From NCBI RefSeq assembly GCF_009712605.1, contig NZ_WASO01000003.1:238523-302522 (forward strand): a DNA stretch of 64,000 nucleotides, in the 5' to 3' direction. Positions 1 through 64,000 of the stretch are shown here, one piece after another. The position numbers and the translations under genes were made by a program. Source of the stretch: Paludibacter sp. (GTDB lineage: Bacteria > Bacteroidota > Bacteroidia > Bacteroidales > Paludibacteraceae). A model generated the notes under the pieces. That model saw only the letters and a list, made by a program, of their open reading frames with translations. It ran no database searches and had not been told where the DNA came from. How positions within the stretch are numbered: the first letter of the stretch is position 1; the number at the start of each line of letters is the position of its first letter.

Positions 1-778
1 ATAACCCGACTTGAGCTAGAGATCCTTTCTTTACAATGACGATATTGGTAATATTTATAACAAAGTATTCAATCAAAGAAGAAATGACTAGCATTATGCC
101 GAGTACAACCATAGGCTTTGCTTCCTTGATTGTTTCTCGTATTGATATTTTTACTGTAGATGTATTAACGGTTTTCTTTGTATAAAAAAAGTTCAAGGCA
201 AGAATACTTAAAGCATTTAAGGCTATAGTAACGGGTATTGCCTTGGCTCCCCAAAAATAAAACATTATTAATGAGATCAAAATATTCCCGATTGATGAAT
301 ACAAAGAAATTAAAGCAATATTCTTGATTGCCCTAAATCCTTTAAGACATGCATCATATCCTGTCGAGAGGATACTAAAGAAAACCGCAAAAGATATTAT
401 ACAAAAGCCAATTATGTAGTTATTGCTTCCAAACATTAATTTGCTAAGAGGGAATGAGCATATTAATGTTACAATTACACCAATTACAGCTAAATAGAGG
501 ACTAAATTTTGCGTAATTTTAGCTACTCTTATTTTACCAATTTTCTGATGTTCTTTAGCAATCTCCCTGATAGCACTTGAACCAATACCTAATCCAATGA
601 CACTACCTAACATTAACAAGATGTTGTTGTAGACTGCAGAAATCCCAACACCTGTAGGTCCAATAAGAATTGCTACAATCTTAGATTTAATCAGACCAGA
701 CAAAATGACCACAATCTGAGTACCTCCAAATACACCAGTCGATTTTAGGATTTCTTTATATTCATTTTTGCTAGTCAT
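1..778 (-). CDS. wzx: O-antigen/polysaccharide flippase, Wzx type (partial, 3' end outside window)
   Basis: The reverse frame opens at the ATG at 778 and stays open to the window edge, about 259 codons, so the C-terminal part is missing. The translation is very hydrophobic with at least six membrane segments separated by short basic loops. It begins MTSKNEYKEILKSTG and soon shows the sequence LIGPTGVGISAVYNN, typical of MATE/MOP-superfamily polysaccharide flippases. Such proteins move undecaprenyl-linked oligosaccharide units across the inner membrane. The start overlaps the stop of the GT10 gene by 4 bases (ATGA), so the two are probably translationally coupled. An amino-sugar-type O-antigen translocase (WzxE-like) is the closest description. 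The family call is firm; the substrate is unknown. Confidence 0.85.
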   Translation of the reverse strand, partial: MTSKNEYKEILKSTGVFGGTQIVVILSGLIKSKIVAILIGPTGVGISAVYNNILLMLGSVIGLGIGSSAIREIAKEHQKIGKIRVAKITQNLVLYLAVIGVIVTLICSFPLSKLMFGSNNYIIGFCIISFAVFFSILSTGYDACLKGFRAIKNIALISLYSSIGNILISLIMFYFWGAKAIPVTIALNALSILALNFFYTKKTVNTSTVKISIRETIKEAKPMVVLGIMLVISSLIEYFVINITNIVIVKKGSLAQVGL

Positions 779-1785
779 GGGTACATTAATCTGATAATCT
801 TTTGCTTTACACTATCCAATATGGAGAAATGAATCGGATTGAAATTTGAAAGCATTGTCTTTGATTCTGGATGTTTGATTTTATCAATACAAGAAATAAT
901 AATAGAGAAGGTATTATATTGATTTAATACTTTTAACTTTGCCTCGTTAAGAGAAGAAATTGAATCATGATACAAAGAGCTACCTAAAATTTCTTTGATC
1001 AGATTTAATGCGTATTGAAAGTTATTGATGTTAATTATCTTTATTTCGTTATCGGAAAAATAGTCCCCTATATTAGGGGCTCCATAATAGATAGGAAAAC
1101 TTCCAGCCAGATAAGTATCTGCTAATTTTTCAGTCCAATAATTAGGATATGAACAGTTTTCAATAACAATCGAATATTTGTATTTTGATTGAATAGTGAA
1201 CTTATCTGAAATATTAGTAAATCCATTGCCAAAAATATCCACTTTATCCGGTAATGCGTGCTTTAATTTTAAAGCAAAATCTACTCGATCTCGATGACCC
1301 TTAGTGATTTTTTTGTTTGATGTAATAATGCACACTTTATCTAGACGGTCCAGATTAGAGTAGCTTGAGAAATCATCATAATTCATATGTTTAGTGTTGC
1401 TAAACATATGTGAGTTTTCTTTGAGAGAACAACCTGTCATCCATGGTAAAGGAGGTATTGTAGAATAGGCATTGGATCTTTTAAGAATAGCCTTTTGACA
1501 AGTAAAAATGGAACCAAATTGATCTAAATATTTTGTTGGATATATTTTGATGTATGGCGGCTCTCCTGTAAATAATATCATCCTGTCTTTAGGATAATTT
1601 AATTCAATAGATTCTTTATAGTCATCTAAAACTACCAAGAAATCAAATTTATCTATATTTTGCTCAAATTCACTTGTGAATGTATTAATTTCGAAAATAT
1701 ACTTTTCCTTTACAGGCATTCCATTTTTACTAATTTGTCTATATAATGGATTATTTGAGGAGGTCAATATTAAAATATTTCTCAT
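775..1785 (-). CDS. Glycosyltransferase family 10 (alpha-1,3-fucosyltransferase-like)
   Basis: A 336-residue protein. Its C-terminal half carries the GT10 fucosyltransferase signature: IENCSYPNYWTEKL at about 208-221, followed by LAGSFPIYYG ending near 235, which corresponds to the family block FENS..DYVTEKL...G..PVYYG that binds GDP-fucose. The N-terminal half is divergent, as is usual for acceptor-binding domains. GT10 enzymes transfer L-fucose from GDP-fucose, and the GDP-fucose genes gmd and fcl lie 10 kb upstream on the same strand, which supports this donor. No signal peptide or membrane segment is seen, so it should act on the cytoplasmic side on lipid-linked intermediates. It lies 5 bases downstream of the GT2 gene and overlaps wzx by 4. 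Donor assignment is inferred. Confidence 0.8.
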   Translation of the reverse strand: MRNILILTSSNNPLYRQISKNGMPVKEKYIFEINTFTSEFEQNIDKFDFLVVLDDYKESIELNYPKDRMILFTGEPPYIKIYPTKYLDQFGSIFTCQKAILKRSNAYSTIPPLPWMTGCSLKENSHMFSNTKHMNYDDFSSYSNLDRLDKVCIITSNKKITKGHRDRVDFALKLKHALPDKVDIFGNGFTNISDKFTIQSKYKYSIVIENCSYPNYWTEKLADTYLAGSFPIYYGAPNIGDYFSDNEIKIININNFQYALNLIKEILGSSLYHDSISSLNEAKLKVLNQYNTFSIIISCIDKIKHPESKTMLSNFNPIHFSILDSVKQKIIRLMYP

Positions 1786-1790
1786 TAAGT

Positions 1791-2681
1791 CTATTTATTA
1801 TATAAATGTAGCATTCTAATGATATATTTAAGAAAAAAAGATGTTGGTGACAATGTAAATAACAAACGCAAAATTCTCAAGCTATATAAAGGAATAGAAT
1901 CTTTCTTATGACGACGAACAAGCTCGTTGTAGATGTTGAATACCCTAAGCCGAGTGATCCCTTTTTTATTCTCTTTTCCTGCAATACGCTTTAAATATTT
2001 AATTAGTGATAAATATTCGCAAAAATTATGATCTTGACTATCTTGTCCTTCATGAATTGTTATCTCCATTAAGGGATAAGGTATATGAACGACAAGTCCA
2101 TTTTGAGGTAACGAAACAATAAAAGAACAATCAGAATATTTGCCTCCATTTTTTTTCTCTATAAAATTAGTTAATAGATGTTTGTTATACATATAAGAAG
2201 CAAAAGCAGCGTTAGCTCCTCCAGAGGTGTATTTAGAAATAAGAGTAACAGGGGAATCTATTATTTCTTTGTTATTTGGTATTTTTGAGCTAATTTTTCT
2301 TCCATTCTTTATAGTATAAGCAAATCCACCAACAGCAACAATCTTATTATCTTCTTTTATTGTTTCATATAATTGTCCAACCATTTCAGGTAGCATGATG
2401 TCATCATCATGGAAAATAATATAATATTGGGTTTGTACTTCGTGGTGAATTGCGTTAATGTGATCAATGCCGGATTCAAAAGGTTGGCATCTTCTTATAT
2501 ATGTGAACCGGGGATCTTTTATATTATTATTTACTATAATATTCTGAACTTCATTTGTGGCTGAATTGTCTGAGACAATAAAGTTAAAATTTTGGAAAGT
2601 TTGATTAAAGATGGAATTTATAGAACGCATTATATATTGCGGCCGGTCTCTTGCCATTAAATATATGCTAACATTGGTCAT
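1791..2681 (-). CDS. Glycosyltransferase family 2
   Basis: A 296-residue GT-A-fold transferase. The N-terminus (VSIYLMARDRPQYIMRSINS) is the usual nucleotide-sugar-binding start of GT2 proteins. SDNSATNE at about 37-44 is the DNxS/T loop, and FHDDDIM at about 90-96 holds the metal-binding DxD. The C-terminal third is basic and lacks membrane segments. It probably adds one sugar of the repeat unit on the cytoplasmic face. Donor and acceptor cannot be read from the sequence. It follows the ThDP enzyme after a 101-base spacer that contains a hairpin, and is 5 bases from the next glycosyltransferase. Confidence 0.85.
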   Translation of the reverse strand: MTNVSIYLMARDRPQYIMRSINSIFNQTFQNFNFIVSDNSATNEVQNIIVNNNIKDPRFTYIRRCQPFESGIDHINAIHHEVQTQYYIIFHDDDIMLPEMVGQLYETIKEDNKIVAVGGFAYTIKNGRKISSKIPNNKEIIDSPVTLISKYTSGGANAAFASYMYNKHLLTNFIEKKNGGKYSDCSFIVSLPQNGLVVHIPYPLMEITIHEGQDSQDHNFCEYLSLIKYLKRIAGKENKKGITRLRVFNIYNELVRRHKKDSIPLYSLRILRLLFTLSPTSFFLKYIIRMLHLYNK

Positions 2682-2733
2682 ACGAATTTTATTGAATTGG
2701 TGATACGAGCAGCATTATAAAATTAAAACATTA

Positions 2734-2768
2734 CTATCAGGGAGGCCCTATGGCGAATAATCTGATAG
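2734..2768. other. Hairpin between sugar-synthesis genes and glycosyltransferase genes
   Basis: CTATCAG at 2734-2740 pairs with CTGATAG at 2762-2768. Inside the loop GGG-agg-CCC can form a second short stem. On the minus strand it is followed by a T-rich but interrupted stretch. It sits in the only sizeable gap in the distal part of the operon and could be a weak terminator or an mRNA processing/stability element. Confidence 0.4.
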
Positions 2769-2782
2769 ATTGTTGTTTTTAA

Positions 2783-4483
2783 TCAGAGATCATATTTAGG
2801 TTCCATTTCTGTTATGGAATTTCCAAACAACATTTTAGGATAAACATTAGTATGAATATCCAGAGAAACATCTAATAAAAAAGGTTGATCTGGTTTTCCC
2901 CACATTTTTAAAAGGGCCTCTTCTATTTGCTCTTCCTGATCAATTCGGATTGATTCAATTTCGTAAACATTCGCTAAAGCAGCAAAATCAGGGGCTGAAT
3001 ATCCCCATACCGTTGATTGATATGCACTGTCAAAATAACTATCCTGAAATTGTCGTATCATGCCCAAGCAATGATTGTTCAGTATCACGATTTTAATCGG
3101 GAGATTATTCCGGCGGATTGTTTGCAATTCCTGCACATTGATTTGAAAACCGCCATCTCCTGCAAAACAAACTACAGGAGCTTTACCTGACGCAATCGAT
3201 GACCCGATAGCTGCAGGGAGTGAATACCCCATAGCCCCCATTCCTCCAGAGCTTAGAAAAAGCTGATTGTTGGATAATGAGACAGATTGAGCTACCCACA
3301 TTTGGTTGCTACCTACATCGGCAGTAACCGCAACAGCCAATCGGGAGCAATGCGATATTGCACGAACCAATTTGTTAGGGTTTATACCTTTTATATTAGA
3401 TAGTTCAGCCGTATCAGGGCGTTCTTCTTTCTTTGCTTTAATCTCTGCAAACCAATAACTGAAATCAGTATCTGCAATATCACTATTCAAAAGCTGATTC
3501 AGAAAAGGCAAAATGTCAGCATGCAAAACCTGGCAATCGGAAATGCGGTTGTTTAGTTCTGCAGCATCAATATCAACATGGAATATTTTTTTCCCTGTTT
3601 TGAATGCTTGAATATCAGACCCAGTTTGGCGAAGATCAAGGCGACTGCCAATAACTAGGAGCAGATCACATGTGCCTAAAGCATAATTAGCCCATCTATT
3701 GCCATATGAGCCTATAAGTCCAATCCTACAGGGGTTGTTATCTGGAATGACATCAATTCCATTTAGGGAGGTTACAATCGGGATATTAAGCTTTTCTGCA
3801 ATTAAGTGTAATTCCTTAACAGCATTTGCTATTCTGATCCCTCTACCCGCTAGAACGAGAGGTCTTTTACTTTGCCGAAGTGAAGAGATATAGTCACTTA
3901 CAAAACTGAATAAATTATTTAAGTCCGGTTGTTGTACGGTTTCAGATAAATCCTTAAATTCATCACATTCTGCAATTTGAAGATTCATTGGAATGTCAAT
4001 AAGGACAGGTCCGGGTCTTCCTTCCAAGGATAAATCGTAGGCTTGTTGTAAAACAGCAGGGACTTCCTGAGCCGATTTGATCGCAAATGCAGCTTTGGTC
4101 AATGGTTTTACAACAGATACAATATCTGTTTCCTGAAAACCCAATTGTCTGACAGATTTATCTCCTTTTTGTTCATTCAGATTTACCTGTCCGGTGATGA
4201 AGATGGCCGGTACAGAGTCAAAATAACAGTTGCCGATCCCCGTGATTAGATTAGTAGCTCCGGGTCCACTGGTTGCTAATGCAACGCCTGGTTTGTTGGT
4301 TACCCGTGCATATGCGTCAGCAGCCATAGCAGCAGCTTGCTCATGATGCATTGTAATGATTTTAAACCCGTCATGACGGTACAATTCATCAATTATACGG
4401 GTAATCATTCCCCCTTGGAGCTCAAAAATAGTATCGATATTTTTACTTTTGAGGAAATGTGCAATATAAGAGGTAACTTTCAT
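2783..4483 (-). CDS. ThDP-dependent acetolactate-synthase-family enzyme, YerE-like
   Basis: A 566-residue three-domain ThDP enzyme. The catalytic glutamate is in MHHEQAAAMAADAYAR (E48), the central domain spans about 200-340, and the ThDP/Mg motif runs from GDG at 443-445 to NN at 470-471. True acetolactate synthase is unlikely. The gene sits in a CDP-dideoxysugar operon, has no ilvN-type small subunit or other ilv genes beside it, and overlaps the upstream SDR gene by 4 bases. YerE of Yersinia pseudotuberculosis has this fold and transfers a two-carbon unit from pyruvate to C4 of a CDP-3,6-dideoxy-4-keto-hexose. The same role fits here because RfbF, RfbG, RfbH and an E3 reductase are all upstream. 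The fold is certain; the YerE role is inferred from context. Confidence 0.75.
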   Translation of the reverse strand: MKVTSYIAHFLKSKNIDTIFELQGGMITRIIDELYRHDGFKIITMHHEQAAAMAADAYARVTNKPGVALATSGPGATNLITGIGNCYFDSVPAIFITGQVNLNEQKGDKSVRQLGFQETDIVSVVKPLTKAAFAIKSAQEVPAVLQQAYDLSLEGRPGPVLIDIPMNLQIAECDEFKDLSETVQQPDLNNLFSFVSDYISSLRQSKRPLVLAGRGIRIANAVKELHLIAEKLNIPIVTSLNGIDVIPDNNPCRIGLIGSYGNRWANYALGTCDLLLVIGSRLDLRQTGSDIQAFKTGKKIFHVDIDAAELNNRISDCQVLHADILPFLNQLLNSDIADTDFSYWFAEIKAKKEERPDTAELSNIKGINPNKLVRAISHCSRLAVAVTADVGSNQMWVAQSVSLSNNQLFLSSGGMGAMGYSLPAAIGSSIASGKAPVVCFAGDGGFQINVQELQTIRRNNLPIKIVILNNHCLGMIRQFQDSYFDSAYQSTVWGYSAPDFAALANVYEIESIRIDQEEQIEEALLKMWGKPDQPFLLDVSLDIHTNVYPKMLFGNSITEMEPKYDL

Positions 4484-5400
4484 AGAAGTCTTTCTTTGTG
4501 ATGTTTTATTGTACGATTTAATCCCTCATTTAATCCTATCTTAGTTGAAATCGGAAAATTTTTTTTGAACTTTGTGTTATCCCCGGCGATCAACATATTT
4601 TGTCCTTCTCTATAGGGTATTGCCCCAAATTCAAGAAATTGCTCAGGTACACCCATGAATTCTGTTATTGTACGAAGCAATTGTTGCAATGATACGGATT
4701 TGGAATCACAGATATTGTAGACTCCGGATTTATTCTCAATGCTATCAATAATACCCAATAGTTGACTTGTGAAGTCTTTGATATAAAGGTAGTTGTATTG
4801 TTGTTCGCATTTAGTTAACTGTATTGATCTATTGTTTAATAGTTTTGAAATAACAGTTGGTATGAGCCAATTAGAGTTCTCAAATTCTCCAAATACAGAG
4901 AAAACACGAACCCAATACCAAGCTATCTCAGTCTTTTCAAAAATATTTCTCATATAATGAGCTGTCATAGTTTTTACCGCTCCGTAGGCATCATCCGGTT
5001 TGGGTGATGTTTCCTCGTTCACAGCAAATCCTTGCGAACCATATTCTGCCTGGGAGCCAAAAGCAATGACTTTTTTAATATCACATGTTTTGACCAGATC
5101 GAACAGCTCCTTTGAAAACCAAAAATTGTTTATCTGAAGCTCCCAGTCGTTACGATCCTTAGCACCAACTCCACCCCAAGCTGTATGTATCAATTGCTTT
5201 GGATTTAATTCTTGTATTTTATACTTCCAGTCTGGAGCATCACTATTTACCCAAGTGATTTTATTTTTGATATCAGCACATTTTTCAAATGAAGAACTGT
5301 TTCTGTATATGGCACATACCATATAATTTCTATCTAATAATTCTCTTGCAATATTAGAACCAATAAAACCGGTAGCACCTGTAATCAAAATCATTCCCAC
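4480..5400 (-). CDS. NAD(P)-dependent SDR reductase/epimerase of the sugar pathway
   Basis: A 306-residue extended short-chain dehydrogenase. The Rossmann motif GATGFIG is at 8-14, the catalytic Y139-x3-K143 is in AYGAVK, and FGSQAEYG supplies the upstream serine region. This type includes RfbJ/Prt/Tyv-like reductases and YerF, which reduce the 4-keto or side-chain keto group of CDP-dideoxysugars. Because it lies between the E3 gene (10-base overlap) and the YerE-like gene (4-base overlap), reduction of a branched-chain keto sugar is the most economical role. It could instead be a C4 ketoreductase giving abequose or paratose directly. A second in-frame ATG two codons in (5394) is an alternative start. 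Confidence 0.75.
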   Translation of the reverse strand: MGMILITGATGFIGSNIARELLDRNYMVCAIYRNSSSFEKCADIKNKITWVNSDAPDWKYKIQELNPKQLIHTAWGGVGAKDRNDWELQINNFWFSKELFDLVKTCDIKKVIAFGSQAEYGSQGFAVNEETSPKPDDAYGAVKTMTAHYMRNIFEKTEIAWYWVRVFSVFGEFENSNWLIPTVISKLLNNRSIQLTKCEQQYNYLYIKDFTSQLLGIIDSIENKSGVYNICDSKSVSLQQLLRTITEFMGVPEQFLEFGAIPYREGQNMLIAGDNTKFKKNFPISTKIGLNEGLNRTIKHHKERLL

Positions 5401-6080
5401 TCATCCGTTAAAATGTTTGTTTTTGGAATGCCATATTTTATTAGGCATTGCTTAAAAATTTTTATCATTGCTGGTGGTCCCGAAATGAAGAATGCATTTG
5501 TAACATCGGATTCCATTGCTATTTTTTCAATATTAAGTATTCCTTTTTTATCTTCATAAATGCAATGAGTTATCAAGGACGAATTAATTGATTGAGCATA
5601 TTTTAATTCTTCTTGATATAAATTCAATGCGCCGGAACGAAATCCCGCATAGAGCACAGGCCTTGAATATTCTGAAAATGACGAATCGGTAAAGAGAGAC
5701 AAAAAAGGAGTTATACCGGTTCCTCCGGAAATAAAGACTGTATTCTCTTTGCGATGCTCCTGTTCAAACAGGTCCCCATAAGGCATCTTGACCCACACTT
5801 CGCTTCCTTCCTGTATTTTTTCTCTCATTTGGCTTGTAAAGGCGCCTTTTACGGAATAAGTAATTTTTAGTGAGCCGAAGTCGTCCGGAGATGTCTGGAT
5901 ACTGAAACAGCGAGATTCCGGCCATTGGCTTACACCATCATAATCGCTATCGATGGATAGATGGAGAAATTGTCCTGGAGCAAAGCGAAATTTTCCGGTG
6001 ATAGGTTCTATCGTTAACGTATAGACGCCTTCAACCGGATTTTCAATTTTCCGTATGATTGATTTGTATTTCTTTACCAT
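5391..6080 (-). CDS. FAD/NAD(P)H ferredoxin-reductase-type E3 (CDP-6-deoxy-glucoseen reductase-like) lacking a 2Fe-2S domain
   Basis: A 229-residue ferredoxin-NADP reductase-fold protein. The FAD-binding domain has RCFSIQTSP at 57-65 (the RxYS motif), then the NAD(P)-binding motif GGTGITP at 119-125, a late ISGPPAMI block, and an acidic-aromatic C-terminus. In Yersinia and Salmonella the E3 enzyme (AscD/DdhD) carries an extra N-terminal plant-type 2Fe-2S domain and is about 100 residues longer. No such cysteine cluster exists here: the protein starts directly with the FAD domain. It is expected to feed electrons from NADH to RfbH. The start at 6080 is preceded by the operon's repeat element. 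Function is inferred mainly from position in the operon. Confidence 0.75.
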   Translation of the reverse strand: MVKKYKSIIRKIENPVEGVYTLTIEPITGKFRFAPGQFLHLSIDSDYDGVSQWPESRCFSIQTSPDDFGSLKITYSVKGAFTSQMREKIQEGSEVWVKMPYGDLFEQEHRKENTVFISGGTGITPFLSLFTDSSFSEYSRPVLYAGFRSGALNLYQEELKYAQSINSSLITHCIYEDKKGILNIEKIAMESDVTNAFFISGPPAMIKIFKQCLIKYGIPKTNILTDEWE

Positions 6081-6084
6081 AATT

Positions 6085-6245
6085 TGTGTGGTTCACTAAG
6101 TCCCTCCAAGTTTTCACCAAGTCTCGCTAAGTTTTTGTTTTACTTTGTGATGTACTTCGTGCTACTTTGTGGAATAATTTTTTGTTTCACTAAGTCACTC
6201 AAAGGATCCGCCAAGTTTCACTAAGTTTTTGTGTTACTTTGAGAC
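6085..6245. repeat. CACAAAG/CTTAGTGAA repeat, about two units
   Basis: The stretch is built from repeated words ttcactaag, ttcaccaag, actttgtg and acttcgtg. Read on the minus strand, each unit begins with CCACAAAGTAGCACGAAG and ends with CTTAGTGAA, so its two halves are partly complementary and could fold as a hairpin. Nearly the whole space between the GxxExxY gene and the E3 gene is filled by two such units. The same family fills the other spacers of this operon. Confidence 0.75.
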
Positions 6246-6250
6246 ATTAA

Positions 6251-6622
6251 TCAAAGTACTAATCGTTTAATTCCGTTCTTCAATGATTTGACGTAAAAAT
6301 TAATCAATAATCCCAGATGACTTCCTGACAATTTCATATACGTCAAAGTTTGTGCAATATGCACATCCGTAAAACATTCAACGGTTTTCAGCTCCACAAC
6401 TACCTTCGATTCAATTAATAGATCAATGCGGTAGCCGCAATCCATCTTAATCTCTTCGTAAATGAGTGGCAACGCTCGTTCTTCTTCAACCTTTAATCCG
6501 GCTTTCCGTAATTCAAAGGCTAAACATGTCCTATATGCACTTTCCAAAAGACCTGGACCTAATGCGGTATGCACCTTGAAGGCACAGTCGAGAATTATTT
6601 TGCTTATCTGGTCTTCTGTCAT
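6251..6622 (-). CDS. GxxExxY family protein
   Basis: A 123-residue protein from the ATG at 6622. The signature GPGLLESAY (GxxLExxY) is near the N-terminus, followed by YRIDLLIESKVVVELK, which matches the D...E-x-K pattern of PD-(D/E)XK-like folds. The family is widespread in Bacteroidota but has no established function. The frame is open 13 codons further upstream to 6661, but those codons are translated repeat sequence, so 6622 is preferred. The gene interrupts the sugar operon between rfbH and its redox partner and is bracketed by the CACAAAG/CTTAGTGAA repeat on both sides, which suggests it arrived together with that repeat. It is unlikely to take part in sugar synthesis. Confidence 0.85.
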   Translation of the reverse strand: MTEDQISKIILDCAFKVHTALGPGLLESAYRTCLAFELRKAGLKVEEERALPLIYEEIKMDCGYRIDLLIESKVVVELKTVECFTDVHIAQTLTYMKLSGSHLGLLINFYVKSLKNGIKRLVL

Positions 6623-6624
6623 AA

Positions 6625-6692
6625 ATTTCGATTCCACTAAGTTCCTCCAAGGATTCACCAAGTATCACTACGTCGCCGTGCTACTTTGTGTA
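6625..6692. repeat. CACAAAG/CTTAGTGAA repeat, overlapping the rfbH stop codon
   Basis: Plus-strand words ccactaag, ttcaccaag and gctactttgtg mark another unit. On the minus strand ACACAAAGTAGCACG encodes the last two residues and the stop of rfbH, so the repeat extends into the end of that coding region. The other end abuts the start of the GxxExxY gene. Confidence 0.7.
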
Positions 6693-8000
6693 ACTGCCAA
6701 CAAATTGATCCAACATTTGTTCTGCATACATGAACATGCCTTCCTGCAATCCGGGATAAGTGCCTAAGAAGAAAGTATGGTTCATGATAAAGTCGGTTGT
6801 ATTCAGATTGTCTGCAATACGGTGCGCTTTATTCATAAAAGCTGGTTGTTTGGTCATATTTCCGGCAAACAGATTCCTGGTTTCTATTTTATTTTGAGCC
6901 AGATAGCGGGTCAGTTCATCACGGGTGAACGGTGCACCTTCTTTGACAGTCACGATAAAGGCAAACCATGCAGGATCAGCACCTTCGGTAGCTTCAGGCA
7001 AGGTGAAGAATTGCGGATATTTAGAAAAAATACGTGTCCACGTTTTGAAATTTTCTTTCCTTTTTTCACAGAAAGAAGGTAGTTTGTCCATTTGAGCGCT
7101 ACCGATAGCAGCTTGTATATCCGTCATCTTAAGATTATATCCGACCTCAGAATAAACATATTTATGGTCGTAGCCAAGCGGTAAATTACCAAATTGCTGA
7201 GTAAAACGTTTACCACAGGTGTTATTTTCACCTCCCACACAGTAGCAATCACGTCCCCAGTCACGGAAAGCACGAACCAATTTTGCCAGTTTGGGGTCGT
7301 TTGTACAGATTGCGCCGCCTTCACCGGTTGTGATATGGTGAGCCGGGTAGAAAGATATAGTAGATATATGTCCGAAAGTACCGGTATATTTTCCTTTGTA
7401 TTTGCTGCCGAATGCATCACAGTTGTCTTCAATCACCCATAAGTCGTGTTTATTGGCCACTTCCATTATAGCATCCAGATTGTAGGGATTTCCCAGAGTG
7501 TGAGCCAAAAAAATGCAACGGGTTTTAGGAGAAATTGCTTTTTCGAGTTGAGCAACATTGATATTATACGTAGGAATTTCCACATCCACATATACCGGAA
7601 TCAAACCATACTGAATAATTGGAGTGACAGTAGCCGGAAAACCGGCAGCAACGGCGATCACTTCATCTCCGGCTTTCAATCGTTTATCTCCCAGCTTTTC
7701 AGAAGTAAGAGCTGAAAAGGCTAATAGGTTGGCGGAAGATCCTGAATTGGTGAGCATTACATGTTTTATTCCAAGGAAATCAGAAATTTTCTCTGCGAAA
7801 TCAGAAGAATAGCGTGATTCTGTTAACCAAAAATCAAGAGAAGAATCAACGGCATTAATTATTTCCTGTTCATCAAATACCCGACCTGCATAGTTAACGG
7901 GAGACTTTCCGGAAATAAATTCCTTGGTTCCAAACTGAATCTTATAGTACTCTTTTACCTTTTCAATAATCTCTGAACGAAGTTGTTTACTGTCTGACAT
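6681..8000 (-). CDS. rfbH: CDP-4-keto-6-deoxy-D-glucose 3-dehydrase (E1)
   Basis: A PMP- and iron-sulfur-dependent enzyme that removes the C3 hydroxyl of CDP-6-deoxy-4-keto-glucose, acting with the E3 reductase. It has the DegT/DnrJ aminotransferase fold, but the PLP lysine is replaced: SFYPAHHITTGEGG has histidine where aminotransferases have lysine. The [2Fe-2S] ligand pattern C-x57-C-x1-C-x7-C is exact (NCDAFG, then DCYCVGGENNTC), as in the Yersinia E1 enzyme. These residues indicate an active dehydrase. The frame is open to 8087 and overlaps rfbG. The ATG at 8000 gives 439 residues, close to the family's usual length. An ATG at 8033, directly after the repeat, is the alternative. The last codons lie in a repeat. 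Confidence 0.92.
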   Translation of the reverse strand: MSDSKQLRSEIIEKVKEYYKIQFGTKEFISGKSPVNYAGRVFDEQEIINAVDSSLDFWLTESRYSSDFAEKISDFLGIKHVMLTNSGSSANLLAFSALTSEKLGDKRLKAGDEVIAVAAGFPATVTPIIQYGLIPVYVDVEIPTYNINVAQLEKAISPKTRCIFLAHTLGNPYNLDAIMEVANKHDLWVIEDNCDAFGSKYKGKYTGTFGHISTISFYPAHHITTGEGGAICTNDPKLAKLVRAFRDWGRDCYCVGGENNTCGKRFTQQFGNLPLGYDHKYVYSEVGYNLKMTDIQAAIGSAQMDKLPSFCEKRKENFKTWTRIFSKYPQFFTLPEATEGADPAWFAFIVTVKEGAPFTRDELTRYLAQNKIETRNLFAGNMTKQPAFMNKAHRIADNLNTTDFIMNHTFFLGTYPGLQEGMFMYAEQMLDQFVGSYTK

Positions 8001-8033
8001 ATTATATGATTTTCTAAAATTATTATTGTTCAT

Positions 8034-8083
8034 GTCACAAAGGCTCTCAATGTTTTCTTTGTGATACTTAGTGAAATGGGGTT
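8034..8083. repeat. CACAAAG/CTTAGTGAA repeat between rfbG and rfbH
   Basis: On the minus strand it reads CCATTTCACTAAGTATCACA, then further words ending CCTTTGTGAC just before an ATG. The rfbG stop codon TAA is inside TTTCACTAAG, so this copy provides the end of rfbG. Confidence 0.7.
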
Positions 8084-9153
8084 TCAATATATTGTTCGAT
8101 TTGTTTTTCGGTTATTTTACGAATGTCTTCCTTATTCAGATAAGCCTTATTCCATTCCACGATACTTTTGAGGGTAGTTTCAATATCCCATTTCGGATAC
8201 CAGCCCAATTCAGCTTTTGCTTTGGAGCAATCCAGTTTCAGGTAGTTGGCTTCATGTGGCTGCGGGGTCGTGTCGATTTCGTAACCGGCATTATCACCCC
8301 AGAATTTGCAGAGGGTCGATGTAATCCATTCCACATTCTTTGCATCTTTATCTTCGGGTCCAAAATTCCATCCTTCGGCAAATTTTGAGCCTTCAGCGAA
8401 CAACTTTGCAGTCAGCGTAAGATAGCCGGTAAGAGGCTCCAATACATGTTGCCAAGGGCGGATTGCATAAGGGCTGCGAATTTTGATGATCTCTCCATTT
8501 ACTATAGAACGTATAAAATCGGGAATCAGCCGGTCTACCGCCCAGTCACCGCCACCAATGACATTGCCCGCTCGGGCTGAAGCCAAGGCTACGCCATGGT
8601 CTGCATACTTTGCAGGATTGAAATAGGAATTGCGGTAAGCCGATGTTACTAATTCGGAACAACCTTTACTGTTGGAATAAGGATCATAGCCTCCCATAGC
8701 TTCATTTTCACGGTATCCCCAGTGCCATTCCCGGTTTTCATAACATTTGTCAGTTGTTACGTTGACAATAACCTTGATGCCCGGAGTCAGTCGGCATGCT
8801 TCCAGTAAATTGACAGTGCCCATCACATTGATGGCATAGGTGTCGACCGGAATTTTATACGATTCACGAACCAAAGGCTGAGCTGCCATGTGGATAACAA
8901 TTTCCGGACGAACCTGATGTACAAACCGGGATAAATGATCCAAATCCCTTATGTCGCCGATTTCGGAGGTAATCAGTTCTGCAACTTTAGCTTCCTGAAA
9001 AAGGCTTGGACGGGTAGGCGGCTCTAAAGCATAGCCATACACATCTGCTCCAAGTTTATTGAGGAGTAGGCATAACCATGAACCTTTGAATCCGGTATGT
9101 CCGGTAATCAATACCTTACGGTTTTTATAAACTGAATTGAATAAATTTTCCAT
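8068..9153 (-). CDS. rfbG: CDP-glucose 4,6-dehydratase
   Basis: A 361-residue extended SDR enzyme that converts CDP-glucose to CDP-4-keto-6-deoxyglucose in the cytoplasm. GHTGFKGSW at 18-26 is the Rossmann motif with the characteristic FKGSW of the RfbG family. VTTDKCYEN at about 131-139 and the Y158-x3-K162 pair in YSNSK are the catalytic parts. It is full length. It stands between rfbF and rfbH, the standard order for CDP-dideoxysugar synthesis. Its start codon at 9153 and its stop codon both lie within arms of the dispersed repeat: a 13-base motif CCATTTCACTAAG occurs in opposite orientations at each end. Confidence 0.95.
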   Translation of the reverse strand: MENLFNSVYKNRKVLITGHTGFKGSWLCLLLNKLGADVYGYALEPPTRPSLFQEAKVAELITSEIGDIRDLDHLSRFVHQVRPEIVIHMAAQPLVRESYKIPVDTYAINVMGTVNLLEACRLTPGIKVIVNVTTDKCYENREWHWGYRENEAMGGYDPYSNSKGCSELVTSAYRNSYFNPAKYADHGVALASARAGNVIGGGDWAVDRLIPDFIRSIVNGEIIKIRSPYAIRPWQHVLEPLTGYLTLTAKLFAEGSKFAEGWNFGPEDKDAKNVEWITSTLCKFWGDNAGYEIDTTPQPHEANYLKLDCSKAKAELGWYPKWDIETTLKSIVEWNKAYLNKEDIRKITEKQIEQYIETPFH

Positions 9154-9246
9154 TTCACTAAGCTTCTCAAAGGGTTCACAAAGTTATTCAAATAAACCTT
9201 CGTGTGACTTTGTGTGTGTTAACATTGTGCTCCTTTGTGGTATAAT
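9150..9246. repeat. CACAAAG/CTTAGTGAA repeat between rfbF and rfbG
   Basis: This is a near-complete unit. Minus strand: ACCACAAAGGAGCACAATG, then CACACAAAGTCACACGAAGG, an AT-rich centre, then CTTTGTGAACCCTTTGAG and CTTAGTGAA directly before the rfbG ATG. The two halves are partly complementary (CACAAAG with CTTTGTG). Confidence 0.75.
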
Positions 9247-9250
9247 CAAT

Positions 9251-10024
9251 TTACCATTTGATCCAGGGAGCTGTACCCATTTCAACCATCTCACTTAATT
9301 CTGTTTTATCGCGAAGCGTATCCATCGGCTTCCAGAACCCACTATGTTTATAGGTTACTAATTGTTTGTCTTTTGCCAGATTTTCGAGCGGTTCCCGTTC
9401 AAAGAAGGTGGAATCACCGCCTTGAATGTAGTCGAAAACTTCAGGTTGGCACATAAAGAAACCCGCATTGATCCAGCTCCCGTCTCCTTTGGGCTTCTCT
9501 TTGAAAGAGAGAATATTATTGTTTTCATCAATCAACAAAGAACCAAAACGTCCGGCAGGCTGTACGGAAGTCATCGTTATTAATTTTCCGTGTTGTTTAT
9601 GATAATCCACTAACGTATTGATATTAATATCGCAAACACCATCGCCATAGGTAAGCATAAACGGCTCATTCCCGACGTATTCCTGAACCCTTTTAATACG
9701 CCCACCTGTCATGGTGTTTAATCCGGTGTCGATAAGAGTTACTTTCCACGGCTCTGCATGATTTTTATGGTAGCAAATCGTATTTGTCGACATATCTATA
9801 GTAAGATCCGAACGATGGCGATAGTAATTGGCAAAATACTCTTTGATAACATATCCCTTGTATCCGCACATAATGATGAATTCATTAAATCCATAGTACG
9901 AATAGATTTTCATAATATGCCACAAAATAGGACGTCCTCCTATTTCAACCATTGGTTTAGGCTTTAAAGATGTTTCTTCAGAGAGCCGCGAACCAAGTCC
10001 ACCAGCAAGGATAAGTATTTTCAT
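9251..10024 (-). CDS. rfbF: Glucose-1-phosphate cytidylyltransferase
   Basis: A 257-residue nucleotidyltransferase making CDP-glucose from CTP and glucose-1-phosphate. The N-terminal AGGLGSRLSEETSLKPKP (about 7-24) is the nucleotide-binding signature with SLKPKPM typical of RfbF rather than RmlA or GalU. MLTYGDGVCDIN carries the metal-binding aspartate, and NAGFFMCQPEVFDYI and the WKPMDTLRD end are family blocks. It is the first gene of the operon, preceded by a long leader with a promoter near 10472-10501. It commits glucose to the CDP-dideoxysugar route. Confidence 0.95.
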   Translation of the reverse strand: MKILILAGGLGSRLSEETSLKPKPMVEIGGRPILWHIMKIYSYYGFNEFIIMCGYKGYVIKEYFANYYRHRSDLTIDMSTNTICYHKNHAEPWKVTLIDTGLNTMTGGRIKRVQEYVGNEPFMLTYGDGVCDININTLVDYHKQHGKLITMTSVQPAGRFGSLLIDENNNILSFKEKPKGDGSWINAGFFMCQPEVFDYIQGGDSTFFEREPLENLAKDKQLVTYKHSGFWKPMDTLRDKTELSEMVEMGTAPWIKW

Positions 10025-10550
10025 TATTAAATAATTTATCTTTTATTTATCAAACATAATTATGTGTTATTGAAAAATATTTTTATTCACGTTGATGTTA
10101 TTGAGCAGTGTTTTTTGCGTAAAAAAACGGATTGCTTCAAAAAAGCATTATTTTTCAATAAATGGCAGGTTGATTATCAATGGTGTCGGCAGGATAACCA
10201 AGATGCCCGGAAACAACACGTTTACCGATTTCCTTTTCTATTATAAAAAAGGATAAAGATAAACCGTACACATAAAATAGGGAAAGATTAATTTATACAG
10301 GCTTAGCTAATCAGTCAGATTTGCTTTGTCCTGTATTAAGAATTTTTTTCTGTACTTCCCTTGCGTTATAAATTGGTCTTGGTTAGTGGCACAAAAGGGA
10401 TGAGACTGTTCTCAGGATTGTAAACTGTTTTCGGTTTATCTATGGACAGCAGTCCCTCTGATTTTGGTGTGCAAATTTACGGATTTGTTTTGGTTGCACA
10501 AGCAATAAATGGAGATTTTAACTGAAAGAAAAATGAAGCGAAGGTGAGAT
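10025..10550. other. Non-coding leader region upstream of rfbF
   Basis: No convincing gene is seen here. The part from about 10465 to 10025 would be the untranslated leader of the rfb operon. On the minus strand it contains a small hairpin (TGCTT ... AAGCA) followed within a few bases by a run of seven T near 10120-10150, which resembles a weak attenuator. Short open frames on the plus strand show no family features. Confidence 0.4.
10472..10501 (-). promoter_or_regulatory. Candidate promoter of the rfb operon
   Basis: On the minus strand TTG (10501-10499), a 19-base spacer and TAAATTTG (10479-10472) match the Bacteroidota -33/-7 consensus. Transcription would start near 10465 and give a leader of about 440 bases before rfbF. 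Confidence 0.5.
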
Positions 10551-11422
10551 CTAATGGTTAATTGTTAATGATAAATGGTAAATGAGTGAGAAACGAGGAC
10601 GGCGGGCAAGAGACAGGTAACCATTAAGGCCGATAAGAGGCTCTTAAATATCTTCATTTCTTAATGGTAAAATTTATAGGCACGAATTGCACAAATGAAT
10701 TCAGATTGCCAGGGCTATGCTTCTTAATCGGAGGTTAACCGCAAAGAACGCGGAGAATATGCAAAGCGTACAAAGATATGATTTAATTCAGATGCAGGGC
10801 TAAGGTGTCGATGCTAGGCCTGGTTCAATAAGAGCCGCCGATTTAATCCCCTCTTAATGGTATGATAGATTAATTTCTCTTTGTGATCCTGGTGGCATCT
10901 TTGTGTACTTCGTGGTAAAATCAGATTAACCACAAAGAGTACAAAGGACATTCACAAAGAAACACCAAGTTTAATCCGGAGGGAAGATGTGCCGATTAAA
11001 CATTCTTCTGGTAGAGAATAATAGACACGAATAGCATGAATTAATCCTGATTGTCACGACTATGCCGTCAGGAAGTAGTAGCAGGTCTACTTCCTTAAAC
11101 CGTTTTTTTTGTTTCGTATTTTGTTTCCCGATAGAATGTACTTTTGCGTCCATGCGAACCATGGAGGGATAGGGTATTGGTGCGATTTGGAATTAACTTC
11201 TTTCAGTCGTTGAACAATGTTTCGCACGACCCGAAAGACCTACTCTTGGGTGATGCGAGCTCCGACTCGCATTGTATTGCAGATATTTATAGACACAAAT
11301 AGCACGGATTGGTAAAACAATTCGTGCTATTTTTCGAGTATCACTTGAAGCGAGAAGTTATTAACCGTAAACTTGGCCTCAGGCTCATTGGCCATTAACA
11401 ATTAATCATTAACCATTAACCA
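10551..11422. repeat. Repeat-rich intergenic spacer
   Basis: No gene is recognised. The spacer is a patchwork of short dispersed repeats: (1) TTAA-rich words such as ggttaattgttaatgat at 10556-10572 and taaccattaaccattatt near 11410; (2) two related blocks at about 10676-10722 and 11028-11072 with the order cacgaa..gca..aatt...gattg..a..gctatgc; (3) CACAAAG-type inverted repeats at 10880-10970, where ctttgtgtacttcgtggt faces accacaaagagtacaaag; (4) a hairpin ATGCGAG/CTCGCAT near 11258-11275 and another, AGCACG..ATTG/CAAT..CGTGCT followed by five T, ending near 11336. Confidence 0.6.
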
Positions 11423-12493
11423 TTATTGCAAGTACCATTCATACATCCGTTGTACTCCCTCTTCGATGTCGATTTTGTGATGCCATCCCAGACGATGAAG
11501 TTTGGATACGTCGGTCAGTTTGCGCATGGTGCCGTCGGGTTTTTCGCTGTTGAAGAAGAGTTCACCCTTGTATCCAACAGTATCCACAATCAGCTCGGCC
11601 AGTCCGCGGATAGAAATCTCCTTTCCGGTGCCGATATTGATATGACAGTTGCGGATGTCGCGATCACCCGCTTTGTAGGTATCTTTGAAATCGACGTGTT
11701 CCATGACGAAAACGCTGGCGTCGGCCATCTCTTCGCTCCAGAGGAACTCGCGCAAGGGTTTGCCCGTTCCCCACAGTTCCACCTGGTCGGCAGTAATACC
11801 GTATTTAGCAAGGATGGACAGAATTTCATACGGGGAGCTCTCTCCTGAAATGCCTTCCACCGGGCGGAGATTGAGATCTTTGCGAACGGCCTCCATATTC
11901 TCCTCGTTCAGACATTTTGCTAAATGTATCTTGCGGATCATAGCGGGGAGTACGTGGCTTCGTTCCAGGTCAAAATTATCGTTTGGACCATACAGGTTGG
12001 TTGGCATTACCGCGATGTAGTTGGTCCCGTATTGCAGGTTAAAGCTTTCGCACATCTTCAACCCAGCAATTTTGGCGATGGCATACGGTTCGTTGGTGTA
12101 TTCGAGGGGAGCCGTCAATAGCTCCGTTTCTTTGATAGGCTGCACGGCATCGCGCGGGTAGATACAGGTACTGCCCAGAAAGAGCAGTTTCTTCACCCCG
12201 TGGCGAAAACTCTCCCCGATAACATTCTGCTGAATTTGCAGGTTTTTATAGATGAAGTCGGCACGATAGACGCTGTTGGCCATGATGCCCCCTACGTGCG
12301 CTGCCGCCAGAATCACATAGTCCGGTTGTTCGGAGTCGAAAAAGTTACGGACAGCAACACCGTCCAGCAGATCGAGTTCGTGATGGTTTTTACCAATCAG
12401 GTTGGTATATCCTTTTTGCAGCAGGTTGTTCCAGATGGCCGAGCCCACTAAGCCACGATGTCCTGCTACATATATTTTGGCATGTTTATCCAT
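11423..12493 (-). CDS. fcl: GDP-L-fucose synthase
   Basis: A 356-residue SDR enzyme that converts GDP-4-keto-6-deoxy-mannose to GDP-L-fucose by epimerisation and NADPH reduction. The Rossmann motif is GHRGLVGSA (11-19), the FLGSTCIYPRDA block (about 105-116) is characteristic of fucose synthases, and the catalytic Y137-x3-K141 is in PYAIAK. MPTNLYGPNDNFD and LWGTGKPLREFLW are further family blocks. The protein is somewhat longer than the E. coli enzyme because of an insertion around 170-205. It follows gmd on the same strand after a 280-base repeat-filled gap, and together they supply GDP-fucose, a likely donor for the GT10 enzyme. Confidence 0.95.
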   Translation of the reverse strand: MDKHAKIYVAGHRGLVGSAIWNNLLQKGYTNLIGKNHHELDLLDGVAVRNFFDSEQPDYVILAAAHVGGIMANSVYRADFIYKNLQIQQNVIGESFRHGVKKLLFLGSTCIYPRDAVQPIKETELLTAPLEYTNEPYAIAKIAGLKMCESFNLQYGTNYIAVMPTNLYGPNDNFDLERSHVLPAMIRKIHLAKCLNEENMEAVRKDLNLRPVEGISGESSPYEILSILAKYGITADQVELWGTGKPLREFLWSEEMADASVFVMEHVDFKDTYKAGDRDIRNCHINIGTGKEISIRGLAELIVDTVGYKGELFFNSEKPDGTMRKLTDVSKLHRLGWHHKIDIEEGVQRMYEWYLQ

Positions 12494-12775
12494 TTGTTAT
12501 TTGGTAATTAGAAATGTACGCGAAGCCACGATGACGCGAAGAAATAAAATGCCTGATTTGTTCAATTTGCGTTTTGGCGCCTTAGCGTACAATCCGGTTT
12601 GTATTTTTTTCGTTAGAGTTTTTACCACAAAGTTCACAAAGGGTAATTCACAAAGCAATACAAAGAATCTTGTTGAAACCTTTTGTGATATGAGAATGTA
12701 CGTAAAGACGCGATGATGCAACGAGAATGAATGTCTAATTTGCGTCTTGGCGCCTTTGCGTACAATCCAATATGG
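12494..12775. repeat. Two related inverted repeats flanking a CACAAAG repeat
   Basis: Copy 1 (about 12515-12591) starts TGTACGCGAAG and ends CCTTAGCGTACA. Copy 2 (about 12697-12764) starts TGTACGTAAAG and ends CTTTGCGTACA. Each is an imperfect palindrome of 70-77 bases, and both share the core aatttgcgt.ttggcgcctt. Between them at about 12626-12690 lies a CACAAAG-type repeat. No gene is seen. Confidence 0.7.
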
Positions 12776-13852
12776 TTACTCCGGTATTTGGCTATGCAAT
12801 TTTTTGACAAACTTCATATCGTGTTGCGCCATGATGCGGACCAGTTCCGGGAAAGAAGTCTGAGTTGGGTTCCAGCCCAGCAGGGTACGTGCTTTGGTGG
12901 GGTCGCCTAACAATTGTTCCACTTCGGCAGGACGGAAATACTTCGGGTCAACTTCTACCAGTACGCGGCCGGTTGCTACGTCAATGCCTTTTTCGTCAAC
13001 GCCCTTGCCTTCCCATCGCAATTCGATGCCGGTTTCTTTGAATGCAAGCGAGGCAAATTCACGAACGGTATGGTATTCGCCGGTAGCAATTACGAAGTCT
13101 TCGGGGGTGTCATGTTGCAGGATGAGCCACATACACTCCACGTAGTCTTTCGCATAACCCCAGTCGCGCAAGGCATCGAGATTTCCAAGATACAATTTAT
13201 CCTGATAACCCTGAGCGATGCGGGCAGCAGCTAGTGTGATTTTGCGTGTAACGAAGGTTTCTCCGCGGCGTTCGCTCTCGTGGTTGAATAGGATGCCGTT
13301 GACAGCAAACATTCCGTAACTTTCACGGTAGTTCTTGGTAATCCAGAAGCCGTATTGCTTGGCTACTCCGTATGGAGAACGGGGATAGAACGGGGTGGTT
13401 TCCTTTTGCGGAACTTCCTGTACCAGTCCGAAGAGTTCGGAAGTGGAGGCCTGGTAGATCTTTGTTTTCTTTTCCAGACCCAGAATACGAACAGCTTCCA
13501 ACATACGGAGAGTCCCTACCGCGTCTGTTTCGGCAGTATATTCCGGTACGTCAAAAGATACCTTGACATGGCTTTGAGCAGCAAGGTTATAAATTTCATC
13601 GGGTTGTGTCTCCTGAATGATACGGATCAGTGAACTGCTATCGGTCATGTCGCCGTAATGCAGGTTGACCAGGCGACTACGTTTCATATCGCGTACCCAT
13701 TCGTCGAGGTAGAGGTGTTCGATTCGACCGGTGTTAAAAGAGGAAGACCGACGCAGGATGCCGTGAACTTCGTATCCTTTTTCAATTAAAAACTCGGCAA
13801 GGAATGATCCGTCCTGACCGGTAATTCCGGAGATTAAAGCTACTTTCTTCAT
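12776..13852 (-). CDS. gmd: GDP-mannose 4,6-dehydratase
   Basis: A 358-residue enzyme from the ATG at 13852 (the frame opens at 13873, but the usual N-terminus [17 protein letters not shown] starts here). It converts GDP-mannose to GDP-4-keto-6-deoxymannose, the substrate of Fcl. [14 protein letters not shown] is the Rossmann region, [10 protein letters not shown] the serine/threonine block, and [15 protein letters not shown] contains the catalytic Tyr-x3-Lys. [17 protein letters not shown] is the classic Gmd substrate-binding sequence. Length and motifs are complete. Confidence 0.96.
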
Positions 13853-13990
13853 ACAAAATTGATTGTTGGTCATACAGTGAAACGAAGTGAATCACTACAT
13901 GCCATCTGTTGTTGTTTGTGGTGTAATTGTGATAAATGATATTTTGAAACTATTTTTCTCTTTAGATTCTATGATTCCATGTTTTGATTT

Positions 13991-14770
13991 TTATATCAAA
14001 CTCGCTTTTAGTCCTTTGATGACGGCATTGGTAAACCCTTCGGCTTCCATGGCGTTGAGTCCTTTTATGGTAATGCCACCGGGGGTGGTAACTTTGTCAA
14101 TTTCCACCTCGGGATGCGAATTGTTTTGAAGGATAAGCTGTGCTGCACCGATCAAGGTCTGTGCAACCATCTCTTTGGCCTGCGAAGCCGGGAATCCCAT
14201 TTCGACACCGCCTTCGGTAGCTGCACGGATATAACGTAGAGCGTAGGCAATGCCACACGATGTAAGGGCAGTCGCTGCATTCATCAAGGATTCCGGGATA
14301 AAGAGTGTTTTTCCAAGCTTTTCAAAAATGGAACCAATCAGTTTGTCCTGTTCGTCGTTTGTGTTTTGGTTGGCGATCAGCGTCATGCTTTCAGCAATAG
14401 AAATGGCTGTGTTGGGGATCAGGCGGTAAACAGGGTAGCTGGCCTGAAGTCTTTCCTGCAGGTGGCTGATAGTAACGCCGGCTGCAATGGATACGATAAT
14501 CGGACAGCGTGACTCGATGACCGGTTTGATGGTGTCGAGTACGATATCGACTAACCATGGTTTCACTGCAATAAGCACGATGTCGGCTTTGGCCACCGCT
14601 TCGGCATTATCCGAAAATGTCGCATCGCAATAGGGCGCAATGGCAGCAAGCTTTTCCTGGTTAATATCGGCAACTGCTACGTGCAGGTTGTCTTCGGCTG
14701 ATTTGTGGTTGAACAGACCCTGAGCAATCGCGCTCCCCATATTGCCTGCTCCGATAATTGTAAGTTGCAT
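13991..14770 (-). CDS. proC: Pyrroline-5-carboxylate reductase
   Basis: A 259-residue NAD(P)H-dependent enzyme for the last step of proline synthesis. The N-terminal Rossmann motif IGAGNMGSAIAQGL and the middle AVKPWLVDIVLD block are typical. The C-terminal dimer domain contains ALTSCGIAYALRYI, the AQTLIGAAQLI segment and VTTPGGITIKGLNAME, the ProC signature. It is somewhat shorter than the E. coli protein but complete. No proA or proB is adjacent. It precedes the polysaccharide genes on the same strand, though more than 100 bases and a change of function separate it from gmd. Confidence 0.95.
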   Translation of the reverse strand: MQLTIIGAGNMGSAIAQGLFNHKSAEDNLHVAVADINQEKLAAIAPYCDATFSDNAEAVAKADIVLIAVKPWLVDIVLDTIKPVIESRCPIIVSIAAGVTISHLQERLQASYPVYRLIPNTAISIAESMTLIANQNTNDEQDKLIGSIFEKLGKTLFIPESLMNAATALTSCGIAYALRYIRAATEGGVEMGFPASQAKEMVAQTLIGAAQLILQNNSHPEVEIDKVTTPGGITIKGLNAMEAEGFTNAVIKGLKASLI

Positions 14771-14871
14771 GATATATGTAATTTGAGAATTTGAAGATTA
14801 GAGGTAAGATATTTTCGGTTCTTTCTCAATTCTCCAGTTGTGTTTACATGGAGACCTTGGTGTGTGCGTTC

Positions 14872-14945
14872 TTATTAAACACAAAGTTCACGAAGATTTT
14901 AGCTTCGCTTACCGTTGGTTCACAAAGGACACAAATAAATGAAAG
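14872..14945. repeat. CACAAAG-type dispersed repeat between gldH and proC
   Basis: The words aacacaaagttcacgaag and ttcacaaaggacacaaat belong to the same family as the repeats in the rfb operon. Next to them at 14775-14800 is another AT-rich word, aatttgagaatttgaagat, which recurs in variant form near 25735-25830. Confidence 0.55.
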
Positions 14946-14984
14946 ATTCAATAGTTGTTTCCTGTTTTTCTAATACCGTTTCTC

Positions 14985-15467
14985 TTAGCGCGGTTTATCT
15001 GCTTTGTCTATCTCAATCCCGATGTCGGTAATTCCGGGCAAGAGATCATCACGCATGCCTTGTCGAATGGCAAAAGTATATTTTCCCGGTTTTGTGAATG
15101 CCGTATTGGGTTTGAATAGCACAGGCATGTTGTAAACGGAGCTCAGTCCGCTACCCAGCCATTTTCCCCTGTTGTCAGCCAGATAACATTCTATTGTATC
15201 CTGCGTTGTCTTTCCGTCGGGCGTGGTAGTGGCTATAAACATCCAGAAATTCTGGTAAGGGTAGGTGTTGTTGTGACGGATATTGACCAGTACGTTACAC
15301 GGAGTTCCTGTCTCTGTAATGTTGACTGTGAACCGGGCAACACTATCCTTGTTCCATCTGGCATCCGGGATGGATTTATAATCGCTGTAGACAGCATTGT
15401 GTGAACAGGCGGCAATCATGAGTAAAAAAGCCGCAACCAGCAGATATTTAATTTTCTTTCCCTGCAT
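14985..15467 (-). CDS. gldH: Gliding motility-type lipoprotein GldH
   Basis: A 160-residue lipoprotein from the ATG at 15467 (an earlier ATG at 15491 is possible). The N-terminus MQGKKIKYLLVAAFLLMIAAC is a lipoprotein signal peptide with the lipobox IAAC. The mature part contains the GldH pattern NAVYSDYKSIPDARWNKDS and a beta-rich body. In Flavobacteriia GldH is needed for gliding. In Bacteroidales the gene is conserved in non-gliding species too, so its role there is unclear. The start overlaps the end of the PSP1 gene, and the order holB, PSP1, gldH is a conserved Bacteroidota arrangement. Confidence 0.9.
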   Translation of the reverse strand: MQGKKIKYLLVAAFLLMIAACSHNAVYSDYKSIPDARWNKDSVARFTVNITETGTPCNVLVNIRHNNTYPYQNFWMFIATTTPDGKTTQDTIECYLADNRGKWLGSGLSSVYNMPVLFKPNTAFTKPGKYTFAIRQGMRDDLLPGITDIGIEIDKADKPR

Positions 15468-16608
15468 CCTGAGGACGATTTTTCTGACCATTGTCTTTGG
15501 ATCTCGATTTGTTTCTTTTCTTTTTGTTTTTGCTTCTACTCTGGTCGAAACGGGTGAGACTATCCTGACCCACTACATTCTGAAAGTCGATGTTCTGTAC
15601 TGGCTTGTCTGATTGTTTTTTCTCTTCCAGAGCATCTACTTTACCACCTTTTCGGTTGATCGCAATGATTTCTTTTACTCGGTCGACCGAGAGAGTTACC
15701 AGATTAGCGGGAATGCCCGGAGCCGATGAATAGGCCATCTGGCGTTTGAATACATCCGTTTTGAAGTGGTAGAAAGTGCCGGTTTTGGTTTCGAGTGGAA
15801 TTTCTTTGGAAGGGAAGTCTTTCTGTGCATCTACATACACATCCATCTCGTAGTTGACACAACATTTGAGCTTTGCACACTGCCCGGCCAGCTTTTGCGG
15901 GTTGGTGGAAAGATCCTGATAACGCGCTGCACTGGTCGACACGGAGACGAAACTACTCATCCAGCCTGAGCAACACAGCTCGCGACCGCAGGGGCCTATA
16001 CCGCCGATACGACCGGCTTCCTGGCGCGCACCGATTTGCCGCATCTCAATACGGATGCTGAACTCTTCGGCCAATACTTTGATGAGCTGACGGAAGTCGA
16101 CCCGTTCGTCTGCAATGTAGTAAAAAATGGCTTTGTTGCCATCGCCCTGATATTCCACGTCACCAATCTTCATGTTGAGGTGAAGATTTTCGGCAATTTT
16201 ACGTGCCTTGATCATGGTGGCATGTTCTTTGGCCTTCGCCTCTTCGTATTTTTCCATATCGACCGGGCGGGCCTTGCGGTACACACGGCGCACCTCAACC
16301 TTTTGCGGGTTGACGCCGTTTTTACGCATTTGCAACTGTACCAGACGGCCGGTAAGTGTTACTTCGCCGATATCGTGTCCCGGCGACGATTCCACGGCAA
16401 CAACATCTCCTTTTTCGAGCTTTAATTTGTTGCTGTTGAGGAAATATCCCTTGCGGGTGTTTTTGAATTGCACTTCCACAAAGTCGCAATCGTCCTGTGT
16501 TTCGGGAAGATCGCAGAGCCAGTCGAAGACGCTGAGTTTTTGTCCGGAATTGCGGCAGCATCCTTTTTTGTTCATTTTGCAACCGCCGTTATCTAATGTA
16601 AAATCCAT
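15448..16608 (-). CDS. PSP1 domain protein, RicT/YaaT-like
   Basis: A 386-residue protein. The PSP1 C-terminal domain covers about 100-260 with the cysteine-rich signature GRIGGIGPCGRELCCSGW and the later KLKCCVNYE, the motifs that in Bacillus RicT (YaaT) help carry [4Fe-4S] clusters in the RicAFT complex affecting RNA processing. RicA and RicF partners are not encoded here, so only the family role can be named. Beyond about 330 the tail is low-complexity and strongly basic (RSKNKKKRNKSRSK), probably disordered and nucleic-acid binding. The start at 16608 is chosen because the preceding residues MDFTLDNGGCK resemble family N-termini. A TAACTTTG -7 box (16736-16729, minus) lies upstream. Confidence 0.88.
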   Translation of the reverse strand: MDFTLDNGGCKMNKKGCCRNSGQKLSVFDWLCDLPETQDDCDFVEVQFKNTRKGYFLNSNKLKLEKGDVVAVESSPGHDIGEVTLTGRLVQLQMRKNGVNPQKVEVRRVYRKARPVDMEKYEEAKAKEHATMIKARKIAENLHLNMKIGDVEYQGDGNKAIFYYIADERVDFRQLIKVLAEEFSIRIEMRQIGARQEAGRIGGIGPCGRELCCSGWMSSFVSVSTSAARYQDLSTNPQKLAGQCAKLKCCVNYEMDVYVDAQKDFPSKEIPLETKTGTFYHFKTDVFKRQMAYSSAPGIPANLVTLSVDRVKEIIAINRKGGKVDALEEKKQSDKPVQNIDFQNVVGQDSLTRFDQSRSKNKKKRNKSRSKDNGQKNRPQDAGKEN

Positions 16609-16728
16609 TTGTTCAGTAGTCAGGAGTTAGTAGTCGGGAGCCGGAATGGAGGAAATTATCTCCGAATTTTCTCTTTCCTTCTTCGCTTTTGTAATCCAAT
16701 AAGCAATTTAATTGCCTGATGTAAAACG

Positions 16729-16736
16729 CAAAGTTA
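16729..16736 (-). promoter_or_regulatory. Candidate -7 box for the PSP1-gldH unit
   Basis: TAACTTTG on the minus strand matches TAnnTTTG. No good -33 TTTG is found at 19-21 bases, so this is tentative. Confidence 0.3.
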
Positions 16737-17861
16737 CTATTTTTTTATTAATGAGACGATGAACTTCAACGATAAATCGAAAAAGACCATCTTGGCCTGT
16801 ACGTTGCCTTCAATGTGTCGTTCGGCAATAGCCAGATCGGTCATGATGGTTTCAATATTCCGCTCGTTGATGAATGGAGCAAAACGTTGCGAAAATGTCT
16901 CTTCGTTGTTATTCAGATAATTGAGTTCTTCTTCGTGCAAGTTGAGAATAAAATTTTCGCGCACCATTTTCTGTGCGTAGACGAAAAAGCTCTTTTGGCG
17001 CTCGCGTCCGATCTTTGACATCATTTCCGACCATTGCTTCATCTCTTTTACTTTTCGTGCATAAGCAGTTCGCATCAGAAAGATAAACTGTTCGAGATTA
17101 AACTGGTTCTCGTCACTCGATTCAATCATCTCTTCTGCCTTACGGTAGTTTCCATTGGCGATGCGTGCAACGTTGGCAGCAGATTCCGGAGTAAGCGAGA
17201 ATTTCCTATGTAGTGCCTCTTCGAGTGATGCTCGCTCTATTTGCGGAATGTTGATGCGCTGTGTGCGTGACTGTATGGTGGCCAGCAACATATCCGGCAT
17301 TTCCGATACCAGAAGGAAGAGTGTCTTTTCCGGTGGTTCTTCCAGTATTTTTAGCAGTTTGTTGGCGCAGGTGATGTTCATCTTTTCCGGCTGCCAGATA
17401 ATCATCACTTTATATTCCGATTCGTATGTTTTGAGATTCAGTTTGCGCAGGATTTCACCGCTTTCGGCTTCATAAATCATCCCTTGCTTTCCGGAACCTA
17501 TGCCGTTGATCCATTCGTTGACAGTACCATAAGGATGTTCCAATACAAAGTTGCGGAATTCGGCAATAAAATCATCACAGACAACCGATTGTTTGCCTTC
17601 CGGCTTAATGATCGGGAAAACAAAATGGAGGTCGGGATGAGCCAGCTTGGCAAATTTTACGCAGGAGGGGCACGAACCGCAGGAATCGGTCGGAGTACGG
17701 TGCTCGCAACAAACGTACTGAGCAAATGCAATGGCCAGCGGTAACTTGCCGATGCCTTCGCCACCACACAGCAGCAGGGCATGAGGAATGCGTTGTTCCT
17801 GTACCGTCGCAATGAGGCGCTGTTTGATAGCCTCCTGTCCTATGATTGATGAGAAAAACAA
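16737..17861 (-). CDS. holB: DNA polymerase III subunit delta'
   Basis: A 374-residue clamp-loader AAA+ subunit. LLCGGEGIGKLPLA is the P-loop region, CCEHRTPTDSCGSCPSC is the zinc-binding module found in DnaX and delta' proteins, and TIQSRTQRINIP holds the SRC-type arginine-finger position with Arg retained (QSRTQR). KLLKILEEPPEKTLFLL is the classic sensor-region sequence. The subunit assembles with gamma/tau and delta to load the beta clamp. It is upstream of the PSP1 gene on the same strand. Confidence 0.93.
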   Translation of the reverse strand: MFFSSIIGQEAIKQRLIATVQEQRIPHALLLCGGEGIGKLPLAIAFAQYVCCEHRTPTDSCGSCPSCVKFAKLAHPDLHFVFPIIKPEGKQSVVCDDFIAEFRNFVLEHPYGTVNEWINGIGSGKQGMIYEAESGEILRKLNLKTYESEYKVMIIWQPEKMNITCANKLLKILEEPPEKTLFLLVSEMPDMLLATIQSRTQRINIPQIERASLEEALHRKFSLTPESAANVARIANGNYRKAEEMIESSDENQFNLEQFIFLMRTAYARKVKEMKQWSEMMSKIGRERQKSFFVYAQKMVRENFILNLHEEELNYLNNNEETFSQRFAPFINERNIETIMTDLAIAERHIEGNVQAKMVFFDLSLKFIVSLIKK

Positions 17862-17917
17862 ACTAATTGATAATTAATGATTAATGATGGAATCCCAATG
17901 TGAGCATCCTCTGTTTT

Positions 17918-18952
17918 TTATCGGTCGAGATTCGCGCAGAGTTCTTTGATGCGTTTCACAAAGATAATTATTTCTTCTTCGGTTGTATCGAACGAGCACA
18001 TCCAGCGGGCTTCGCATGTTTGTTCATCCCACAGATAGAATGGAAACTCTTTTTGTAGCGGCTCCACAATAGCCGGAGGAATGAGGGCAAACACACCATT
18101 AGCATCGGTGGATTGTGTGATCTTTACCTGAGAGACGGAGCTCACTTCACGGACTAATAGTTGAGCCATAGCATTGGAATGAGCGGCCATGGTAAGCCAC
18201 AGGTCGTTTTCGAGTAAGGCAACAAACTGTGCGGAGATAAAGCGCATCTTTGAAAAAAGTTGAGCCAGTTGCTTGCGTACAAACTGAGCGTTGGCAACCA
18301 GATCTTTATTGAAGATAAGGACAGCTTCCCCGATCATCAGTCCGTTTTTTGTACCTCCGAAACTCATGATGTCAACGCCACAATCGACCGTTCCGGCTTT
18401 GGCACTACATCCGAGTGCAGCTAAAGCGTTTGCAATACGGGCTCCGTCAAGATGAACATAAAGTCCGTTTTGGTGCGCAAACCGGCACAAGGTCGTAAGT
18501 TCCTCCAAAGAATAAACTGTACCCACTTCTGTGCATTGAGTGATGGAAATTACCCTTGGTTGTGTGTGGTGAATATTGCCAAGATCGGAGAGAAACGGAG
18601 CGATAAGTTCGGACGTTAGTTTGCCATCGGGTGTGTCAATTGCGTGTAACTGGCAGCCGGTAGCTTTCATTAGCGCGCCGCATTCGTCAACGTTGATATG
18701 TGCCGTTTTTGCACAAAGGATAGAGTGAAATGATTGTACCGCGCATTGCAGTGCCGTGATATTGGCTCCGGTTCCGTTGAATACGAAAAGGACTTCAGTG
18801 TCCTGCCCAAATTGTTGTTTAAAAAGATGTTCGGCTTTTGCGGTGAAAGGATCGTTGCCGTAAGAAGAAGCATGTGCCTGATTGGCTTCTGCTATTGCGC
18901 TGAGGATGGTCGGGTGGATCCCCGAATAATTATCACTTGCAAAACTTTTCAT
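17918..18952 (-). CDS. ltaE: Low-specificity L-threonine aldolase
   Basis: A 344-residue PLP enzyme of the beta-eliminating lyase family that splits L-threonine or L-allo-threonine to glycine and acetaldehyde. The start is placed at the ATG at 18952 because MKSFASDNYSGIHP is the usual family N-terminus (the frame is open to 18985). VFNGTGANITAL binds the PLP phosphate, HLDGARIANAL holds the Asp/Arg pair, and DIMSFGGTKNG contains the PLP lysine. It is a single-gene unit with no clear partners. Confidence 0.92.
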   Translation of the reverse strand: MKSFASDNYSGIHPTILSAIAEANQAHASSYGNDPFTAKAEHLFKQQFGQDTEVLFVFNGTGANITALQCAVQSFHSILCAKTAHINVDECGALMKATGCQLHAIDTPDGKLTSELIAPFLSDLGNIHHTQPRVISITQCTEVGTVYSLEELTTLCRFAHQNGLYVHLDGARIANALAALGCSAKAGTVDCGVDIMSFGGTKNGLMIGEAVLIFNKDLVANAQFVRKQLAQLFSKMRFISAQFVALLENDLWLTMAAHSNAMAQLLVREVSSVSQVKITQSTDANGVFALIPPAIVEPLQKEFPFYLWDEQTCEARWMCSFDTTEEEIIIFVKRIKELCANLDR

Positions 18953-19088
18953 TCGTTGGTTTGTTGATATTTCAGGTATCTTCAAATCAACAAATCATGA
19001 AAGTTGATTACTGTTTATTCGCTTTTTGATCAAAAGTTTTGCAGTCTATTGATTTGAAGATTCCGATTGTTAAAGTAACTTACGTTAA

Positions 19089-19424
19089 TCAGTTGTCGTT
19101 GGCGTCTTCAGAAAAGTCAGCTGCAGAAACAGCCCGACCTTTGTTTTTTTCGTTTACAAACCCTATCACTTCTTCCAATCCGGTGATAAATTTCATAAAA
19201 TCTTCTTTGTAGAGAAATATTTTATGCTTCTCGAAAGAGACAACCTGACCATTGTCCATTCCAGAAACACGCTTTTTGCTTTCTGTTATCGCAACGTAGT
19301 AATCTTCGTTACGACTCTGCTTAACGTCAATATAATAAATGCGTTTACCTGCTTTAATTGCCTTGGAAAAAACGATGTCTTTCTCCTTGTTTTCTCTGTC
19401 ATCTTTATGTCTAAACTCACTCAT
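19089..19424 (-). CDS. DUF3276 family PUR-alpha-like protein
   Basis: A 111-residue protein from the ATG at 19424 (frame open to 19490). It matches the Bacteroidota DUF3276 family, which has a PUR-repeat fold and is expected to bind single-stranded nucleic acid. Visible elements are KAGKRIYYIDVKQSRNEDYY (a PUR-like beta hairpin) and HKIFLYKEDFMKFITGLEEV (strand-helix). The C-terminal tail is acidic and probably disordered. It is a stand-alone gene. The physiological role is not known. Confidence 0.85.
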   Translation of the reverse strand: MSEFRHKDDRENKEKDIVFSKAIKAGKRIYYIDVKQSRNEDYYVAITESKKRVSGMDNGQVVSFEKHKIFLYKEDFMKFITGLEEVIGFVNEKNKGRAVSAADFSEDANDN

Positions 19425-19555
19425 TGTTTCCAGGTCGGTTAAAGTGTAAAAATTGTTGTCAAAATTGGGAATAATTTTTGATTTTGTCAAGTATTGGAAT
19501 CAAAAAGATTAAAAAATAATAGTTGCCACCGGTCTCACAATCTTGTTTTTTGCAT

Positions 19556-19563
19556 TATATTTG
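19556..19563 (+). promoter_or_regulatory. Candidate -7 box for the universal stress protein gene
   Basis: TATATTTG matches TAnnTTTG and lies 38 bases before the start codon at 19602. The -33 element is not clear. Confidence 0.4.
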
Positions 19564-19601
19564 CAATATCGACGTAAGCATTAATTTTGTAAAATAGTGT
19601 T

Positions 19602-20714
19602 ATGGAAACCAATTATGTAACAGTAGCCATTCATACCTACGAACGTGCACAGGTGCTCAAAACCCTGCTCGAACGGGTGGGGATAGAAGCGCATTTGCAC
19701 CGGGTGAGTGAAGATCATCCTCAGGTAGCTGCCGGTGTCAGGGTCAGGATCAAAGAAAAAGATCTGGCTCATGCCCTGCAAGTGATTGAGGAGATGGAAA
19801 CCGCACACAGAAGCGGTGTGGACATATTGAATAAACCGCAATCTCCGGTGGTAATGATACCGGTTGACTTTTCGGATTATTCGATTCGTGCCTGCGAATT
19901 TGGATTTCGCATGGCTAAACTGTTGAATGCAAAGGTTGTTGTGCTACATGCTTACTACAGCCCGGTGTTTTCGATAGCACAACTTACCGAAACGCTTTCG
20001 TATGATATTTATGAAAATGAAGCGGTAAGACAAATTATCAAGAAGGCGGAAGGCGATTTGGAAAATCTGACAAACCTTCTGAAGCGCAAGATGCAAAAGA
20101 ATGAATTGCCATCCGTATCATTTACCTGCGAGCTGAAAGAGGGAGTGCCCGAAGATGCTATCCTTTCGTATGTTAAGGAACGGGAGCCGTCTTTAGTTGT
20201 GATGGGTACAAGAGGAAAGGATCAGAAAGAGGCCGACCTGATTGGCAGTGTCACTGCTGAAATTATTGACCGTTGCAGAGTTCCGGTTTTGGCTGTGCCC
20301 GAAAATGTCTCCTTGTTCGACGGCGATGGCGTGTACAATGTGGCTTTTGCAAGTGGTTTCGATCAGAAAGATCTACTGGCTTTCGATAAGATGATGCAGT
20401 TTTTGAAACCTTTCAAAATTAAAGTTTTCCTGACACATATTCAGCCCCATAAGGAAAAGAACTTCAACACGGAACAGCTCAAAGGAATTACCGAATACTT
20501 CACAAAAAATTATCCGGGCCTTGATTTTGAGTTCCTGTCTATTAAAGATGATAATCTGTTGTCTGAATTACAGGCTGTTGTTGAGGCAAAGGGAATAGGC
20601 CTGATTTCGTTGAATTCACGGAAGCGGAGTCTTTTTACGCACCTGTTTAACCCGAGTGTGGCGCACAAAATGATTTTCCATTCCGACACCCCGATGTTGG
20701 TGTTCCACTCCTGA
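19602..20714 (+). CDS. Universal stress protein with N-terminal DUF2007-like domain
   Basis: A 370-residue three-part protein. Residues 1-67 form a DUF2007-like signal-transducing domain with alternating strands and helices (TVAIHTYERAQVLKTLLERV). Residues about 75-235 are a UspA domain with VPVDFS-like start (IPVDFSDYSIRACEFG) and the ATP-binding motif GTRGKDQKEADLIGSVTAE. Residues about 240-370 form a second, more divergent Usp domain lacking a clean glycine motif. Usp proteins bind ATP or partner proteins under stress. The domain fusion suggests a sensor arrangement. The gene is transcribed convergently with pcrA and shares a hairpin with it. Confidence 0.88.
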   Translation: METNYVTVAIHTYERAQVLKTLLERVGIEAHLHRVSEDHPQVAAGVRVRIKEKDLAHALQVIEEMETAHRSGVDILNKPQSPVVMIPVDFSDYSIRACEFGFRMAKLLNAKVVVLHAYYSPVFSIAQLTETLSYDIYENEAVRQIIKKAEGDLENLTNLLKRKMQKNELPSVSFTCELKEGVPEDAILSYVKEREPSLVVMGTRGKDQKEADLIGSVTAEIIDRCRVPVLAVPENVSLFDGDGVYNVAFASGFDQKDLLAFDKMMQFLKPFKIKVFLTHIQPHKEKNFNTEQLKGITEYFTKNYPGLDFEFLSIKDDNLLSELQAVVEAKGIGLISLNSRKRSLFTHLFNPSVAHKMIFHSDTPMLVFHS

Positions 20715-20723
20715 ATAAGAGGC

Positions 20724-20788
20724 GAGATGGTGAGATAGTGAGTATCTGTTTGCAGATTTACCTCACTTACTCACCACCTCACTTACTC
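20724..20788. terminator. Convergent hairpin between the Usp gene and pcrA
   Basis: GAGATGGTGAGATAGTGAG (20724-20742) pairs, with three mismatches, with CTCACTTACTCACCACCTC (20762-20780). The word ACCTCACTTACTC also occurs twice in tandem here. No T-run follows directly, so it may be a convergent, bidirectional structure or a dispersed repeat rather than a classical terminator. Confidence 0.5.
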
Positions 20789-20793
20789 GATAT

Positions 20794-23130
20794 CTATTTA
20801 ATCACTTCCAGTTTTGCATATTTCAGCAGTAATGCCCGTGCGCCGTTGGATCCGAAGTCGACGGTTGCTTTGTTGTTGCCATCCACGTTTTCTATATTGA
20901 TAACCTGGCCGATGCCAAACTTCTCGTGCCGAACGGTATTGCCAATGGCTATTCCACCAGCTGATTGAACGGCTTGTGCAGGTGCGTCGTTTGTGCTTCC
21001 CAGCTTTTTCCAGCGGTTGGTATTATGCGCTCCGATATTGGTCGATGACGGTTGCGGACGGTTGTAGGTTGTCGGCGAACTGAACAGTTCCCGTTCCTTG
21101 TCGATGCTGCTTCCCTGCCTTCTGCCGTACATCGTCTTGTAATCGATGGGGAGGTCGAGGTATTGCTGGTCGATGTCACCCAAAAAGCGACTCGGATTCT
21201 GAAAGTTGAGCTGGCCATTGCGGAAGCGGCTTTTTGCATAACTGATAAAGCATTGCTCTTCGGCACGGGTAATGGCCACATAGAACAGGCGACGCTCTTC
21301 TTCCACTTCACTCTCGCTGTCCACATAACCAGACGGAAAAAGTCCTTCTTCCATCCCAACGATAAATACGTTGCGGAACTCAAGTCCTTTTGCAGAGTGA
21401 ATGGTCATCATGGTGAGCTTTTCAGCATCTTCGTCGTTCGTATTATCCTGATCGGTCAGCAACGACACTTCCGACATAAACGAAACCAGTCCGATTTCGG
21501 TTTCTCCTTCGTTGACCCGTTGTTCACAAAATTCGTGCATGCCGCTCACTAACTCCTGTAAGTTCTCCTGCTTGCTAAGGTTTTCGGGCGAAGTGTCGAC
21601 GCTGACATCGGCCATAATTCCGGCTCCTTTTACCACCTCTTGTGCCATTTCGTAGGCATCCAGCTGTGGCGATTTTTCGATAAACGAGAAGATCAGGTCA
21701 CGGAACTTAGAAAGTTTCCCGGCTGTTCCGGCATTGACTGCCAGATTGAATTGCAGCGGATCGCTCAAGACCTCCCACATGGAGACATGATGCAGGTGCG
21801 CACAGTCGGAAATTTTGCCCACGGTCGTATCGCCGATACCTCGTGCCGGATAGTTGATGACTCGTTTCAGTGCCTCTTCGTCGTATGGATTGATGACCAA
21901 CCGGAAATAGGCCAGCACATCTTTGATCTCCTTGCGTTGGTAGAACGAAAGCCCACCGTAAATTTTATAGGGAATATTGCGCTTACGTAAAGCCTCTTCG
22001 AAGATACGCGATTGGGCATTGGTGCGATAGAGAATGGCAAAATCGCTGAACGGATGGTGCTGAGTCAGGTGAATTTCCGAAATCTTGTTGGCAATATTAA
22101 AACCTTCCTCTGTATCGGTCATAGCACTGAAAACCTGAATGCGCTGTCCCTTGGCGTTTTCCGAAAAAACATTCTTCTGAATCTGCGTTTTGTTTTTCTG
22201 AATCAGGCTGTTGGCCGCCGCCACAATGTTTTGGGTTGAACGGTAGTTCTGCTCCAGCTTGAAGAGTTTGCTATCCGGAAAATGATTCTTGAATTTCAGA
22301 ATGTTATCGATGTTTGCTCCACGGAACGAATAAATGCTCTGGGCATCGTCGCCTACCACCGAAATGCGTTGATGCTGCTCGGCCAGCCGTTTCACGATGA
22401 GGTGCTGTGCGAAGTTCGTATCCTGATACTCGTCGACCAGAATAAACGAAAAACGTTGGCGGTAATTGTTCAGCACATCGGGATAGTCACGGAAAAGAAT
22501 GTTGGTATAGAGCAACAAATCGTCGAAATCCATGGCATTAGCCTGGCGACAGCGCGAAGCGTAAAGCGCGTAAATATCGCCGGTACGTGGAATACGGGCG
22601 GCACTGTCGGCTTTGTACAAATCTCCGTTGCTTTGGTATTTATCGGCAGTCAGCAGGTTGTTTTTGGCAAACGAGATGCGACCGTGGATCACAGCCGGTT
22701 TGTAAACCTTGTCGTCGAGTTGCAACTCTTTGATAATGGTTTTGAGCAGACTCTTGGAGTCGGCCGTATCGTAAATGGTGAACCCCGATGTAAACCCGAG
22801 TTTTTCGGCTTCGGCACGCAACATGCGAGAAAAGATGGAGTGGAACGTGCCCATCCAGAGCCATTTGGCCTTGTCTCGACCCACCAGCGTGGCGATACGC
22901 TCTTTCATTTCGCGGGCTGCCTTGTTGGTAAAGGTAAGCGCAAGGATAGACGAAGGATGCAGACCGCTCAACAGCAGGTATGCTATTTTGTACGTCAACA
23001 CGCGGGTTTTGCCCGAGCCGGCACCGGCGATGACTAACGACGGTCCTTCGTTGTAGGCAACCGCCTGCCGCTGACTTTCATTGAGATGCGAGAGAAGTTC
23101 TTCTAACTGATTCACGTTGATGATTACCAA
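20794..23130 (-). CDS. pcrA: ATP-dependent DNA helicase PcrA/UvrD (superfamily 1A)
   Basis: A 778-residue 3'-5' helicase. NESQRQAV is the Q motif, AGAGSGKTRVL the Walker A (motif I), LVDEYQDTNFAQ motif II, TIHSAKGLEF motif V and YVAITRAEEQC motif VI. The last 50 residues (VRHEKFGIGQVINIE to the end) are the Tudor-like domain by which PcrA/UvrD binds RNA polymerase. Roles are nucleotide excision repair, replication restart and transcription-coupled repair. A TATCTTTG box (23160-23153, minus) lies about 23 bases upstream of the start. It is the normal length for the family. Confidence 0.95.
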   Translation of the reverse strand: MVIINVNQLEELLSHLNESQRQAVAYNEGPSLVIAGAGSGKTRVLTYKIAYLLLSGLHPSSILALTFTNKAAREMKERIATLVGRDKAKWLWMGTFHSIFSRMLRAEAEKLGFTSGFTIYDTADSKSLLKTIIKELQLDDKVYKPAVIHGRISFAKNNLLTADKYQSNGDLYKADSAARIPRTGDIYALYASRCRQANAMDFDDLLLYTNILFRDYPDVLNNYRQRFSFILVDEYQDTNFAQHLIVKRLAEQHQRISVVGDDAQSIYSFRGANIDNILKFKNHFPDSKLFKLEQNYRSTQNIVAAANSLIQKNKTQIQKNVFSENAKGQRIQVFSAMTDTEEGFNIANKISEIHLTQHHPFSDFAILYRTNAQSRIFEEALRKRNIPYKIYGGLSFYQRKEIKDVLAYFRLVINPYDEEALKRVINYPARGIGDTTVGKISDCAHLHHVSMWEVLSDPLQFNLAVNAGTAGKLSKFRDLIFSFIEKSPQLDAYEMAQEVVKGAGIMADVSVDTSPENLSKQENLQELVSGMHEFCEQRVNEGETEIGLVSFMSEVSLLTDQDNTNDEDAEKLTMMTIHSAKGLEFRNVFIVGMEEGLFPSGYVDSESEVEEERRLFYVAITRAEEQCFISYAKSRFRNGQLNFQNPSRFLGDIDQQYLDLPIDYKTMYGRRQGSSIDKERELFSSPTTYNRPQPSSTNIGAHNTNRWKKLGSTNDAPAQAVQSAGGIAIGNTVRHEKFGIGQVINIENVDGNNKATVDFGSNGARALLLKYAKLEVIK

Positions 23131-23271
23131 TTAAATGACAATAATAAATCTTCAAAGATAAAGGAGAGATACAAATCTGATTTTTACCATTAAGAGATTA
23201 AGGAATAAAGATGTTTACTTAACTTCTTCATGCCTTAATGATAGATGGTGTTTTTATTATTGTGCAGTGGT

Positions 23272-23544
23272 TTATTCCGATAAATTTTTTTGAGACAATT
23301 GATGGAAACGTTTAAGCTCGGCTTTGACCTCTTCGGGCAGATCGCATTTGCGGATGCCGCGGATTGCACCTTCGAGCGCCATCAGTTCGTGCAGGCAGGC
23401 TCCGCTGTCTACCGTCTGTAAACGAAGGAATGCCTGTTTGCTGCCGAGCGCCCGGAGCTCTTCCGGCGTAGAGATGCCCACTTCATTGAGTTTGGCGGCG
23501 ACTACTTTGCCGATATTCACCTGGTTAGCAAGTTCGTTTTCCAT
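23272..23544 (-). CDS. TfoX/Sxy C-terminal domain protein
   Basis: A 90-residue protein from the ATG at 23544. The open frame continues to 23622, but that part contains dispersed repeat words, so the shorter form MENELANQVNIGKVVA is preferred. It resembles the C-terminal helix-hairpin-helix domain of TfoX/Sxy: NIGKVVAAKLNEVGISTPEELRALG and the later HELMALEGAIRGIRKCDLP. The N-terminal TfoX domain is absent, so a role in competence cannot be assumed. Small stand-alone versions are common in Bacteroidota. The next gene downstream is pcrA after a 141-base gap. Confidence 0.85.
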   Translation of the reverse strand: MENELANQVNIGKVVAAKLNEVGISTPEELRALGSKQAFLRLQTVDSGACLHELMALEGAIRGIRKCDLPEEVKAELKRFHQLSQKNLSE

Positions 23545-23681
23545 ACGGTAAAGGTAGAAAAAAAGACGCGAAGCTACAAAGCGAACCTTGTATCTCCGCG
23601 CCCAATCAATTTCGAATTTCAAGATTCCTTATTCAAAGATTCCAGAATTGGAACCTTGAATTTGGAACCTGAAATGCTATT

Positions 23682-24437
23682 TCAAAATGCGTCGATAATT
23701 GCAACGAAATCGGCAGCTTTCAACGAAGCACCACCGATCAAACCACCGTCGATGTCGGGTTGAGCGAACAGTTCGGGTGCGTTTTTAGCGTTGCAGCTAC
23801 CACCGTAAAGGATAGAGGTGTTGTCTGCAATTTCCTGACCGAATTTTTCGGCGATGATGCTACGGATAAATTTCAGCATATCCTGAGCCTGTTCTGTAGA
23901 AGCTGTTACGCCGGTACCGATAGCCCAGATAGGTTCGTAAGCAATAACCAGTTTCTTGAAGTCTTCGGCGCTGAGGTTGAAGATAGTTTCTTCCAACTGA
24001 TTTTTTACGAATTCGTTTTGTTTGTCGGCGTTACGAATGTCGAGAGCTTCGCCACAGCAGTAGATTGGAGTCAGGCCATTAGCCAAAGCCAACGCAACTT
24101 TGTCGTTCAGGATAGCGCTGGTTTCGTTGTAGTATTCGCGACGTTCAGAGTGACCGAGGATTACGTATTCAGCACCGGTAGATTTTACCATAGCAGCACT
24201 TACTTCGCCGGTATATGCACCCGATTCTTTGTTAGCACAGTTTTGAGCAGCAACGCCGATTTTCTTTGTGTCTACAGTTGCGGCAACAGTTGCGAGGTGG
24301 ATAAACGGAGTGCCGATTACTACGTCGCAATTAGGAGTTTTTGATGCTAAAACTTCGTTCAATTCTTTGGCCAAAGCCACGCCTTCTTGCAGGGTTTTGT
24401 TCATTTTCCAGTTACCTGCTACAATGTTCTTTCTCAT
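23682..24437 (-). CDS. tpiA: Triosephosphate isomerase
   Basis: A 251-residue TIM barrel interconverting dihydroxyacetone phosphate and glyceraldehyde-3-phosphate. NWKMNK near the N-terminus has the catalytic Lys, LGHSERREY the catalytic His, and [11 protein letters not shown] the catalytic Glu followed by the flexible loop. [12 protein letters not shown] and GLIGGASLK form the phosphate-binding C-terminal part. All active-site residues are present. It starts 43 bases after the BT_3928-type gene and is likely co-transcribed with it. Confidence 0.97.
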
Positions 24438-24480
24438 TTCTAAATGTATTTATTTGATTGATGGAAATTAAAAATCTCTC

Positions 24481-25719
24481 TTATTTCTGAAATCGTTTTA
24501 TCAATATTTTTCGCAAGACGATAAATGCAGCCGAGTAGGCAATTGCTACAGCCACAACCAGCAACCACGATGGAATGGAGGGTGCTTCGTCTTTTGGATT
24601 GTTGCTCAATGGTTTGTTAAATGACGGCAGCCATCCGTTGGGCCAGTGGTTTACGACTGTCCCATTGTGTAACAGAATCAAACCCGGATTGGAACGGATG
24701 GTTGTTTTGAGCATAATCGGGTCGGCATTGCAAACCTCAGCTTTCAGCCCTGTTTTTTTTACAAAATCATCCACATCGCTACCCGTTGAGGCCGTTAAAC
24801 AATAGAACGGATAGTTGTTCTTCTTGGCATAATCGGCAATGGCGTTGATCTTGTCGAACCGATCGGTTGCGGCTTTATTCAGATCGTACGCTACCAGCAG
24901 GAATGAATAACCCTTGTTGCCCAGCACGATGTCGGTAATTTCTCCTTTTGTCGGACTCTGTATCGAAAAGTCATGAATAGGAGGTTTGTACCCTTCTTTT
25001 ACCAAAACTGTCTTTTGGTCGACGAATTTCCATGTGCTATCGTTTGCCGGATAGTTGTTAAGCGTAAACTCTTTCTTTACCCCGTTTTTCGCGTAAATAA
25101 ACGTGGTGGAATATTCGTCTTTGGGAGCTCCATCCGGAATTTTCATTCCTTCAGGGATATTGGCTCCGATCTTGTAAGGACGAAAATCGACCATCGGCAG
25201 GTAGTGGTAGTTGAAATGCGACAAGGTCATCACGCTGAAGAACGAAAAGGCAACCAATATCCATTCCGACAACGGTCGGAGGGTGGTAGTGTGATGTTTG
25301 CGCAACAGAAGGATGCCGATAATCATTGTCAACAATACAATGTTTTTGTAGAATGTAGCTTTGTTGCTGATAACTAAGGCATCGCCGAAGCAGCCGCAGT
25401 CGTGCACGGGATTGGCTTTGTAGATCCATGCCGTGAGTCCCGTCATAAAGAGCATAAAAAGCAAAGCCACCCACGAGGTCTCTTTCAGACGGATGCCGGC
25501 AATCAGGTTCAGTCCGATAACCATTTCTACCGCAGAAAGCAGAATGGAAAGCACCAATGCGAACGCGCTGAGGCTCTCGAGACCCATGGCGGCAAAGTAA
25601 TCCTGAAATTTGTAGGAGCCACCCAGCGGGTCGATGGCTTTTACGAAGCCCGAAAAGACAAACACAGCCCCGAAGAGCCAGCGCAGAATCCGAAGTGTAT
25701 TTTTAGGTAGAGAATTCAC
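24481..25719 (-). CDS. BT_3928-type membrane protein (DoxX/MauE-like domain plus thioredoxin-like region)
   Basis: A 412-residue protein. The first 150 residues hold four membrane segments with a DoxX/MauE-like start (LRWLFGAVFVFSGFVKAIDP) and the motif HDCGCFGDAL in a loop, as in MauE proteins linked to thiol chemistry. The region from about 190 to 370 looks soluble and may be thioredoxin-related, but no CxxC is visible there. A final membrane segment lies near the C-terminus (WLLVVAVAIAYSAAFIVL). The gene belongs to a conserved Bacteroidota group found between a DUF1599 gene and tpiA. Function is not established. Confidence 0.8.
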   Translation of the reverse strand: MNSLPKNTLRILRWLFGAVFVFSGFVKAIDPLGGSYKFQDYFAAMGLESLSAFALVLSILLSAVEMVIGLNLIAGIRLKETSWVALLFMLFMTGLTAWIYKANPVHDCGCFGDALVISNKATFYKNIVLLTMIIGILLLRKHHTTTLRPLSEWILVAFSFFSVMTLSHFNYHYLPMVDFRPYKIGANIPEGMKIPDGAPKDEYSTTFIYAKNGVKKEFTLNNYPANDSTWKFVDQKTVLVKEGYKPPIHDFSIQSPTKGEITDIVLGNKGYSFLLVAYDLNKAATDRFDKINAIADYAKKNNYPFYCLTASTGSDVDDFVKKTGLKAEVCNADPIMLKTTIRSNPGLILLHNGTVVNHWPNGWLPSFNKPLSNNPKDEAPSIPSWLLVVAVAIAYSAAFIVLRKILIKRFQK

Positions 25720-25729
25720 AATCGTAATT

Positions 25730-25815
25730 TGAAAATTTGAAAATTTGAGGATGTGGAGATTAAATCGGAAATATCAGAGAATGTAGTTTAATTCTCAAAT
25801 CTTCACATCTTCATA
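25730..25815. repeat. AT-rich dispersed repeat words
   Basis: The words aatttgaaaatttgaaaatttgag and, inverted, ctcaaatcttcacatcttcatatcctcaaat face each other across about 40 bases. Related words occur at 14775-14800 and 23620-23660. They can fold but lack a T-run in either direction. Confidence 0.5.
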
Positions 25816-25818
25816 TCC

Positions 25819-26361
25819 TCAAATCGGGTTGTCTATTTTAATTAGCGCAAAAATAGCATAGTTTACCATGTCGGAGTAGTTGGCATCAATGCCTTCGGAA
25901 ATCAGCGTTTCGCCATTGTTCGATTCTATTTGCTTGGTGCGGTTGAGCTTTTGCAGAATAATATCGGTGTACGAGCTAACCCGCATCAGGCGCCAAGCCT
26001 CGCCATAATCATGGTTTTTGGCAATCATCAGCGTTTTGGTCTGCTGGAGATATTTGTCGTAAAGTGCTAAAGCCTCCTCGGGCGACAGGTCGGGCTGGTC
26101 GGCATAACCCAGCGCAAGCTGAATCAATCCGATGACACCGTAGTTGACGATGGCAATCCATTCACCGCGTGTTCCTTCGTCCACCATCGCCTCTTTTTTT
26201 GTTTCGAGACTGCGGATGCGGTTGGCTTTGATAAATATCTGGTCGGTAACCGAAGAGGGTCGCATGATGCGCCATGAAGTGCCGTAGTCGGTCAGCTTCT
26301 TGGCAAAAATATCGCGACAGGTTTTGATAACGGAGTCAAATTGCTGCTCGGTTGTTGTCAT
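25819..26361 (-). CDS. DUF1599 domain protein (two tandem repeats)
   Basis: A 180-residue protein made of two similar halves. CRDIFAKKLTDYGTSWRIMR with the following SVTDQIFIKANRIRSLE is matched by LMIAKNHDYGEAWRLMR with SYTDIILQKLNRTKQIE. This is the DUF1599 family, known as a nucleotide modification-associated domain in phages and present as a chromosomal gene in Bacteroidota. Its cellular role is not known. A CAAAGGTA box (TACCTTTG on the minus strand, 26478-26471) about 110 bases upstream is a possible -7 element. It leads a likely operon with the BT_3928-type gene and tpiA. Confidence 0.85.
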   Translation of the reverse strand: MTTTEQQFDSVIKTCRDIFAKKLTDYGTSWRIMRPSSVTDQIFIKANRIRSLETKKEAMVDEGTRGEWIAIVNYGVIGLIQLALGYADQPDLSPEEALALYDKYLQQTKTLMIAKNHDYGEAWRLMRVSSYTDIILQKLNRTKQIESNNGETLISEGIDANYSDMVNYAIFALIKIDNPI

Positions 26362-27322
26362 ACAAGGCGGGATTTATTTCCGGAACCACAGGGCAAAAGC
26401 TTCTCTTCTGCATCTGTAAGTTGTGTAAACTATTGAAATATAATTGTTTCTAAAAACAATGATTCGACATCAAAGGTAGGTATTTTTTTTGAGATTAGGG
26501 AAGATGCTGCCGCAAAATGCTGTTAGTCATATACTCTTTAATAATGGGATATGCATGAAGAATAAGAGCAGGGAATCACTTTTATGTTTTGAAATATTTA
26601 ATCGTGCTTCTTTGTAAGAATAACAAGTGATAAGCAGTAGGGCAGGATACTAAAAGTCTGTTTGAAACTCAGTGTTGAGCTGGCTGAGAGGAAGGGTAGG
26701 AACGAATTGCTTGTCATTTATGTTATTTTTTGGGGATGACGCAAGCATCAAGCATAAATTCAGAGACCTAAGATTGACCAACAAAGTATCTGTATTTTGT
26801 TTTTTATATTGTTAATGAATGGTGGTGAGCGTGGGTGAGTTAGCCCTTTTTTTCTACCGACACTTGTGATGACAGAAAGCTAAGAAACGTTCCTGCTGAA
26901 TCGCTTGTCACAGGAATGACTTCTTGTGAATTTTTGGTGGTAAGTATAAGATATATAATTGTATAGATTATCTGTGGATCCGGTAATTTGCTAACAAATG
27001 ATGTATGTCGTTTTTTGTGTTAAAAATCAAAATGCAAAGGCAAAATATCAATATGTTCAAGAACTGGAAGATGGAAAATGGCGTATTTTGCATTCGTAAA
27101 AAAAATTAACCATTATTTCAATATTGGGGGTTGGTTCCTTTGATTGCTTATGCAGATAAAGATCAACTAACATTGATTTTTTTGGAAATTTATCGTGCGC
27201 GAGCACGTAATATAATTTATTTGAAATGTATAAAAAACACTTCGCATTCTATGTCTGGTAAGAGATTTGAAATGTGAAGATAATTCAAACCTCAATTTTC
27301 ATTAACCTGCTAATTTTTGCTT
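26362..27322. other. Long intergenic region between the DUF1599 gene and susC
   Basis: No gene is supported. Near 26840 a short stem (GGGT/GCCC) before cttttttt on the plus strand is a weak terminator-like site. The last 150 bases before susC are AT-rich and include the palindrome described separately. The rest shows no recognisable structure. Confidence 0.5.
27194..27207. promoter_or_regulatory. Palindrome upstream of susC (possible operator or leader hairpin)
   Basis: CGTGC-GCGA-GCACG is a perfect 5-base stem around a GNRA-type tetraloop, in otherwise very AT-rich DNA 116 bases before the susC start. The central CG and near-symmetric AT flanks (ttTAT / GTAAta) resemble LacI-type operators. 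As RNA it would be a stable small hairpin. Confidence 0.4.
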
Positions 27323-30300
27323 ATGAAAAACAAAAATGCTGTAAATCAAAAAGAAGTATGCAGACATCGAATGTTATTACTCAAAATGTTCTGCATGTTG
27401 ATTCTAATTTCGACTGCTCCTTTGGCGTTCGCCCAAAGTGTAACTATCAAAGGAAATGTCAAGGATTCTCAGGGCTCTCCACTACCCGGTGTTGCTGTAA
27501 AAGTGCAAGGTACTTCACAAGGTACTCTTACCGATGTTGACGGAAATTATTCGATTTCTGTTCCTTCTTCAAAATCCATGCTGATTTTTTCATTTATCGG
27601 AATGGAAACCGAGAAAATTACGGTTGGTACACAAAAGGCGATCAGCCTTACGATGAAAGATTCGTCTATCGCTTTAAATGAAGTGGTTTCCATTGGTTAT
27701 GCCAGGGTAAAGAAGAGTGACGTTACTGGCGCTCTTACTCAGGTTACTGCTAAAACGCTGGAAGAGAGACCTGTGCAAAATGCAATTAGTGCAATGCAGG
27801 GGAAAGCAGCTGGTGTTGACGTACAATCGAACAATCGTCCGGGTGAAATTTCTAATGTTGTTATTCGTGGTACGCGATCTATTAATGGATCAAATTCGCC
27901 TCTTTATGTTGTTGATGGTGTAATTCTTATGGGTGATATGAACGATATTAATCCGAATGATATTGCTTCGATGGAAATTTTGAAAGATGCATCTTCTACT
28001 GCTATTTATGGTTCGAGAGGTGCTAACGGGGTTGTACTTATTACCACTAAGAACGGGAAAAAAGGTAAGATCAATATTGACTATACCGGTACTGTTACAT
28101 TTGATGTAATTAATTCAGTAACAGACTGGGCAAGTGCAGGCGAAATGCTTGATCGTTATCGCTTAGCAAACATTAATGGAGGAACCTATAAAAGCGGTTC
28201 AACTAATTACATGTATCCGGATCCTGCTGTTGACCTTGCTATTTTCGGGCACTCTGATGCTGCAACTATGGCAGCAATTCGTTCTGCCTACGATTGGAAT
28301 AGTGACGGAACTGTAAAAACCCGTGCGACAACTTCTGAAGAACAGGCTGCCGGTTGGCCAGCTCAGGTGCCTGTTTACAATTCGGGCAATGTTCCTACCA
28401 CCGACTGGACAAAATATCTTACAAGAACCGGTGTTACTCAAAATCATCAGGTTGCTCTTTCATCAGGAAATGATGTTTCGAAATTGTATATGTCATTAGG
28501 ATATTATAACAACAAAGGAACACAGGAAAATCAGGGATACAAACGCTATTCTGTTAGAATGAACGGAGAAACATCTCCCCTCAAATGGTTAACTGTGGGT
28601 GTTAATTTAAATACCTCGTTGAGTGAACAAAAGTATGGAACTTCTTATCGTACAGGTAGCTCTACCGGGCCAAATGATGCTTACGGATTGGCATTGAGTC
28701 AATATGTTATGGCCAAACCATACGACGATAATGGTAATTTGATTTTATATCCTGGTAATAACCAGTCTCTACCTACCTGGAACCCACTCATTAACCTCTC
28801 CACCACGGATGATTTGACAAGAAAGTTAACTATTCAGGCAAATACATTTGCTGATATTAAATTTACTCCATGGCTTAAATACCACATGAACTTTGGTGCT
28901 GGGTATAGAACATCCAATTCAGGTTCATGGCAGGGATCCGGTTCAACCACCAGATTGAAAAGTGGTTTGCCAACGACTGCCGTTGCATCCTATTCTACCT
29001 CTGAAGTTTATCAGTATCTCATAGAAAACCTCTTGTATGCTAATAAAACATTTGGCAAACATGATCTGGGATTGACTTTAATGCAATCTGGTCAGTATGC
29101 AAGAAACGTAGGATCAAACATGAGCGCTTCGAGCATTTTCTACGATGCTTGTAAATGGTACAACCTCGCAGCTAACTCGAATGGGAAACCAGATAGTTAT
29201 GGAACCAGTTTCAGCGAAACTTCAATGATTTCGTATATGGCTCGTTTTAATTATTCATTTATGAGTCGTTATCTTCTGAATGCATCTTTACGTTCTGATG
29301 GTGCTTCGCAGCTTGCCGACGGTCATAAATGGGATCTTTTCCCATCAGCTTCTGTTGCGTGGAAATTGCATGAAGAGTCTTTTATGAAGTCCTTTAAATG
29401 GGTGGATGAACTGAAATTACGTTTTGGTATGGGTACATCAGGAAACTCTGCTGTTGGAGCATATTCTTCCGCAGGTCCGTTGGCTCAGTACGCTTACACA
29501 TGGGGTACCACTGCCGCTTATGGTATGATTCCATATAATATGCCGAATCCGTCTCTCGGATGGGAACATACTTCTCAGTACAACCTTGGTTTGGATTTTG
29601 CTTTCCTGAACCAACGGTTAACCGGTACTCTTGAGTTCTACTTATCGAACACCCGTGATATTCTTATGTATCGCTCAATTGTTCCAATTACAGGCTATGC
29701 TCAAATTATGGACAATATCGGTAAAATGAGAAATAAAGGGGTTGAATTCACTATTTCAAGCAAGAACATTGTAAAGAAAGATTTTTCATGGTCTACCGAC
29801 CTTTCAGTATCATCTAATAAAAATCAGATCGTAGAATTGGTGAACGGAAAACAGGATATGGCCGGAAACAACTGGTATATCGGACAGCCTTTGAACGTGT
29901 TCAGAACTTACCACATTGCCGGAATCTGGCAAAACACTACAGAAGATCTCGCTGAGATTGCGAAATGGAAAGCGAATGGTTATACATTTGCAGTAGGCCA
30001 ATACAAACCACAGGAATTAGGTACACCGGATTATAAATTGACTGATGCCGACAAATCTATTGTAGGTAGTACAGATCCGAAGGTGGTATTAGGTTTGACC
30101 AATACCTTTACGTACAAGAACTGGGAATTCAGTTTCTTCCTGTATTCTCGTTTAGGACAAAAATACTTCTCTTCGTTACTTCCTGCCGGTATAAACGGAA
30201 CGAACTATGTAGGATATGGGCGCCACGTAAAAGCCAGCGATTTCTGGTCGCCATCAAATCCATCGGGTAAATATCCGCAACCAAGTACAGCAAGTGCTGC

Positions 30301-30610
30301 AACTGTCAATGCCTCCTTAACTCAGGCATCGTATGTGAACGACGGGTCGTATGTGATTGTTCGTAATATATCATTGGGTTATAAACTTCCGGCAAAATTT
30401 GCAAACAAATTAAATATGAAGAGCATGCAGATTTTTGGACAGGTTATGAATCCATTTATCTTCGGAGGCGAAGTTGTGAAAGCCGGATTGAATCCTGATG
30501 ATACGAATGGTTGGACAAGTACGAATAGTGTGGGAGAATCAACTGGCGGTACTAACAACAATACCATTATTAATACCAGTTTTGTTGCAGGTGTTAGAGT
30601 TAGCTTCTAA
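27323..30610 (+). CDS. susC: SusC/RagA family TonB-dependent outer-membrane transporter
   Basis: A 1095-residue protein from the ATG at 27323. A basic start and a signal peptide ending around FAQS are followed by a CarboxypepD-regulatory-like domain (TIKGNVKDSQGSPLPGVAV), a plug domain with SIGYARVKKSDVTGAL and the SusC-specific PLYVVDGV and MEILKDASSTAIYGSRGANG, and a long beta-barrel ending in an aromatic residue (VRVSF). No STN domain is present, so signalling to an ECF anti-sigma factor is unlikely. Together with SusD it should import oligosaccharides across the outer membrane. It leads the likely operon with susD 29 bases downstream. Confidence 0.96.
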   Translation: MKNKNAVNQKEVCRHRMLLLKMFCMLILISTAPLAFAQSVTIKGNVKDSQGSPLPGVAVKVQGTSQGTLTDVDGNYSISVPSSKSMLIFSFIGMETEKITVGTQKAISLTMKDSSIALNEVVSIGYARVKKSDVTGALTQVTAKTLEERPVQNAISAMQGKAAGVDVQSNNRPGEISNVVIRGTRSINGSNSPLYVVDGVILMGDMNDINPNDIASMEILKDASSTAIYGSRGANGVVLITTKNGKKGKINIDYTGTVTFDVINSVTDWASAGEMLDRYRLANINGGTYKSGSTNYMYPDPAVDLAIFGHSDAATMAAIRSAYDWNSDGTVKTRATTSEEQAAGWPAQVPVYNSGNVPTTDWTKYLTRTGVTQNHQVALSSGNDVSKLYMSLGYYNNKGTQENQGYKRYSVRMNGETSPLKWLTVGVNLNTSLSEQKYGTSYRTGSSTGPNDAYGLALSQYVMAKPYDDNGNLILYPGNNQSLPTWNPLINLSTTDDLTRKLTIQANTFADIKFTPWLKYHMNFGAGYRTSNSGSWQGSGSTTRLKSGLPTTAVASYSTSEVYQYLIENLLYANKTFGKHDLGLTLMQSGQYARNVGSNMSASSIFYDACKWYNLAANSNGKPDSYGTSFSETSMISYMARFNYSFMSRYLLNASLRSDGASQLADGHKWDLFPSASVAWKLHEESFMKSFKWVDELKLRFGMGTSGNSAVGAYSSAGPLAQYAYTWGTTAAYGMIPYNMPNPSLGWEHTSQYNLGLDFAFLNQRLTGTLEFYLSNTRDILMYRSIVPITGYAQIMDNIGKMRNKGVEFTISSKNIVKKDFSWSTDLSVSSNKNQIVELVNGKQDMAGNNWYIGQPLNVFRTYHIAGIWQNTTEDLAEIAKWKANGYTFAVGQYKPQELGTPDYKLTDADKSIVGSTDPKVVLGLTNTFTYKNWEFSFFLYSRLGQKYFSSLLPAGINGTNYVGYGRHVKASDFWSPSNPSGKYPQPSTASAATVNASLTQASYVNDGSYVIVRNISLGYKLPAKFANKLNMKSMQIFGQVMNPFIFGGEVVKAGLNPDDTNGWTSTNSVGESTGGTNNNTIINTSFVAGVRVSF

Positions 30611-30639
30611 TTATTAACCTAATAAATCAAGTTTATAAT

Positions 30640-32931
30640 ATGAAAAAATATATTCTGTTATCGTTGTTGATAACATCATTATTTTCCTGTAAAGATTTTT
30701 TGGAAGAAAAGTCTGTTACAACATTAACTCAGGATTATTACAAAACGGCTGAAGGCCTTCAGTCTTTGTGTAAAGGGAGTTATCAGTTCCTGCGCTTTAA
30801 AAGTGATTACAATCAGGGGAACTATATTTTTGGTGTCGGATCGGATGTGGAAGTATTCGACTGGTCACTTGCAGACCGCATTGCTATGGGAAGTTATAAC
30901 CCAAGCGGATGGGATCCAGCCTCTACAGTTTCGACTCGTATGACAGCGCTCACCAATTTCTTAATTGGTAGCCTTAGCGGAGGTTATACCGAAGGTGCTT
31001 ATCCTGAAATCGGGCGTTGTAACCTGTTCCTCGAAAATTATGCGAAACTTACTTCGACAGATCAGACGTCATTAGTTGCAAGAAAAGGAGAAATGTTATT
31101 TCTGAGAGCCTATTCATACTTTTTGCTGACTAATGCCTTAGGAGATGCTCCTCTTATTCTGCACAGCTTTTCAGGGATGCCATCTAATTTTAACTTTCCT
31201 AAAGCGAAAATGGAAGTTATCTACAAACAGATGATTACCGATTTGCGCGAAGCAGTTAATGTTCTTCCGGCAACTACTACTGAAACAGGACGTATCACTA
31301 AACCGGCAGCTGCACACTTGTTGGCAAAAATTTATCTTGCCCGTGCGCAGGGAGCAAACTTCCAAAATAGTACAGAACCAACATTGAAAGCATTGTACAA
31401 AGGGAGCGTTACTACCGACCTCGATTCATGTATCTTTTACGCATCAATGCCTATCGATCAGTTGAAGACTACAACTGCATACGGAGGGTTGTGTCCGAAC
31501 TTTGGAACGTTATTTACCACAACAAGTGATTATGCACGTGAAAATCAAAAAGAAATTTTGCTTTCGGCTCAATACGAACCGACTCAGACATATGATGGGC
31601 GTTATGGCAATACTTTGGTTCACTTGTTCAATAGTAACCATACCTCGTTAAGAGCTTGTACTCCGAGAACATTGGATTATGGCCGTCCTTATGCAACTGC
31701 ATGTCCTTCAGATTGGGGTTTTGACCAATATACAGACAGAGCTAACGATTCGCGTTATTACAAAACATTCTTAACCGACTACGTAGCTACAGCAACAACC
31801 ACATCGGGCGGAAAACCCTGGGATAAAGCGACTGCATACTATTACAACAACTATCTTAATCCTACGGCTATAACAAAAGCAGTTGTGGGTGCTGTTAAAC
31901 TGACACTGGGAAAACGTTCTATTGTTTATATTGAAAACTCCAAGGATCAACCTTTCGATTCTCTTTGGGTAATGAGTCAACCATATATTATGATGGTTCG
32001 CTGGATGGTAGGTAGCCCGAATGGAGCCGGATATTTTAATGCAGACGGTACTCCAAAAGCAGGCGCAATGGTAAATCCGGCTAATCCGGTTATCACTAAT
32101 ACTGCAGGTCGTAAAGTTATGTATCGCATTAGCGGTGATTATGGCGATCAGTTTGGTATTGACATCAATACAACCAATTCACAATGGTATATGGGCCCGA
32201 GAAAATGGTTAGACCAATACAGAGGAAAGTCAACCGATGTGAATGGGTCTGGTTCTATTGACTTTACAATTTTCCGTTTGGCAGAAACTTATCTTATCCG
32301 GGCAGAAGCCTATGGACGTAAAGGTGACTTTACCAGCGCAATTAACGATTTGAATGTTATTCGTAAACGTGCGGCTTATCATGCCGGCGAAAATCGCTCG
32401 GATGTACTTGTGACACTCGAACCGAGTGTTATTACAGGTAGTTTGTCTATTCCTGCAGCCGAAAAGGTAGCTCCTTATGCAGTAACTACCGATTCTTACA
32501 GCAAAATTGCCATTGATGGAACAGAATGGGATGGAGTAAGTGCGAAGAGTGTGCGGGAGAACTATCCTCCAACAGCTGCTTCCACACTCGATCGTTTTAT
32601 TAATTTCATTTATAATGAACGTGGTCGCGAATTGTGCTTTGAGTTGACTAATGTTGAAGACCTCCATAATGCAGGCTTGTTATACGACCGTATTTATTAT
32701 CACGATATGATGGGAGCTCCTGCTGCATCAACCGGTACAACAGCATTCCCGTTCCCGAAAGACGATATCTCAAAAGGGTCAATTGGCGCTTTAGGAAAAG
32801 GGAAAGGTACTCTGGACAGAAAGTACACGTTCAAACCATGGCCACTTGTCTTTTTACAACTATTGACTGACGAAAATAATAATCCGTTGGATGCAGCTAC
32901 TATAGCAGCCTATCAAAACCCGGGTTATTAA
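30640..32931 (+). CDS. susD: SusD/RagB family outer-membrane glycan-binding lipoprotein
   Basis: A 763-residue lipoprotein. The signal peptide MKKYILLSLLITSLFSC ends in a lipobox cysteine (SLFSC), followed by KDFLEEKSVTTLT, a typical SusD start. FLRAYSYFLLTNALGDAPLI is the TPR-like helix that most SusD proteins share, and the end RKYTFKPWPL matches the RagB C-terminal domain. It caps the SusC barrel. The length is well above the usual 500-650 residues: extra sequence lies around 370-560. Sugar specificity cannot be told. A strong terminator-like hairpin follows the stop. Confidence 0.95.
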   Translation: MKKYILLSLLITSLFSCKDFLEEKSVTTLTQDYYKTAEGLQSLCKGSYQFLRFKSDYNQGNYIFGVGSDVEVFDWSLADRIAMGSYNPSGWDPASTVSTRMTALTNFLIGSLSGGYTEGAYPEIGRCNLFLENYAKLTSTDQTSLVARKGEMLFLRAYSYFLLTNALGDAPLILHSFSGMPSNFNFPKAKMEVIYKQMITDLREAVNVLPATTTETGRITKPAAAHLLAKIYLARAQGANFQNSTEPTLKALYKGSVTTDLDSCIFYASMPIDQLKTTTAYGGLCPNFGTLFTTTSDYARENQKEILLSAQYEPTQTYDGRYGNTLVHLFNSNHTSLRACTPRTLDYGRPYATACPSDWGFDQYTDRANDSRYYKTFLTDYVATATTTSGGKPWDKATAYYYNNYLNPTAITKAVVGAVKLTLGKRSIVYIENSKDQPFDSLWVMSQPYIMMVRWMVGSPNGAGYFNADGTPKAGAMVNPANPVITNTAGRKVMYRISGDYGDQFGIDINTTNSQWYMGPRKWLDQYRGKSTDVNGSGSIDFTIFRLAETYLIRAEAYGRKGDFTSAINDLNVIRKRAAYHAGENRSDVLVTLEPSVITGSLSIPAAEKVAPYAVTTDSYSKIAIDGTEWDGVSAKSVRENYPPTAASTLDRFINFIYNERGRELCFELTNVEDLHNAGLLYDRIYYHDMMGAPAASTGTTAFPFPKDDISKGSIGALGKGKGTLDRKYTFKPWPLVFLQLLTDENNNPLDAATIAAYQNPGY

Positions 32932-32972
32932 TGTAACATAGCTGTTGATTCGCAAATAAACAATTACCTACA

Positions 32973-33022
32973 ACGGAGTCTGCTTTATACTTAAAAAGAG
33001 GTTTATGCAGACTCCGTTTTTT
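32973..33022 (+). terminator. Terminator-like hairpin after susD
   Basis: ACGGAGTCTGC (32973-32983) pairs perfectly with GCAGACTCCGT (33007-33017), followed by six T. The loop is long (23 bases), so termination may be partial, leaving the downstream genes with some read-through. Confidence 0.7.
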
Positions 33023-33138
33023 AAAATTGAATCTCCTTACACCAGATCTTTCCGTGGGATTTTCTGCCACGTTAAAAAACAGGAACCATTGACTGCTGAA
33101 TGTGTTGAATATTTATTTACTCACAAAACTGCACTAAT

Positions 33139-34365
33139 ATGAAAAACAAAATTTATCTACTGGTCTCTTTGGTTCTTTTTACTACTTATTCTTTTGCGCA
33201 GTCTCTACTTGAAACAGGAGGAACGAAAATGCCTGCGGTCTGGATTGATAAAGATACCCATCACAAAATAATACGATTGACTCCGCGCGAAGGTAACAGT
33301 GCAAGTTTCTACTTCCATAACAATCCGTTTATTCTGGGTCGACCCGGAGAGGGCGACCGGATGGTGTTTTACGGAAATGATTCGTACAAAGCCGATGGAA
33401 TAGGAATGCAACTATTCACGGTGAATCTGAAAACACTTGAAATCACCCAGCTTACCGACAAGCTAAAACGCAAAAGCGGAGAAATTGTCGGGCATAAAAA
33501 TCACAAAGTTTATTATCAGATAAATGATTCGGTATTCTCTACGAATGCAGATACCCGTAAAACTACTCTCGAATTTGTATTTCCTGCTGATTTTAAAGGC
33601 GAAATTACTACCTTGAATGCCGATGAAACACTTCTTGGCGGAGCTTGGGCATCAGATAAAGAAAAGGATATATCCCGCAAGTTTCCCCAAAAAAGTGACT
33701 TTTTCAAAAAAATATACGAAGCGAAAGAACCCCGTACTTTATTTACTATCAACCTGAAAACAAAGGAACTTACCAAAGTATTTTCCGACAGCGCATGGTT
33801 AAATCACGTTCAGTTTTCTCCGACAGATCCCAAATTGTTGATGTTTTGTCACGAAGGCCCCTGGCATAAAGTAGATCGTATATGGACGATCAACATCGAT
33901 ACCAAAGAAGTAAAGTTGGTTCACAAACGTACCATGGATATGGAAATTGCCGGTCATGAGTGGTTTAGTCCCGATGGGAAGACCATCTGGTTCGATCTTC
34001 AACAGCCGCGTGGCGAAACATTTTTTGTAGCCGGAACCGACTTACAAACCGGCAAAGAAACCAAATATCAGTTTGGTCGTGACCAGTGGAGCGTTCATTA
34101 TACCATTTCTCCCGATCAGAAACTCTTTGCCGGAGATGGTGGTAATCCCGGATCCGTGGCAAAAGCCAAAGATGGTCAGTGGATCAACCTGTTTACACCT
34201 GATGGCAATCGCTTTAAATTCGAACGATTGGTCAACATGAAGCATCACAATTATCATCTGGAACCCAATGTGCACTTCTCGCCGGACCAGAAATGGATTA
34301 TATTTCGTGCTAATTTTGAAGGATTTGAAAGTGTATATGCCGTTGAAATAGTAAAGGAAAAGTAA
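33139..34365 (+). CDS. Oligogalacturonate lyase-like beta-propeller protein (PL22-like)
   Basis: A 408-residue secreted protein with a signal peptide ending around SFAQS. The remainder consists of beta-propeller blades of the type seen in oligogalacturonide lyase (Ogl, PL22). Family blocks are LMFCHEGPWHKVDRIW (about 234-249), EIAGHEWFSPDGKTIWFD (269-286), and NMKHHNYHLEPNVHFS (366-381), whose histidines (238, 273, 369, 370) are candidates for the general base and metal ligands. PL22 enzymes cleave unsaturated digalacturonate from pectin breakdown. The signal peptide differs from cytoplasmic Ogl of enterobacteria and fits periplasmic action in a PUL. Substrate remains inferred. Confidence 0.8.
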   Translation: MKNKIYLLVSLVLFTTYSFAQSLLETGGTKMPAVWIDKDTHHKIIRLTPREGNSASFYFHNNPFILGRPGEGDRMVFYGNDSYKADGIGMQLFTVNLKTLEITQLTDKLKRKSGEIVGHKNHKVYYQINDSVFSTNADTRKTTLEFVFPADFKGEITTLNADETLLGGAWASDKEKDISRKFPQKSDFFKKIYEAKEPRTLFTINLKTKELTKVFSDSAWLNHVQFSPTDPKLLMFCHEGPWHKVDRIWTINIDTKEVKLVHKRTMDMEIAGHEWFSPDGKTIWFDLQQPRGETFFVAGTDLQTGKETKYQFGRDQWSVHYTISPDQKLFAGDGGNPGSVAKAKDGQWINLFTPDGNRFKFERLVNMKHHNYHLEPNVHFSPDQKWIIFRANFEGFESVYAVEIVKEK

Positions 34366-34380
34366 TAGGGGAGGCTTAAA

Positions 34381-34838
34381 ATGTGACTCCTTAATGATAT
34401 CGAAGCTGCTGCTTTATCTCTCGATGGCTTCTTTGCTCGAAACACGCACAACTTCAATTCGGCATTGGATGTCCGTAGTTGGGATGATTAATATATTACA
34501 CGACCAGAAACAGGCATCCGGGTGAGTTCGGAAGGCTTCAATATTGTGTTTGTCGATTCGAATACTCATTGCCGGGGCAAAGAGTATTTCAGCAAGGTCG
34601 ACGGAGCCGACCTTGCTTTCGTAGAAGTTGGAGTGAAAGACAAAAACGGTATGCGTTGTCTGCTTGCAAACGATACCACCCGTTTTTTTGTTACAGTGCA
34701 GGCGCCAAGCAACGCGACCTTTATAACGATCCGAATGCTGCCAACTCAAAAGAACATTTGCGGATTGTTGAAATTGAATCTTACGAACGACCTTGATAAT
34801 CTGATTCACAAATTACCACTTAATTCTAATTTATCATG
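34381..34838 (+). pseudogene. Decayed remnant, probably the C-terminal part of a GH2-type glycoside hydrolase
   Basis: An open frame from 34522 to 34839 reads KVDGADLAFVEVGVKDKNG then MRCLLANDTTRFFVTV, which resembles the late immunoglobulin-like domain of GH2 beta-galactosidases (DLTYVTVEVxDKDGNxCPLAxN). About 20 codons later the recognisable sequence continues in another frame (DLYNDPNAANSKEHLRIVEI). Stop codons interrupt the upstream part, and there is no start, signal peptide or catalytic region. It ends at the rhaM start. Decay by truncation plus frameshift is the simplest reading, but the family assignment rests on a short match. Confidence 0.5.
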
Positions 34839-35150
34839 ATACGCACAGCATTCAAAATGTTTCTAAAACCGGGCTTTGAAGCTGAGTACGAAAAACGTCA
34901 CGCTGCCATCTGGCCGCAATTGAAAACACTTCTCAAGGATAGTGGCGTTTATGATTATTCCATTTTCTGGGACAAGGAGACCAATATTCTCTTTGCCGTT
35001 CAAAAGGTAAATGGAGATCAGAGCTCACAGGATCTCGGTAGTACTGAAATCGTACAGAAATGGTGGGCTTACATGGCCGATATTATGGAAACCAACCCTG
35101 ACAATTCGCCTGTTTCCATTCCATTGCCCGAACTGTTTTATATGGAATAA
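34836..35150 (+). CDS. rhaM: L-rhamnose mutarotase
   Basis: A 104-residue single-domain protein of the RhaM (DUF718) family that interconverts the anomers of L-rhamnose. Characteristic elements are MFLKPGFEAEYEKRHAAIWP with the catalytic His, LKDSGVYDYSIFWDKETNILFA, and VQKWWAYMADIMETNPDNSP near the C-terminus. No signal peptide is present, so it works in the cytoplasm. Its presence implies that the locus releases L-rhamnose, as from rhamnogalacturonan I. Other rhamnose catabolism genes (rhaA, rhaB, rhaD) are not in this window. Confidence 0.93.
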   Translation: MIRTAFKMFLKPGFEAEYEKRHAAIWPQLKTLLKDSGVYDYSIFWDKETNILFAVQKVNGDQSSQDLGSTEIVQKWWAYMADIMETNPDNSPVSIPLPELFYME

Positions 35151-35157
35151 AAAAACA

Positions 35158-35192
35158 TCAGGTCGCTTCTCGCATTAGCAGCCTGACTTTTA
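35158..35192 (+). terminator. Weak hairpin after rhaM
   Basis: TCAGG (35158-35162) pairs with CCTGA (35182-35186), extended by a wobble and two inner pairs, followed by CTTTTAAT. Leaky at best; GH2 starts only 20 bases later. Confidence 0.35.
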
Positions 35193-35205
35193 ATAAGCAC
35201 AATCA

Positions 35206-38088
35206 ATGAAACAACGTTTTTGCTCTTTACTGGTGATTAGCACTATCGCACTCATTTCTTTTGCTCAACAAACGATTTCGCTTACCGGCAAATGGCAGTT
35301 CCGCATCGACCGGAACGACGAAGGACTTGACAAAGGCTGGTATACGATTTCAATAGGAGACGAAACCGTACGGTTACCGGGTACCATGTGCGAAAACGGG
35401 AAAGGTGACGATATCACGCTGAAAACCCAGTGGACGGGAAGCCTCTACGACAGCTCCTTCTATTTTAATCCGGCCATGGAAAAATACCGCAAACTGGATA
35501 ATCTGAAGCTGCCCTTCTTTCTCACACCCAACAAACATTACGTGGGAGTGGCCTGGTACCAGCGCGACATTGATATTCCCGAAGAATGGTACGGAAAACC
35601 GCTTTCCCTTTTTCTGGAACGAGCCCATATTCAAACCATGGTTTGGATTGATAATAAATTTATGGGTAATATAATGTCTATGACTACACCTCACCTTTAT
35701 TTTCTTTCACCTTATCTTAAATCAGGCAAGCATCGGCTGACCATTCGCATCGACAACCGACTGAGAACGACGATCGATCCGGGGCAGAATTCGCATAGCG
35801 TGACCGACCAGACTCAAGGTAACTGGAACGGAATCGTAGGGAGGATTGAACTGCAAAGCAGACCTCAGATCCACTTGGAACCTATCAGCGTATTTCCCGA
35901 TCTCAAAAACCGTGTGGCGAAAATCAGTTTCTTGATCCTGAATGAGACGGGAAAGAATCACAAAGGCAATATCGTTTTGTCTGCAAAAAGTTTCAATACC
36001 TCCGATCCACAAACCATCAATCCGGTAACGGTTCCGTTCACTGCCGACAGCCTTATTAAAAAAATAGACATTACGTTGCCTCTGCACGATAAGATGCAGC
36101 TCTGGAGCGAATTTTCGCCTGCACTGTATAAGCTGACGGTTACCCTGAAAAGCGGAGATACAGTCGACTCGCGGGATGTGGAGTTCGGAATGCGTGAAAT
36201 CAAAATCGAAGGGCGCGGAATTTATGTCAACGGCATCCGCACCATGATGCGCGGGACTGTCGAAAACTGCGACTTTCCGCTCACCGGCTACGCTCCGATG
36301 GATCGGGCTTCGTGGGAGACGATTTTCCGCAAGTGCAAATCGTACGGACTCAACGCCATGCGTTTTCATTCCTACTGTCCACCCGAAGCTGCTTTCGAGG
36401 CTGCCGACCGCGTAGGTATTTATCTGCAACCCGAAGGTCCGAGCTGGCCGAATCACAGCACTTCGCTCGGTCAGGGCAAACCGATTGATGCCTATCTGAT
36501 GGACGAGACGATACGAATGACAAGCGAATATGGCAATCACGCGTCGTTTGTGATGCTGGCTGCAGGCAACGAACCACGCGGTAACTGGGTGGCTTGGGTG
36601 AGCAAATTTGTGGATTACTGGAAGGCTACTGACAGCCGTCGTATCTACACCGGAGCCTCCGTTGGAGGTAGCTGGGCATGGCAACCGAAAAATCAGTATC
36701 ATGTCAAAGCTGGTGCGCGCGGTCTTAACTGGGACAAAACCCGGCCCGAATCGATGTCGGACTTCCGCCAAAACATCGACACGGTGAAACAACCCTTTAT
36801 TTCGCACGAAACAGGCCAGTGGTGCGCATTCCCCGACTTTACCGAGATTCCGAAATATACCGGTGTGAAACGGGCTAAGAATTTCGAACTCTTTCAGGAG
36901 AACCTCACCGATAACGACATGGCCGACATGAGCCGCAGATTCCTGATGGCATCGGGCAAACTGCAACTGCTCTGTTATAAGCACGACCTGGAAAAACTTT
37001 ACCGTACACCCGATTATGCTGGCTTTTATTTGCTCGGACTGAATGACTACTCGGGTCAGGGAACAGCATTGGTAGGAGTGCTCAATGTGTTCTGGCAGGA
37101 GAAAGGATATGTCGATTCGCTTTCTTTCCGCCGTTTTTGCAACACCACGGTGCCGCTGGTACGCATGGAGAAATTCGTGTTCAACAACAATGAAACCCTG
37201 AAAGCGGGTGTGGAAGTGGCTCATTACGGAGCCTCCGACCTGAAAGAGACAACTATTCGCTGGAAAGTGAGAGATATGAACGGCAAGGTTGTAGAAGAAG
37301 GTTCACTTTCCAAACAAACCATTCCGGCCGGAAGTCGTTTGGCGCTGGGAAACATTTCGATGGGTCTCTCTAAAATAACCGCTCCGGCAAAGCTGAATCT
37401 GCAGGTGGCCATCGACGGCACTGCATATGCCAACGACTGGAATTTCTGGGTATATCCCGCAACAGTCACCGACAATTCGAAAGGCATTCTTGTTTGCCAC
37501 GAACTGGACGAGACGGCGCAAAAGGTGTTGGCGAAAGGAGGCAAAGTACTGTTGCTCGCCGCCGGAAAAGTGGAATATGGTAAAGAGGTAGTGCAATATT
37601 ACCAGCCTGTTTTCTGGAACACCTCTTGGTTCAAGATGCGTCCGCCGCACACAACCGGCGCCTACATCGAAAACAGCCACCCCATTTTCAAAAACTTCGT
37701 TACCGACGACTGGGGCGATTTGCAATGGTGGGAGCTGCTCAACAAGGCACAAACCATGCAGCTGACCGACTTCCCGAAAGGTTTTCATCCGTTGGTACAA
37801 CCCATCGATACCTGGTTTATCAACCGCAAACTGGGCATGCTTTTCGAAGCGCAGGTAGGTAAAGGCAAGATGGTGGTGTGCAGCATGGATCTTGACAACG
37901 ATCTGGAAAACCGTCCCGTGGCACACCAATTGCGATACTCCATTCTCAACTACATGCAGTCGAAACAGTTTAACCCTCAGTATAAAATTGAGCTTTCAAC
38001 CATCGAAGATATCTTCCGTAAGACAGCCGAAAAGGTGAAGACTTACAGCAAAGATGTCCCCGACGAATTGAAGAAGGGAACACGATAA
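35206..38088 (+). CDS. Glycoside hydrolase family 2 enzyme
   Basis: A 960-residue secreted enzyme with a signal peptide ending around ISFAQQ. It shows the GH2 order: a sugar-binding jelly-roll (about 25-220, WYQRDIDIPEEW), an immunoglobulin-like domain (220-335), and a TIM barrel from about 335. The acid/base glutamate is in AAGNEPRG (E456) and the probable nucleophile in SHETGQW (E535). After the barrel come about 300 residues of further beta-domains. GH2 members act as beta-galactosidases, glucuronidases and others. In this locus a side-chain hydrolase of rhamnogalacturonan is plausible, but the exact activity cannot be read. A strong terminator follows. Confidence 0.9.
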   Translation: MKQRFCSLLVISTIALISFAQQTISLTGKWQFRIDRNDEGLDKGWYTISIGDETVRLPGTMCENGKGDDITLKTQWTGSLYDSSFYFNPAMEKYRKLDNLKLPFFLTPNKHYVGVAWYQRDIDIPEEWYGKPLSLFLERAHIQTMVWIDNKFMGNIMSMTTPHLYFLSPYLKSGKHRLTIRIDNRLRTTIDPGQNSHSVTDQTQGNWNGIVGRIELQSRPQIHLEPISVFPDLKNRVAKISFLILNETGKNHKGNIVLSAKSFNTSDPQTINPVTVPFTADSLIKKIDITLPLHDKMQLWSEFSPALYKLTVTLKSGDTVDSRDVEFGMREIKIEGRGIYVNGIRTMMRGTVENCDFPLTGYAPMDRASWETIFRKCKSYGLNAMRFHSYCPPEAAFEAADRVGIYLQPEGPSWPNHSTSLGQGKPIDAYLMDETIRMTSEYGNHASFVMLAAGNEPRGNWVAWVSKFVDYWKATDSRRIYTGASVGGSWAWQPKNQYHVKAGARGLNWDKTRPESMSDFRQNIDTVKQPFISHETGQWCAFPDFTEIPKYTGVKRAKNFELFQENLTDNDMADMSRRFLMASGKLQLLCYKHDLEKLYRTPDYAGFYLLGLNDYSGQGTALVGVLNVFWQEKGYVDSLSFRRFCNTTVPLVRMEKFVFNNNETLKAGVEVAHYGASDLKETTIRWKVRDMNGKVVEEGSLSKQTIPAGSRLALGNISMGLSKITAPAKLNLQVAIDGTAYANDWNFWVYPATVTDNSKGILVCHELDETAQKVLAKGGKVLLLAAGKVEYGKEVVQYYQPVFWNTSWFKMRPPHTTGAYIENSHPIFKNFVTDDWGDLQWWELLNKAQTMQLTDFPKGFHPLVQPIDTWFINRKLGMLFEAQVGKGKMVVCSMDLDNDLENRPVAHQLRYSILNYMQSKQFNPQYKIELSTIEDIFRKTAEKVKTYSKDVPDELKKGTR

Positions 38089-38103
38089 TCATAAAAATAA
38101 TTT

Positions 38104-38139
38104 GAGAGTCTCGTTTTAAGCGAGGCTCTCATTTTTTTT
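38104..38139 (+). terminator. Rho-independent terminator after the GH2 gene
   Basis: GAGAGTCTCG (38104-38113) pairs with CGAGGCTCTC (38121-38130) through one G-T wobble, followed by ATTTTTTTT. It closes the polysaccharide utilisation locus. Confidence 0.85.
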
Positions 38140-38212
38140 ATGCTTGAAAGAGAAAAGAACCGAAATTCTTCTCTTTGCTATTTCACAACCGATATTTGAC
38201 TCTGACCTTTCG

Positions 38213-38248
38213 AAAAAAAATAAGGCCGTCATGTAAATGACGGCCTTA
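38213..38248 (-). terminator. Terminator of the aspartate aminotransferase gene
   Basis: TAAGGCCGTCAT (38221-38232) and ATGACGGCCTTA (38237-38248) are perfectly complementary around a 4-base loop. On the minus strand eight T follow. It faces the GH2 terminator and could also stop read-through from the plus strand. Confidence 0.85.
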
Positions 38249-38269
38249 CAAAACTAACACCTAAGATAC

Positions 38270-39463
38270 TTATACAAGCTTTGACAACGCATCTTTGATG
38301 CGAGCCATCGCCTTTTCGATATTTTCGTCGGAAGTTGCATACGACATGCGGATGCAATTGGGAGCGCCAAACGCATTACCACCCACGCAGGCCACTTTTG
38401 CCTCGTCGAGAAGGTACATTGCCAAATCGGCAGCTGTTTCTATTTTGTTTCCGTTGAATGATTTGCCTAAGTAATAACTGCAATCAGGGAATATGTAAAA
38501 TGCTCCCGTGGGATTGTTTACTTTGAAACCCGGAACTTCTTTTGCCAGTTTCACAATCAGATCGCGACGGCGTTGGAAAGCCACACGCATTTCGGTAACA
38601 CAGCTTTGGTCGCCTTTGTAAGCAGCCACGGCAGCTTTCTGAGCGATTGAGCAGGGACCTGAAGTATACTGACCCTGCAATTTGTTGATGGCGCCAACCA
38701 CCCATTTCGGACCAGCAATCCAGCCGAGACGCCAGCCTGTCATTGCATAGCCTTTTGACACACCATTCACAATCACCACGCGTTCGCGAACGTTTTCGAA
38801 TTGTGCGATGCTTTCGTGCTGACCCAGGTAGTTGATGTGTTCGTATATTTCATCGGAAATGATTACGATCTGAGGATATTTTGCCAACACATCAGCCAAC
38901 CCTTTCAATTCTTCTTTGGTATAAACGCTACCGGTAGGATTTGAAGGAGAGCAGAGAATGATGGCTTTTGTTTTTGGAGTAATGGCAGCTTCGAGTTGGG
39001 CAGGAGTAATTTTGAAGTCCTGATCGATACTTGCTTCAACCACAACGTTAACCCCTTCGGCCAGTTTCACCATTTCCACGTAACTTACCCAGTAAGGAGC
39101 AGGAATGATCACCTCGTCGCCGGGGCCTACCACGCTGAGAACAACGTTGCAAACAGATTGCTTTGCACCATTGGAGCAAAGAATTTGATCCGGTTTATAT
39201 GTCAAACCATTCTCTTTTTCAAGTTTTTCACTGATAGCCTGACGCAGGTCGAGGTATCCGGGTACGGGTGAATAGAATGAAAAATTATCATCAACCGCTT
39301 TTTTGGCTGCCGCTTTTATGTGGTCAGGAGTGTTGAAGTCGGGTTCCCCGACACTCAGGTTAATCACATCGAAGCCTTGAGCTTTCAGTTCGGCGCTTTT
39401 TTGAGACATCGCCAACGTCTCAGATGGTGATAATGCGTTAATACGCGCAGATAATTGGTTCAT
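38270..39463 (-). CDS. aspC: Aspartate aminotransferase (class I, PLP-dependent)
   Basis: A 397-residue aminotransferase of the I-gamma type found in many Bacteria. SVGEPDFNTPDHIK is the flexible N-terminal arm and substrate region, CSPSNPTGSVY the Asn-binding block, SDEIYEHINY the Asp that binds the pyridine nitrogen, and NGVSKGYAMTGWRLG holds the PLP lysine (K237). It links glutamate and oxaloacetate to aspartate. It is a single-gene unit with its own promoter and terminator. Confidence 0.93.
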   Translation of the reverse strand: MNQLSARINALSPSETLAMSQKSAELKAQGFDVINLSVGEPDFNTPDHIKAAAKKAVDDNFSFYSPVPGYLDLRQAISEKLEKENGLTYKPDQILCSNGAKQSVCNVVLSVVGPGDEVIIPAPYWVSYVEMVKLAEGVNVVVEASIDQDFKITPAQLEAAITPKTKAIILCSPSNPTGSVYTKEELKGLADVLAKYPQIVIISDEIYEHINYLGQHESIAQFENVRERVVIVNGVSKGYAMTGWRLGWIAGPKWVVGAINKLQGQYTSGPCSIAQKAAVAAYKGDQSCVTEMRVAFQRRRDLIVKLAKEVPGFKVNNPTGAFYIFPDCSYYLGKSFNGNKIETAADLAMYLLDEAKVACVGGNAFGAPNCIRMSYATSDENIEKAMARIKDALSKLV

Positions 39464-39560
39464 AAATTATATATAAATGGAATTCTCGGGTGAAATATCC
39501 GACTCGTTGAATGACCCGGATTTTACATGTGCGTGGAAATTGGTTGACCAAAAACCATGC

Positions 39561-39592
39561 AAAGGTACTCATTTTTACTAAGCCAGTCAAAT
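39561..39592 (-). promoter_or_regulatory. Promoter of the aspartate aminotransferase gene
   Basis: On the minus strand TTTG (39592-39589), a 20-base spacer and TACCTTTG (39568-39561) fit the Bacteroidota consensus exactly. The start codon lies about 100 bases downstream. Confidence 0.65.
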
Positions 39593-39637
39593 AAAAAAGA
39601 CACGGAAAACCACTTTTTTACACCAAAAATTTCTCTG

Positions 39638-40921
39638 TCAGAACCGACGCTGATAAGAAACCGATATTTCCACTTGATTCCCTTTTTGTCCAACATGATA
39701 TTCCTGATTTAGCAAAGAAGCCGATATCGAGAAGACATTGAGCTTTTTAATGCTTCTTTTCAATCCTAAAGTTGCGCTTTTCGAAATAAGTTTGACATTG
39801 CCATTATTGTATGCAAGCACTGCATTCGCATCATCTGGGGACAAGCCATAGCCGATGTTGCCATAAAAATAATCGTCCGCTCCACCTACATAATAACGAA
39901 CAGTGCCTGTATATGAATGAGATATGTTGTGATTACCGGGCACTAGAGTTACTCTTGCGTTAAACAAAAAGCTTTTATAATATTTTGAAAGTCCACCGAC
40001 ATAAATCCAGGTTGAGTTGCTGAAATTCAGATATCTGAATCCTAATTCGAGCTCAAAACTCTTGGGCAGCGTAGCATACAGCGACGCTCCTGCTCTGTAG
40101 TGAGGGAACACCGATGATACGTCAGACAAGCCCAAATTTGTATAGGCGTACAGGCCTTTCATTATGTGAGGATAAGCATCGATTTCGGCTTGAAAAGCAG
40201 TGTTGCCAAATCGTTTGCCGTAATTGACCCGTCCAGTTATGGAGCCCAATGAGGTAAAACGGGTATAATCGACATTAATGATTTGCCATGGCGATTTGTG
40301 CAAATAATCGCCATATCCATGATCGAACCAGGTAAAATCATAACCGACACTGACTTTATTGAGGGATGCAGCATCGGTAATGTCCAGAATAAGAGACCGC
40401 ACATCGGTATTCGCAGGGTTTTTTTGAAGCAGCACAAGTGCCGTCTGATAAGCCTCCATATATCTTTTCTCCGATTTCAGTATCTTTATCTTTTTAATCA
40501 ATAAGTCAGTCGAACCCGGATGGTACTGCAAGCCCTGATCACAATAAGTCAATGCAACCTTGTTATTGTCACTCCAGTATTCCAGATCAGTCAACGCAAG
40601 AGCAGCATCCTCGGAATCCGGTTTTTGTTTCAGTACAGTCAATAACTCAGTTCTCGCACTATCCGGTTTCCCGTTCCAAGTGTAAAGACGCCCTAAAAAC
40701 ACTCTTATGTCATCATATTTAGGACTTTGTAACAATGCCTGACGGGATAATTGGATAGCCAACGGATAATTTTTCTGCTTAAATGCGGCATCTCTGGCAT
40801 TGTGAAACAAAGAGTCAGAGCTCAGTCCGGTTTGTCCAAATACCGGTATACTAAACAAACTTGTTATCAGAATAACAAAAAATCTGTAGGGTGTTATTTT
40901 CAATATAAAGGAAGTATTCAT
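39638..40921 (-). CDS. YaiO-family outer-membrane beta-barrel protein with TPR repeats
   Basis: A 427-residue exported protein. After a signal peptide (FFVILITSLFSIPVFGQ), residues about 35-190 form TPR-like repeats (KNYPLAIQLSRQALLQSP, SEDAALALTDLEYWSDN). Residues 195-427 are the YaiO barrel: alternating aromatic strands, TGRVNYGKRFGNTAFQAEID and a C-terminal phenylalanine (VSYQRRF). TPR plus barrel is also the layout of PgaA-type exopolysaccharide exporters, so a role in export or anchoring of a polymer is likely given the adjacent synthase. It is the last gene of the cluster. A second, broken copy lies at its upstream end. Confidence 0.87.
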   Translation of the reverse strand: MNTSFILKITPYRFFVILITSLFSIPVFGQTGLSSDSLFHNARDAAFKQKNYPLAIQLSRQALLQSPKYDDIRVFLGRLYTWNGKPDSARTELLTVLKQKPDSEDAALALTDLEYWSDNNKVALTYCDQGLQYHPGSTDLLIKKIKILKSEKRYMEAYQTALVLLQKNPANTDVRSLILDITDAASLNKVSVGYDFTWFDHGYGDYLHKSPWQIINVDYTRFTSLGSITGRVNYGKRFGNTAFQAEIDAYPHIMKGLYAYTNLGLSDVSSVFPHYRAGASLYATLPKSFELELGFRYLNFSNSTWIYVGGLSKYYKSFLFNARVTLVPGNHNISHSYTGTVRYYVGGADDYFYGNIGYGLSPDDANAVLAYNNGNVKLISKSATLGLKRSIKKLNVFSISASLLNQEYHVGQKGNQVEISVSYQRRF

Positions 40922-40950
40922 AGCGATTCATGTTAAAAATCAGTACAACA

Positions 40951-42969
40951 TCAATATTTATGTAATAGGCTGTCCGGCACCAGCTTTTTGTGTGCCAGCA
41001 TCGCCCTGTTTCTTTGAATAAATCGATCAAGCAACGACTGTAATTTATGTTGTTGGTCATTATCGTTCACCGGATCAAGCCCCATGTTTGCCGATAGCTT
41101 AAACACTGTGTTGCCACTCAACATATAATTGCCTGATAAATATTCGCTGACGCCCTGTTTAGTAGGTATCAAAGGATAATTACTGGCATTCCTGAAATAA
41201 CGCGCAGTATCCAGACCGGCACCTAACCAGGTCACCAATGCAGGAGCTTTTGTTCCATATTGTTTTTTCTGGTAAGCTAATATAGAAGGTGTAATATCCA
41301 GATGCGAAACTACGGCAGAGAATTTGGACGGGCGCTTCAGCAACGGGCTATACACGATTAGCGGCACATGGTACCGGTCAATTTTGGTACTCAATGGAAT
41401 GTCCGGCATCCGGTGGTCGCCCGTAATAATGAAAACCGTGTTACTAAAAGATGGTTTGGAAGCATAGTTTTTGAAAAAATGGCGCAAAGCATCGTCAAGA
41501 TAGAGCACGCTTGCAAATTGCGGTTTATATGCACGATGCTCTTTTATCGAAGCTGCATCCAATTTTAGATCCTGCAATCGTTTTTCAAACAGGACATTAT
41601 ATTTTTCCTGATCATTCACTAGAAAAGGATTGTGCGTTGCAACCGTGAGCAAAATATTGATTTTTGGCTGTTTACTCGTTTTTTCATACTCCTGAAGATA
41701 AAACCGGAACAATTCGGCATCGCCATAGCCCCACGAAAATCCGTCAGAATTGGCTGGTAACTTTTTGTAAGAGCCATTGAACTTATGTAAATCGTATATG
41801 CCGTTAATGTTCTGCTTCTTCAGAAACAAGTTCATATTATCAAACTTCGAATCGCCTCCGTAGTAAAAGAAAGAACGATAACCATTCGTCTGGAGAATGT
41901 TAATCAGACCCAAATAAGAAGGCATTTGATCTCCCAATTCAGCAAAGCCGTTTGTGGCGTACGGCAGCGAAGCCAGCATCGAAGGTAAAACCTCAAATGT
42001 TCTACCGGCCGTGCTAATGCAGTTTTCCCAATAAAGGCTGTGCCGTGAAAGTGAATCAAGAAATGGCGTAAAACTATGCAGATAAGCGTTGTCGTTTGAA
42101 AATGCCCGGCCAAGTCCTTCCACAATTATAAAAACATAGTCGGGAGAGTCCTTGCCCTTCCGGATAAAAGAAGAGAGTACATCTTTTGTATTGTCGGGAT
42201 GCAAAAAGGCAAAATGCTCTGCATCAGGATAATTGAAATCATTTGCATTGTGAGTCAATTCTTTCGCACCCGTGGCCATTTCAACACTATTGCCTCCACC
42301 ATTGTGAGACAAATAAGCAAAAGTTGCATCGTAAAAAAAAGCAGATTTATTAAGTGCCAGATTATTATCATATTCTGACCCGAAATTGTATGCCAACGCA
42401 TGTGTGGATCCCTTGAAAAAAAGAACTAAAAAGCAAAGTGCCACTAAGCTTGCATTCAGCTTAATTCCTGTATTAATGCGACGGGGGAAATAGATGAACA
42501 ACAAAACAATAAGCGCGGTTACCAATAGCAACTTTATCAACATATCAAGGCTGATACCTGCACTGACGGTTTGCCTCACTTCTGCAACAGAGTAATAATA
42601 CAGGTCGGCTCCCAAAGGATTCAGTACGACTGAAAAATACTTAACCAGCAACAAATGACCGATACAAAGAAGAATAAACAATGCCAGCATCAGCCTCTTT
42701 GTTATTTTTGCTGAAAGAAGAGCTGTGATGAAAAGTATAACAAACAAACAAGCTCCGGCTGTTAAAGAGAAGCCCAAGTCGGATAAAAGCGCTGACCCCA
42801 TAAACCGAAACAAATGATCCCGGATATGTTGATCGAATTGGGCCATCGCAAGCTCGTATATTCTTAGTAATATGATGAATGTGAAGAAAACTGCCATAAA
42901 CGAAGCAAAATTCTTCATCAGATCACTCATTTTAGCTTTAATAGATAAATGGGTGTTATTTTCTTGCAT
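40951..42969 (-). CDS. LtaS-like membrane phosphotransferase/sulfatase-fold protein
   Basis: A 672-residue protein with five predicted membrane segments in the first 190 residues (about 21-39, 62-85, 91-110, 143-161, 172-187) and a large extracytoplasmic alkaline-phosphatase-superfamily domain. VFIIVEGLG has the metal-binding Glu (E284), STAGRTFEVLPS the nucleophile Thr (T324), and FIITGDHRMPD the Asp/His metal pair, the same pattern as lipoteichoic acid synthase and phosphoethanolamine/phosphoglycerol transferases. In this cluster it may decorate the exopolysaccharide with a phospho group. It lies 30 bases from the YaiO gene and 52 from the GT2 gene. Confidence 0.87.
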   Translation of the reverse strand: MQENNTHLSIKAKMSDLMKNFASFMAVFFTFIILLRIYELAMAQFDQHIRDHLFRFMGSALLSDLGFSLTAGACLFVILFITALLSAKITKRLMLALFILLCIGHLLLVKYFSVVLNPLGADLYYYSVAEVRQTVSAGISLDMLIKLLLVTALIVLLFIYFPRRINTGIKLNASLVALCFLVLFFKGSTHALAYNFGSEYDNNLALNKSAFFYDATFAYLSHNGGGNSVEMATGAKELTHNANDFNYPDAEHFAFLHPDNTKDVLSSFIRKGKDSPDYVFIIVEGLGRAFSNDNAYLHSFTPFLDSLSRHSLYWENCISTAGRTFEVLPSMLASLPYATNGFAELGDQMPSYLGLINILQTNGYRSFFYYGGDSKFDNMNLFLKKQNINGIYDLHKFNGSYKKLPANSDGFSWGYGDAELFRFYLQEYEKTSKQPKINILLTVATHNPFLVNDQEKYNVLFEKRLQDLKLDAASIKEHRAYKPQFASVLYLDDALRHFFKNYASKPSFSNTVFIITGDHRMPDIPLSTKIDRYHVPLIVYSPLLKRPSKFSAVVSHLDITPSILAYQKKQYGTKAPALVTWLGAGLDTARYFRNASNYPLIPTKQGVSEYLSGNYMLSGNTVFKLSANMGLDPVNDNDQQHKLQSLLDRFIQRNRAMLAHKKLVPDSLLHKY

Positions 42970-43021
42970 ATAATTTCTAAATTTTAAAATGAATATAAAT
43001 ATCTCTATATAGCATATATAA

Positions 43022-44476
43022 CTATTGGGGCGATGCGTTCGAAAACCCTTTTCTCTCCAATTTGTCCCATTTCCGATTACCTTTCAGAAACGAAATATTG
43101 CCTCTGATTGCCCAGTAAACATTGAGTGGATGGTAAACTATCGGCTCAATGAACGGAATAATAAAAAGCTTTCTAAGGTGAGCAAACCGATGATACCGGT
43201 GGAAGGTAAATTCGTCAAAAAGTACAGCATAAAATGAAAATGAAACCGAAAACAGATAGACAAACAACAGAAGAAACAGAAAAATAGGCCAATTGATTAT
43301 CGACGTCATCAACAAAAAGAGCATAAAAACATAACCCCCGGCTTCGAACAAAGGAGCAAGCCATTCAAAGAAAAACCAAAATGGATAGCCCAGCATCCCC
43401 AAACGGCCATATTTCGGGTTAAACAAAAGCTTCCGGTGTATCTTCAAGGTATCTATGTTGCCTCTGGTCCATCTGTTTCGTTGACGTTGCAGCGCATCCT
43501 GAGTTGTCGGAACTTCTGTCCAGCAAAGCGGATCCGGAATGTATTCAACGCGATGCTTGATTTTTTGATCGTATAAAAATCTTCGCATACGCACTACCAA
43601 TTCCATATCCTCACCAACGGTATTCACATTATAACCGCCGCATTGTACAACAATATCCTTGTCAAACATCCCCAGCGCTCCCGATATAATCAGCAAGCCA
43701 TTCAGCTTGCTCCAGGCCATTCTCCCCATAAGGAATGCCCGAAGGTATTCAACCACCTGGAAACGCACGATATATTCATCCGGTACATTTACCTGCAATA
43801 CTTGTCCATTATCAATTTTACACGAATTTGCAATACGAATCACACCTCCTGTTGCAATGGTCTTGTTGTCGGTATGAGAAAGGAAAGGCTTGACTAATTT
43901 TTGTAAGGCATCAGGAACAACAATGCAGTCCACATCAATCGCAACAAAATAAGGGAAGTGCGATACATTGATTCCTGCATTGAGTGCATCCGCCTTTCCT
44001 CCGTTTTGTTTGTCCACCACCGTAAGAAACGAGTAAGCTTGGTTTCTGGACTTGTAAATGCCATTAACAGGCTGTGTCGGTAGCGCTGCATAAGCAATAT
44101 ATTCTGTTTCTATCAAATCAAATTCTTTTATTATTTTGTCCAGAGTATCATCGGTACTTCCATCATTAACTACTATTATTTCATAGTTATTGTACTGAAG
44201 TGTAAACAATGCTTTTATGTTGTTGACAATCGTTTTGCTCTCATTGTAAGCGGGGGCTATTACTGTGACTCCGGGAGCAAGAGGCGATGAGAGAAGGGTA
44301 CTGAAATCGGTATAACGATTTGCTCTTTTGTACTCAATCAACTGAAACATAGAAATAATTCCCAGAAAAAGGTAAATTGCCATAATTAACGCGGCAATTA
44401 CCAGGAATAGATTATTGAAGAAAATATCAGCCATACGTTTAGTTTTTTTGTTGTGTTCAATCTTATTTCTGTTCAA
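43022..44476 (-). CDS. Processive glycosyltransferase family 2, PgaC-like
   Basis: A 484-residue membrane synthase. One membrane segment (LVIAALIMAIYLFLGIISMF) precedes the catalytic domain with NDGSTDDT, the AIDVDCIV DxD, a TVGEDMELV ED motif and QRQRNRWTRGN, the QxxRW motif of processive synthases. Two to three membrane segments follow (YVFMLFLLMTSIINWPIFLFLLL). The set matches poly-beta-1,6-GlcNAc synthase (PgaC) and related polymer synthases. The start at 44476 overlaps the HEAT gene by 14 bases; MADIFF at 44434 is a possible start without overlap. The polymer made is unknown. Confidence 0.9.
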   Translation of the reverse strand: MNRNKIEHNKKTKRMADIFFNNLFLVIAALIMAIYLFLGIISMFQLIEYKRANRYTDFSTLLSSPLAPGVTVIAPAYNESKTIVNNIKALFTLQYNNYEIIVVNDGSTDDTLDKIIKEFDLIETEYIAYAALPTQPVNGIYKSRNQAYSFLTVVDKQNGGKADALNAGINVSHFPYFVAIDVDCIVVPDALQKLVKPFLSHTDNKTIATGGVIRIANSCKIDNGQVLQVNVPDEYIVRFQVVEYLRAFLMGRMAWSKLNGLLIISGALGMFDKDIVVQCGGYNVNTVGEDMELVVRMRRFLYDQKIKHRVEYIPDPLCWTEVPTTQDALQRQRNRWTRGNIDTLKIHRKLLFNPKYGRLGMLGYPFWFFFEWLAPLFEAGGYVFMLFLLMTSIINWPIFLFLLLFVYLFSVSFSFYAVLFDEFTFHRYHRFAHLRKLFIIPFIEPIVYHPLNVYWAIRGNISFLKGNRKWDKLERKGFSNASPQ

Positions 44477-45647
44477 TTTGCTCCGGTTCCATGTCTTTTA
44501 AGAGCATGGCTTGCAATCCGGGAGAAACATGTTTCAGGATCTCAGCCTGCAATCGTCGGGGTGTATCCTGCCATATGTTTCGGTAGAATTCAAACGTCTC
44601 CTGAGGTTTATCCAGTGAAAGTGCCTGTATCATTCCAACCTGAACGCGAAGTGTTTCTCCGAGGAAATTCTGTTTTACAACGGGGATAGCCTCGTAAATA
44701 TCCAGATCACGTACTACCCGTAGGGCATTTCTACGTACCATCGGATCATGATGTGTCACCAAACGGATAATCTCGTTCTGTGGACCCTTTTGAGAAAAAA
44801 GGCGAATCATATTTAGCGCAAAAATGATGACCGAAGCATTCTCCGAATGAAGAAAACTATAAAAGTCGGGTAGTGGTAAGGAGCCTCTAACCATTGTCTT
44901 ATGCAGTAAAATCTGATGCCATATCGGCAGTGATTGATCCATAATATTCAGGAATGCAAACGCTTGGCCGGTATCGAGATTAACACATGCCATTTGCGCT
45001 ACATTTCTTAAGTGAGGATTTTCTGCATATTGATAGGGCTGAATCTGCTCAAATGCCGCATAAACCTGCATCCATTGTGCCGCATCAATGTACAATAACT
45101 TATTAAACCATCGTGCACTTTTAATTTTATGAGTCACAAATACATCAAGGCCTAACTGGTAAAACAGCAGTTGCAAGTGTTCGGTTTTAGGCCCGGTGAT
45201 TTGTTTGCGCAAACTGATTATTTCCTCAACAAGCATTTGTTTATTGAGTTGTTTTATTTGCTGTAAAGCCGATTCACTATCTCCGTAGAGGTATTCTACG
45301 ATAGATTCTTGTGCTTTTTGTCTCATTTTATTTTTACGACGCCAAAGGTTGATTGAGCCCCATCTACGGAGTAAAATGAATAATGCGATTGTTACAATAT
45401 TTACCACCGTAAGGATGAGCGCCGTAAATAGAACCGGAAATAGCCAAATAAGCAAAGTGCTTTGTTTTTGATTTTCTTCAATCGTTGCCATTAAGTAACG
45501 ACCCAGATCGTGAAGCCAGTTAAATGCGCTGCTACTTTTCAGAAACCAGTTTTCCTGCATTAGCCAGCTTTTTACAATGAATGAGAATGCTATCAGCAAA
45601 ATCATAGCCGCTAAAAACACGGCCACCGCTTTATATTTTCGTAACAT
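44463..45647 (-). CDS. Membrane-anchored HEAT-repeat protein
   Basis: A 394-residue protein with two N-terminal membrane segments (AVAVFLAAMILLIAFSFIVK and LFPVLFTALILTVVNIVTIA). The basic stretch after the second (LWRRKNKMRQK) suggests the helical domain is cytoplasmic. The rest is alpha-helical with HEAT-like units, clearest as HHDPMVRRNALRVVRDLDIY and IPVVKQNFLGETLRVQVGMI. HEAT domains mediate protein contacts. Overlaps of 14 bases with the synthase gene and 17 with the receiver gene imply coupled translation and possibly a complex. No enzymatic motif is seen. Confidence 0.82.
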   Translation of the reverse strand: MLRKYKAVAVFLAAMILLIAFSFIVKSWLMQENWFLKSSSAFNWLHDLGRYLMATIEENQKQSTLLIWLFPVLFTALILTVVNIVTIALFILLRRWGSINLWRRKNKMRQKAQESIVEYLYGDSESALQQIKQLNKQMLVEEIISLRKQITGPKTEHLQLLFYQLGLDVFVTHKIKSARWFNKLLYIDAAQWMQVYAAFEQIQPYQYAENPHLRNVAQMACVNLDTGQAFAFLNIMDQSLPIWHQILLHKTMVRGSLPLPDFYSFLHSENASVIIFALNMIRLFSQKGPQNEIIRLVTHHDPMVRRNALRVVRDLDIYEAIPVVKQNFLGETLRVQVGMIQALSLDKPQETFEFYRNIWQDTPRRLQAEILKHVSPGLQAMLLKDMEPEQIEQK

Positions 45648-46035
45648 AATCTATTGCATTTGAAATGAATGAATTTCTCTTTCCGCGTATTGCCTTTTGG
45701 ATGTGGTTGTTTAGCTGTGTCGGATCAAGAGGTTTAGAAATAAACTCATCGGCACCAAGTCTGAATATGAGTTCTATTAATCGATTGGAACTTAATGAAC
45801 TTATAACTACAATCGTCATCTTGGGAAATTGTAACCGGGCGTTGTGAATGAATTCGAACCCGTTCATATGCGGTAATAATACCTCTGTGATTAAAATATC
45901 AGGTGCAAATGACGTCAATTGACTTGCCATTTCTTCACTTACCCAGGCCAGACGAACTTCATTCTGTTCGGACATCAGTTCTTTCCCCATGAGTTGTACT
46001 AATAGAGGGTTGCTTTCGCATATAAGTATCTTCAT
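45631..46035 (-). CDS. Atypical receiver-domain protein (phospho-acceptor Asp replaced by Glu)
   Basis: A 134-residue stand-alone CheY-like receiver. The fold is recognisable: MKILICESNP, PDILITEVLLPHMNGFEF, TIVVISSLSS and ADEFISKPLDP (conserved Lys, K101). The phospho-accepting Asp is replaced by Glu51 (GAG codon) in LITEVLLPHMNG, and the metal-binding acidic pair near the N-terminus is Glu-Ser instead of Asp-Asp. Such substitutions usually prevent phosphorylation or mimic the active state. No output domain is attached. It probably regulates the adjacent HEAT/GT2 complex by direct contact. No histidine kinase is nearby. Confidence 0.88.
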   Translation of the reverse strand: MKILICESNPLLVQLMGKELMSEQNEVRLAWVSEEMASQLTSFAPDILITEVLLPHMNGFEFIHNARLQFPKMTIVVISSLSSNRLIELIFRLGADEFISKPLDPTQLNNHIQKAIRGKRNSFISNAIDYVTKI

Positions 46036-46159
46036 AAAATTGTATTTTAGGATTTTTAAATCAGAATTGATAAGAACAAATGATTTCTACTGAGTACACA
46101 TTGCGCTTGCTCATCTACACGGTCTTGCTGTAGGGAAATGCAGATCAGAACTGATTGCT

Positions 46160-46973
46160 TTACTCCAACCTGATTCTCGATGACTTAAGAATCGGGGTGA
46201 CCGTGATCAATACATTCGTTAATTCCAGTTGCTGATTTTTAGATAAGCATCTGCTTCTCCCAGTACTCCTTACTATTCCGAATCGTTTCGCATAGTTAAA
46301 TCTCCCGACCAATGTTCCTGTTGGAATTTTCCGGCTATACTGCAAATGGAGTGTTCGTCAGGGTATTAAAGTGCGACTCTGGAAATAGTCTGACGAATAA
46401 CTGATACTCAGCTGGTTTTTTAAGTTGATCCTGCCATGATTTCAGCAATGTGAGGCCGTCTGCAATTTGAGGATCAACATACAACAGCATATTCAGAGCC
46501 ACATTTGCCATTTCAGGTTTTTTCAATCCGTTGTAGGCTCTGGCTTTCTTTAATAAAAGAGCTTTGTTGTTGTGGAAGCATGAAAGGGCAGCATCACAAT
46601 CGTGGAGGCAGGAAGTGTAATCTCCGCGCCACAGAGAAAAATCGGTTTTTACATCCCATGCATCGAAACTTTTTGGATTTGTTTCAATGATAGTATTGAT
46701 GTTGGATTCTGCCAGATCATACTTTTTGTCCCATAAATAAATGCGGGACAACAAAATGCGGGCATCCTGATAACCGGGATTATTTGCAAGAATCCGTTTA
46801 CAGGTAGTAATGGCGCCGACTTTGTCACCGGCATTAGCTGCCTGACGGGCGCTAATGAAAAGAGAATCGGCATTAATGCGTTGAGCTTTAATTGGATGAA
46901 TGGACGCTAAAGCGTAAAATATCAGGCACAACGATAAATTCAAAATCCCTGACTTTGATATAGAACAATGCAT
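46160..46973 (-). pseudogene. Truncated and frameshifted YaiO paralogue
   Basis: The first 212 codons (46973-46335) encode a signal peptide and TPR repeats closely resembling the intact YaiO gene (INADSLFISARQAANAGDK versus LSSDSLFHNARDAAFKQKN). The frame then ends. In another frame the barrel motif continues as TLVGRFNYAKRFG, corresponding to TGRVNYGKRFG of the intact gene, and after a further frame change as EADAYLKI (compare EIDAYPHI). About 30 residues between TPR and barrel are missing and almost all of the barrel is gone. The TPR part could still be translated and secreted as a short protein. Confidence 0.75.
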
Positions 46974-47070
46974 AGTAGATAATTTTTAATTAAACATTAC
47001 AGTGATAAAGTAGTCGATTTATCACATTGATATTCAAATAAAAAAAATGATGTTTTTTTATTTTATATGG

Positions 47071-47100
47071 CAAATATAAGGTGCGAATCAATTATATTTG
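47071..47100. promoter_or_regulatory. Divergent promoter elements
   Basis: TATATTTG on the minus strand (47078-47071), with TTG at 47103-47101 (22-base spacing), could serve the receiver/HEAT/GT2 cluster through the decayed YaiO gene. TATATTTG on the plus strand (47093-47100) could serve the ferritin-like gene 149 bases downstream. The two boxes nearly touch, so the promoters would compete. Confidence 0.45.
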
Positions 47101-47248
47101 CAATCAGACTAAAAAAATTGATAAAAACAATTTGGGCGTGTATCCGGATAAAGGTGCCGTAATATATTATGCGTCTTACTTTTTGCAAGGTTTTTTTTAG
47201 TGTGAGTTTGTGATGATGTCAGGTTGATCATTAATAAATTATTTGCAC

Positions 47249-47695
47249 ATGAACCCTAAGGAATTTCAAACAATCAGAGAAGCTCTTGCGTATTGCATTG
47301 ATCAGGAGCATTTAAGTTATGAACAATACAGTCGCAACGCCAAAAGAACACTTAATCTTCATCAGAAGAGTATATGGGAACAACTTGCCAACGATGAATT
47401 ACGGCACAAGGCATTATTGTCCTCTCTTTTGGATAATCATCAATTTCTTTCCATGTCATATACGCCCGATGCTAACCCGGAAAATCTTGATTTTCTTCAG
47501 ATAGAAAAGCCGGTTAATCCTGTTAAAGAAATATTTATGAAGGCAATTAATGCTGAAATTGAAGCCTACTATGGATATCGTGATATTGCGCAAAAATCTT
47601 CAGAAACTGAGATGAAGAATCTTTTTCATCTTTTATCTCAGGAAGAGCTGGTTCATAAACAAACTTTGGAAGAAGAGCTGGCAACTCTTGAATAG
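47249..47695 (+). CDS. Ferritin-like/rubrerythrin-type diiron protein
   Basis: A 148-residue four-helix protein from the ATG at 47249. Two repeated helix pairs carry the diiron pattern: ALAYCIDQEHLSYEQYSRNA with ANDELRHKALL, and AINAEIEAYYGYRDIA with LSQEELVHKQTLEEE (E-x6-Y and ExxH in each half). This matches the ferritin-like domain of rubrerythrins. There is no C-terminal rubredoxin domain. Probable roles are peroxide detoxification or iron handling in an anaerobe. It is a single gene between the exopolysaccharide cluster and the helicase gene. Confidence 0.87.
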   Translation: MNPKEFQTIREALAYCIDQEHLSYEQYSRNAKRTLNLHQKSIWEQLANDELRHKALLSSLLDNHQFLSMSYTPDANPENLDFLQIEKPVNPVKEIFMKAINAEIEAYYGYRDIAQKSSETEMKNLFHLLSQEELVHKQTLEEELATLE

Positions 47696-47751
47696 GTGCC
47701 GATAGTTCATATTCGCTTCCTTTGTTCTTTTCTCTCTCCGATAGGTTTTTC

Positions 47752-47759
47752 TATCTTTG
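47752..47759 (+). promoter_or_regulatory. Candidate -7 box for the AddA-like gene
   Basis: TATCTTTG lies 19 bases before the preferred start at 47779, giving a very short leader. TTTG at 47721 is too far upstream for a standard -33 element. Confidence 0.4.
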
Positions 47760-47778
47760 CAACATAGAACAAAAGAAA

Positions 47779-50700
47779 ATGCTGAATCTCTATCGTGCTT
47801 CCGCCGGATCGGGCAAAACTTACCGCCTGACTCAGGATTATATTCGTCTGCTTTTTGCCGACCGGCAGCCTTATGCGCACCGCCGTCAACTGGCTGTGAC
47901 TTTTACTAACAAGGCCACCGAAGAGATGAAGCTCCGTATCATCACAGAACTCGACAGGCTGGCGCGTGGCGAGGAGTCGGGCTATCGTGAGGGTTTGATG
48001 CGGCATTTCGGCCTTTCTGCTGGCAAGGTGAATGCTCGCGCGCATCACCTGCTCAAGGAGATTCTACACGACTACTCCTCCTTTTCTATCAATACCATCG
48101 ACCGCTTTTTTCAGCAGGTACTGCGCAGCTTTACCCGCGAAATAGGTCTGCACGGTGGCTACAATATTGAGATTGATACCGACGAACCGCTGGCAACGGC
48201 CATCGACGGCTTGCTCTTTTCTCTCGACCAAAAAGAGAACCGCCTGTTGCTCGACTGGCTGATGCAGTTTGCCCGTGAACGCATCGAAAATGGCAAGGGG
48301 TGGGATATTCGTTATGCCATCCGATTGCTGGCCGGAGAGATATTTAAAGAACGATACAAAAAGAAGCTACCGCTGGTGCGTGAAAAACTTCACAACCGTG
48401 AATTCCTTAACGGATACCGGCAAAAATTATATGCCATCACTTCTCGTTTCGAAAAAGAGTTGAAACAGATCGGAGAGGAGGCGCTCACACTGATGGCGAG
48501 TCACGACCTTACTCCTGCCGATTTTAAGGGAGGTAGTCGTTCTGCACTATTTATTTTCGAAAAGCTGGCAGCAGGCGAAATAAAAGAGCCGTCGAATACT
48601 TTTATGGCTTTGGCGGGTAATCCCGACAACTGGTGCACGAAGACTGCTCCGGCAAAAGCACAAATAGAAGCGGTCTATCACACCGGACTTAACGCCTTTG
48701 TCGAGAAGATTTCTACGCTGTTCGGCGATGCCTTTGTCAAATACAAAACCGCCGACACCATTGGCCAACATCTCTACGCACTGGGTATTCTTTCCGACAT
48801 CGACAGCCGCATCCGTCTTGACTCGGAAGAAAACAACCGTCTGCTCCTGAGCGATACTACTGAGCTGCTCAACCAGATTGTGGACGGAAGCGATACGCCT
48901 TTTGTTTTCGAGAAAACAGGGGTGCATATCCACCACTTGATGATGGACGAGTTTCAAGACACCTCTGCCATGCAGTGGCAAAATTTTAAGCCGTTGATGG
49001 ATAATAGTCTGGCCTCCGGCAACGAAAACCTGATTGTGGGCGACGTAAAACAGAGTATCTACCGCTGGCGCAACTCCGACTGGCGTCTGCTCGACCGACA
49101 GCTCTTCGACGATTTTGCCAACGGACAGATTCACGAAGAATATCTCAATGACAACTGGCGAAGTTGCCGTAATGTGATTGATTTCAACAACCTCTTTTTC
49201 GATCGGGCATCGCTGTTTATGCAGCAGCTCTTCAACGATGACTTGCCCGAACACTACAGCGGCGATCTCCATTGTCGGCTGAAAGAAGCTTACAAAGGAT
49301 TGTTCCAGCACTATTCGCCTAAAGCCGGCGAAGGCCACGTGGAAGTGCGCTTTGTAAATAACGAGGAAAAGGATTGGAAAGAAAATTCGCTGGCACAACT
49401 GCCTACCATTATTGAACAGTGGCAGGATAAAGGTTTTGCGCTACGCGACATGGCCGTGCTGGTACGCCGCAACAGCGAAGCCACCGAGGTGGTAGAATAC
49501 CTGTTGCAATATAAAAATAGCGAGCAGGCCCGCGAAGGTTACCGCTACGACGTAATCTCTAACGAGGCATTGGTCATCGGAAACTCGCTGGCGGTACGGT
49601 TCGTTATCGAAGCATTGCGCTACATTTTGCATCCCGACGATAAACTGTTGCAAACCCTTGTGCCGTACCTCTATTTTGTGCTGCATCAGGGCAAAGAGCC
49701 CCATGAAGCATTAGCCTCTTGTTTTGATAATCCCGAAGGTGCAAATACCCGTATGGTGCACGAAGAGTTGCGGCGTCTTATCAACGAAGGAACCAACCGT
49801 TCTATCTTTGAGCTGAGCGAAGAGTTGATCTTCCTGTTCGGCCTCAAAAGCAACGAAGGCGAAGATGTCTACTTACAGGCATTCCAAGATTTGGTGCATC
49901 AATATTCCATCAAGGAGTCGGCGGGCATAGCCTCGTTCCTCGAATGGTGGGAAGAAAAGGGTGTGCAAAAGACGATTGCTTCACCCGAAGCGCAGGATGC
50001 CATCCGTGTACTTACCGTTCATAAATCGAAAGGGTTGGGTTTTGAAGCTGTGGTGATGCCCTTTGCCGACTGGTCGCTTGACAACAACAACCGCGATATC
50101 ATCTGGTGCGAACCGACCGTGGCACCTTTCAGCGAACTGGAACTGACTCCGGTGCAGTACTCTTCTTCGTTGGCCAAGACTATTTTTGCGGCCGACTATT
50201 TTGAGGAGCGCATGGCTTCGTTTATCGACAACCTCAATGTGGCATATGTGGCTTTTACACGTGCTAAGCAGGAGATGGTGCTCCTGGCTCCGCAGCCCAA
50301 ACCCAACGCTAAAGGAGAAATCAAGGTGAGTTCTCTCTCTACGTTGCTTCATCGCTGCATCACCGACGAACTGTCAGTCGAAAACATACCGGCCGATGCA
50401 AAAGATGCTTGTCATTCATTTGCTCCGTTTTGGAACAACGAATTGCTTACTCTGGATATGGGAAATACGGCACAACAGTCGACAAAGGAGCAGAAAGATT
50501 TGCAGGTGCATTACCGCTATGCACAATCTATCGCCCCCATCAGTCCCATTGCAGTAAAATACAAGGGAACGGACTATTTGGAAAAAGAGACATCGTCGCG
50601 CACTCTGTCGATCAACTACGGATTGCTGATGCATGAAGTATTGCACAATATTCGCCATGAAGGTGACGAGCAACGCGCCATCGCAGATATGGAACGCACC

Positions 50701-51024
50701 GGACGCATCACTGCCGGTGAAAAGGAAGAGATTACCGCCATGTTCGATCGGTTTTGGAAGATCGAGGGCATCCGGCAATTCTTCGCCCCCGGCTTGCGTA
50801 TCCTTAACGAAACTCCCATCTTTACCCCTGACAACAAGACTTATGTGCCCGATCGCGTCGTTTTTACGGACGGGCACGCCACCATCATCGACTACAAGTT
50901 CGGACACGAACAACCCCGCTACCGCCAACAGGTACTCAACTACAAAAATTTAGTGGAAGAAATGGGCTATACCGCCACGGCCTACCTTTGCTATGTAGAG
51001 AAAAACAAGTTGGAAAAAGTGTAA
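47779..51024 (+). CDS. AddA-like UvrD-family helicase-nuclease
   Basis: A 1081-residue protein from the ATG at 47779 (upstream in-frame codons are promoter DNA). RASAGSGKTYRL is Walker A, FTNKATEEMK motif Ia, MMDEFQDTSAMQW motif II, VGDVKQSIYRWR motif III, VLTVHKSKGLGFEAVV motif V and VAFTRAKQEMVLL motif VI. The last 60 residues (TIIDYKFGHEQ..YRQQVLNYK) have the DxK and QxxxY motifs of the RecB-type nuclease domain. It fits AddA of the AddAB recombination-repair complex. AddB is not adjacent. The next gene, rpsL, belongs to another unit. Confidence 0.88.
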   Translation: MLNLYRASAGSGKTYRLTQDYIRLLFADRQPYAHRRQLAVTFTNKATEEMKLRIITELDRLARGEESGYREGLMRHFGLSAGKVNARAHHLLKEILHDYSSFSINTIDRFFQQVLRSFTREIGLHGGYNIEIDTDEPLATAIDGLLFSLDQKENRLLLDWLMQFARERIENGKGWDIRYAIRLLAGEIFKERYKKKLPLVREKLHNREFLNGYRQKLYAITSRFEKELKQIGEEALTLMASHDLTPADFKGGSRSALFIFEKLAAGEIKEPSNTFMALAGNPDNWCTKTAPAKAQIEAVYHTGLNAFVEKISTLFGDAFVKYKTADTIGQHLYALGILSDIDSRIRLDSEENNRLLLSDTTELLNQIVDGSDTPFVFEKTGVHIHHLMMDEFQDTSAMQWQNFKPLMDNSLASGNENLIVGDVKQSIYRWRNSDWRLLDRQLFDDFANGQIHEEYLNDNWRSCRNVIDFNNLFFDRASLFMQQLFNDDLPEHYSGDLHCRLKEAYKGLFQHYSPKAGEGHVEVRFVNNEEKDWKENSLAQLPTIIEQWQDKGFALRDMAVLVRRNSEATEVVEYLLQYKNSEQAREGYRYDVISNEALVIGNSLAVRFVIEALRYILHPDDKLLQTLVPYLYFVLHQGKEPHEALASCFDNPEGANTRMVHEELRRLINEGTNRSIFELSEELIFLFGLKSNEGEDVYLQAFQDLVHQYSIKESAGIASFLEWWEEKGVQKTIASPEAQDAIRVLTVHKSKGLGFEAVVMPFADWSLDNNNRDIIWCEPTVAPFSELELTPVQYSSSLAKTIFAADYFEERMASFIDNLNVAYVAFTRAKQEMVLLAPQPKPNAKGEIKVSSLSTLLHRCITDELSVENIPADAKDACHSFAPFWNNELLTLDMGNTAQQSTKEQKDLQVHYRYAQSIAPISPIAVKYKGTDYLEKETSSRTLSINYGLLMHEVLHNIRHEGDEQRAIADMERTGRITAGEKEEITAMFDRFWKIEGIRQFFAPGLRILNETPIFTPDNKTYVPDRVVFTDGHATIIDYKFGHEQPRYRQQVLNYKNLVEEMGYTATAYLCYVEKNKLEKV

Positions 51025-51035
51025 TTGGTTTGACT

Positions 51036-51059
51036 GTACATAACACGAATGTACTTTTT
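51036..51059 (+). terminator. Terminator after the AddA-like gene
   Basis: GTACAT (51036-51041) pairs with ATGTAC (51049-51054), followed by five T. A short stem but correctly placed 12 bases after the stop. Confidence 0.6.
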
Positions 51060-51349
51060 GCCAAAGATTATAATTCCAACATTAGGGACAAATATCCGGA
51101 CTGAATCAAAATTATGTTTTTTTAGAATCCCCATTTGTTAAAAATTTTATTCCAAAGCAAAACGAATGACACAATTTTGTGCCCGTTTGACGGATAATTT
51201 TTTCTCTGCAGGTTCTGCAAAACCTCGTATCTTATAAAAAATCAAGAAATTATTTCGTACCTCTTTGTATTCTAAAAAAATAGTTCTATCTTTGCAGCCC
51301 AATTTAGAGTAGATATATCAAAAATTTAAGTATTTAAATCACAGTCAAA
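51060..51349. other. Intergenic region upstream of rpsL
   Basis: AT-rich with no gene. It holds the str operon promoter at 51264-51294 and a leader of about 50 bases. Nothing else is recognised. Confidence 0.6.
51264..51294 (+). promoter_or_regulatory. Promoter of the str (rpsL-rpsG-fusA) operon
   Basis: TTTG (51264-51267), a 19-base spacer and TATCTTTG (51287-51294) are a perfect match to the Bacteroidota housekeeping sigma consensus. The rpsL start is 56 bases downstream. Confidence 0.8.
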
Positions 51350-51766
51350 ATGCCTACAATTCAGCAATTAGTGAGAAAAGGAAGGACAGCGCTGGTTGAC
51401 AAGAGTAAAGCTCCAGCATTGGATGCTTGTCCTCAACGTCGTGGCGTCTGCGTGCGTGTTTACACAACCACTCCTAAAAAACCTAACTCTGCAATGCGTA
51501 AAGTAGCTCGTGTTCGCTTGACCAACCAAAAGGAAGTCAATGCTTACATCCCGGGTGAAGGACACAACTTGCAGGAACACAGCATTGTGTTGGTTCGTGG
51601 CGGTCGTGTAAAAGACCTTCCCGGTGTACGTTATCACATTGTTCGTGGTACTTTGGATACGGCAGGTGTAAACGGTCGTCTTCAACGTCGTTCGAAGTAT
51701 GGTGCTAAACGTCCGAAACCGGGTCAGGCAGCAGCTGCAGCAGCTAAAGGCGGTAAAAAGAAATAA
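51350..51766 (+). CDS. rpsL: 30S ribosomal protein S12
   Basis: A 138-residue protein at the decoding centre. [20 protein letters not shown] and [12 protein letters not shown] are the conserved loops contacting 16S rRNA. The lysines at the streptomycin-resistance positions are wild type, so no S12-based resistance is indicated. The Asp in KDLPG is the residue that RimO modifies where that enzyme exists. The C-terminal tail is extended by an Ala/Lys-rich stretch ([13 protein letters not shown]). It is the first gene of the str operon. Confidence 0.98.
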
Positions 51767-51904
51767 GTAGCCGACTTCCCTAAGAAAAGAATCTAATCAC
51801 GGTTTGAGTTATTGGTGGCCGTTGAAGGTTGAGTAAATAATCCGGTGGGATTGTTGAAGAAACTACATTAAAACAACCAGAACAAAACAAAATTTTGAAT
51901 CACA

Positions 51905-52381
51905 ATGAGAAAGTCAAAACCAAAGAAAAGGATCATTCTACCCGATCCGGTTTTTAGTGAAGTGATGGTGACAAAGTTTGTCAATCACCTCATGTATGAT
52001 GGCAAAAAAAGCACTGCTTTCGATATATTTTATGGTGCACTCGAAACCGTAAAAGCCAAACTTCCCAACGAAGAAAAGACTCCGCTTGAAATCTGGAAAA
52101 AAGCTCTCGACAATATCACTCCTCAGGTCGAAGTTAAGTCACGCCGTGTTGGTGGTGCAACATTCCAGGTTCCTACAGAAATCCGTCCCGACCGTAAGGA
52201 GTCTATCTGTATGAAAAATCTTATTTTATATGCACGTAAACGTGGTGGCAAATCAATGGCTGAGAAATTGGCTGCTGAGGTAGTTGATGCGTTTAACAAC
52301 CAGGGTGGTGCCTTCAAACGTAAAGAAGATATGCACCGTATGGCTGAAGCAAACCGTGCTTTTGCTCATTTCAGGTTCTAA
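51905..52381 (+). CDS. rpsG: 30S ribosomal protein S7
   Basis: A 158-residue 16S rRNA-binding protein that nucleates the 30S head. [19 protein letters not shown] and [20 protein letters not shown] are the conserved blocks; the C-terminal helix ends [12 protein letters not shown]. The 138-base rpsL-rpsG spacer contains a small hairpin (AATCC-ggtg-GGATT near 51838), in the position where S7 regulates translation in E. coli, but no homology to that site is apparent. Confidence 0.98.
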
Positions 52382-52404
52382 CCTTAATTTAAACCGAACA
52401 AAAA

Positions 52405-52422
52405 TCGTTACAAAATTAACGA
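52405..52422 (+). other. Small hairpin before fusA
   Basis: TCGTTA and TAACGA pair around a 6-base loop, 29 bases before the fusA start. Too weak for a terminator; possibly an mRNA structural element. Confidence 0.3.
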
Positions 52423-52450
52423 CCTATTGTTTAGGCAAATATAAAAACAA

Positions 52451-54568
52451 ATGGCAAAAAAAGACTTACACTATACGCGTAACATCGGTATCATGGCTCA
52501 CATCGATGCCGGTAAAACAACAACTTCGGAACGTATTCTGTACTACACCGGTCTTACTCACAAAATCGGTGAAGTTCATGATGGCGCTGCTACCATGGAC
52601 TGGATGGAACAGGAGCAGGAACGTGGTATTACCATTACTTCTGCTGCAACAACAACGTTCTGGAACTATTTGAACGATAAATATAAAATCAACCTGATTG
52701 ACACTCCGGGTCACGTTGACTTTACGGTTGAGGTAGAACGCTCTTTGCGTATCCTCGATGGTGCTGTGGCTACTTTCTGTGCTGTAGGTGGTGTTGAACC
52801 TCAGTCGGAAACAGTTTGGCGTCAGGCTGACAAATACAATGTACCACGTATCGGTTTCGTAAACAAAATGGACCGTTCTGGTGCTGATTTCTATGAAGTA
52901 GTACGTCAGGTTAAGGATGTGTTGGGTGCAAAACCTTGTCCTATCCAGATTCCTATCGGTGCTGAAGAAAAATTCAAAGGGGTTATTGACCTTGTTAAAA
53001 TGAAAGCTATCTTCTGGCATGACGAAACTATGGGTGCTGAATACTCGGTAGAAGAAATCCCTGCAGATCTTCAGGCTGAAGCCGAAGAATGGAGAGAAAA
53101 AATGCTCGAGGTAGTTGCTGAATACGATGATGCCGTAATGGAAAAATTCTTCGACGATCCTTCAACAATCACAGAAGAAGAAGTCAACGTAGCGATTCGT
53201 AAAGCAACCCTTTCAATGGAAATTACTCCTATGATTTGTGGTTCGGCATTCAAGAACAAAGGTGTACAAACAATGCTTGACGCTGTTTGTGCTTACTTGC
53301 CAAGTCCTCTGGATACTCCTGAGATTTTTGGTAATGATCCTCGTTTCGAAGACAAACAAATCGTTCGTCATCCGGACGAAGACGAACCTTTGACCGCTTT
53401 GGCGTTCAAAATTGCAACTGACCCTTACGTAGGACGTCTTTGCTTCTTCCGTGTTTACTCTGGTAAACTGGCTGCCGGTTCGTACGTTTACAATACACGT
53501 TCTGACAAAAAAGAACGTATTTCTCGTATCTTCCAGATGCACTCCAACAAACAAAATCCTGTTGAAGTGATTGGTGCTGGTGATATTGGTGCTGGTGTAG
53601 GTTTCAAAGATATCCGTACAGGTGATACCCTTTGCGACGAAGCTAATCCTATCGTTCTCGAATCGATGGACTTCCCTGAACCAGTAATCGGTATTTCGGT
53701 TGAACCGAAAACTCAGAAAGATATGGATAAACTCGGTCTTGGTTTGTCAAAACTGGCTGAAGAAGATCCAACTTTCCGTGTTAAAACAAACGAAGATACA
53801 GGTCAGACTGTAATCGAAGGTATGGGTGAGCTTCACCTGGAAATCATTATCGACCGTTTGAGACGTGAGTTCAAGGTTGAATGTAACCAGGGTCGTCCTC
53901 AGGTATCTTACAAAGAAACTATCACCAACACTGTTGAACTTCGCGAAGTTTACAAGAAACAGTCGGGTGGTCGTGGTAAGTTCGCTGATATCATCGTAAA
54001 AGTAGGTCCTGTTGATGCAGGCTTTGAAGGTGGTCTTCAATTTATCGACTCTGTGAAAGGTGGTAACGTTCCTAAAGAATATATTCCTTCTGTACAGAAA
54101 GGCTTCCAGGCAGCTATGAAGAATGGTGTGCTTGCAGGTTTCCCGGTTGATCAGTTGAAAGTTGAACTCATAGATGGTTCGTTCCACCCGGTTGACTCTG
54201 ACCAGTTGTCGTTCGAAATCTGTGCTCAGATTGCATTCAAAACAGCTTGTGCTAAAGCAAAACCCGTTCTGTTGGAACCGATCATGAAAATGGAAGTGGT
54301 TACTCCGGAAGAAAACATGGGTGATGTAATCGGCGACTTGAACAAACGTCGTGGTCAGGTTGAAGGTATGGAATCGAGCCGTACGGGTGCACGTATTGTG
54401 AAAGCTAAAGTTCCTTTGGCAGAAACATTCGGATACGTAACATCATTGCGTACAATCAGCTCGGGACGTGCAACTTCATCAATGGAATTCTCTCACTATG
54501 CAGAAGTTTCTTCATCTATTGCAAAAACAGTAGTTGCTGAAGCTAAAGGTAAAGTAGAACTCTTGTAA
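52451..54568 (+). CDS. fusA: Elongation factor G
   Basis: A 705-residue translocation GTPase. [17 protein letters not shown] is the P-loop (G1), [12 protein letters not shown] the G2 switch, [18 protein letters not shown]3 and [10 protein letters not shown]4. Domains II to V follow in normal order, ending with [15 protein letters not shown]. The full length and the str-operon location point to the housekeeping EF-G rather than a paralogue. tuf does not follow, so the S10 operon begins directly after it. Confidence 0.98.
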
Positions 54569-54582
54569 AAATAATAAGTGGA

Positions 54583-54623
54583 AACAGCGCAGGTTAGCAA
54601 ATGACTCTTAACCTGCAGCTGTT
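54583..54623 (+). promoter_or_regulatory. Strong hairpin between fusA and rpsJ (possible S10 leader)
   Basis: AACAGC-GCAGGTTA (54583-54596) pairs with TAACCTGC-a-GCTGTT (54609-54623): 14 base pairs with one bulged A and a 12-base loop. No T-run follows at once, so it is not a standard terminator. Its place before rpsJ suggests a regulatory leader or processing site for the S10 operon. Confidence 0.6.
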
Positions 54624-54658
54624 AACACTATATCTATTAATATTAATCGACTATAACG

Positions 54659-54964
54659 ATGAGTCAAAAAATCAGAATCAAATTAAAATCTTACGATCAC
54701 AACCTGGTTGACAAATCAGCAGAAAAAATCGTTAAGACAGTAAAAGCAACCGGAGCAGTAGTAAGCGGTCCAATTCCATTGCCTACACACAAACGCGTAT
54801 TTACCGTATTGCGTTCTCCGTTTGTTAACAAGAAATCTCGCGAACAGTTTGAACTTTCAAACTACAAGCGTTTGATCGACATCTACAGCTCAACTGCTAA
54901 AACTGTTGACGCTTTGATGAAGCTTGAATTGCCAAGCGGTGTAGAAGTTGAAATCAAAGTTTGA
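54659..54964 (+). CDS. rpsJ: 30S ribosomal protein S10
   Basis: A 101-residue protein of the 30S head that in other bacteria also acts as NusE in antitermination. [24 protein letters not shown] and [20 protein letters not shown] are the diagnostic blocks. It is the first gene of the S10 operon, 90 bases after fusA with a strong hairpin in between. Confidence 0.98.
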
Positions 54965-55061
54965 TAAGTTTCTGCAAGAACAGAGTTAAGAATTAAGTAC
55001 AAAAATAATTGTAAACAAGACCGATCCCCCGTTTGGGGTTAAGGGTTAAATTTTAATTGAA

Positions 55062-55679
55062 ATGCCAGGATTAATTGGAAAAAAAATCGGAATGACATCC
55101 GTTTTCAGTACCGATGGTAAAAATGTACCATGTACTGTTATCGAAGCTGGTCCTTGTGTTGTTACGCAAATCAAAACCGTTGAAACAGACGGTTACGAAG
55201 CGGTTCAGTTAGGTTTTGAAGAAAAGAAAGACAAGCACACTACAAAACCCGAAGCAGGCCACTTCAAAAAAGCAAACGTAGCACCTCAAAGACACTTGGT
55301 TGAGTTCAAAGGTTTTGAAGGCGAAATCAAACTGGGAGATGCTCTCACAGTTGAAATGTTCGACGGTACTACTTGGGTAGACGTTATCGGAACTTCAAAA
55401 GGTAAAGGATTTCAGGGCGTTGTTAAACGTCATGGATTTGGTGGTGTAGGTCAAAGCACACACGGTCAGCACAATCGTCTGCGTCACCCGGGTTCTATGG
55501 GTGCTTCTTCTTACCCTTCAAAAGTGGTAAAGGGTATGAGAATGGGTGGTCGTACAGGTGGTGATACTGTAACAGTGCAAAACCTGGAAGTGTTAAAAGT
55601 AATCCCCGAGCACAATTTGTTGCTTATCAAAGGTTCAATTCCCGGGGCTAAAGGTTCAATCGTAATTATCAATAAGTAA
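55062..55679 (+). CDS. rplC: 50S ribosomal protein L3
   Basis: A 205-residue early-assembly 23S rRNA-binding protein. [20 protein letters not shown] is the N-terminal signature, and [29 protein letters not shown] forms the extension reaching the peptidyl transferase centre. The stop overlaps the rplD start by one base (TAATG). Confidence 0.98.
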
Positions 55680-56308
55680 TGGAACTGAACGTATATAACA
55701 TAGAAGGAAAAGAAACCGGAAAAAAGGTAACTCTTAACGAGGCTATCTTTGGCATTGAACCTAATGACCACGCTATCTATCTTGATGTTAAACAGTACAT
55801 GGCAAACAAACGTCAGGGTACTCACAAAGCAAAAGAAAGAAGCGAACTTTCCGGAAGTACACGCAAGCTGATCCGCCAGAAAGGTGGAGGTGGCGCTCGT
55901 CGTGGTGATATCAACTCGCCGGTATTGGTGGGTGGTGCTCGCGTTTTTGGTCCGGTTCCCCGTGACTATAGCTTCAAATTGAACAAAAAACTGAAACAAT
56001 TGGCTCGTAAGTCAGCTTTAGCATATAAAGCAAAAGCCGATGCGATTGTAGTAGTTGATGCTCTTCAATACGACGCTCCAAAAACAAAGAACTTAATCGC
56101 GTTGACCGAAAATTTGAAAGTAGCTGATAAAAAGCCGCTTATTATTTTATCGGAACCAAATAAAAACGTATATTTGTCGGCTCGAAACCTGAAAGGTGTT
56201 AATGTAACAACTGTTTCTGATCTAAATACTTACAGTATTATGAATGCGAAATCACTTGTTGTTGTTGAAGCTTCTTTCGCTGGTTTGGATCAAATCTTAA
56301 AAGCATAA
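55679..56308 (+). CDS. rplD: 50S ribosomal protein L4
   Basis: A 209-residue exit-tunnel protein. [20 protein letters not shown] and [21 protein letters not shown] with [16 protein letters not shown] form the loop lining the tunnel, the site of macrolide-resistance changes. In enterobacteria L4 also represses its own operon; whether this holds here is not known. It starts at the rplC stop. Confidence 0.98.
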
Positions 56309-56321
56309 GGAGGTAAAAGTG

Positions 56322-56612
56322 ATGGGAATTATAATTAAACCGATTGTTACAGAAAAAGCAAACGGCCTTAGTGAAAAACTCAATCGTTTTAGCTTCCGCG
56401 TTGAAAAAGGCGCCAATAAGATTGAGATCAAGAAAGCCGTAGAAGAAATGTATGGCGTAACCGTAGTTGCTGTTAATACAGCAGTTATGCCAGGCAAAAA
56501 GAAAAGCCGCTTCACCAAAGGTGGAGTTATCAACGGTAAAACTTCAGCTTTCAAAAAGGCTATGGTTACGTTGAAAGATGGAGATAACATTGATTTTTAT
56601 AGCAATATTTAA
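56322..56612 (+). CDS. rplW: 50S ribosomal protein L23
   Basis: A 96-residue protein at the exit of the tunnel that binds trigger factor and [24 protein letters not shown] and [17 protein letters not shown] are the family blocks. The ATG at 56322 is preferred over the adjacent in-frame GTG at 56319; GGAGGT 17 bases upstream is an unusually clear Shine-Dalgarno sequence for this phylum, though somewhat far from the start. Confidence 0.96.
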
Positions 56613-56620
56613 GTAAAACA

Positions 56621-57445
56621 ATGGCTGTACGTAAATTGAACCCCGTTACACCGGGGCAGAGACACAAAATTATCGGTACGTTCGACACAATTACTTCGTC
56701 TGTACCGGAAAAATCTCTTGTGACAGGCAAACGCTCAACCGGCGGTCGCAATAACTCAGGTAAGATGACCATGCGTTATATCGGCGGTGGTCACAAGAAG
56801 AAATATAGAGTAATTGACTTCAAGCGTAACAAAGAAGGAGTACCTGCGAAGGTACAATCCATAGAGTATGATCCGAACCGTACGGCTCGTATCGCGTTGC
56901 TCTATTACGCTGATGGTGATAAAAGCTATATTCTTGCACCCAATGGACTGCAAGTTGGCCAAACTCTATTATCAGGCGCTGAAGCAGCTCCTGAAGTTGG
57001 AAACTCTCTACCGTTGAAGAACATCCCACTCGGTACAATTATTCATAACATTGAATTACGTCCGGGACAGGGTGCTGCATTGGTTCGCTCAGCAGGTACA
57101 TTTGCACAGTTGACTTCTCGCGAAGAAAACTATGCAATTATCAAATTACCTTCAGGCGAAACCCGCAAAATTCTTTGCACATGCAAAGCAACTGTAGGTA
57201 GCGTTGGCAACTCAGAACACAATCTTGAAAGTTCAGGTAAGGCCGGTCGCACACGCTGGCAAGGACGACGTCCTCGCGTACGTGGTGTTGCTATGAACCC
57301 TGTCGATCACCCCATGGGTGGTGGTGAAGGACGCGCTTCTGGTGGTCACCCACGTTCTCGCAAAGGCTTGTTAGCTAAGGGCTATAAGACAAGAGCTCCT
57401 AAAAAGCAATCAAGCAAGTATATTATCGAAAGAAGAAAAAAATAA
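56621..57445 (+). CDS. rplB: 50S ribosomal protein L2
   Basis: A 274-residue protein needed for subunit joining and peptidyl transferase activity. [21 protein letters not shown] is an N-terminal block and [22 protein letters not shown] contains the conserved histidine near the catalytic centre. It starts 8 bases after rplW. Confidence 0.98.
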
Positions 57446-57465
57446 CGTATAATTAGAGAGATACT

Positions 57466-57732
57466 ATGAGTCGTTCATTAAAAAAAGGACCTTACATCAA
57501 TCTGAAGCTTGAACAGAAAGTGTTGACCATGAATGAATCCGGTAAAAAAACCGTAGTAAAAACATGGGCTCGTGCTTCAATGATTTCACCTGATTTCGTA
57601 GGTCATACGATTGCAGTTCACAACGGGAACAAATTTATTCCTGTTTACGTTACTGAAAACATGGTAGGTCACAAACTCGGTGAATTTTCCCCGACACGTA
57701 CCTTCCGCGGCCACAGCGGTAACCGTAAATAA
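57466..57732 (+). CDS. rpsS: 30S ribosomal protein S19
   Basis: An 88-residue 30S head protein. [39 protein letters not shown] and [17 protein letters not shown] are the conserved blocks. Full length, standard position between rplB and rplV. Confidence 0.98.
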
Positions 57733-57774
57733 CCCGTTGATTCATTTACTTGAAAAAATAAAAATATCAATAAA

Positions 57775-58209
57775 ATGGGTTCAAGAAAGAAAAATTCAGC
57801 AGAAAATAGGAAAGAAGCCCTCAAAACACAATATTTCGCCCGTCTTAACGACGTTCCAACTTCACCCCGTAAAATGCGCCTTGTGGCAGACATGATCCGT
57901 GGTATGGAAGTGAACAAAGCTCTCGGGGTATTGAAGTTTTCGACCAAAGAGGCGTCAGCCAGACTTGAAAAATTGCTTCGTTCCGCTATTTCCAACTGGG
58001 AACAAAAAACAGAACAAAAAGCAGAAAACGGCGATTTGTTCGTCAGCGCTATTCACGTTGATGGCGGCCGTATGTTAAAACGCCTTCGTCCTGCTCCGCA
58101 AGGACGCGGTTACAGAGTGCGCAAACGTTCGAACCACGTAACGTTGTTTGTTGACTCAAAGAATAGTATTAACGTATCAAATGAAGTAGCAGATGGGACA
58201 AAAAACTAA
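57775..58209 (+). CDS. rplV: 50S ribosomal protein L22
   Basis: A 144-residue exit-tunnel protein. [18 protein letters not shown] is the N-terminal signature and [20 protein letters not shown] the tunnel loop. It is longer than the roughly 110-residue E. coli protein because of an N-terminal extension rich in charged residues ([20 protein letters not shown]) and a C-terminal tail. It overlaps rpsC by 17 bases. Confidence 0.97.
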
Positions 58210-58945
58210 TCCGGTAAGTAATCGTTTGGGAATCATCCGCGGATGGGATTCCAACTGGTATGGAGGGAATAACTATGGAGATACATTGCTGGAAGACAGC
58301 AAACTGAGAAAGTATCTTCACGCCCGTCTGGCTAAAGCGAGTGTTTCTCGCGTAGTAATTGAACGTACGTTAAAACTCATCACAATCACAGTATGTACAG
58401 CTCGTCCGGGTATCATTATTGGTAAAGGCGGACAGGAAGTTGACAAACTGAAAGAAGAGTTGAAAACTATCACCGACAAAGACGTTCAGATTAATATTTA
58501 TGAAGTGAAACGTCCTGAACTCGACGCTGTAATTGTTGCTAATAACATTGCTCGTCAGATCGAAGGCAAAATCGCTTATCGTCGTGCAACCAAAATGGCC
58601 ATTGCATCTACAATGCGTATGGGAGCCGAAGGTATCAAAGTGCAGGTTTCAGGTCGTTTGAACGGCGCTGAAATGGCTCGCTCGGAAATGTACAAAGAAG
58701 GACGTACTCCTCTTCACACATTCCGTGCAGATATCGACTACGCTCTTGCTGAAGCCTTAACAAAGGTTGGTCTTATTGGTGTGAAAGTGTGGATTTGCCG
58801 TGGCGAAATCTATGGTAAAAAGGACTTGGCTCCTCAATTCGCAGCAGCCAAAGAAGGCTCTAACAACCGTGGCCAACGTAACGACCGCAATGATCGTGGA
58901 GATCGTGGCGACCGTAGAGGCGGCTTCCGTAAAAAGAAAAAATAA
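58193..58945 (+). CDS. rpsC: 30S ribosomal protein S3
   Basis: A 250-residue mRNA-entry protein. [20 protein letters not shown] is the N-terminal signature, [19 protein letters not shown] the KH domain GxxG, and [12 protein letters not shown] the C-domain. The last 35 residues form a repetitive Arg/Gly/Asp tail ([20 protein letters not shown]) not found in E. coli S3. Such tails occur in Bacteroidota and are probably disordered RNA-binding extensions. The start overlaps rplV. Confidence 0.98.
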
Positions 58946-58972
58946 TTTCTAACGCATTGAATTCAAAGACTT

Positions 58973-59407
58973 ATGTTACAACCGAAAAAGACAAAGTTCA
59001 GAAGACAGCAAAAAGGCCGCATGAAAGGTGTGGCTCAAAGAGGTAATCAGCTGGCATTCGGTTCTTTCGGCATAAAATCATTACAATCGAAATGGATTAC
59101 AGGTCGCCAGATTGAGGCAGCCCGTATTGCCGTAACCCGTTATATGCAACGTCAGGGACAAATCTGGATTCGTATTTTCCCCGATAAACCAATTACCAAA
59201 AAACCTGCTGAAGTACGTATGGGTAAAGGTAAAGGTTCTCCCGAAGGTTTCGTGGCACCCGTTACTCCAGGCCGTATGATTATTGAAGTAGAAGGCGTAT
59301 CGTTTGAGATTGCAAAAGAAGCATTGCGCTTGGCAGCTCAGAAGTTACCCGTTACAACCAAGTTTGTCGTCAGACGTGATTTTGATTCAACAAACCTTAA
59401 CGCGTAA
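58973..59407 (+). CDS. rplP: 50S ribosomal protein L16
   Basis: A 144-residue protein near the A-site tRNA elbow. [39 protein letters not shown] and [16 protein letters not shown] are the signature blocks; the arginine in the last is the site hydroxylated by YcfD in some bacteria. It ends 6 bases before rpmC. Confidence 0.98.
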
Positions 59408-59413
59408 TCGAAT

Positions 59414-59608
59414 ATGAAGACAAGAGAAATCAAAGAACTAAGTGTTAAAGAGCTGCAGGAAAGATTGGACAATGATAAAGCCATCTTATCGCGCTTGAAA
59501 TTGAACCATACTATTTCTCCGCTCGACAATCCGATGCAAATCAGGGATGTTCGTAAACAAATCGCTCGCGTTGCGACCGAATTGAAGTTGAGAGAAAATA
59601 AACAATAA
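59414..59608 (+). CDS. rpmC: 50S ribosomal protein L29
   Basis: A 64-residue two-helix protein at the tunnel exit. [20 protein letters not shown] and the C-terminal block [18 protein letters not shown] are diagnostic. Standard order rplP-rpmC-rpsQ. Confidence 0.97.
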
Positions 59609-59622
59609 TAATATTGAGCCGA

Positions 59623-59880
59623 ATGGAAACTAGAAACTTAAGAAAAGAAAGAGTAGGGGTCGTTACCAGCAATAAAATGGACAAGACCGTTACCGTTGCC
59701 GTTAAGTGGAAAGAAAAACACCCTATCTACGGCAAGTTCGTCAACAAGACGAAGAAGTTCCACGCTCATGACGAAAAAAACGACTGCGGCATCGGTGATA
59801 CCGTGCGCATCATGGAAACCCGTCCGCTGAGCAAATCAAAAAATTGGAGAGTAGTTGAAATAACAGAAAGAGCTAAGTAA
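59623..59880 (+). CDS. rpsQ: 30S ribosomal protein S17
   Basis: An 85-residue OB-fold protein binding 16S r[23 protein letters not shown] is the N-terminal block, and [20 protein letters not shown] the S17 signature. The ATG at 59623 is preferred to an in-frame TTG at 59614. Confidence 0.97.
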
Positions 59881-59882
59881 TT

Positions 59883-60248
59883 ATGATACAACAAGAATCC
59901 AGAATAACAGTAGCTGATAACAGCGGAGCTCGTGAAGCTTTGGTTATCCGTGTATTAGGCGGAACCGGCAAACGTTACGCTTCTCTGGGGGACATTATCG
60001 TGGTAGCGGTAAAAAATGTGATCCCTTCCAGCGACATGAAAAAGGGCACCGTATCAAAAGCAGTAGTTGTTCGTACATCGAAAGAGGTTCGTCGTGCAGA
60101 CGGTTCTTACATTCGTTTCGACGACAACGCTTGTGTGTTGCTCAACAATGCAGGCGAAATGCGCGGTAGCCGTATCTTTGGCCCCGTTGCGCGTGAGCTT
60201 CGTGCCTCTAACATGAAAATCATTTCATTAGCGCCTGAAGTACTTTAA
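59883..60248 (+). CDS. rplN: 50S ribosomal protein L14
   Basis: A 121-residue protein at the subunit interface, usual target of the silencing factor Rsf[21 protein letters not shown] and [20 protein letters not shown] are conserved; the end [23 protein letters not shown] is typical. It starts 2 bases after rpsQ. Confidence 0.98.
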
Positions 60249-60268
60249 CCCTTGTAAAACAATTAGCA

Positions 60269-60589
60269 ATGAGTAAATTACATATTAAAAAAGGCGATAC
60301 AGTGTATGTAAACACTGGTAAGAGCAAGGGCAAAACCGGACGTGTCCTCGAAATTATGGCAGAAAAACAACGTGCGATCGTTGAAGGTGCCAATTTCGTG
60401 TCTAAACACACCAAGCCCAATGCAAAAGCTCCGCAGGGAGGAATTATCAAGAAAGAGGCATCTATTCATATCTCTAACCTCAACGTAGTTGATCCCAAGA
60501 GCGGCAAACCGACACGTATCGGTCGTCGTGAAAATGCCGAAGGTAAATTAGTGCGTTACGCTAAAAAATCAGGGGAGGAAATTAAATAA
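60269..60589 (+). CDS. rplX: 50S ribosomal protein L24
   Basis: A 106-residue KOW-domain protein that starts 50S assembly. [20 protein letters not shown] with GKTGRVLEI is the KOW motif and [20 protein letters not shown] a family block. The stop and the rplE start overlap (TAATG). Confidence 0.97.
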
Positions 60590-61137
60590 TGAGTACAACC
60601 AACAGTCTTAAAACTGACTACAAGGAACGCATTGTTCCTGCTTTGATGAAGGAGTTTAGCTATAAGTCAGTAATGCAAGTACCTCGTCTTGAAAAAATAG
60701 TTCTCAACCAGGGGTTGGGAATCGCTGTGGCTGATAAGAAAATTATCGATACAGCTATCAACGAGATGACTGCAATTACCGGACAGAAAGCTGTTGCCAC
60801 ACTTTCTCGTAAGGATATTTCTAACTTCAAATTGCGTAAACAAATGCCTATCGGGGTTCGTGTAACTCTTCGTCACGAACAGATGTACGAATTCCTGGAA
60901 CGTTTGGTTCGCGTGGCTTTGCCTCGTATCCGTGACTTCAAAGGTATTGAAAGTAAATTTGATGGTAGCGGTAACTATACCTTGGGTATCCAGGAACAAA
61001 TCATTTTCCCGGAAATCAACATTGATAACATCTCTCGTTTGTTAGGTATGAATATCACATTCGTTACTACCGCTAAAACAGACGAAGAAGGTTTCGCTTT
61101 GTTGAAAGAGTTTGGTTTACCATTTAAGCACAACTAA
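60589..61137 (+). CDS. rplE: 50S ribosomal protein L5
   Basis: A 182-residue 5S rRNA-binding protein. [40 protein letters not shown] and [16 protein letters not shown] are the conserved blocks. Full length. Confidence 0.98.
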
Positions 61138-61151
61138 TTAAAGAAGATACA

Positions 61152-61421
61152 ATGGCAAAAGAATCAATGAAAGCCCGCGAGGTACGTAGAGCGAAATTGT
61201 GTGCTAAATATGCCGCAAAACGTGAACAACTCAAGAAAGAGGGCAACTACGAAGCTTTGCAAGAACTTCCTAAAAACGCATCTCCTGTTCGTCAGCACAA
61301 CCGTTGCAAACTTACAGGTCGTCCAAAAGGCTACATGCGCATCTTCGGAATTTCGCGTATTCAGTTCCGCGAAATGGCTTCTGCAGGCTTAATTCCGGGT
61401 GTGAAAAAAGCAAGCTGGTAA
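61152..61421 (+). CDS. rpsN: 30S ribosomal protein S14
   Basis: An 89-residue S14 of the longer, zinc-independent type: the two CxxC pairs of the short form are missing. [20 protein letters not shown] with [18 protein letters not shown] is the signature end. The next gene is separated by 196 bases, the widest gap in the ribosomal cluster. Confidence 0.97.
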
Positions 61422-61472
61422 TCAGTTTGTGCTGCAATACGAAAAGTCAGTAGTAATAAACTTGCGTTAATG

Positions 61473-61512
61473 TTGTTTAATTCGGGGAAAAACACTATTT
61501 TTGTGCCCCGAA
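61473..61512 (+). promoter_or_regulatory. Internal promoter upstream of rpsH with overlapping inverted repeat
   Basis: TTG (61473-61475), a 20-base spacer and TATTTTTG (61496-61503) match the Bacteroidota promoter consensus. A 7-base inverted repeat TTCGGGG (61481-61487)/CCCCGAA (61506-61512) spans the -7 box, as an operator would. A further AATGCA/TGCATT hairpin (61521-61538) lies in the predicted leader. Confidence 0.6.
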
Positions 61513-61617
61513 ATAGACAAAATGCAGGTTTATGCATTCTGACTTTTTAGGATTGCATTAAATATAAGTGTGATAAATATTGTCCGGGCAGGCCGGATCA
61601 ATTTAAAACAAATCAAT

Positions 61618-62013
61618 ATGACAGATCCAATAGCAGATTATTTAACGAGACTGCGGAATGCTATCAGAGCAGGTCACCGTGTGGTGGAAGTTCCCGCGTC
61701 GAATTTGAAAAAAGAAATCACTAAGATTCTTTTAGAAAAAGGCTATATTTTGAACTACAAGTTTGTAGAAGACGGTCCTCAGGGATCCATCAAAATTGCC
61801 TTAAAGTATGACCCTGTTCACAAGGTCAATGCAATTAAACAACTCGTGCGTATTTCGTCACCGGGTTTGCGTCAGTATGCAGGTCACAAAGAATTGCCCC
61901 GCGTATTGAACGGTTTAGGCATCGCCATCCTCTCTACATCGAAAGGTGTTATGACAGATAAAGAAGCCCGCGATTTGAATATCGGAGGCGAAGTTTTATG
62001 TTATGTTTACTAA
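61618..62013 (+). CDS. rpsH: 30S ribosomal protein S8
   Basis: A 131-residue 16S rRNA-binding protein. [20 protein letters not shown] is the standard start, so the ATG at 61618 is chosen over upstream in-frame ATA/GTG codons. [20 protein letters not shown] and the end [11 protein letters not shown] are the signature. In E. coli S8 represses the spc operon; here a separate promoter precedes rpsH. Confidence 0.97.
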
Positions 62014-62031
62014 TTAAGAGGAGGATTACAG

Positions 62032-62586
62032 ATGTCAAGAATTGGAAAATTACCTATAAGCCTTCCTAAAGGTGTAACTGTTACTGTTAAAGATAACGTT
62101 GTTGCAGTGAAAGGACCCAAAGGAGAACTCTCTCAAGAAATTAATCCTAATATCAACGTAAGCGTCGAAGAAGCTGCTATCGTAGTAACTCGTCCTAACG
62201 ATGAAAAGGAAAACCGCGCGATGCATGGTCTTTACCGTGCGTTGATCCACAACATGGTTGTTGGTGTATCTGTAGGATACCAGAAGAAACTTGAATTGGT
62301 TGGTGTTGGTTACCGTGTATCTAACAATGGCAACCTGCTTGAGTTTGCTTTGGGATATACTCACAACATTCACATGATGTTGCCTCCCGAAATTAAAGTG
62401 GAGACTAAGAGCGAACGTAACCAGAATCCATTAGTAATTCTGGAAAGCTGTGACAAACAACTGATCGGTCAGGTTTGTGCAAAAATACGCTCGTTCCGTA
62501 AGCCTGAACCATACAAAGGAAAAGGTATTAAGTTTGTAGGCGAAGTTATTCGTCGTAAAGCTGGTAAATCGGCAGGTGCAAAATAA
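62032..62586 (+). CDS. rplF: 50S ribosomal protein L6
   Basis: A 184-residue protein near the factor-binding site. MSRIGKLPISLPKGVTVTVK and the end PEPYKGKGIKFVGEVIRRKAGKSAG are diagnostic. GAGGAGG lies about 10 bases before the start, one of few clear Shine-Dalgarno sequences here. Confidence 0.98.
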   Translation: MSRIGKLPISLPKGVTVTVKDNVVAVKGPKGELSQEINPNINVSVEEAAIVVTRPNDEKENRAMHGLYRALIHNMVVGVSVGYQKKLELVGVGYRVSNNGNLLEFALGYTHNIHMMLPPEIKVETKSERNQNPLVILESCDKQLIGQVCAKIRSFRKPEPYKGKGIKFVGEVIRRKAGKSAGAK

Positions 62587-62607
62587 TTTTTTGAAATAGA
62601 AAGAGTT

Positions 62608-62952
62608 ATGATTAAGAAAATTCAACGTAGAATCAAGATAAAAGCACATATCCGCAGTAAAATTGCCGGAACTGCCGAAAGACCTCGTTTGTCGGTATTC
62701 AGAAGCAACAAGCAAATCTATGTGCAAATTATAGATGACAAATCAGGCAAAACCCTTGCTGCCGCTTCTTCTTTGGCAATCGCCGAAAAAATGGCTAAAA
62801 AGGAACAAGCCGCAAAAGTGGGCGAATTGATCGCTAAGAATGCTCAGGCAGCCGGAGTAACTGATGTTATCTTCGACCGTAACGGCTATTTGTACCACGG
62901 TAGAGTGAAAGAATTGGCAGAAGCCGCACGTAAAGGAGGACTTAAATTTTAA
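62608..62952 (+). CDS. rplR: 50S ribosomal protein L18
   Basis: A 114-residue 5S rRNA-binding protein. [20 protein letters not shown] with [17 protein letters not shown] is the N-terminal signature and [20 protein letters not shown] the C-terminal block. Standard order rplF-rplR-rpsE. Confidence 0.97.
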
Positions 62953-62957
62953 TCACT

Positions 62958-63476
62958 ATGGCAGGAATAAATAACAGAGTTAAATCAACCAACGATTTAG
63001 AATTAAAAGACAGATTAGTTGCCATCAACCGTGTAACTAAAGTTACTAAAGGTGGTCGCGCATTCAGCTTTGCTGCAATCGTGGTAGTCGGCAACGAAGA
63101 TGGTATTGTTGGTTGGGGCTTGGGAAAAGCCAGCGAAGTAACAGCTGCCATTGCGAAAGGTGTTGAAGCTGCTAAGAAAAACCTTATTAAAGTGCCTGTG
63201 TTGAAAGGAACTATTCCTCACCAACAAGTAGCTAAATTTGGTGGTGCAGAAGTATATATTCAACCTGCATCTCATGGTACCGGGGTGAAAGCTGGTGGTG
63301 CTATGCGTGCTGTACTTGAAAGTGTTGGTATTACTGACGTGTTAGCAAAATCTAAAGGTTCTTCTAACCCTCACAACCTTGTGAAAGCAACGATTGAAGC
63401 TCTTGGTGAACTGCGTGATGCAGCAACTGTGGCAACTAATCGTGGTGTTTCACTCGAAAAAGTATTCAAAGGCTAA
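62958..63476 (+). CDS. rpsE: 30S ribosomal protein S5
   Basis: A 172-residue protein of the mRNA entry site with proofreading functions. [20 protein letters not shown] and [20 protein letters not shown] are the double-stranded RNA-binding domain; [20 protein letters not shown] is the second conserved domain, where spectinomycin- and ram-type changes map. Full length. Confidence 0.98.
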
Positions 63477-63488
63477 AAACGTACAACT

Positions 63489-63665
63489 ATGGCAACTATT
63501 AAAATAAAACAAGTTAAGAGTAAAATTAAATGCCCCAAGGTTCAGAAACTGACTCTGGAGGCTTTAGGTTTGAAAAAAGTGAATGCCGTTGTAGAGCATG
63601 AAGATACTCCTGCCATCCTTGGTATGGTAGAAAAGGTAAAACACTTGGTAATTGTAGAGAAATAA
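63489..63665 (+). CDS. rpmD: 50S ribosomal protein L30
   Basis: A 58-residue protein between rpsE and rplO. MATIKIKQVKSKIKCPKVQK, LEALGLKKVNAVVEHEDTPA and the end VEKVKHLVIVEK match L30 of the bacterial type. Not every Bacteroidota ribosome cluster keeps it, but this copy is intact, with start ATG 12 bases after the rpsE stop. Confidence 0.95.
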   Translation: MATIKIKQVKSKIKCPKVQKLTLEALGLKKVNAVVEHEDTPAILGMVEKVKHLVIVEK

Positions 63666-63696
63666 TTGTTTAAAACGCTTAAAATAACATATATAC

Positions 63697-64000
63697 ATGG
63701 ATTTAAGTAATTTAACGCCTGCAAAAGGATCCGTTAAGGAACGAAAAAGAATAGGTCGCGGTACAGGTTCTGGTTTAGGTGGTACAGCTACCCGTGGTCT
63801 TAACGGTGCTAAATCCCGTTCAGGTTATAAGAAAAAAATCGGTTTTGAAGGAGGCCAGATGCCTTTACAACGCCGTTTGCCCAAATTCGGGTTCAAAAAT
63901 ATAAGTCGTGTTGAATACAAACCGATTAACCTTGCCACTTTGCAAACTTTAGCTGAAGCTGGAAGCTTTACCAAAATTGGTATTGCTGAATTACTTCAGG
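63697..64000 (+). CDS. rplO: 50S ribosomal protein L15 (partial, 3' end outside window)
   Basis: The frame opens at the ATG at 63697 and runs off the window after about 101 codons. [20 protein letters not shown] with the glycine-rich [20 protein letters not shown] and [17 protein letters not shown] are the L15 signature. It should be followed by secY in the usual spc order, outside the window. Confidence 0.96.

Follow-up and report, generated by a model that had tools for sequence, protein, structure and literature searches.

Ddh, YerE and YerF are the gene names of the CDP-yersiniose pathway of Yersinia pseudotuberculosis. In an excerpt of PMC12247030, YpYerE takes CDP-3,6-dideoxy-4-keto-D-glucose as its substrate, with a preference for pyruvate; the same excerpt states that ErwE does not use pyruvate and that JanthE accepts long donors. 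The ketoreduction step of yersiniose was uncharacterised in 2016, according to a passage of PMC4753412. As regards electron supply, a section of PMC8987622 describes SpnQ as being served by ferredoxin or flavodoxin and their reductases instead of E3. Finally, an extract of PMC7851689 reports that recombinant E1 and E3 of Y. pseudotuberculosis and S. Typhi showed no activity in combination, with a defective iron-sulfur cluster as the suspected cause.

The window, a 64,000-nucleotide stretch of Paludibacter sp. DNA, shares with the Y. pseudotuberculosis pathway and PpYerE (very likely 5ahk) a single polysaccharide operon containing RfbF, RfbG, RfbH, an SDR and a ThDP enzyme that falls on the 5ahk side. 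It differs by its host, a member of the Bacteroidota, and by its reductase, a short FAD/NAD form without 2Fe-2S domain. The operon very probably encodes a YerE-like pathway of known kind with a variant electron supply, from which we infer the product chemistry. What is new here is the Fer2-less reductase, found in the operon and in its close relatives. All genes named in the initial annotation were located on the minus strand. Their coordinates and profile matches agree with its reading of RfbF, RfbG, RfbH, a flavin reductase, an SDR and an AHAS-like ThDP enzyme in one operon, adjoined by two glycosyltransferases and a piece of a flippase:

9251..10024, minus strand: RfbF, glucose-1-phosphate cytidylyltransferase (TIGR02623, 407.8 bits; cut-off 300.25)
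8068..9153, minus strand: RfbG, CDP-glucose 4,6-dehydratase (TIGR02622, 503.8 bits; cut-off 278.45)
6681..8087, minus strand: RfbH (E1), PMP- and [2Fe-2S]-type CDP-4-keto-6-deoxyglucose 3-dehydrase (NF011936, motif, 3bcx)
6251..6661, minus strand: GxxExxY protein, PD-(D/E)XK superfamily (TIGR04256, PF13366)
5391..6080, minus strand: short FAD/NAD(P)H reductase without 2Fe-2S domain, putative electron donor of RfbH (no Fer2, FNR-type fold, RfbH neighbourhood)
4480..5400, minus strand: SDR, candidate branch ketoreductase in a YerF-like role (PF01370, GATGFIG and YGAVK motifs, position)
2783..4483, minus strand: YerE-like ThDP enzyme (trees, residues, 5ahk on top by sequence and fold)
1791..2681, minus strand: GT2 glycosyltransferase that may transfer the branched sugar (PF00535)
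775..1785, minus strand: GT10 (fucosyltransferase-type) glycosyltransferase (PF00852)
2..778, minus strand: Wzx-type flippase, start only, open at the window edge (open frame)

The remainder of the flippase, present in L053, matches PF13440, and a homologue of the GT2 enzyme (31% identical) directly follows the ThDP gene in L037. Promoter-like and terminator-like sites showed no excess over shuffled sequence. The nuclease-like GxxExxY gene between RfbH and the reductase had been absent from the initial annotation; a role for its product in the pathway is doubtful.

RfbH matches NF011936 with 687.6 bits (cut-off 423), and its best PDB match (515 bits) is 3bcx, an E1 3-dehydrase that we take to be the Yersinia enzyme. 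Its sequence contains both features read earlier, the exact C-x57-C-x-C-x7-C spacing, beginning at residue 223, and a histidine in place of the PLP lysine (SFYPAHH). The complete four-Cys/His motif is found in 19 of 23 RfbH rows, the exceptions being the fragments L025 and L029 as well as L042 and L056. The RfbH start as listed is a TTG; since many homologues have 433-441 residues, an inner ATG is likely the true start.

The ThDP protein carries PF02776, PF00205 and PF02775 and is YerE-like rather than a biosynthetic AHAS, as judged from trees in which JanthE (8rph) and 5ahk, the latter very likely PpYerE, serve as the characterised YerE-like anchors. In the first tree, a YerE-like group of 27 rows including the window enzyme separates from 12 AHAS rows at 100/99; a second tree with ten more sequences again places the group outside AHAS at 100/99 and puts the window enzyme on the PpYerE side, not the JanthE side, at 97/93. 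Hence, clustering within IlvB, which had been named as the outcome that would count against a YerE assignment, was not what the trees gave. Eight of the 19 AHAS loci (L006-L024) entered the first tree and three of these the second, the other 11 being unused as the frame finder kept long forward frames only; L045 (partial) and L039 (ThDP gene split over two frames) were left out of both. In addition, 5ahk is the best PDB sequence match (420 bits), followed by a plant AHAS (316 bits). A point against the assignment is that identity to 5ahk (39%) barely exceeds that to IlvG (37%). The predicted fold, in which the active-site loops 110-117 and 478-491 have pLDDT below 50, is nearest to 5ahk and JanthE, with 5ahk on top. 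Plasmid records returned 1607 matches to the ThDP query, all below 60%; the best 40 of the 1607 were at most 37.3% identical and gave no YerE for comparison.

That the enzyme is instead an additional acetohydroxyacid synthase serving branched-chain amino acid synthesis is extremely unlikely. TIGR00118 is indeed its best NCBIfam model, but the score of 487.7 bits lies under the cut-off of 538.35, and AHAS residues K159, M250 and W464 are substituted. Moreover, the single TIGR00119 (small subunit) match of the genome lies on a different contig (C11), directly after a separate AHAS. The AHAS isozyme was thus ruled out by the trees, the cut-off and the location of the small subunit. No ilv partner occurs among the operon genes, as had been noted; weak when taken alone, this observation gained weight from the genome-wide small-subunit search. 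The structure alignment (A1) comprised 19 sequences. AHAS F109 and V375, tied to pyruvate-donor specificity, are both kept in the window enzyme, as F116 and V390. AHAS K159, M250, H251 and W464 become M, S, Y and F; 5ahk has the same replacements at K159, H251 and W464 and an A instead of S at M250. R285, presumably the AHAS arginine for the acceptor carboxylate, is retained in the window enzyme, a point against the YerE-like reading, but it is also present in 5ahk. From the clade and the two donor residues, the branch is best predicted to be a two-carbon unit derived from pyruvate.

A YerE-like enzyme could also take as its donor a 2-keto acid that is longer or carries a hydroxyl group, as ErwE does, yielding an erwiniose-like longer branch. 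The JanthE branch and, by description, ErwE belong to the same ThDP subclass, and JanthE-type enzymes too occur in RfbFGH operons, with the same upstream genes in many loci; the donor preferences of ErwE and JanthE given in the excerpt of PMC12247030 speak for this option as well. We nevertheless consider it rather unlikely. F109 is kept in 22/22 and V375 in 21/22 rows of the PpYerE side (I in L042), whereas both positions differ from the window enzyme in all 13 rows of the JanthE clade (0/13 for each), ErwE being absent from the alignment. Both residues are also common to AHAS, L043 and L044, and may therefore be an ancestral retention. In addition, no aldolase was seen among the operon genes. 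Since the donor-pocket residues favour pyruvate, "yersiniose-like" is a reasonable description of the sugar. Less probable still is that the SDR acts as a 4-ketoreductase for an unbranched CDP-3,6-dideoxyhexose of the abequose or paratose type, the ThDP enzyme being vestigial or doing something else. Of the 30 RfbH places sampled, four do have an abequose-synthase-like SDR after RfbH. However, the window SDR shares 22% identity with Salmonella abequose synthase and, among 20 SDR-type proteins compared, is closest to those flanking YerE-like genes. Its identity is 33% to the SDR of a Methylovirgula RfbFGH cluster, in which a transketolase pair represents a second type of branching enzyme, and 21-24% to SDRs from four clusters or genes without branching enzyme. 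The SDR and ThDP genes overlap by 4 bp, and in 12 of the 16 close loci an SDR relative ends at most 10 bp from the ThDP gene (none of this kind was found adjoining it in L036 and L038). The ThDP gene itself is an open frame of 566 residues with E48 and the GDG aspartate present.

The preferred reading is a branched sugar: the operon probably supplies a Wzx-type surface polysaccharide with a 4-C-branched 3,6-dideoxyhexose in CDP-activated form. From gene content, the RfbF, RfbG and RfbH families, the tree position and residues of the ThDP enzyme and the absence of Fer2 in the reductase, all seen directly, we infer each reaction, the donor, the SDR substrate and the final sugar. RfbF and RfbG would yield CDP-4-keto-6-deoxyglucose, from which RfbH would strip O3 with electrons supplied by the short flavin reductase. 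The ThDP enzyme would decarboxylate pyruvate and attach the resulting acetyl group at C4, the ketone carbon of CDP-4-keto-3,6-dideoxyglucose. The SDR would then reduce acetyl to hydroxyethyl, giving yersiniose A or B, and a neighbouring glycosyltransferase may incorporate the branched sugar. The yersiniose-like sugar proposed in the initial annotation is thus supported by the YerE-like clade, the nearness to 5ahk in sequence and fold, and the donor-pocket residues. This reading can be put to the test: it predicts that a Bacteroidota surface polysaccharide contains a branched sugar, and residues suggest the donor.

The reductase had been called E3-like. A flavin reductase is indeed present in the operon, but the protein has only 229 residues and lacks the Fer2 domain that defines a textbook E3: a search reaching E = 0.05 gave no Fer2 match, while it detected the domain in the controls (Salmonella, Sphingomonas and two from Bacteroidota). 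Salmonella E3 carries this domain at its N-terminus, and shares with the window reductase the FAD and NAD(P)H domains and a gene inside the RfbFGH cluster. The predicted structure (pLDDT 90.7) has an FNR-type fold, with the SpNOX dehydrogenase domain as top match. Close kin of the reductase occur at or near RfbH in 16/16 loci whose RfbH is at least 68% identical and in none of 30 other RfbH loci. The RfbH/reductase table covers 16 of 21 loci, those with RfbH on the stretch (L031, L038, L039, L041 and L045 are without it). As close kin are confined to these loci regardless of the downstream genes, the reductase looks like a [2Fe-2S]-free stand-in for E3 and the proposed electron donor to RfbH. 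At about even chances, a Bacteroidota RfbH lineage swapped the textbook E3 for a dedicated [2Fe-2S]-free flavin reductase reducing the E1 cluster directly. C3 deoxygenation would then proceed with one iron-sulfur cluster, not two, and the reductase would track the RfbH lineage rather than the downstream branching or ketoreductase genes.

Two candidates for the missing module were rejected. The sole Fer2 match of the genome (E ≤ 0.001; assembly 97.84% complete, search covering Fer2, plant-type ferredoxins only) lies in a 589-aa frame, presumably of an iron hydrogenase, and not in a stand-alone plant-type ferredoxin. Upstream of RfbF, the ORFs have at most 63 aa and none is ferredoxin-like by eye. 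Among the literature matches listed, we recognised no description of such an operon or of a Fer2-less E3. SpnQ, in the section of PMC8987622, is a precedent for an E1-type enzyme working with another reductase, the difference being that the window reductase is a dedicated operon gene. It would be a simpler partner for E1. Given the suspected cluster fault in the extract of PMC7851689, a cluster-free partner might ease rebuilding of this step.

Related loci extend these observations. In 13 of the 16 close Bacteroidota loci, RfbH is present on the 10-kb piece analysed; L038 has none near its ThDP gene. The order of RfbF, RfbG, RfbH, the short reductase, the SDR and the ThDP gene is conserved in Mangrovibacterium lignilyticum (L040). 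In a Bacteroidota sample that includes the window locus, the ThDP enzyme is at most six genes from RfbH in 19 of 30 places; branched sugars may therefore be a common fate of the pathway in this phylum.

The operon very probably encodes a YerE-like pathway of a known kind, and its variant part is a conserved reductase without a Fer2 domain. Membership in the YerE-like group is not news, since an in silico list of more than 200 such enzymes already exists (Krug 2024, as mentioned in PMC12247030). What is new is the conservation of the Fer2-less reductase with an RfbH lineage. We infer the identity of the sugar and every catalytic step. The operon comprises:

9251-10024, - strand, RfbF, above its NCBIfam cut-off
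8068-9153, - strand, RfbG, above its NCBIfam cut-off
6681-8087, - strand, RfbH, above its NCBIfam cut-off
6251-6661, - strand, GxxExxY nuclease-like protein
5391-6080, - strand, flavin reductase, 229 aa
4480-5400, - strand, SDR
2783-4483, - strand, ThDP enzyme with three ThDP-enzyme domains

RfbF, RfbG, RfbH, the SDR and the AHAS-like ThDP enzyme are thus present as initially annotated, and the four-cysteine motif and histidine substitution of RfbH are exact. The best PDB relative of RfbH is the E1 3-dehydrase 3bcx, which we take to be the Yersinia enzyme. On the left side are encoded the flippase and glycosyltransferases already noted beside the operon, an O-antigen-ligase-like membrane protein, a WecG-type transferase, an initiating sugar transferase (PF02397), an SLBB export protein and Wzz. 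The right side carries an Fcl relative, which at 422 bits misses its cut-off of 500, and a frame read as Gmd by eye. The 1.4 kb between RfbF and Fcl (10025-11422) hold no ORF longer than 63 aa and, by eye, repeat-looking stretches. A GDP-heptose pathway may be encoded nearby, left of the window (L053:3-2009), judging from a gene that resembles GmhA by eye, a GHMP kinase identified by Pfam and a nucleotidyltransferase with a weak match to RfbF.

The short reductase was modeled with a pLDDT of 90.7 as an FNR-type fold, nearest to the SpNOX dehydrogenase domain. In this protein and in the reductases of four related loci (L026, L027, L028, L040), Pfam found the NAD domain, only sub-threshold FAD-type matches, and no Fer2. 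By contrast, Fer2 is N-terminal in Salmonella E3, as in a Sphingomonas homologue; it is C-terminal in the L054 and L055 reductases. Hence, a flavin reductase gene does stand in the operon, but its description as E3-like does not extend to the Fer2 domain. In E3, electrons pass from NADH to FAD, then from the iron-sulfur cluster of E3 to that of E1 (PMC8987622). The only Fer2 domain of this genome sits inside a large hydrogenase-like frame, so that a plant-type ferredoxin is unlikely to act as intermediary here.

Among 395 sampled Bacteroidota genomes, 29 contained RfbH, in 30 places; 14 of the 29 belong to one family, f43. The window-kind reductase (E < 1e-80) occurred at 5/5 places with an RfbH at least 68% identical and at 0/25 others. 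It directly adjoins RfbH in four of the five; the fifth is the window, where the GxxExxY gene separates the two. A Fer2-bearing reductase was near four of the 25 others (two by Pfam, two by cysteine spacing), while BLAST against chosen references, which other kinds could escape, named no reductase on the remaining 21 stretches. Close-homologue loci with RfbH gave 11/11 (RfbH at least 68%) versus 0/5; RfbH or the reductase is a fragment in L025, L029 and L033, and about 2.2 kb separate the two genes in L029. Of the five lower-identity loci, L027 has a 231-aa Fer2-less reductase, just 25-26% identical, beside a 55% RfbH, and in L035 no reductase was recognised. Three of the five genomes with the window-kind reductase have an abequose-synthase-like SDR and, among the listed genes up to six away, no ThDP enzyme; one has a JanthE-like enzyme. 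Therefore, the short reductase goes with RfbH and not with the branching enzyme, the pattern expected of the E3 step.

Overall, 19 of the 30 places had a ThDP enzyme no more than six genes from RfbH: 14 decarboxylase-type (one, G358, a doubtful long-branch row) and five transketolase-type pairs. The others had RmlC-type (5), abequose-synthase-like (4) or other (2) genes.

Identity alone separates the window ThDP enzyme poorly from acetohydroxy acid synthase (AHAS), at 39% to PDB 5ahk and 37% to IlvG. Its TIGR00118 score of 487.7 is below the AHAS cut-off (538.35). The genome's AHAS, 36-37% identical to it, is on another contig (C11), adjoining an IlvD-like gene (by eye) and directly followed by the sole AHAS small-subunit match of a genome-wide search, in line with the absence of an ilv partner from the operon. 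Rooted on E. coli Gcl, a tree of 40 rows separates 27 YerE-like rows (the window, 5ahk, JanthE, two JanthE-like and 22 locus sequences) from 12 AHAS rows at a support of 100/99, with the C11 enzyme among Bacteroidota AHAS. A 45-row tree, with ten sequences added and AHAS rows reduced, gave the same split, again at 100/99. The phylogeny proposed by the initial annotation thus places the enzyme outside AHAS and, with 20 others, in one group with 5ahk (97/93; 93/84 in the 40-row tree). AHAS rows were united at just 49/10 (40 rows) and 86/92 (45 rows), and Gcl, JanthE, IlvI and a few others had long branches in one or other tree. By sequence and by fold, the top PDB match is 5ahk, with JanthE second by fold. 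Entitled acetohydroxy acid synthase Pf5 (Pseudomonas protegens), 5ahk is very likely PpYerE, because V479, named as a PpYerE residue (PMC12247030), coincides with the Val of the 5ahk GMV motif, provided that the 20 leading chain residues are a tag.

In E. coli AHAS II numbering, transferred via Kosakonia IlvG, the residues E47, F109, Q110, R276 and V375 are kept (E48, F116, Q117, R285, V390), and K159, M250, H251 and W464 are replaced (M166, S259, Y260, F479). F109 and V375 are tied to pyruvate-donor specificity by the title of Steinmetz 2010 (cited in PMC5727371). All 22 rows of the 5ahk side have F at position 109, and 21 of them have V at position 375 (I in L042); in the JanthE clade, each is kept in 0/13. 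This retention may be ancestral, since AHAS keeps both, as do L043 and L044, weakly placed on the JanthE side (86/69). Pyruvate is reported as the preferred donor of YpYerE, in contrast to ErwE and JanthE with their longer donors (PMC12247030); with F109 and V375 kept, the window enzyme is predicted to use pyruvate and add a two-carbon branch. No pocket claim rests on the AlphaFold model (pLDDT 83.4), because its loops 110-117 and 478-491 are weak. The L043 and L044 contigs, labelled Micrarchaeota (possibly a binning error), carry YerE-like enzymes with RfbH; L043 has one YerE-like and one JanthE-like enzyme together.

In 16 close Bacteroidota loci (L025-L040; ThDP enzyme 59-70% identical), RfbH was on the fetched stretch in 13, several kb off with other genes between in L029 and L030. 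The L031 and L039 contigs, without RfbH, start inside or just before the reductase; in L038 RfbH was not found within the 10 kb fetched either side. An SDR relative (at least 39%) ends at most 10 bp from the ThDP start in 12/16 loci, overlapping by 4 bp in eight. L037 repeats the window order: Gmd, Fcl, operon, then GT2 and GT10. Among the 395 genomes, four had ThDP matches at E <= 1e-120: one is the present genome, two match at 52%, and the fourth, at 42%, groups with 5ahk (40-row tree). The SDR of the window shares 22% identity with Salmonella abequose synthase but 33% with the SDR of a Methylovirgula RfbFGH cluster, in which the branching enzyme is of another kind, a transketolase pair.

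A JanthE homologue (60%; L069:10219-12111, G376) lies in a polysaccharide cluster, directly followed by acetaldehyde dehydrogenase (TIGR03215) and 4-hydroxy-2-oxovalerate aldolase (TIGR03217) genes, both over cut-off. As JanthE is reported to accept 4-hydroxy-2-oxovalerate (PMC12188165), this cluster may make its own donor. Two further JanthE-type clusters (L073:12105-13971, L074:973-1755) have HpcH/HpaI-type aldolases, and L073 an AroB-related phospholyase, hinting at hydroxylated keto-acid donors.

Besides the window, several loci have a GxxExxY nuclease-like gene just behind RfbH or ahead of the reductase:

L028:7888-8292, GxxExxY nuclease-like gene
L029:637-1080, GxxExxY nuclease-like gene
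L030:3511-3885, GxxExxY nuclease-like gene
L039:2-277, GxxExxY nuclease-like gene
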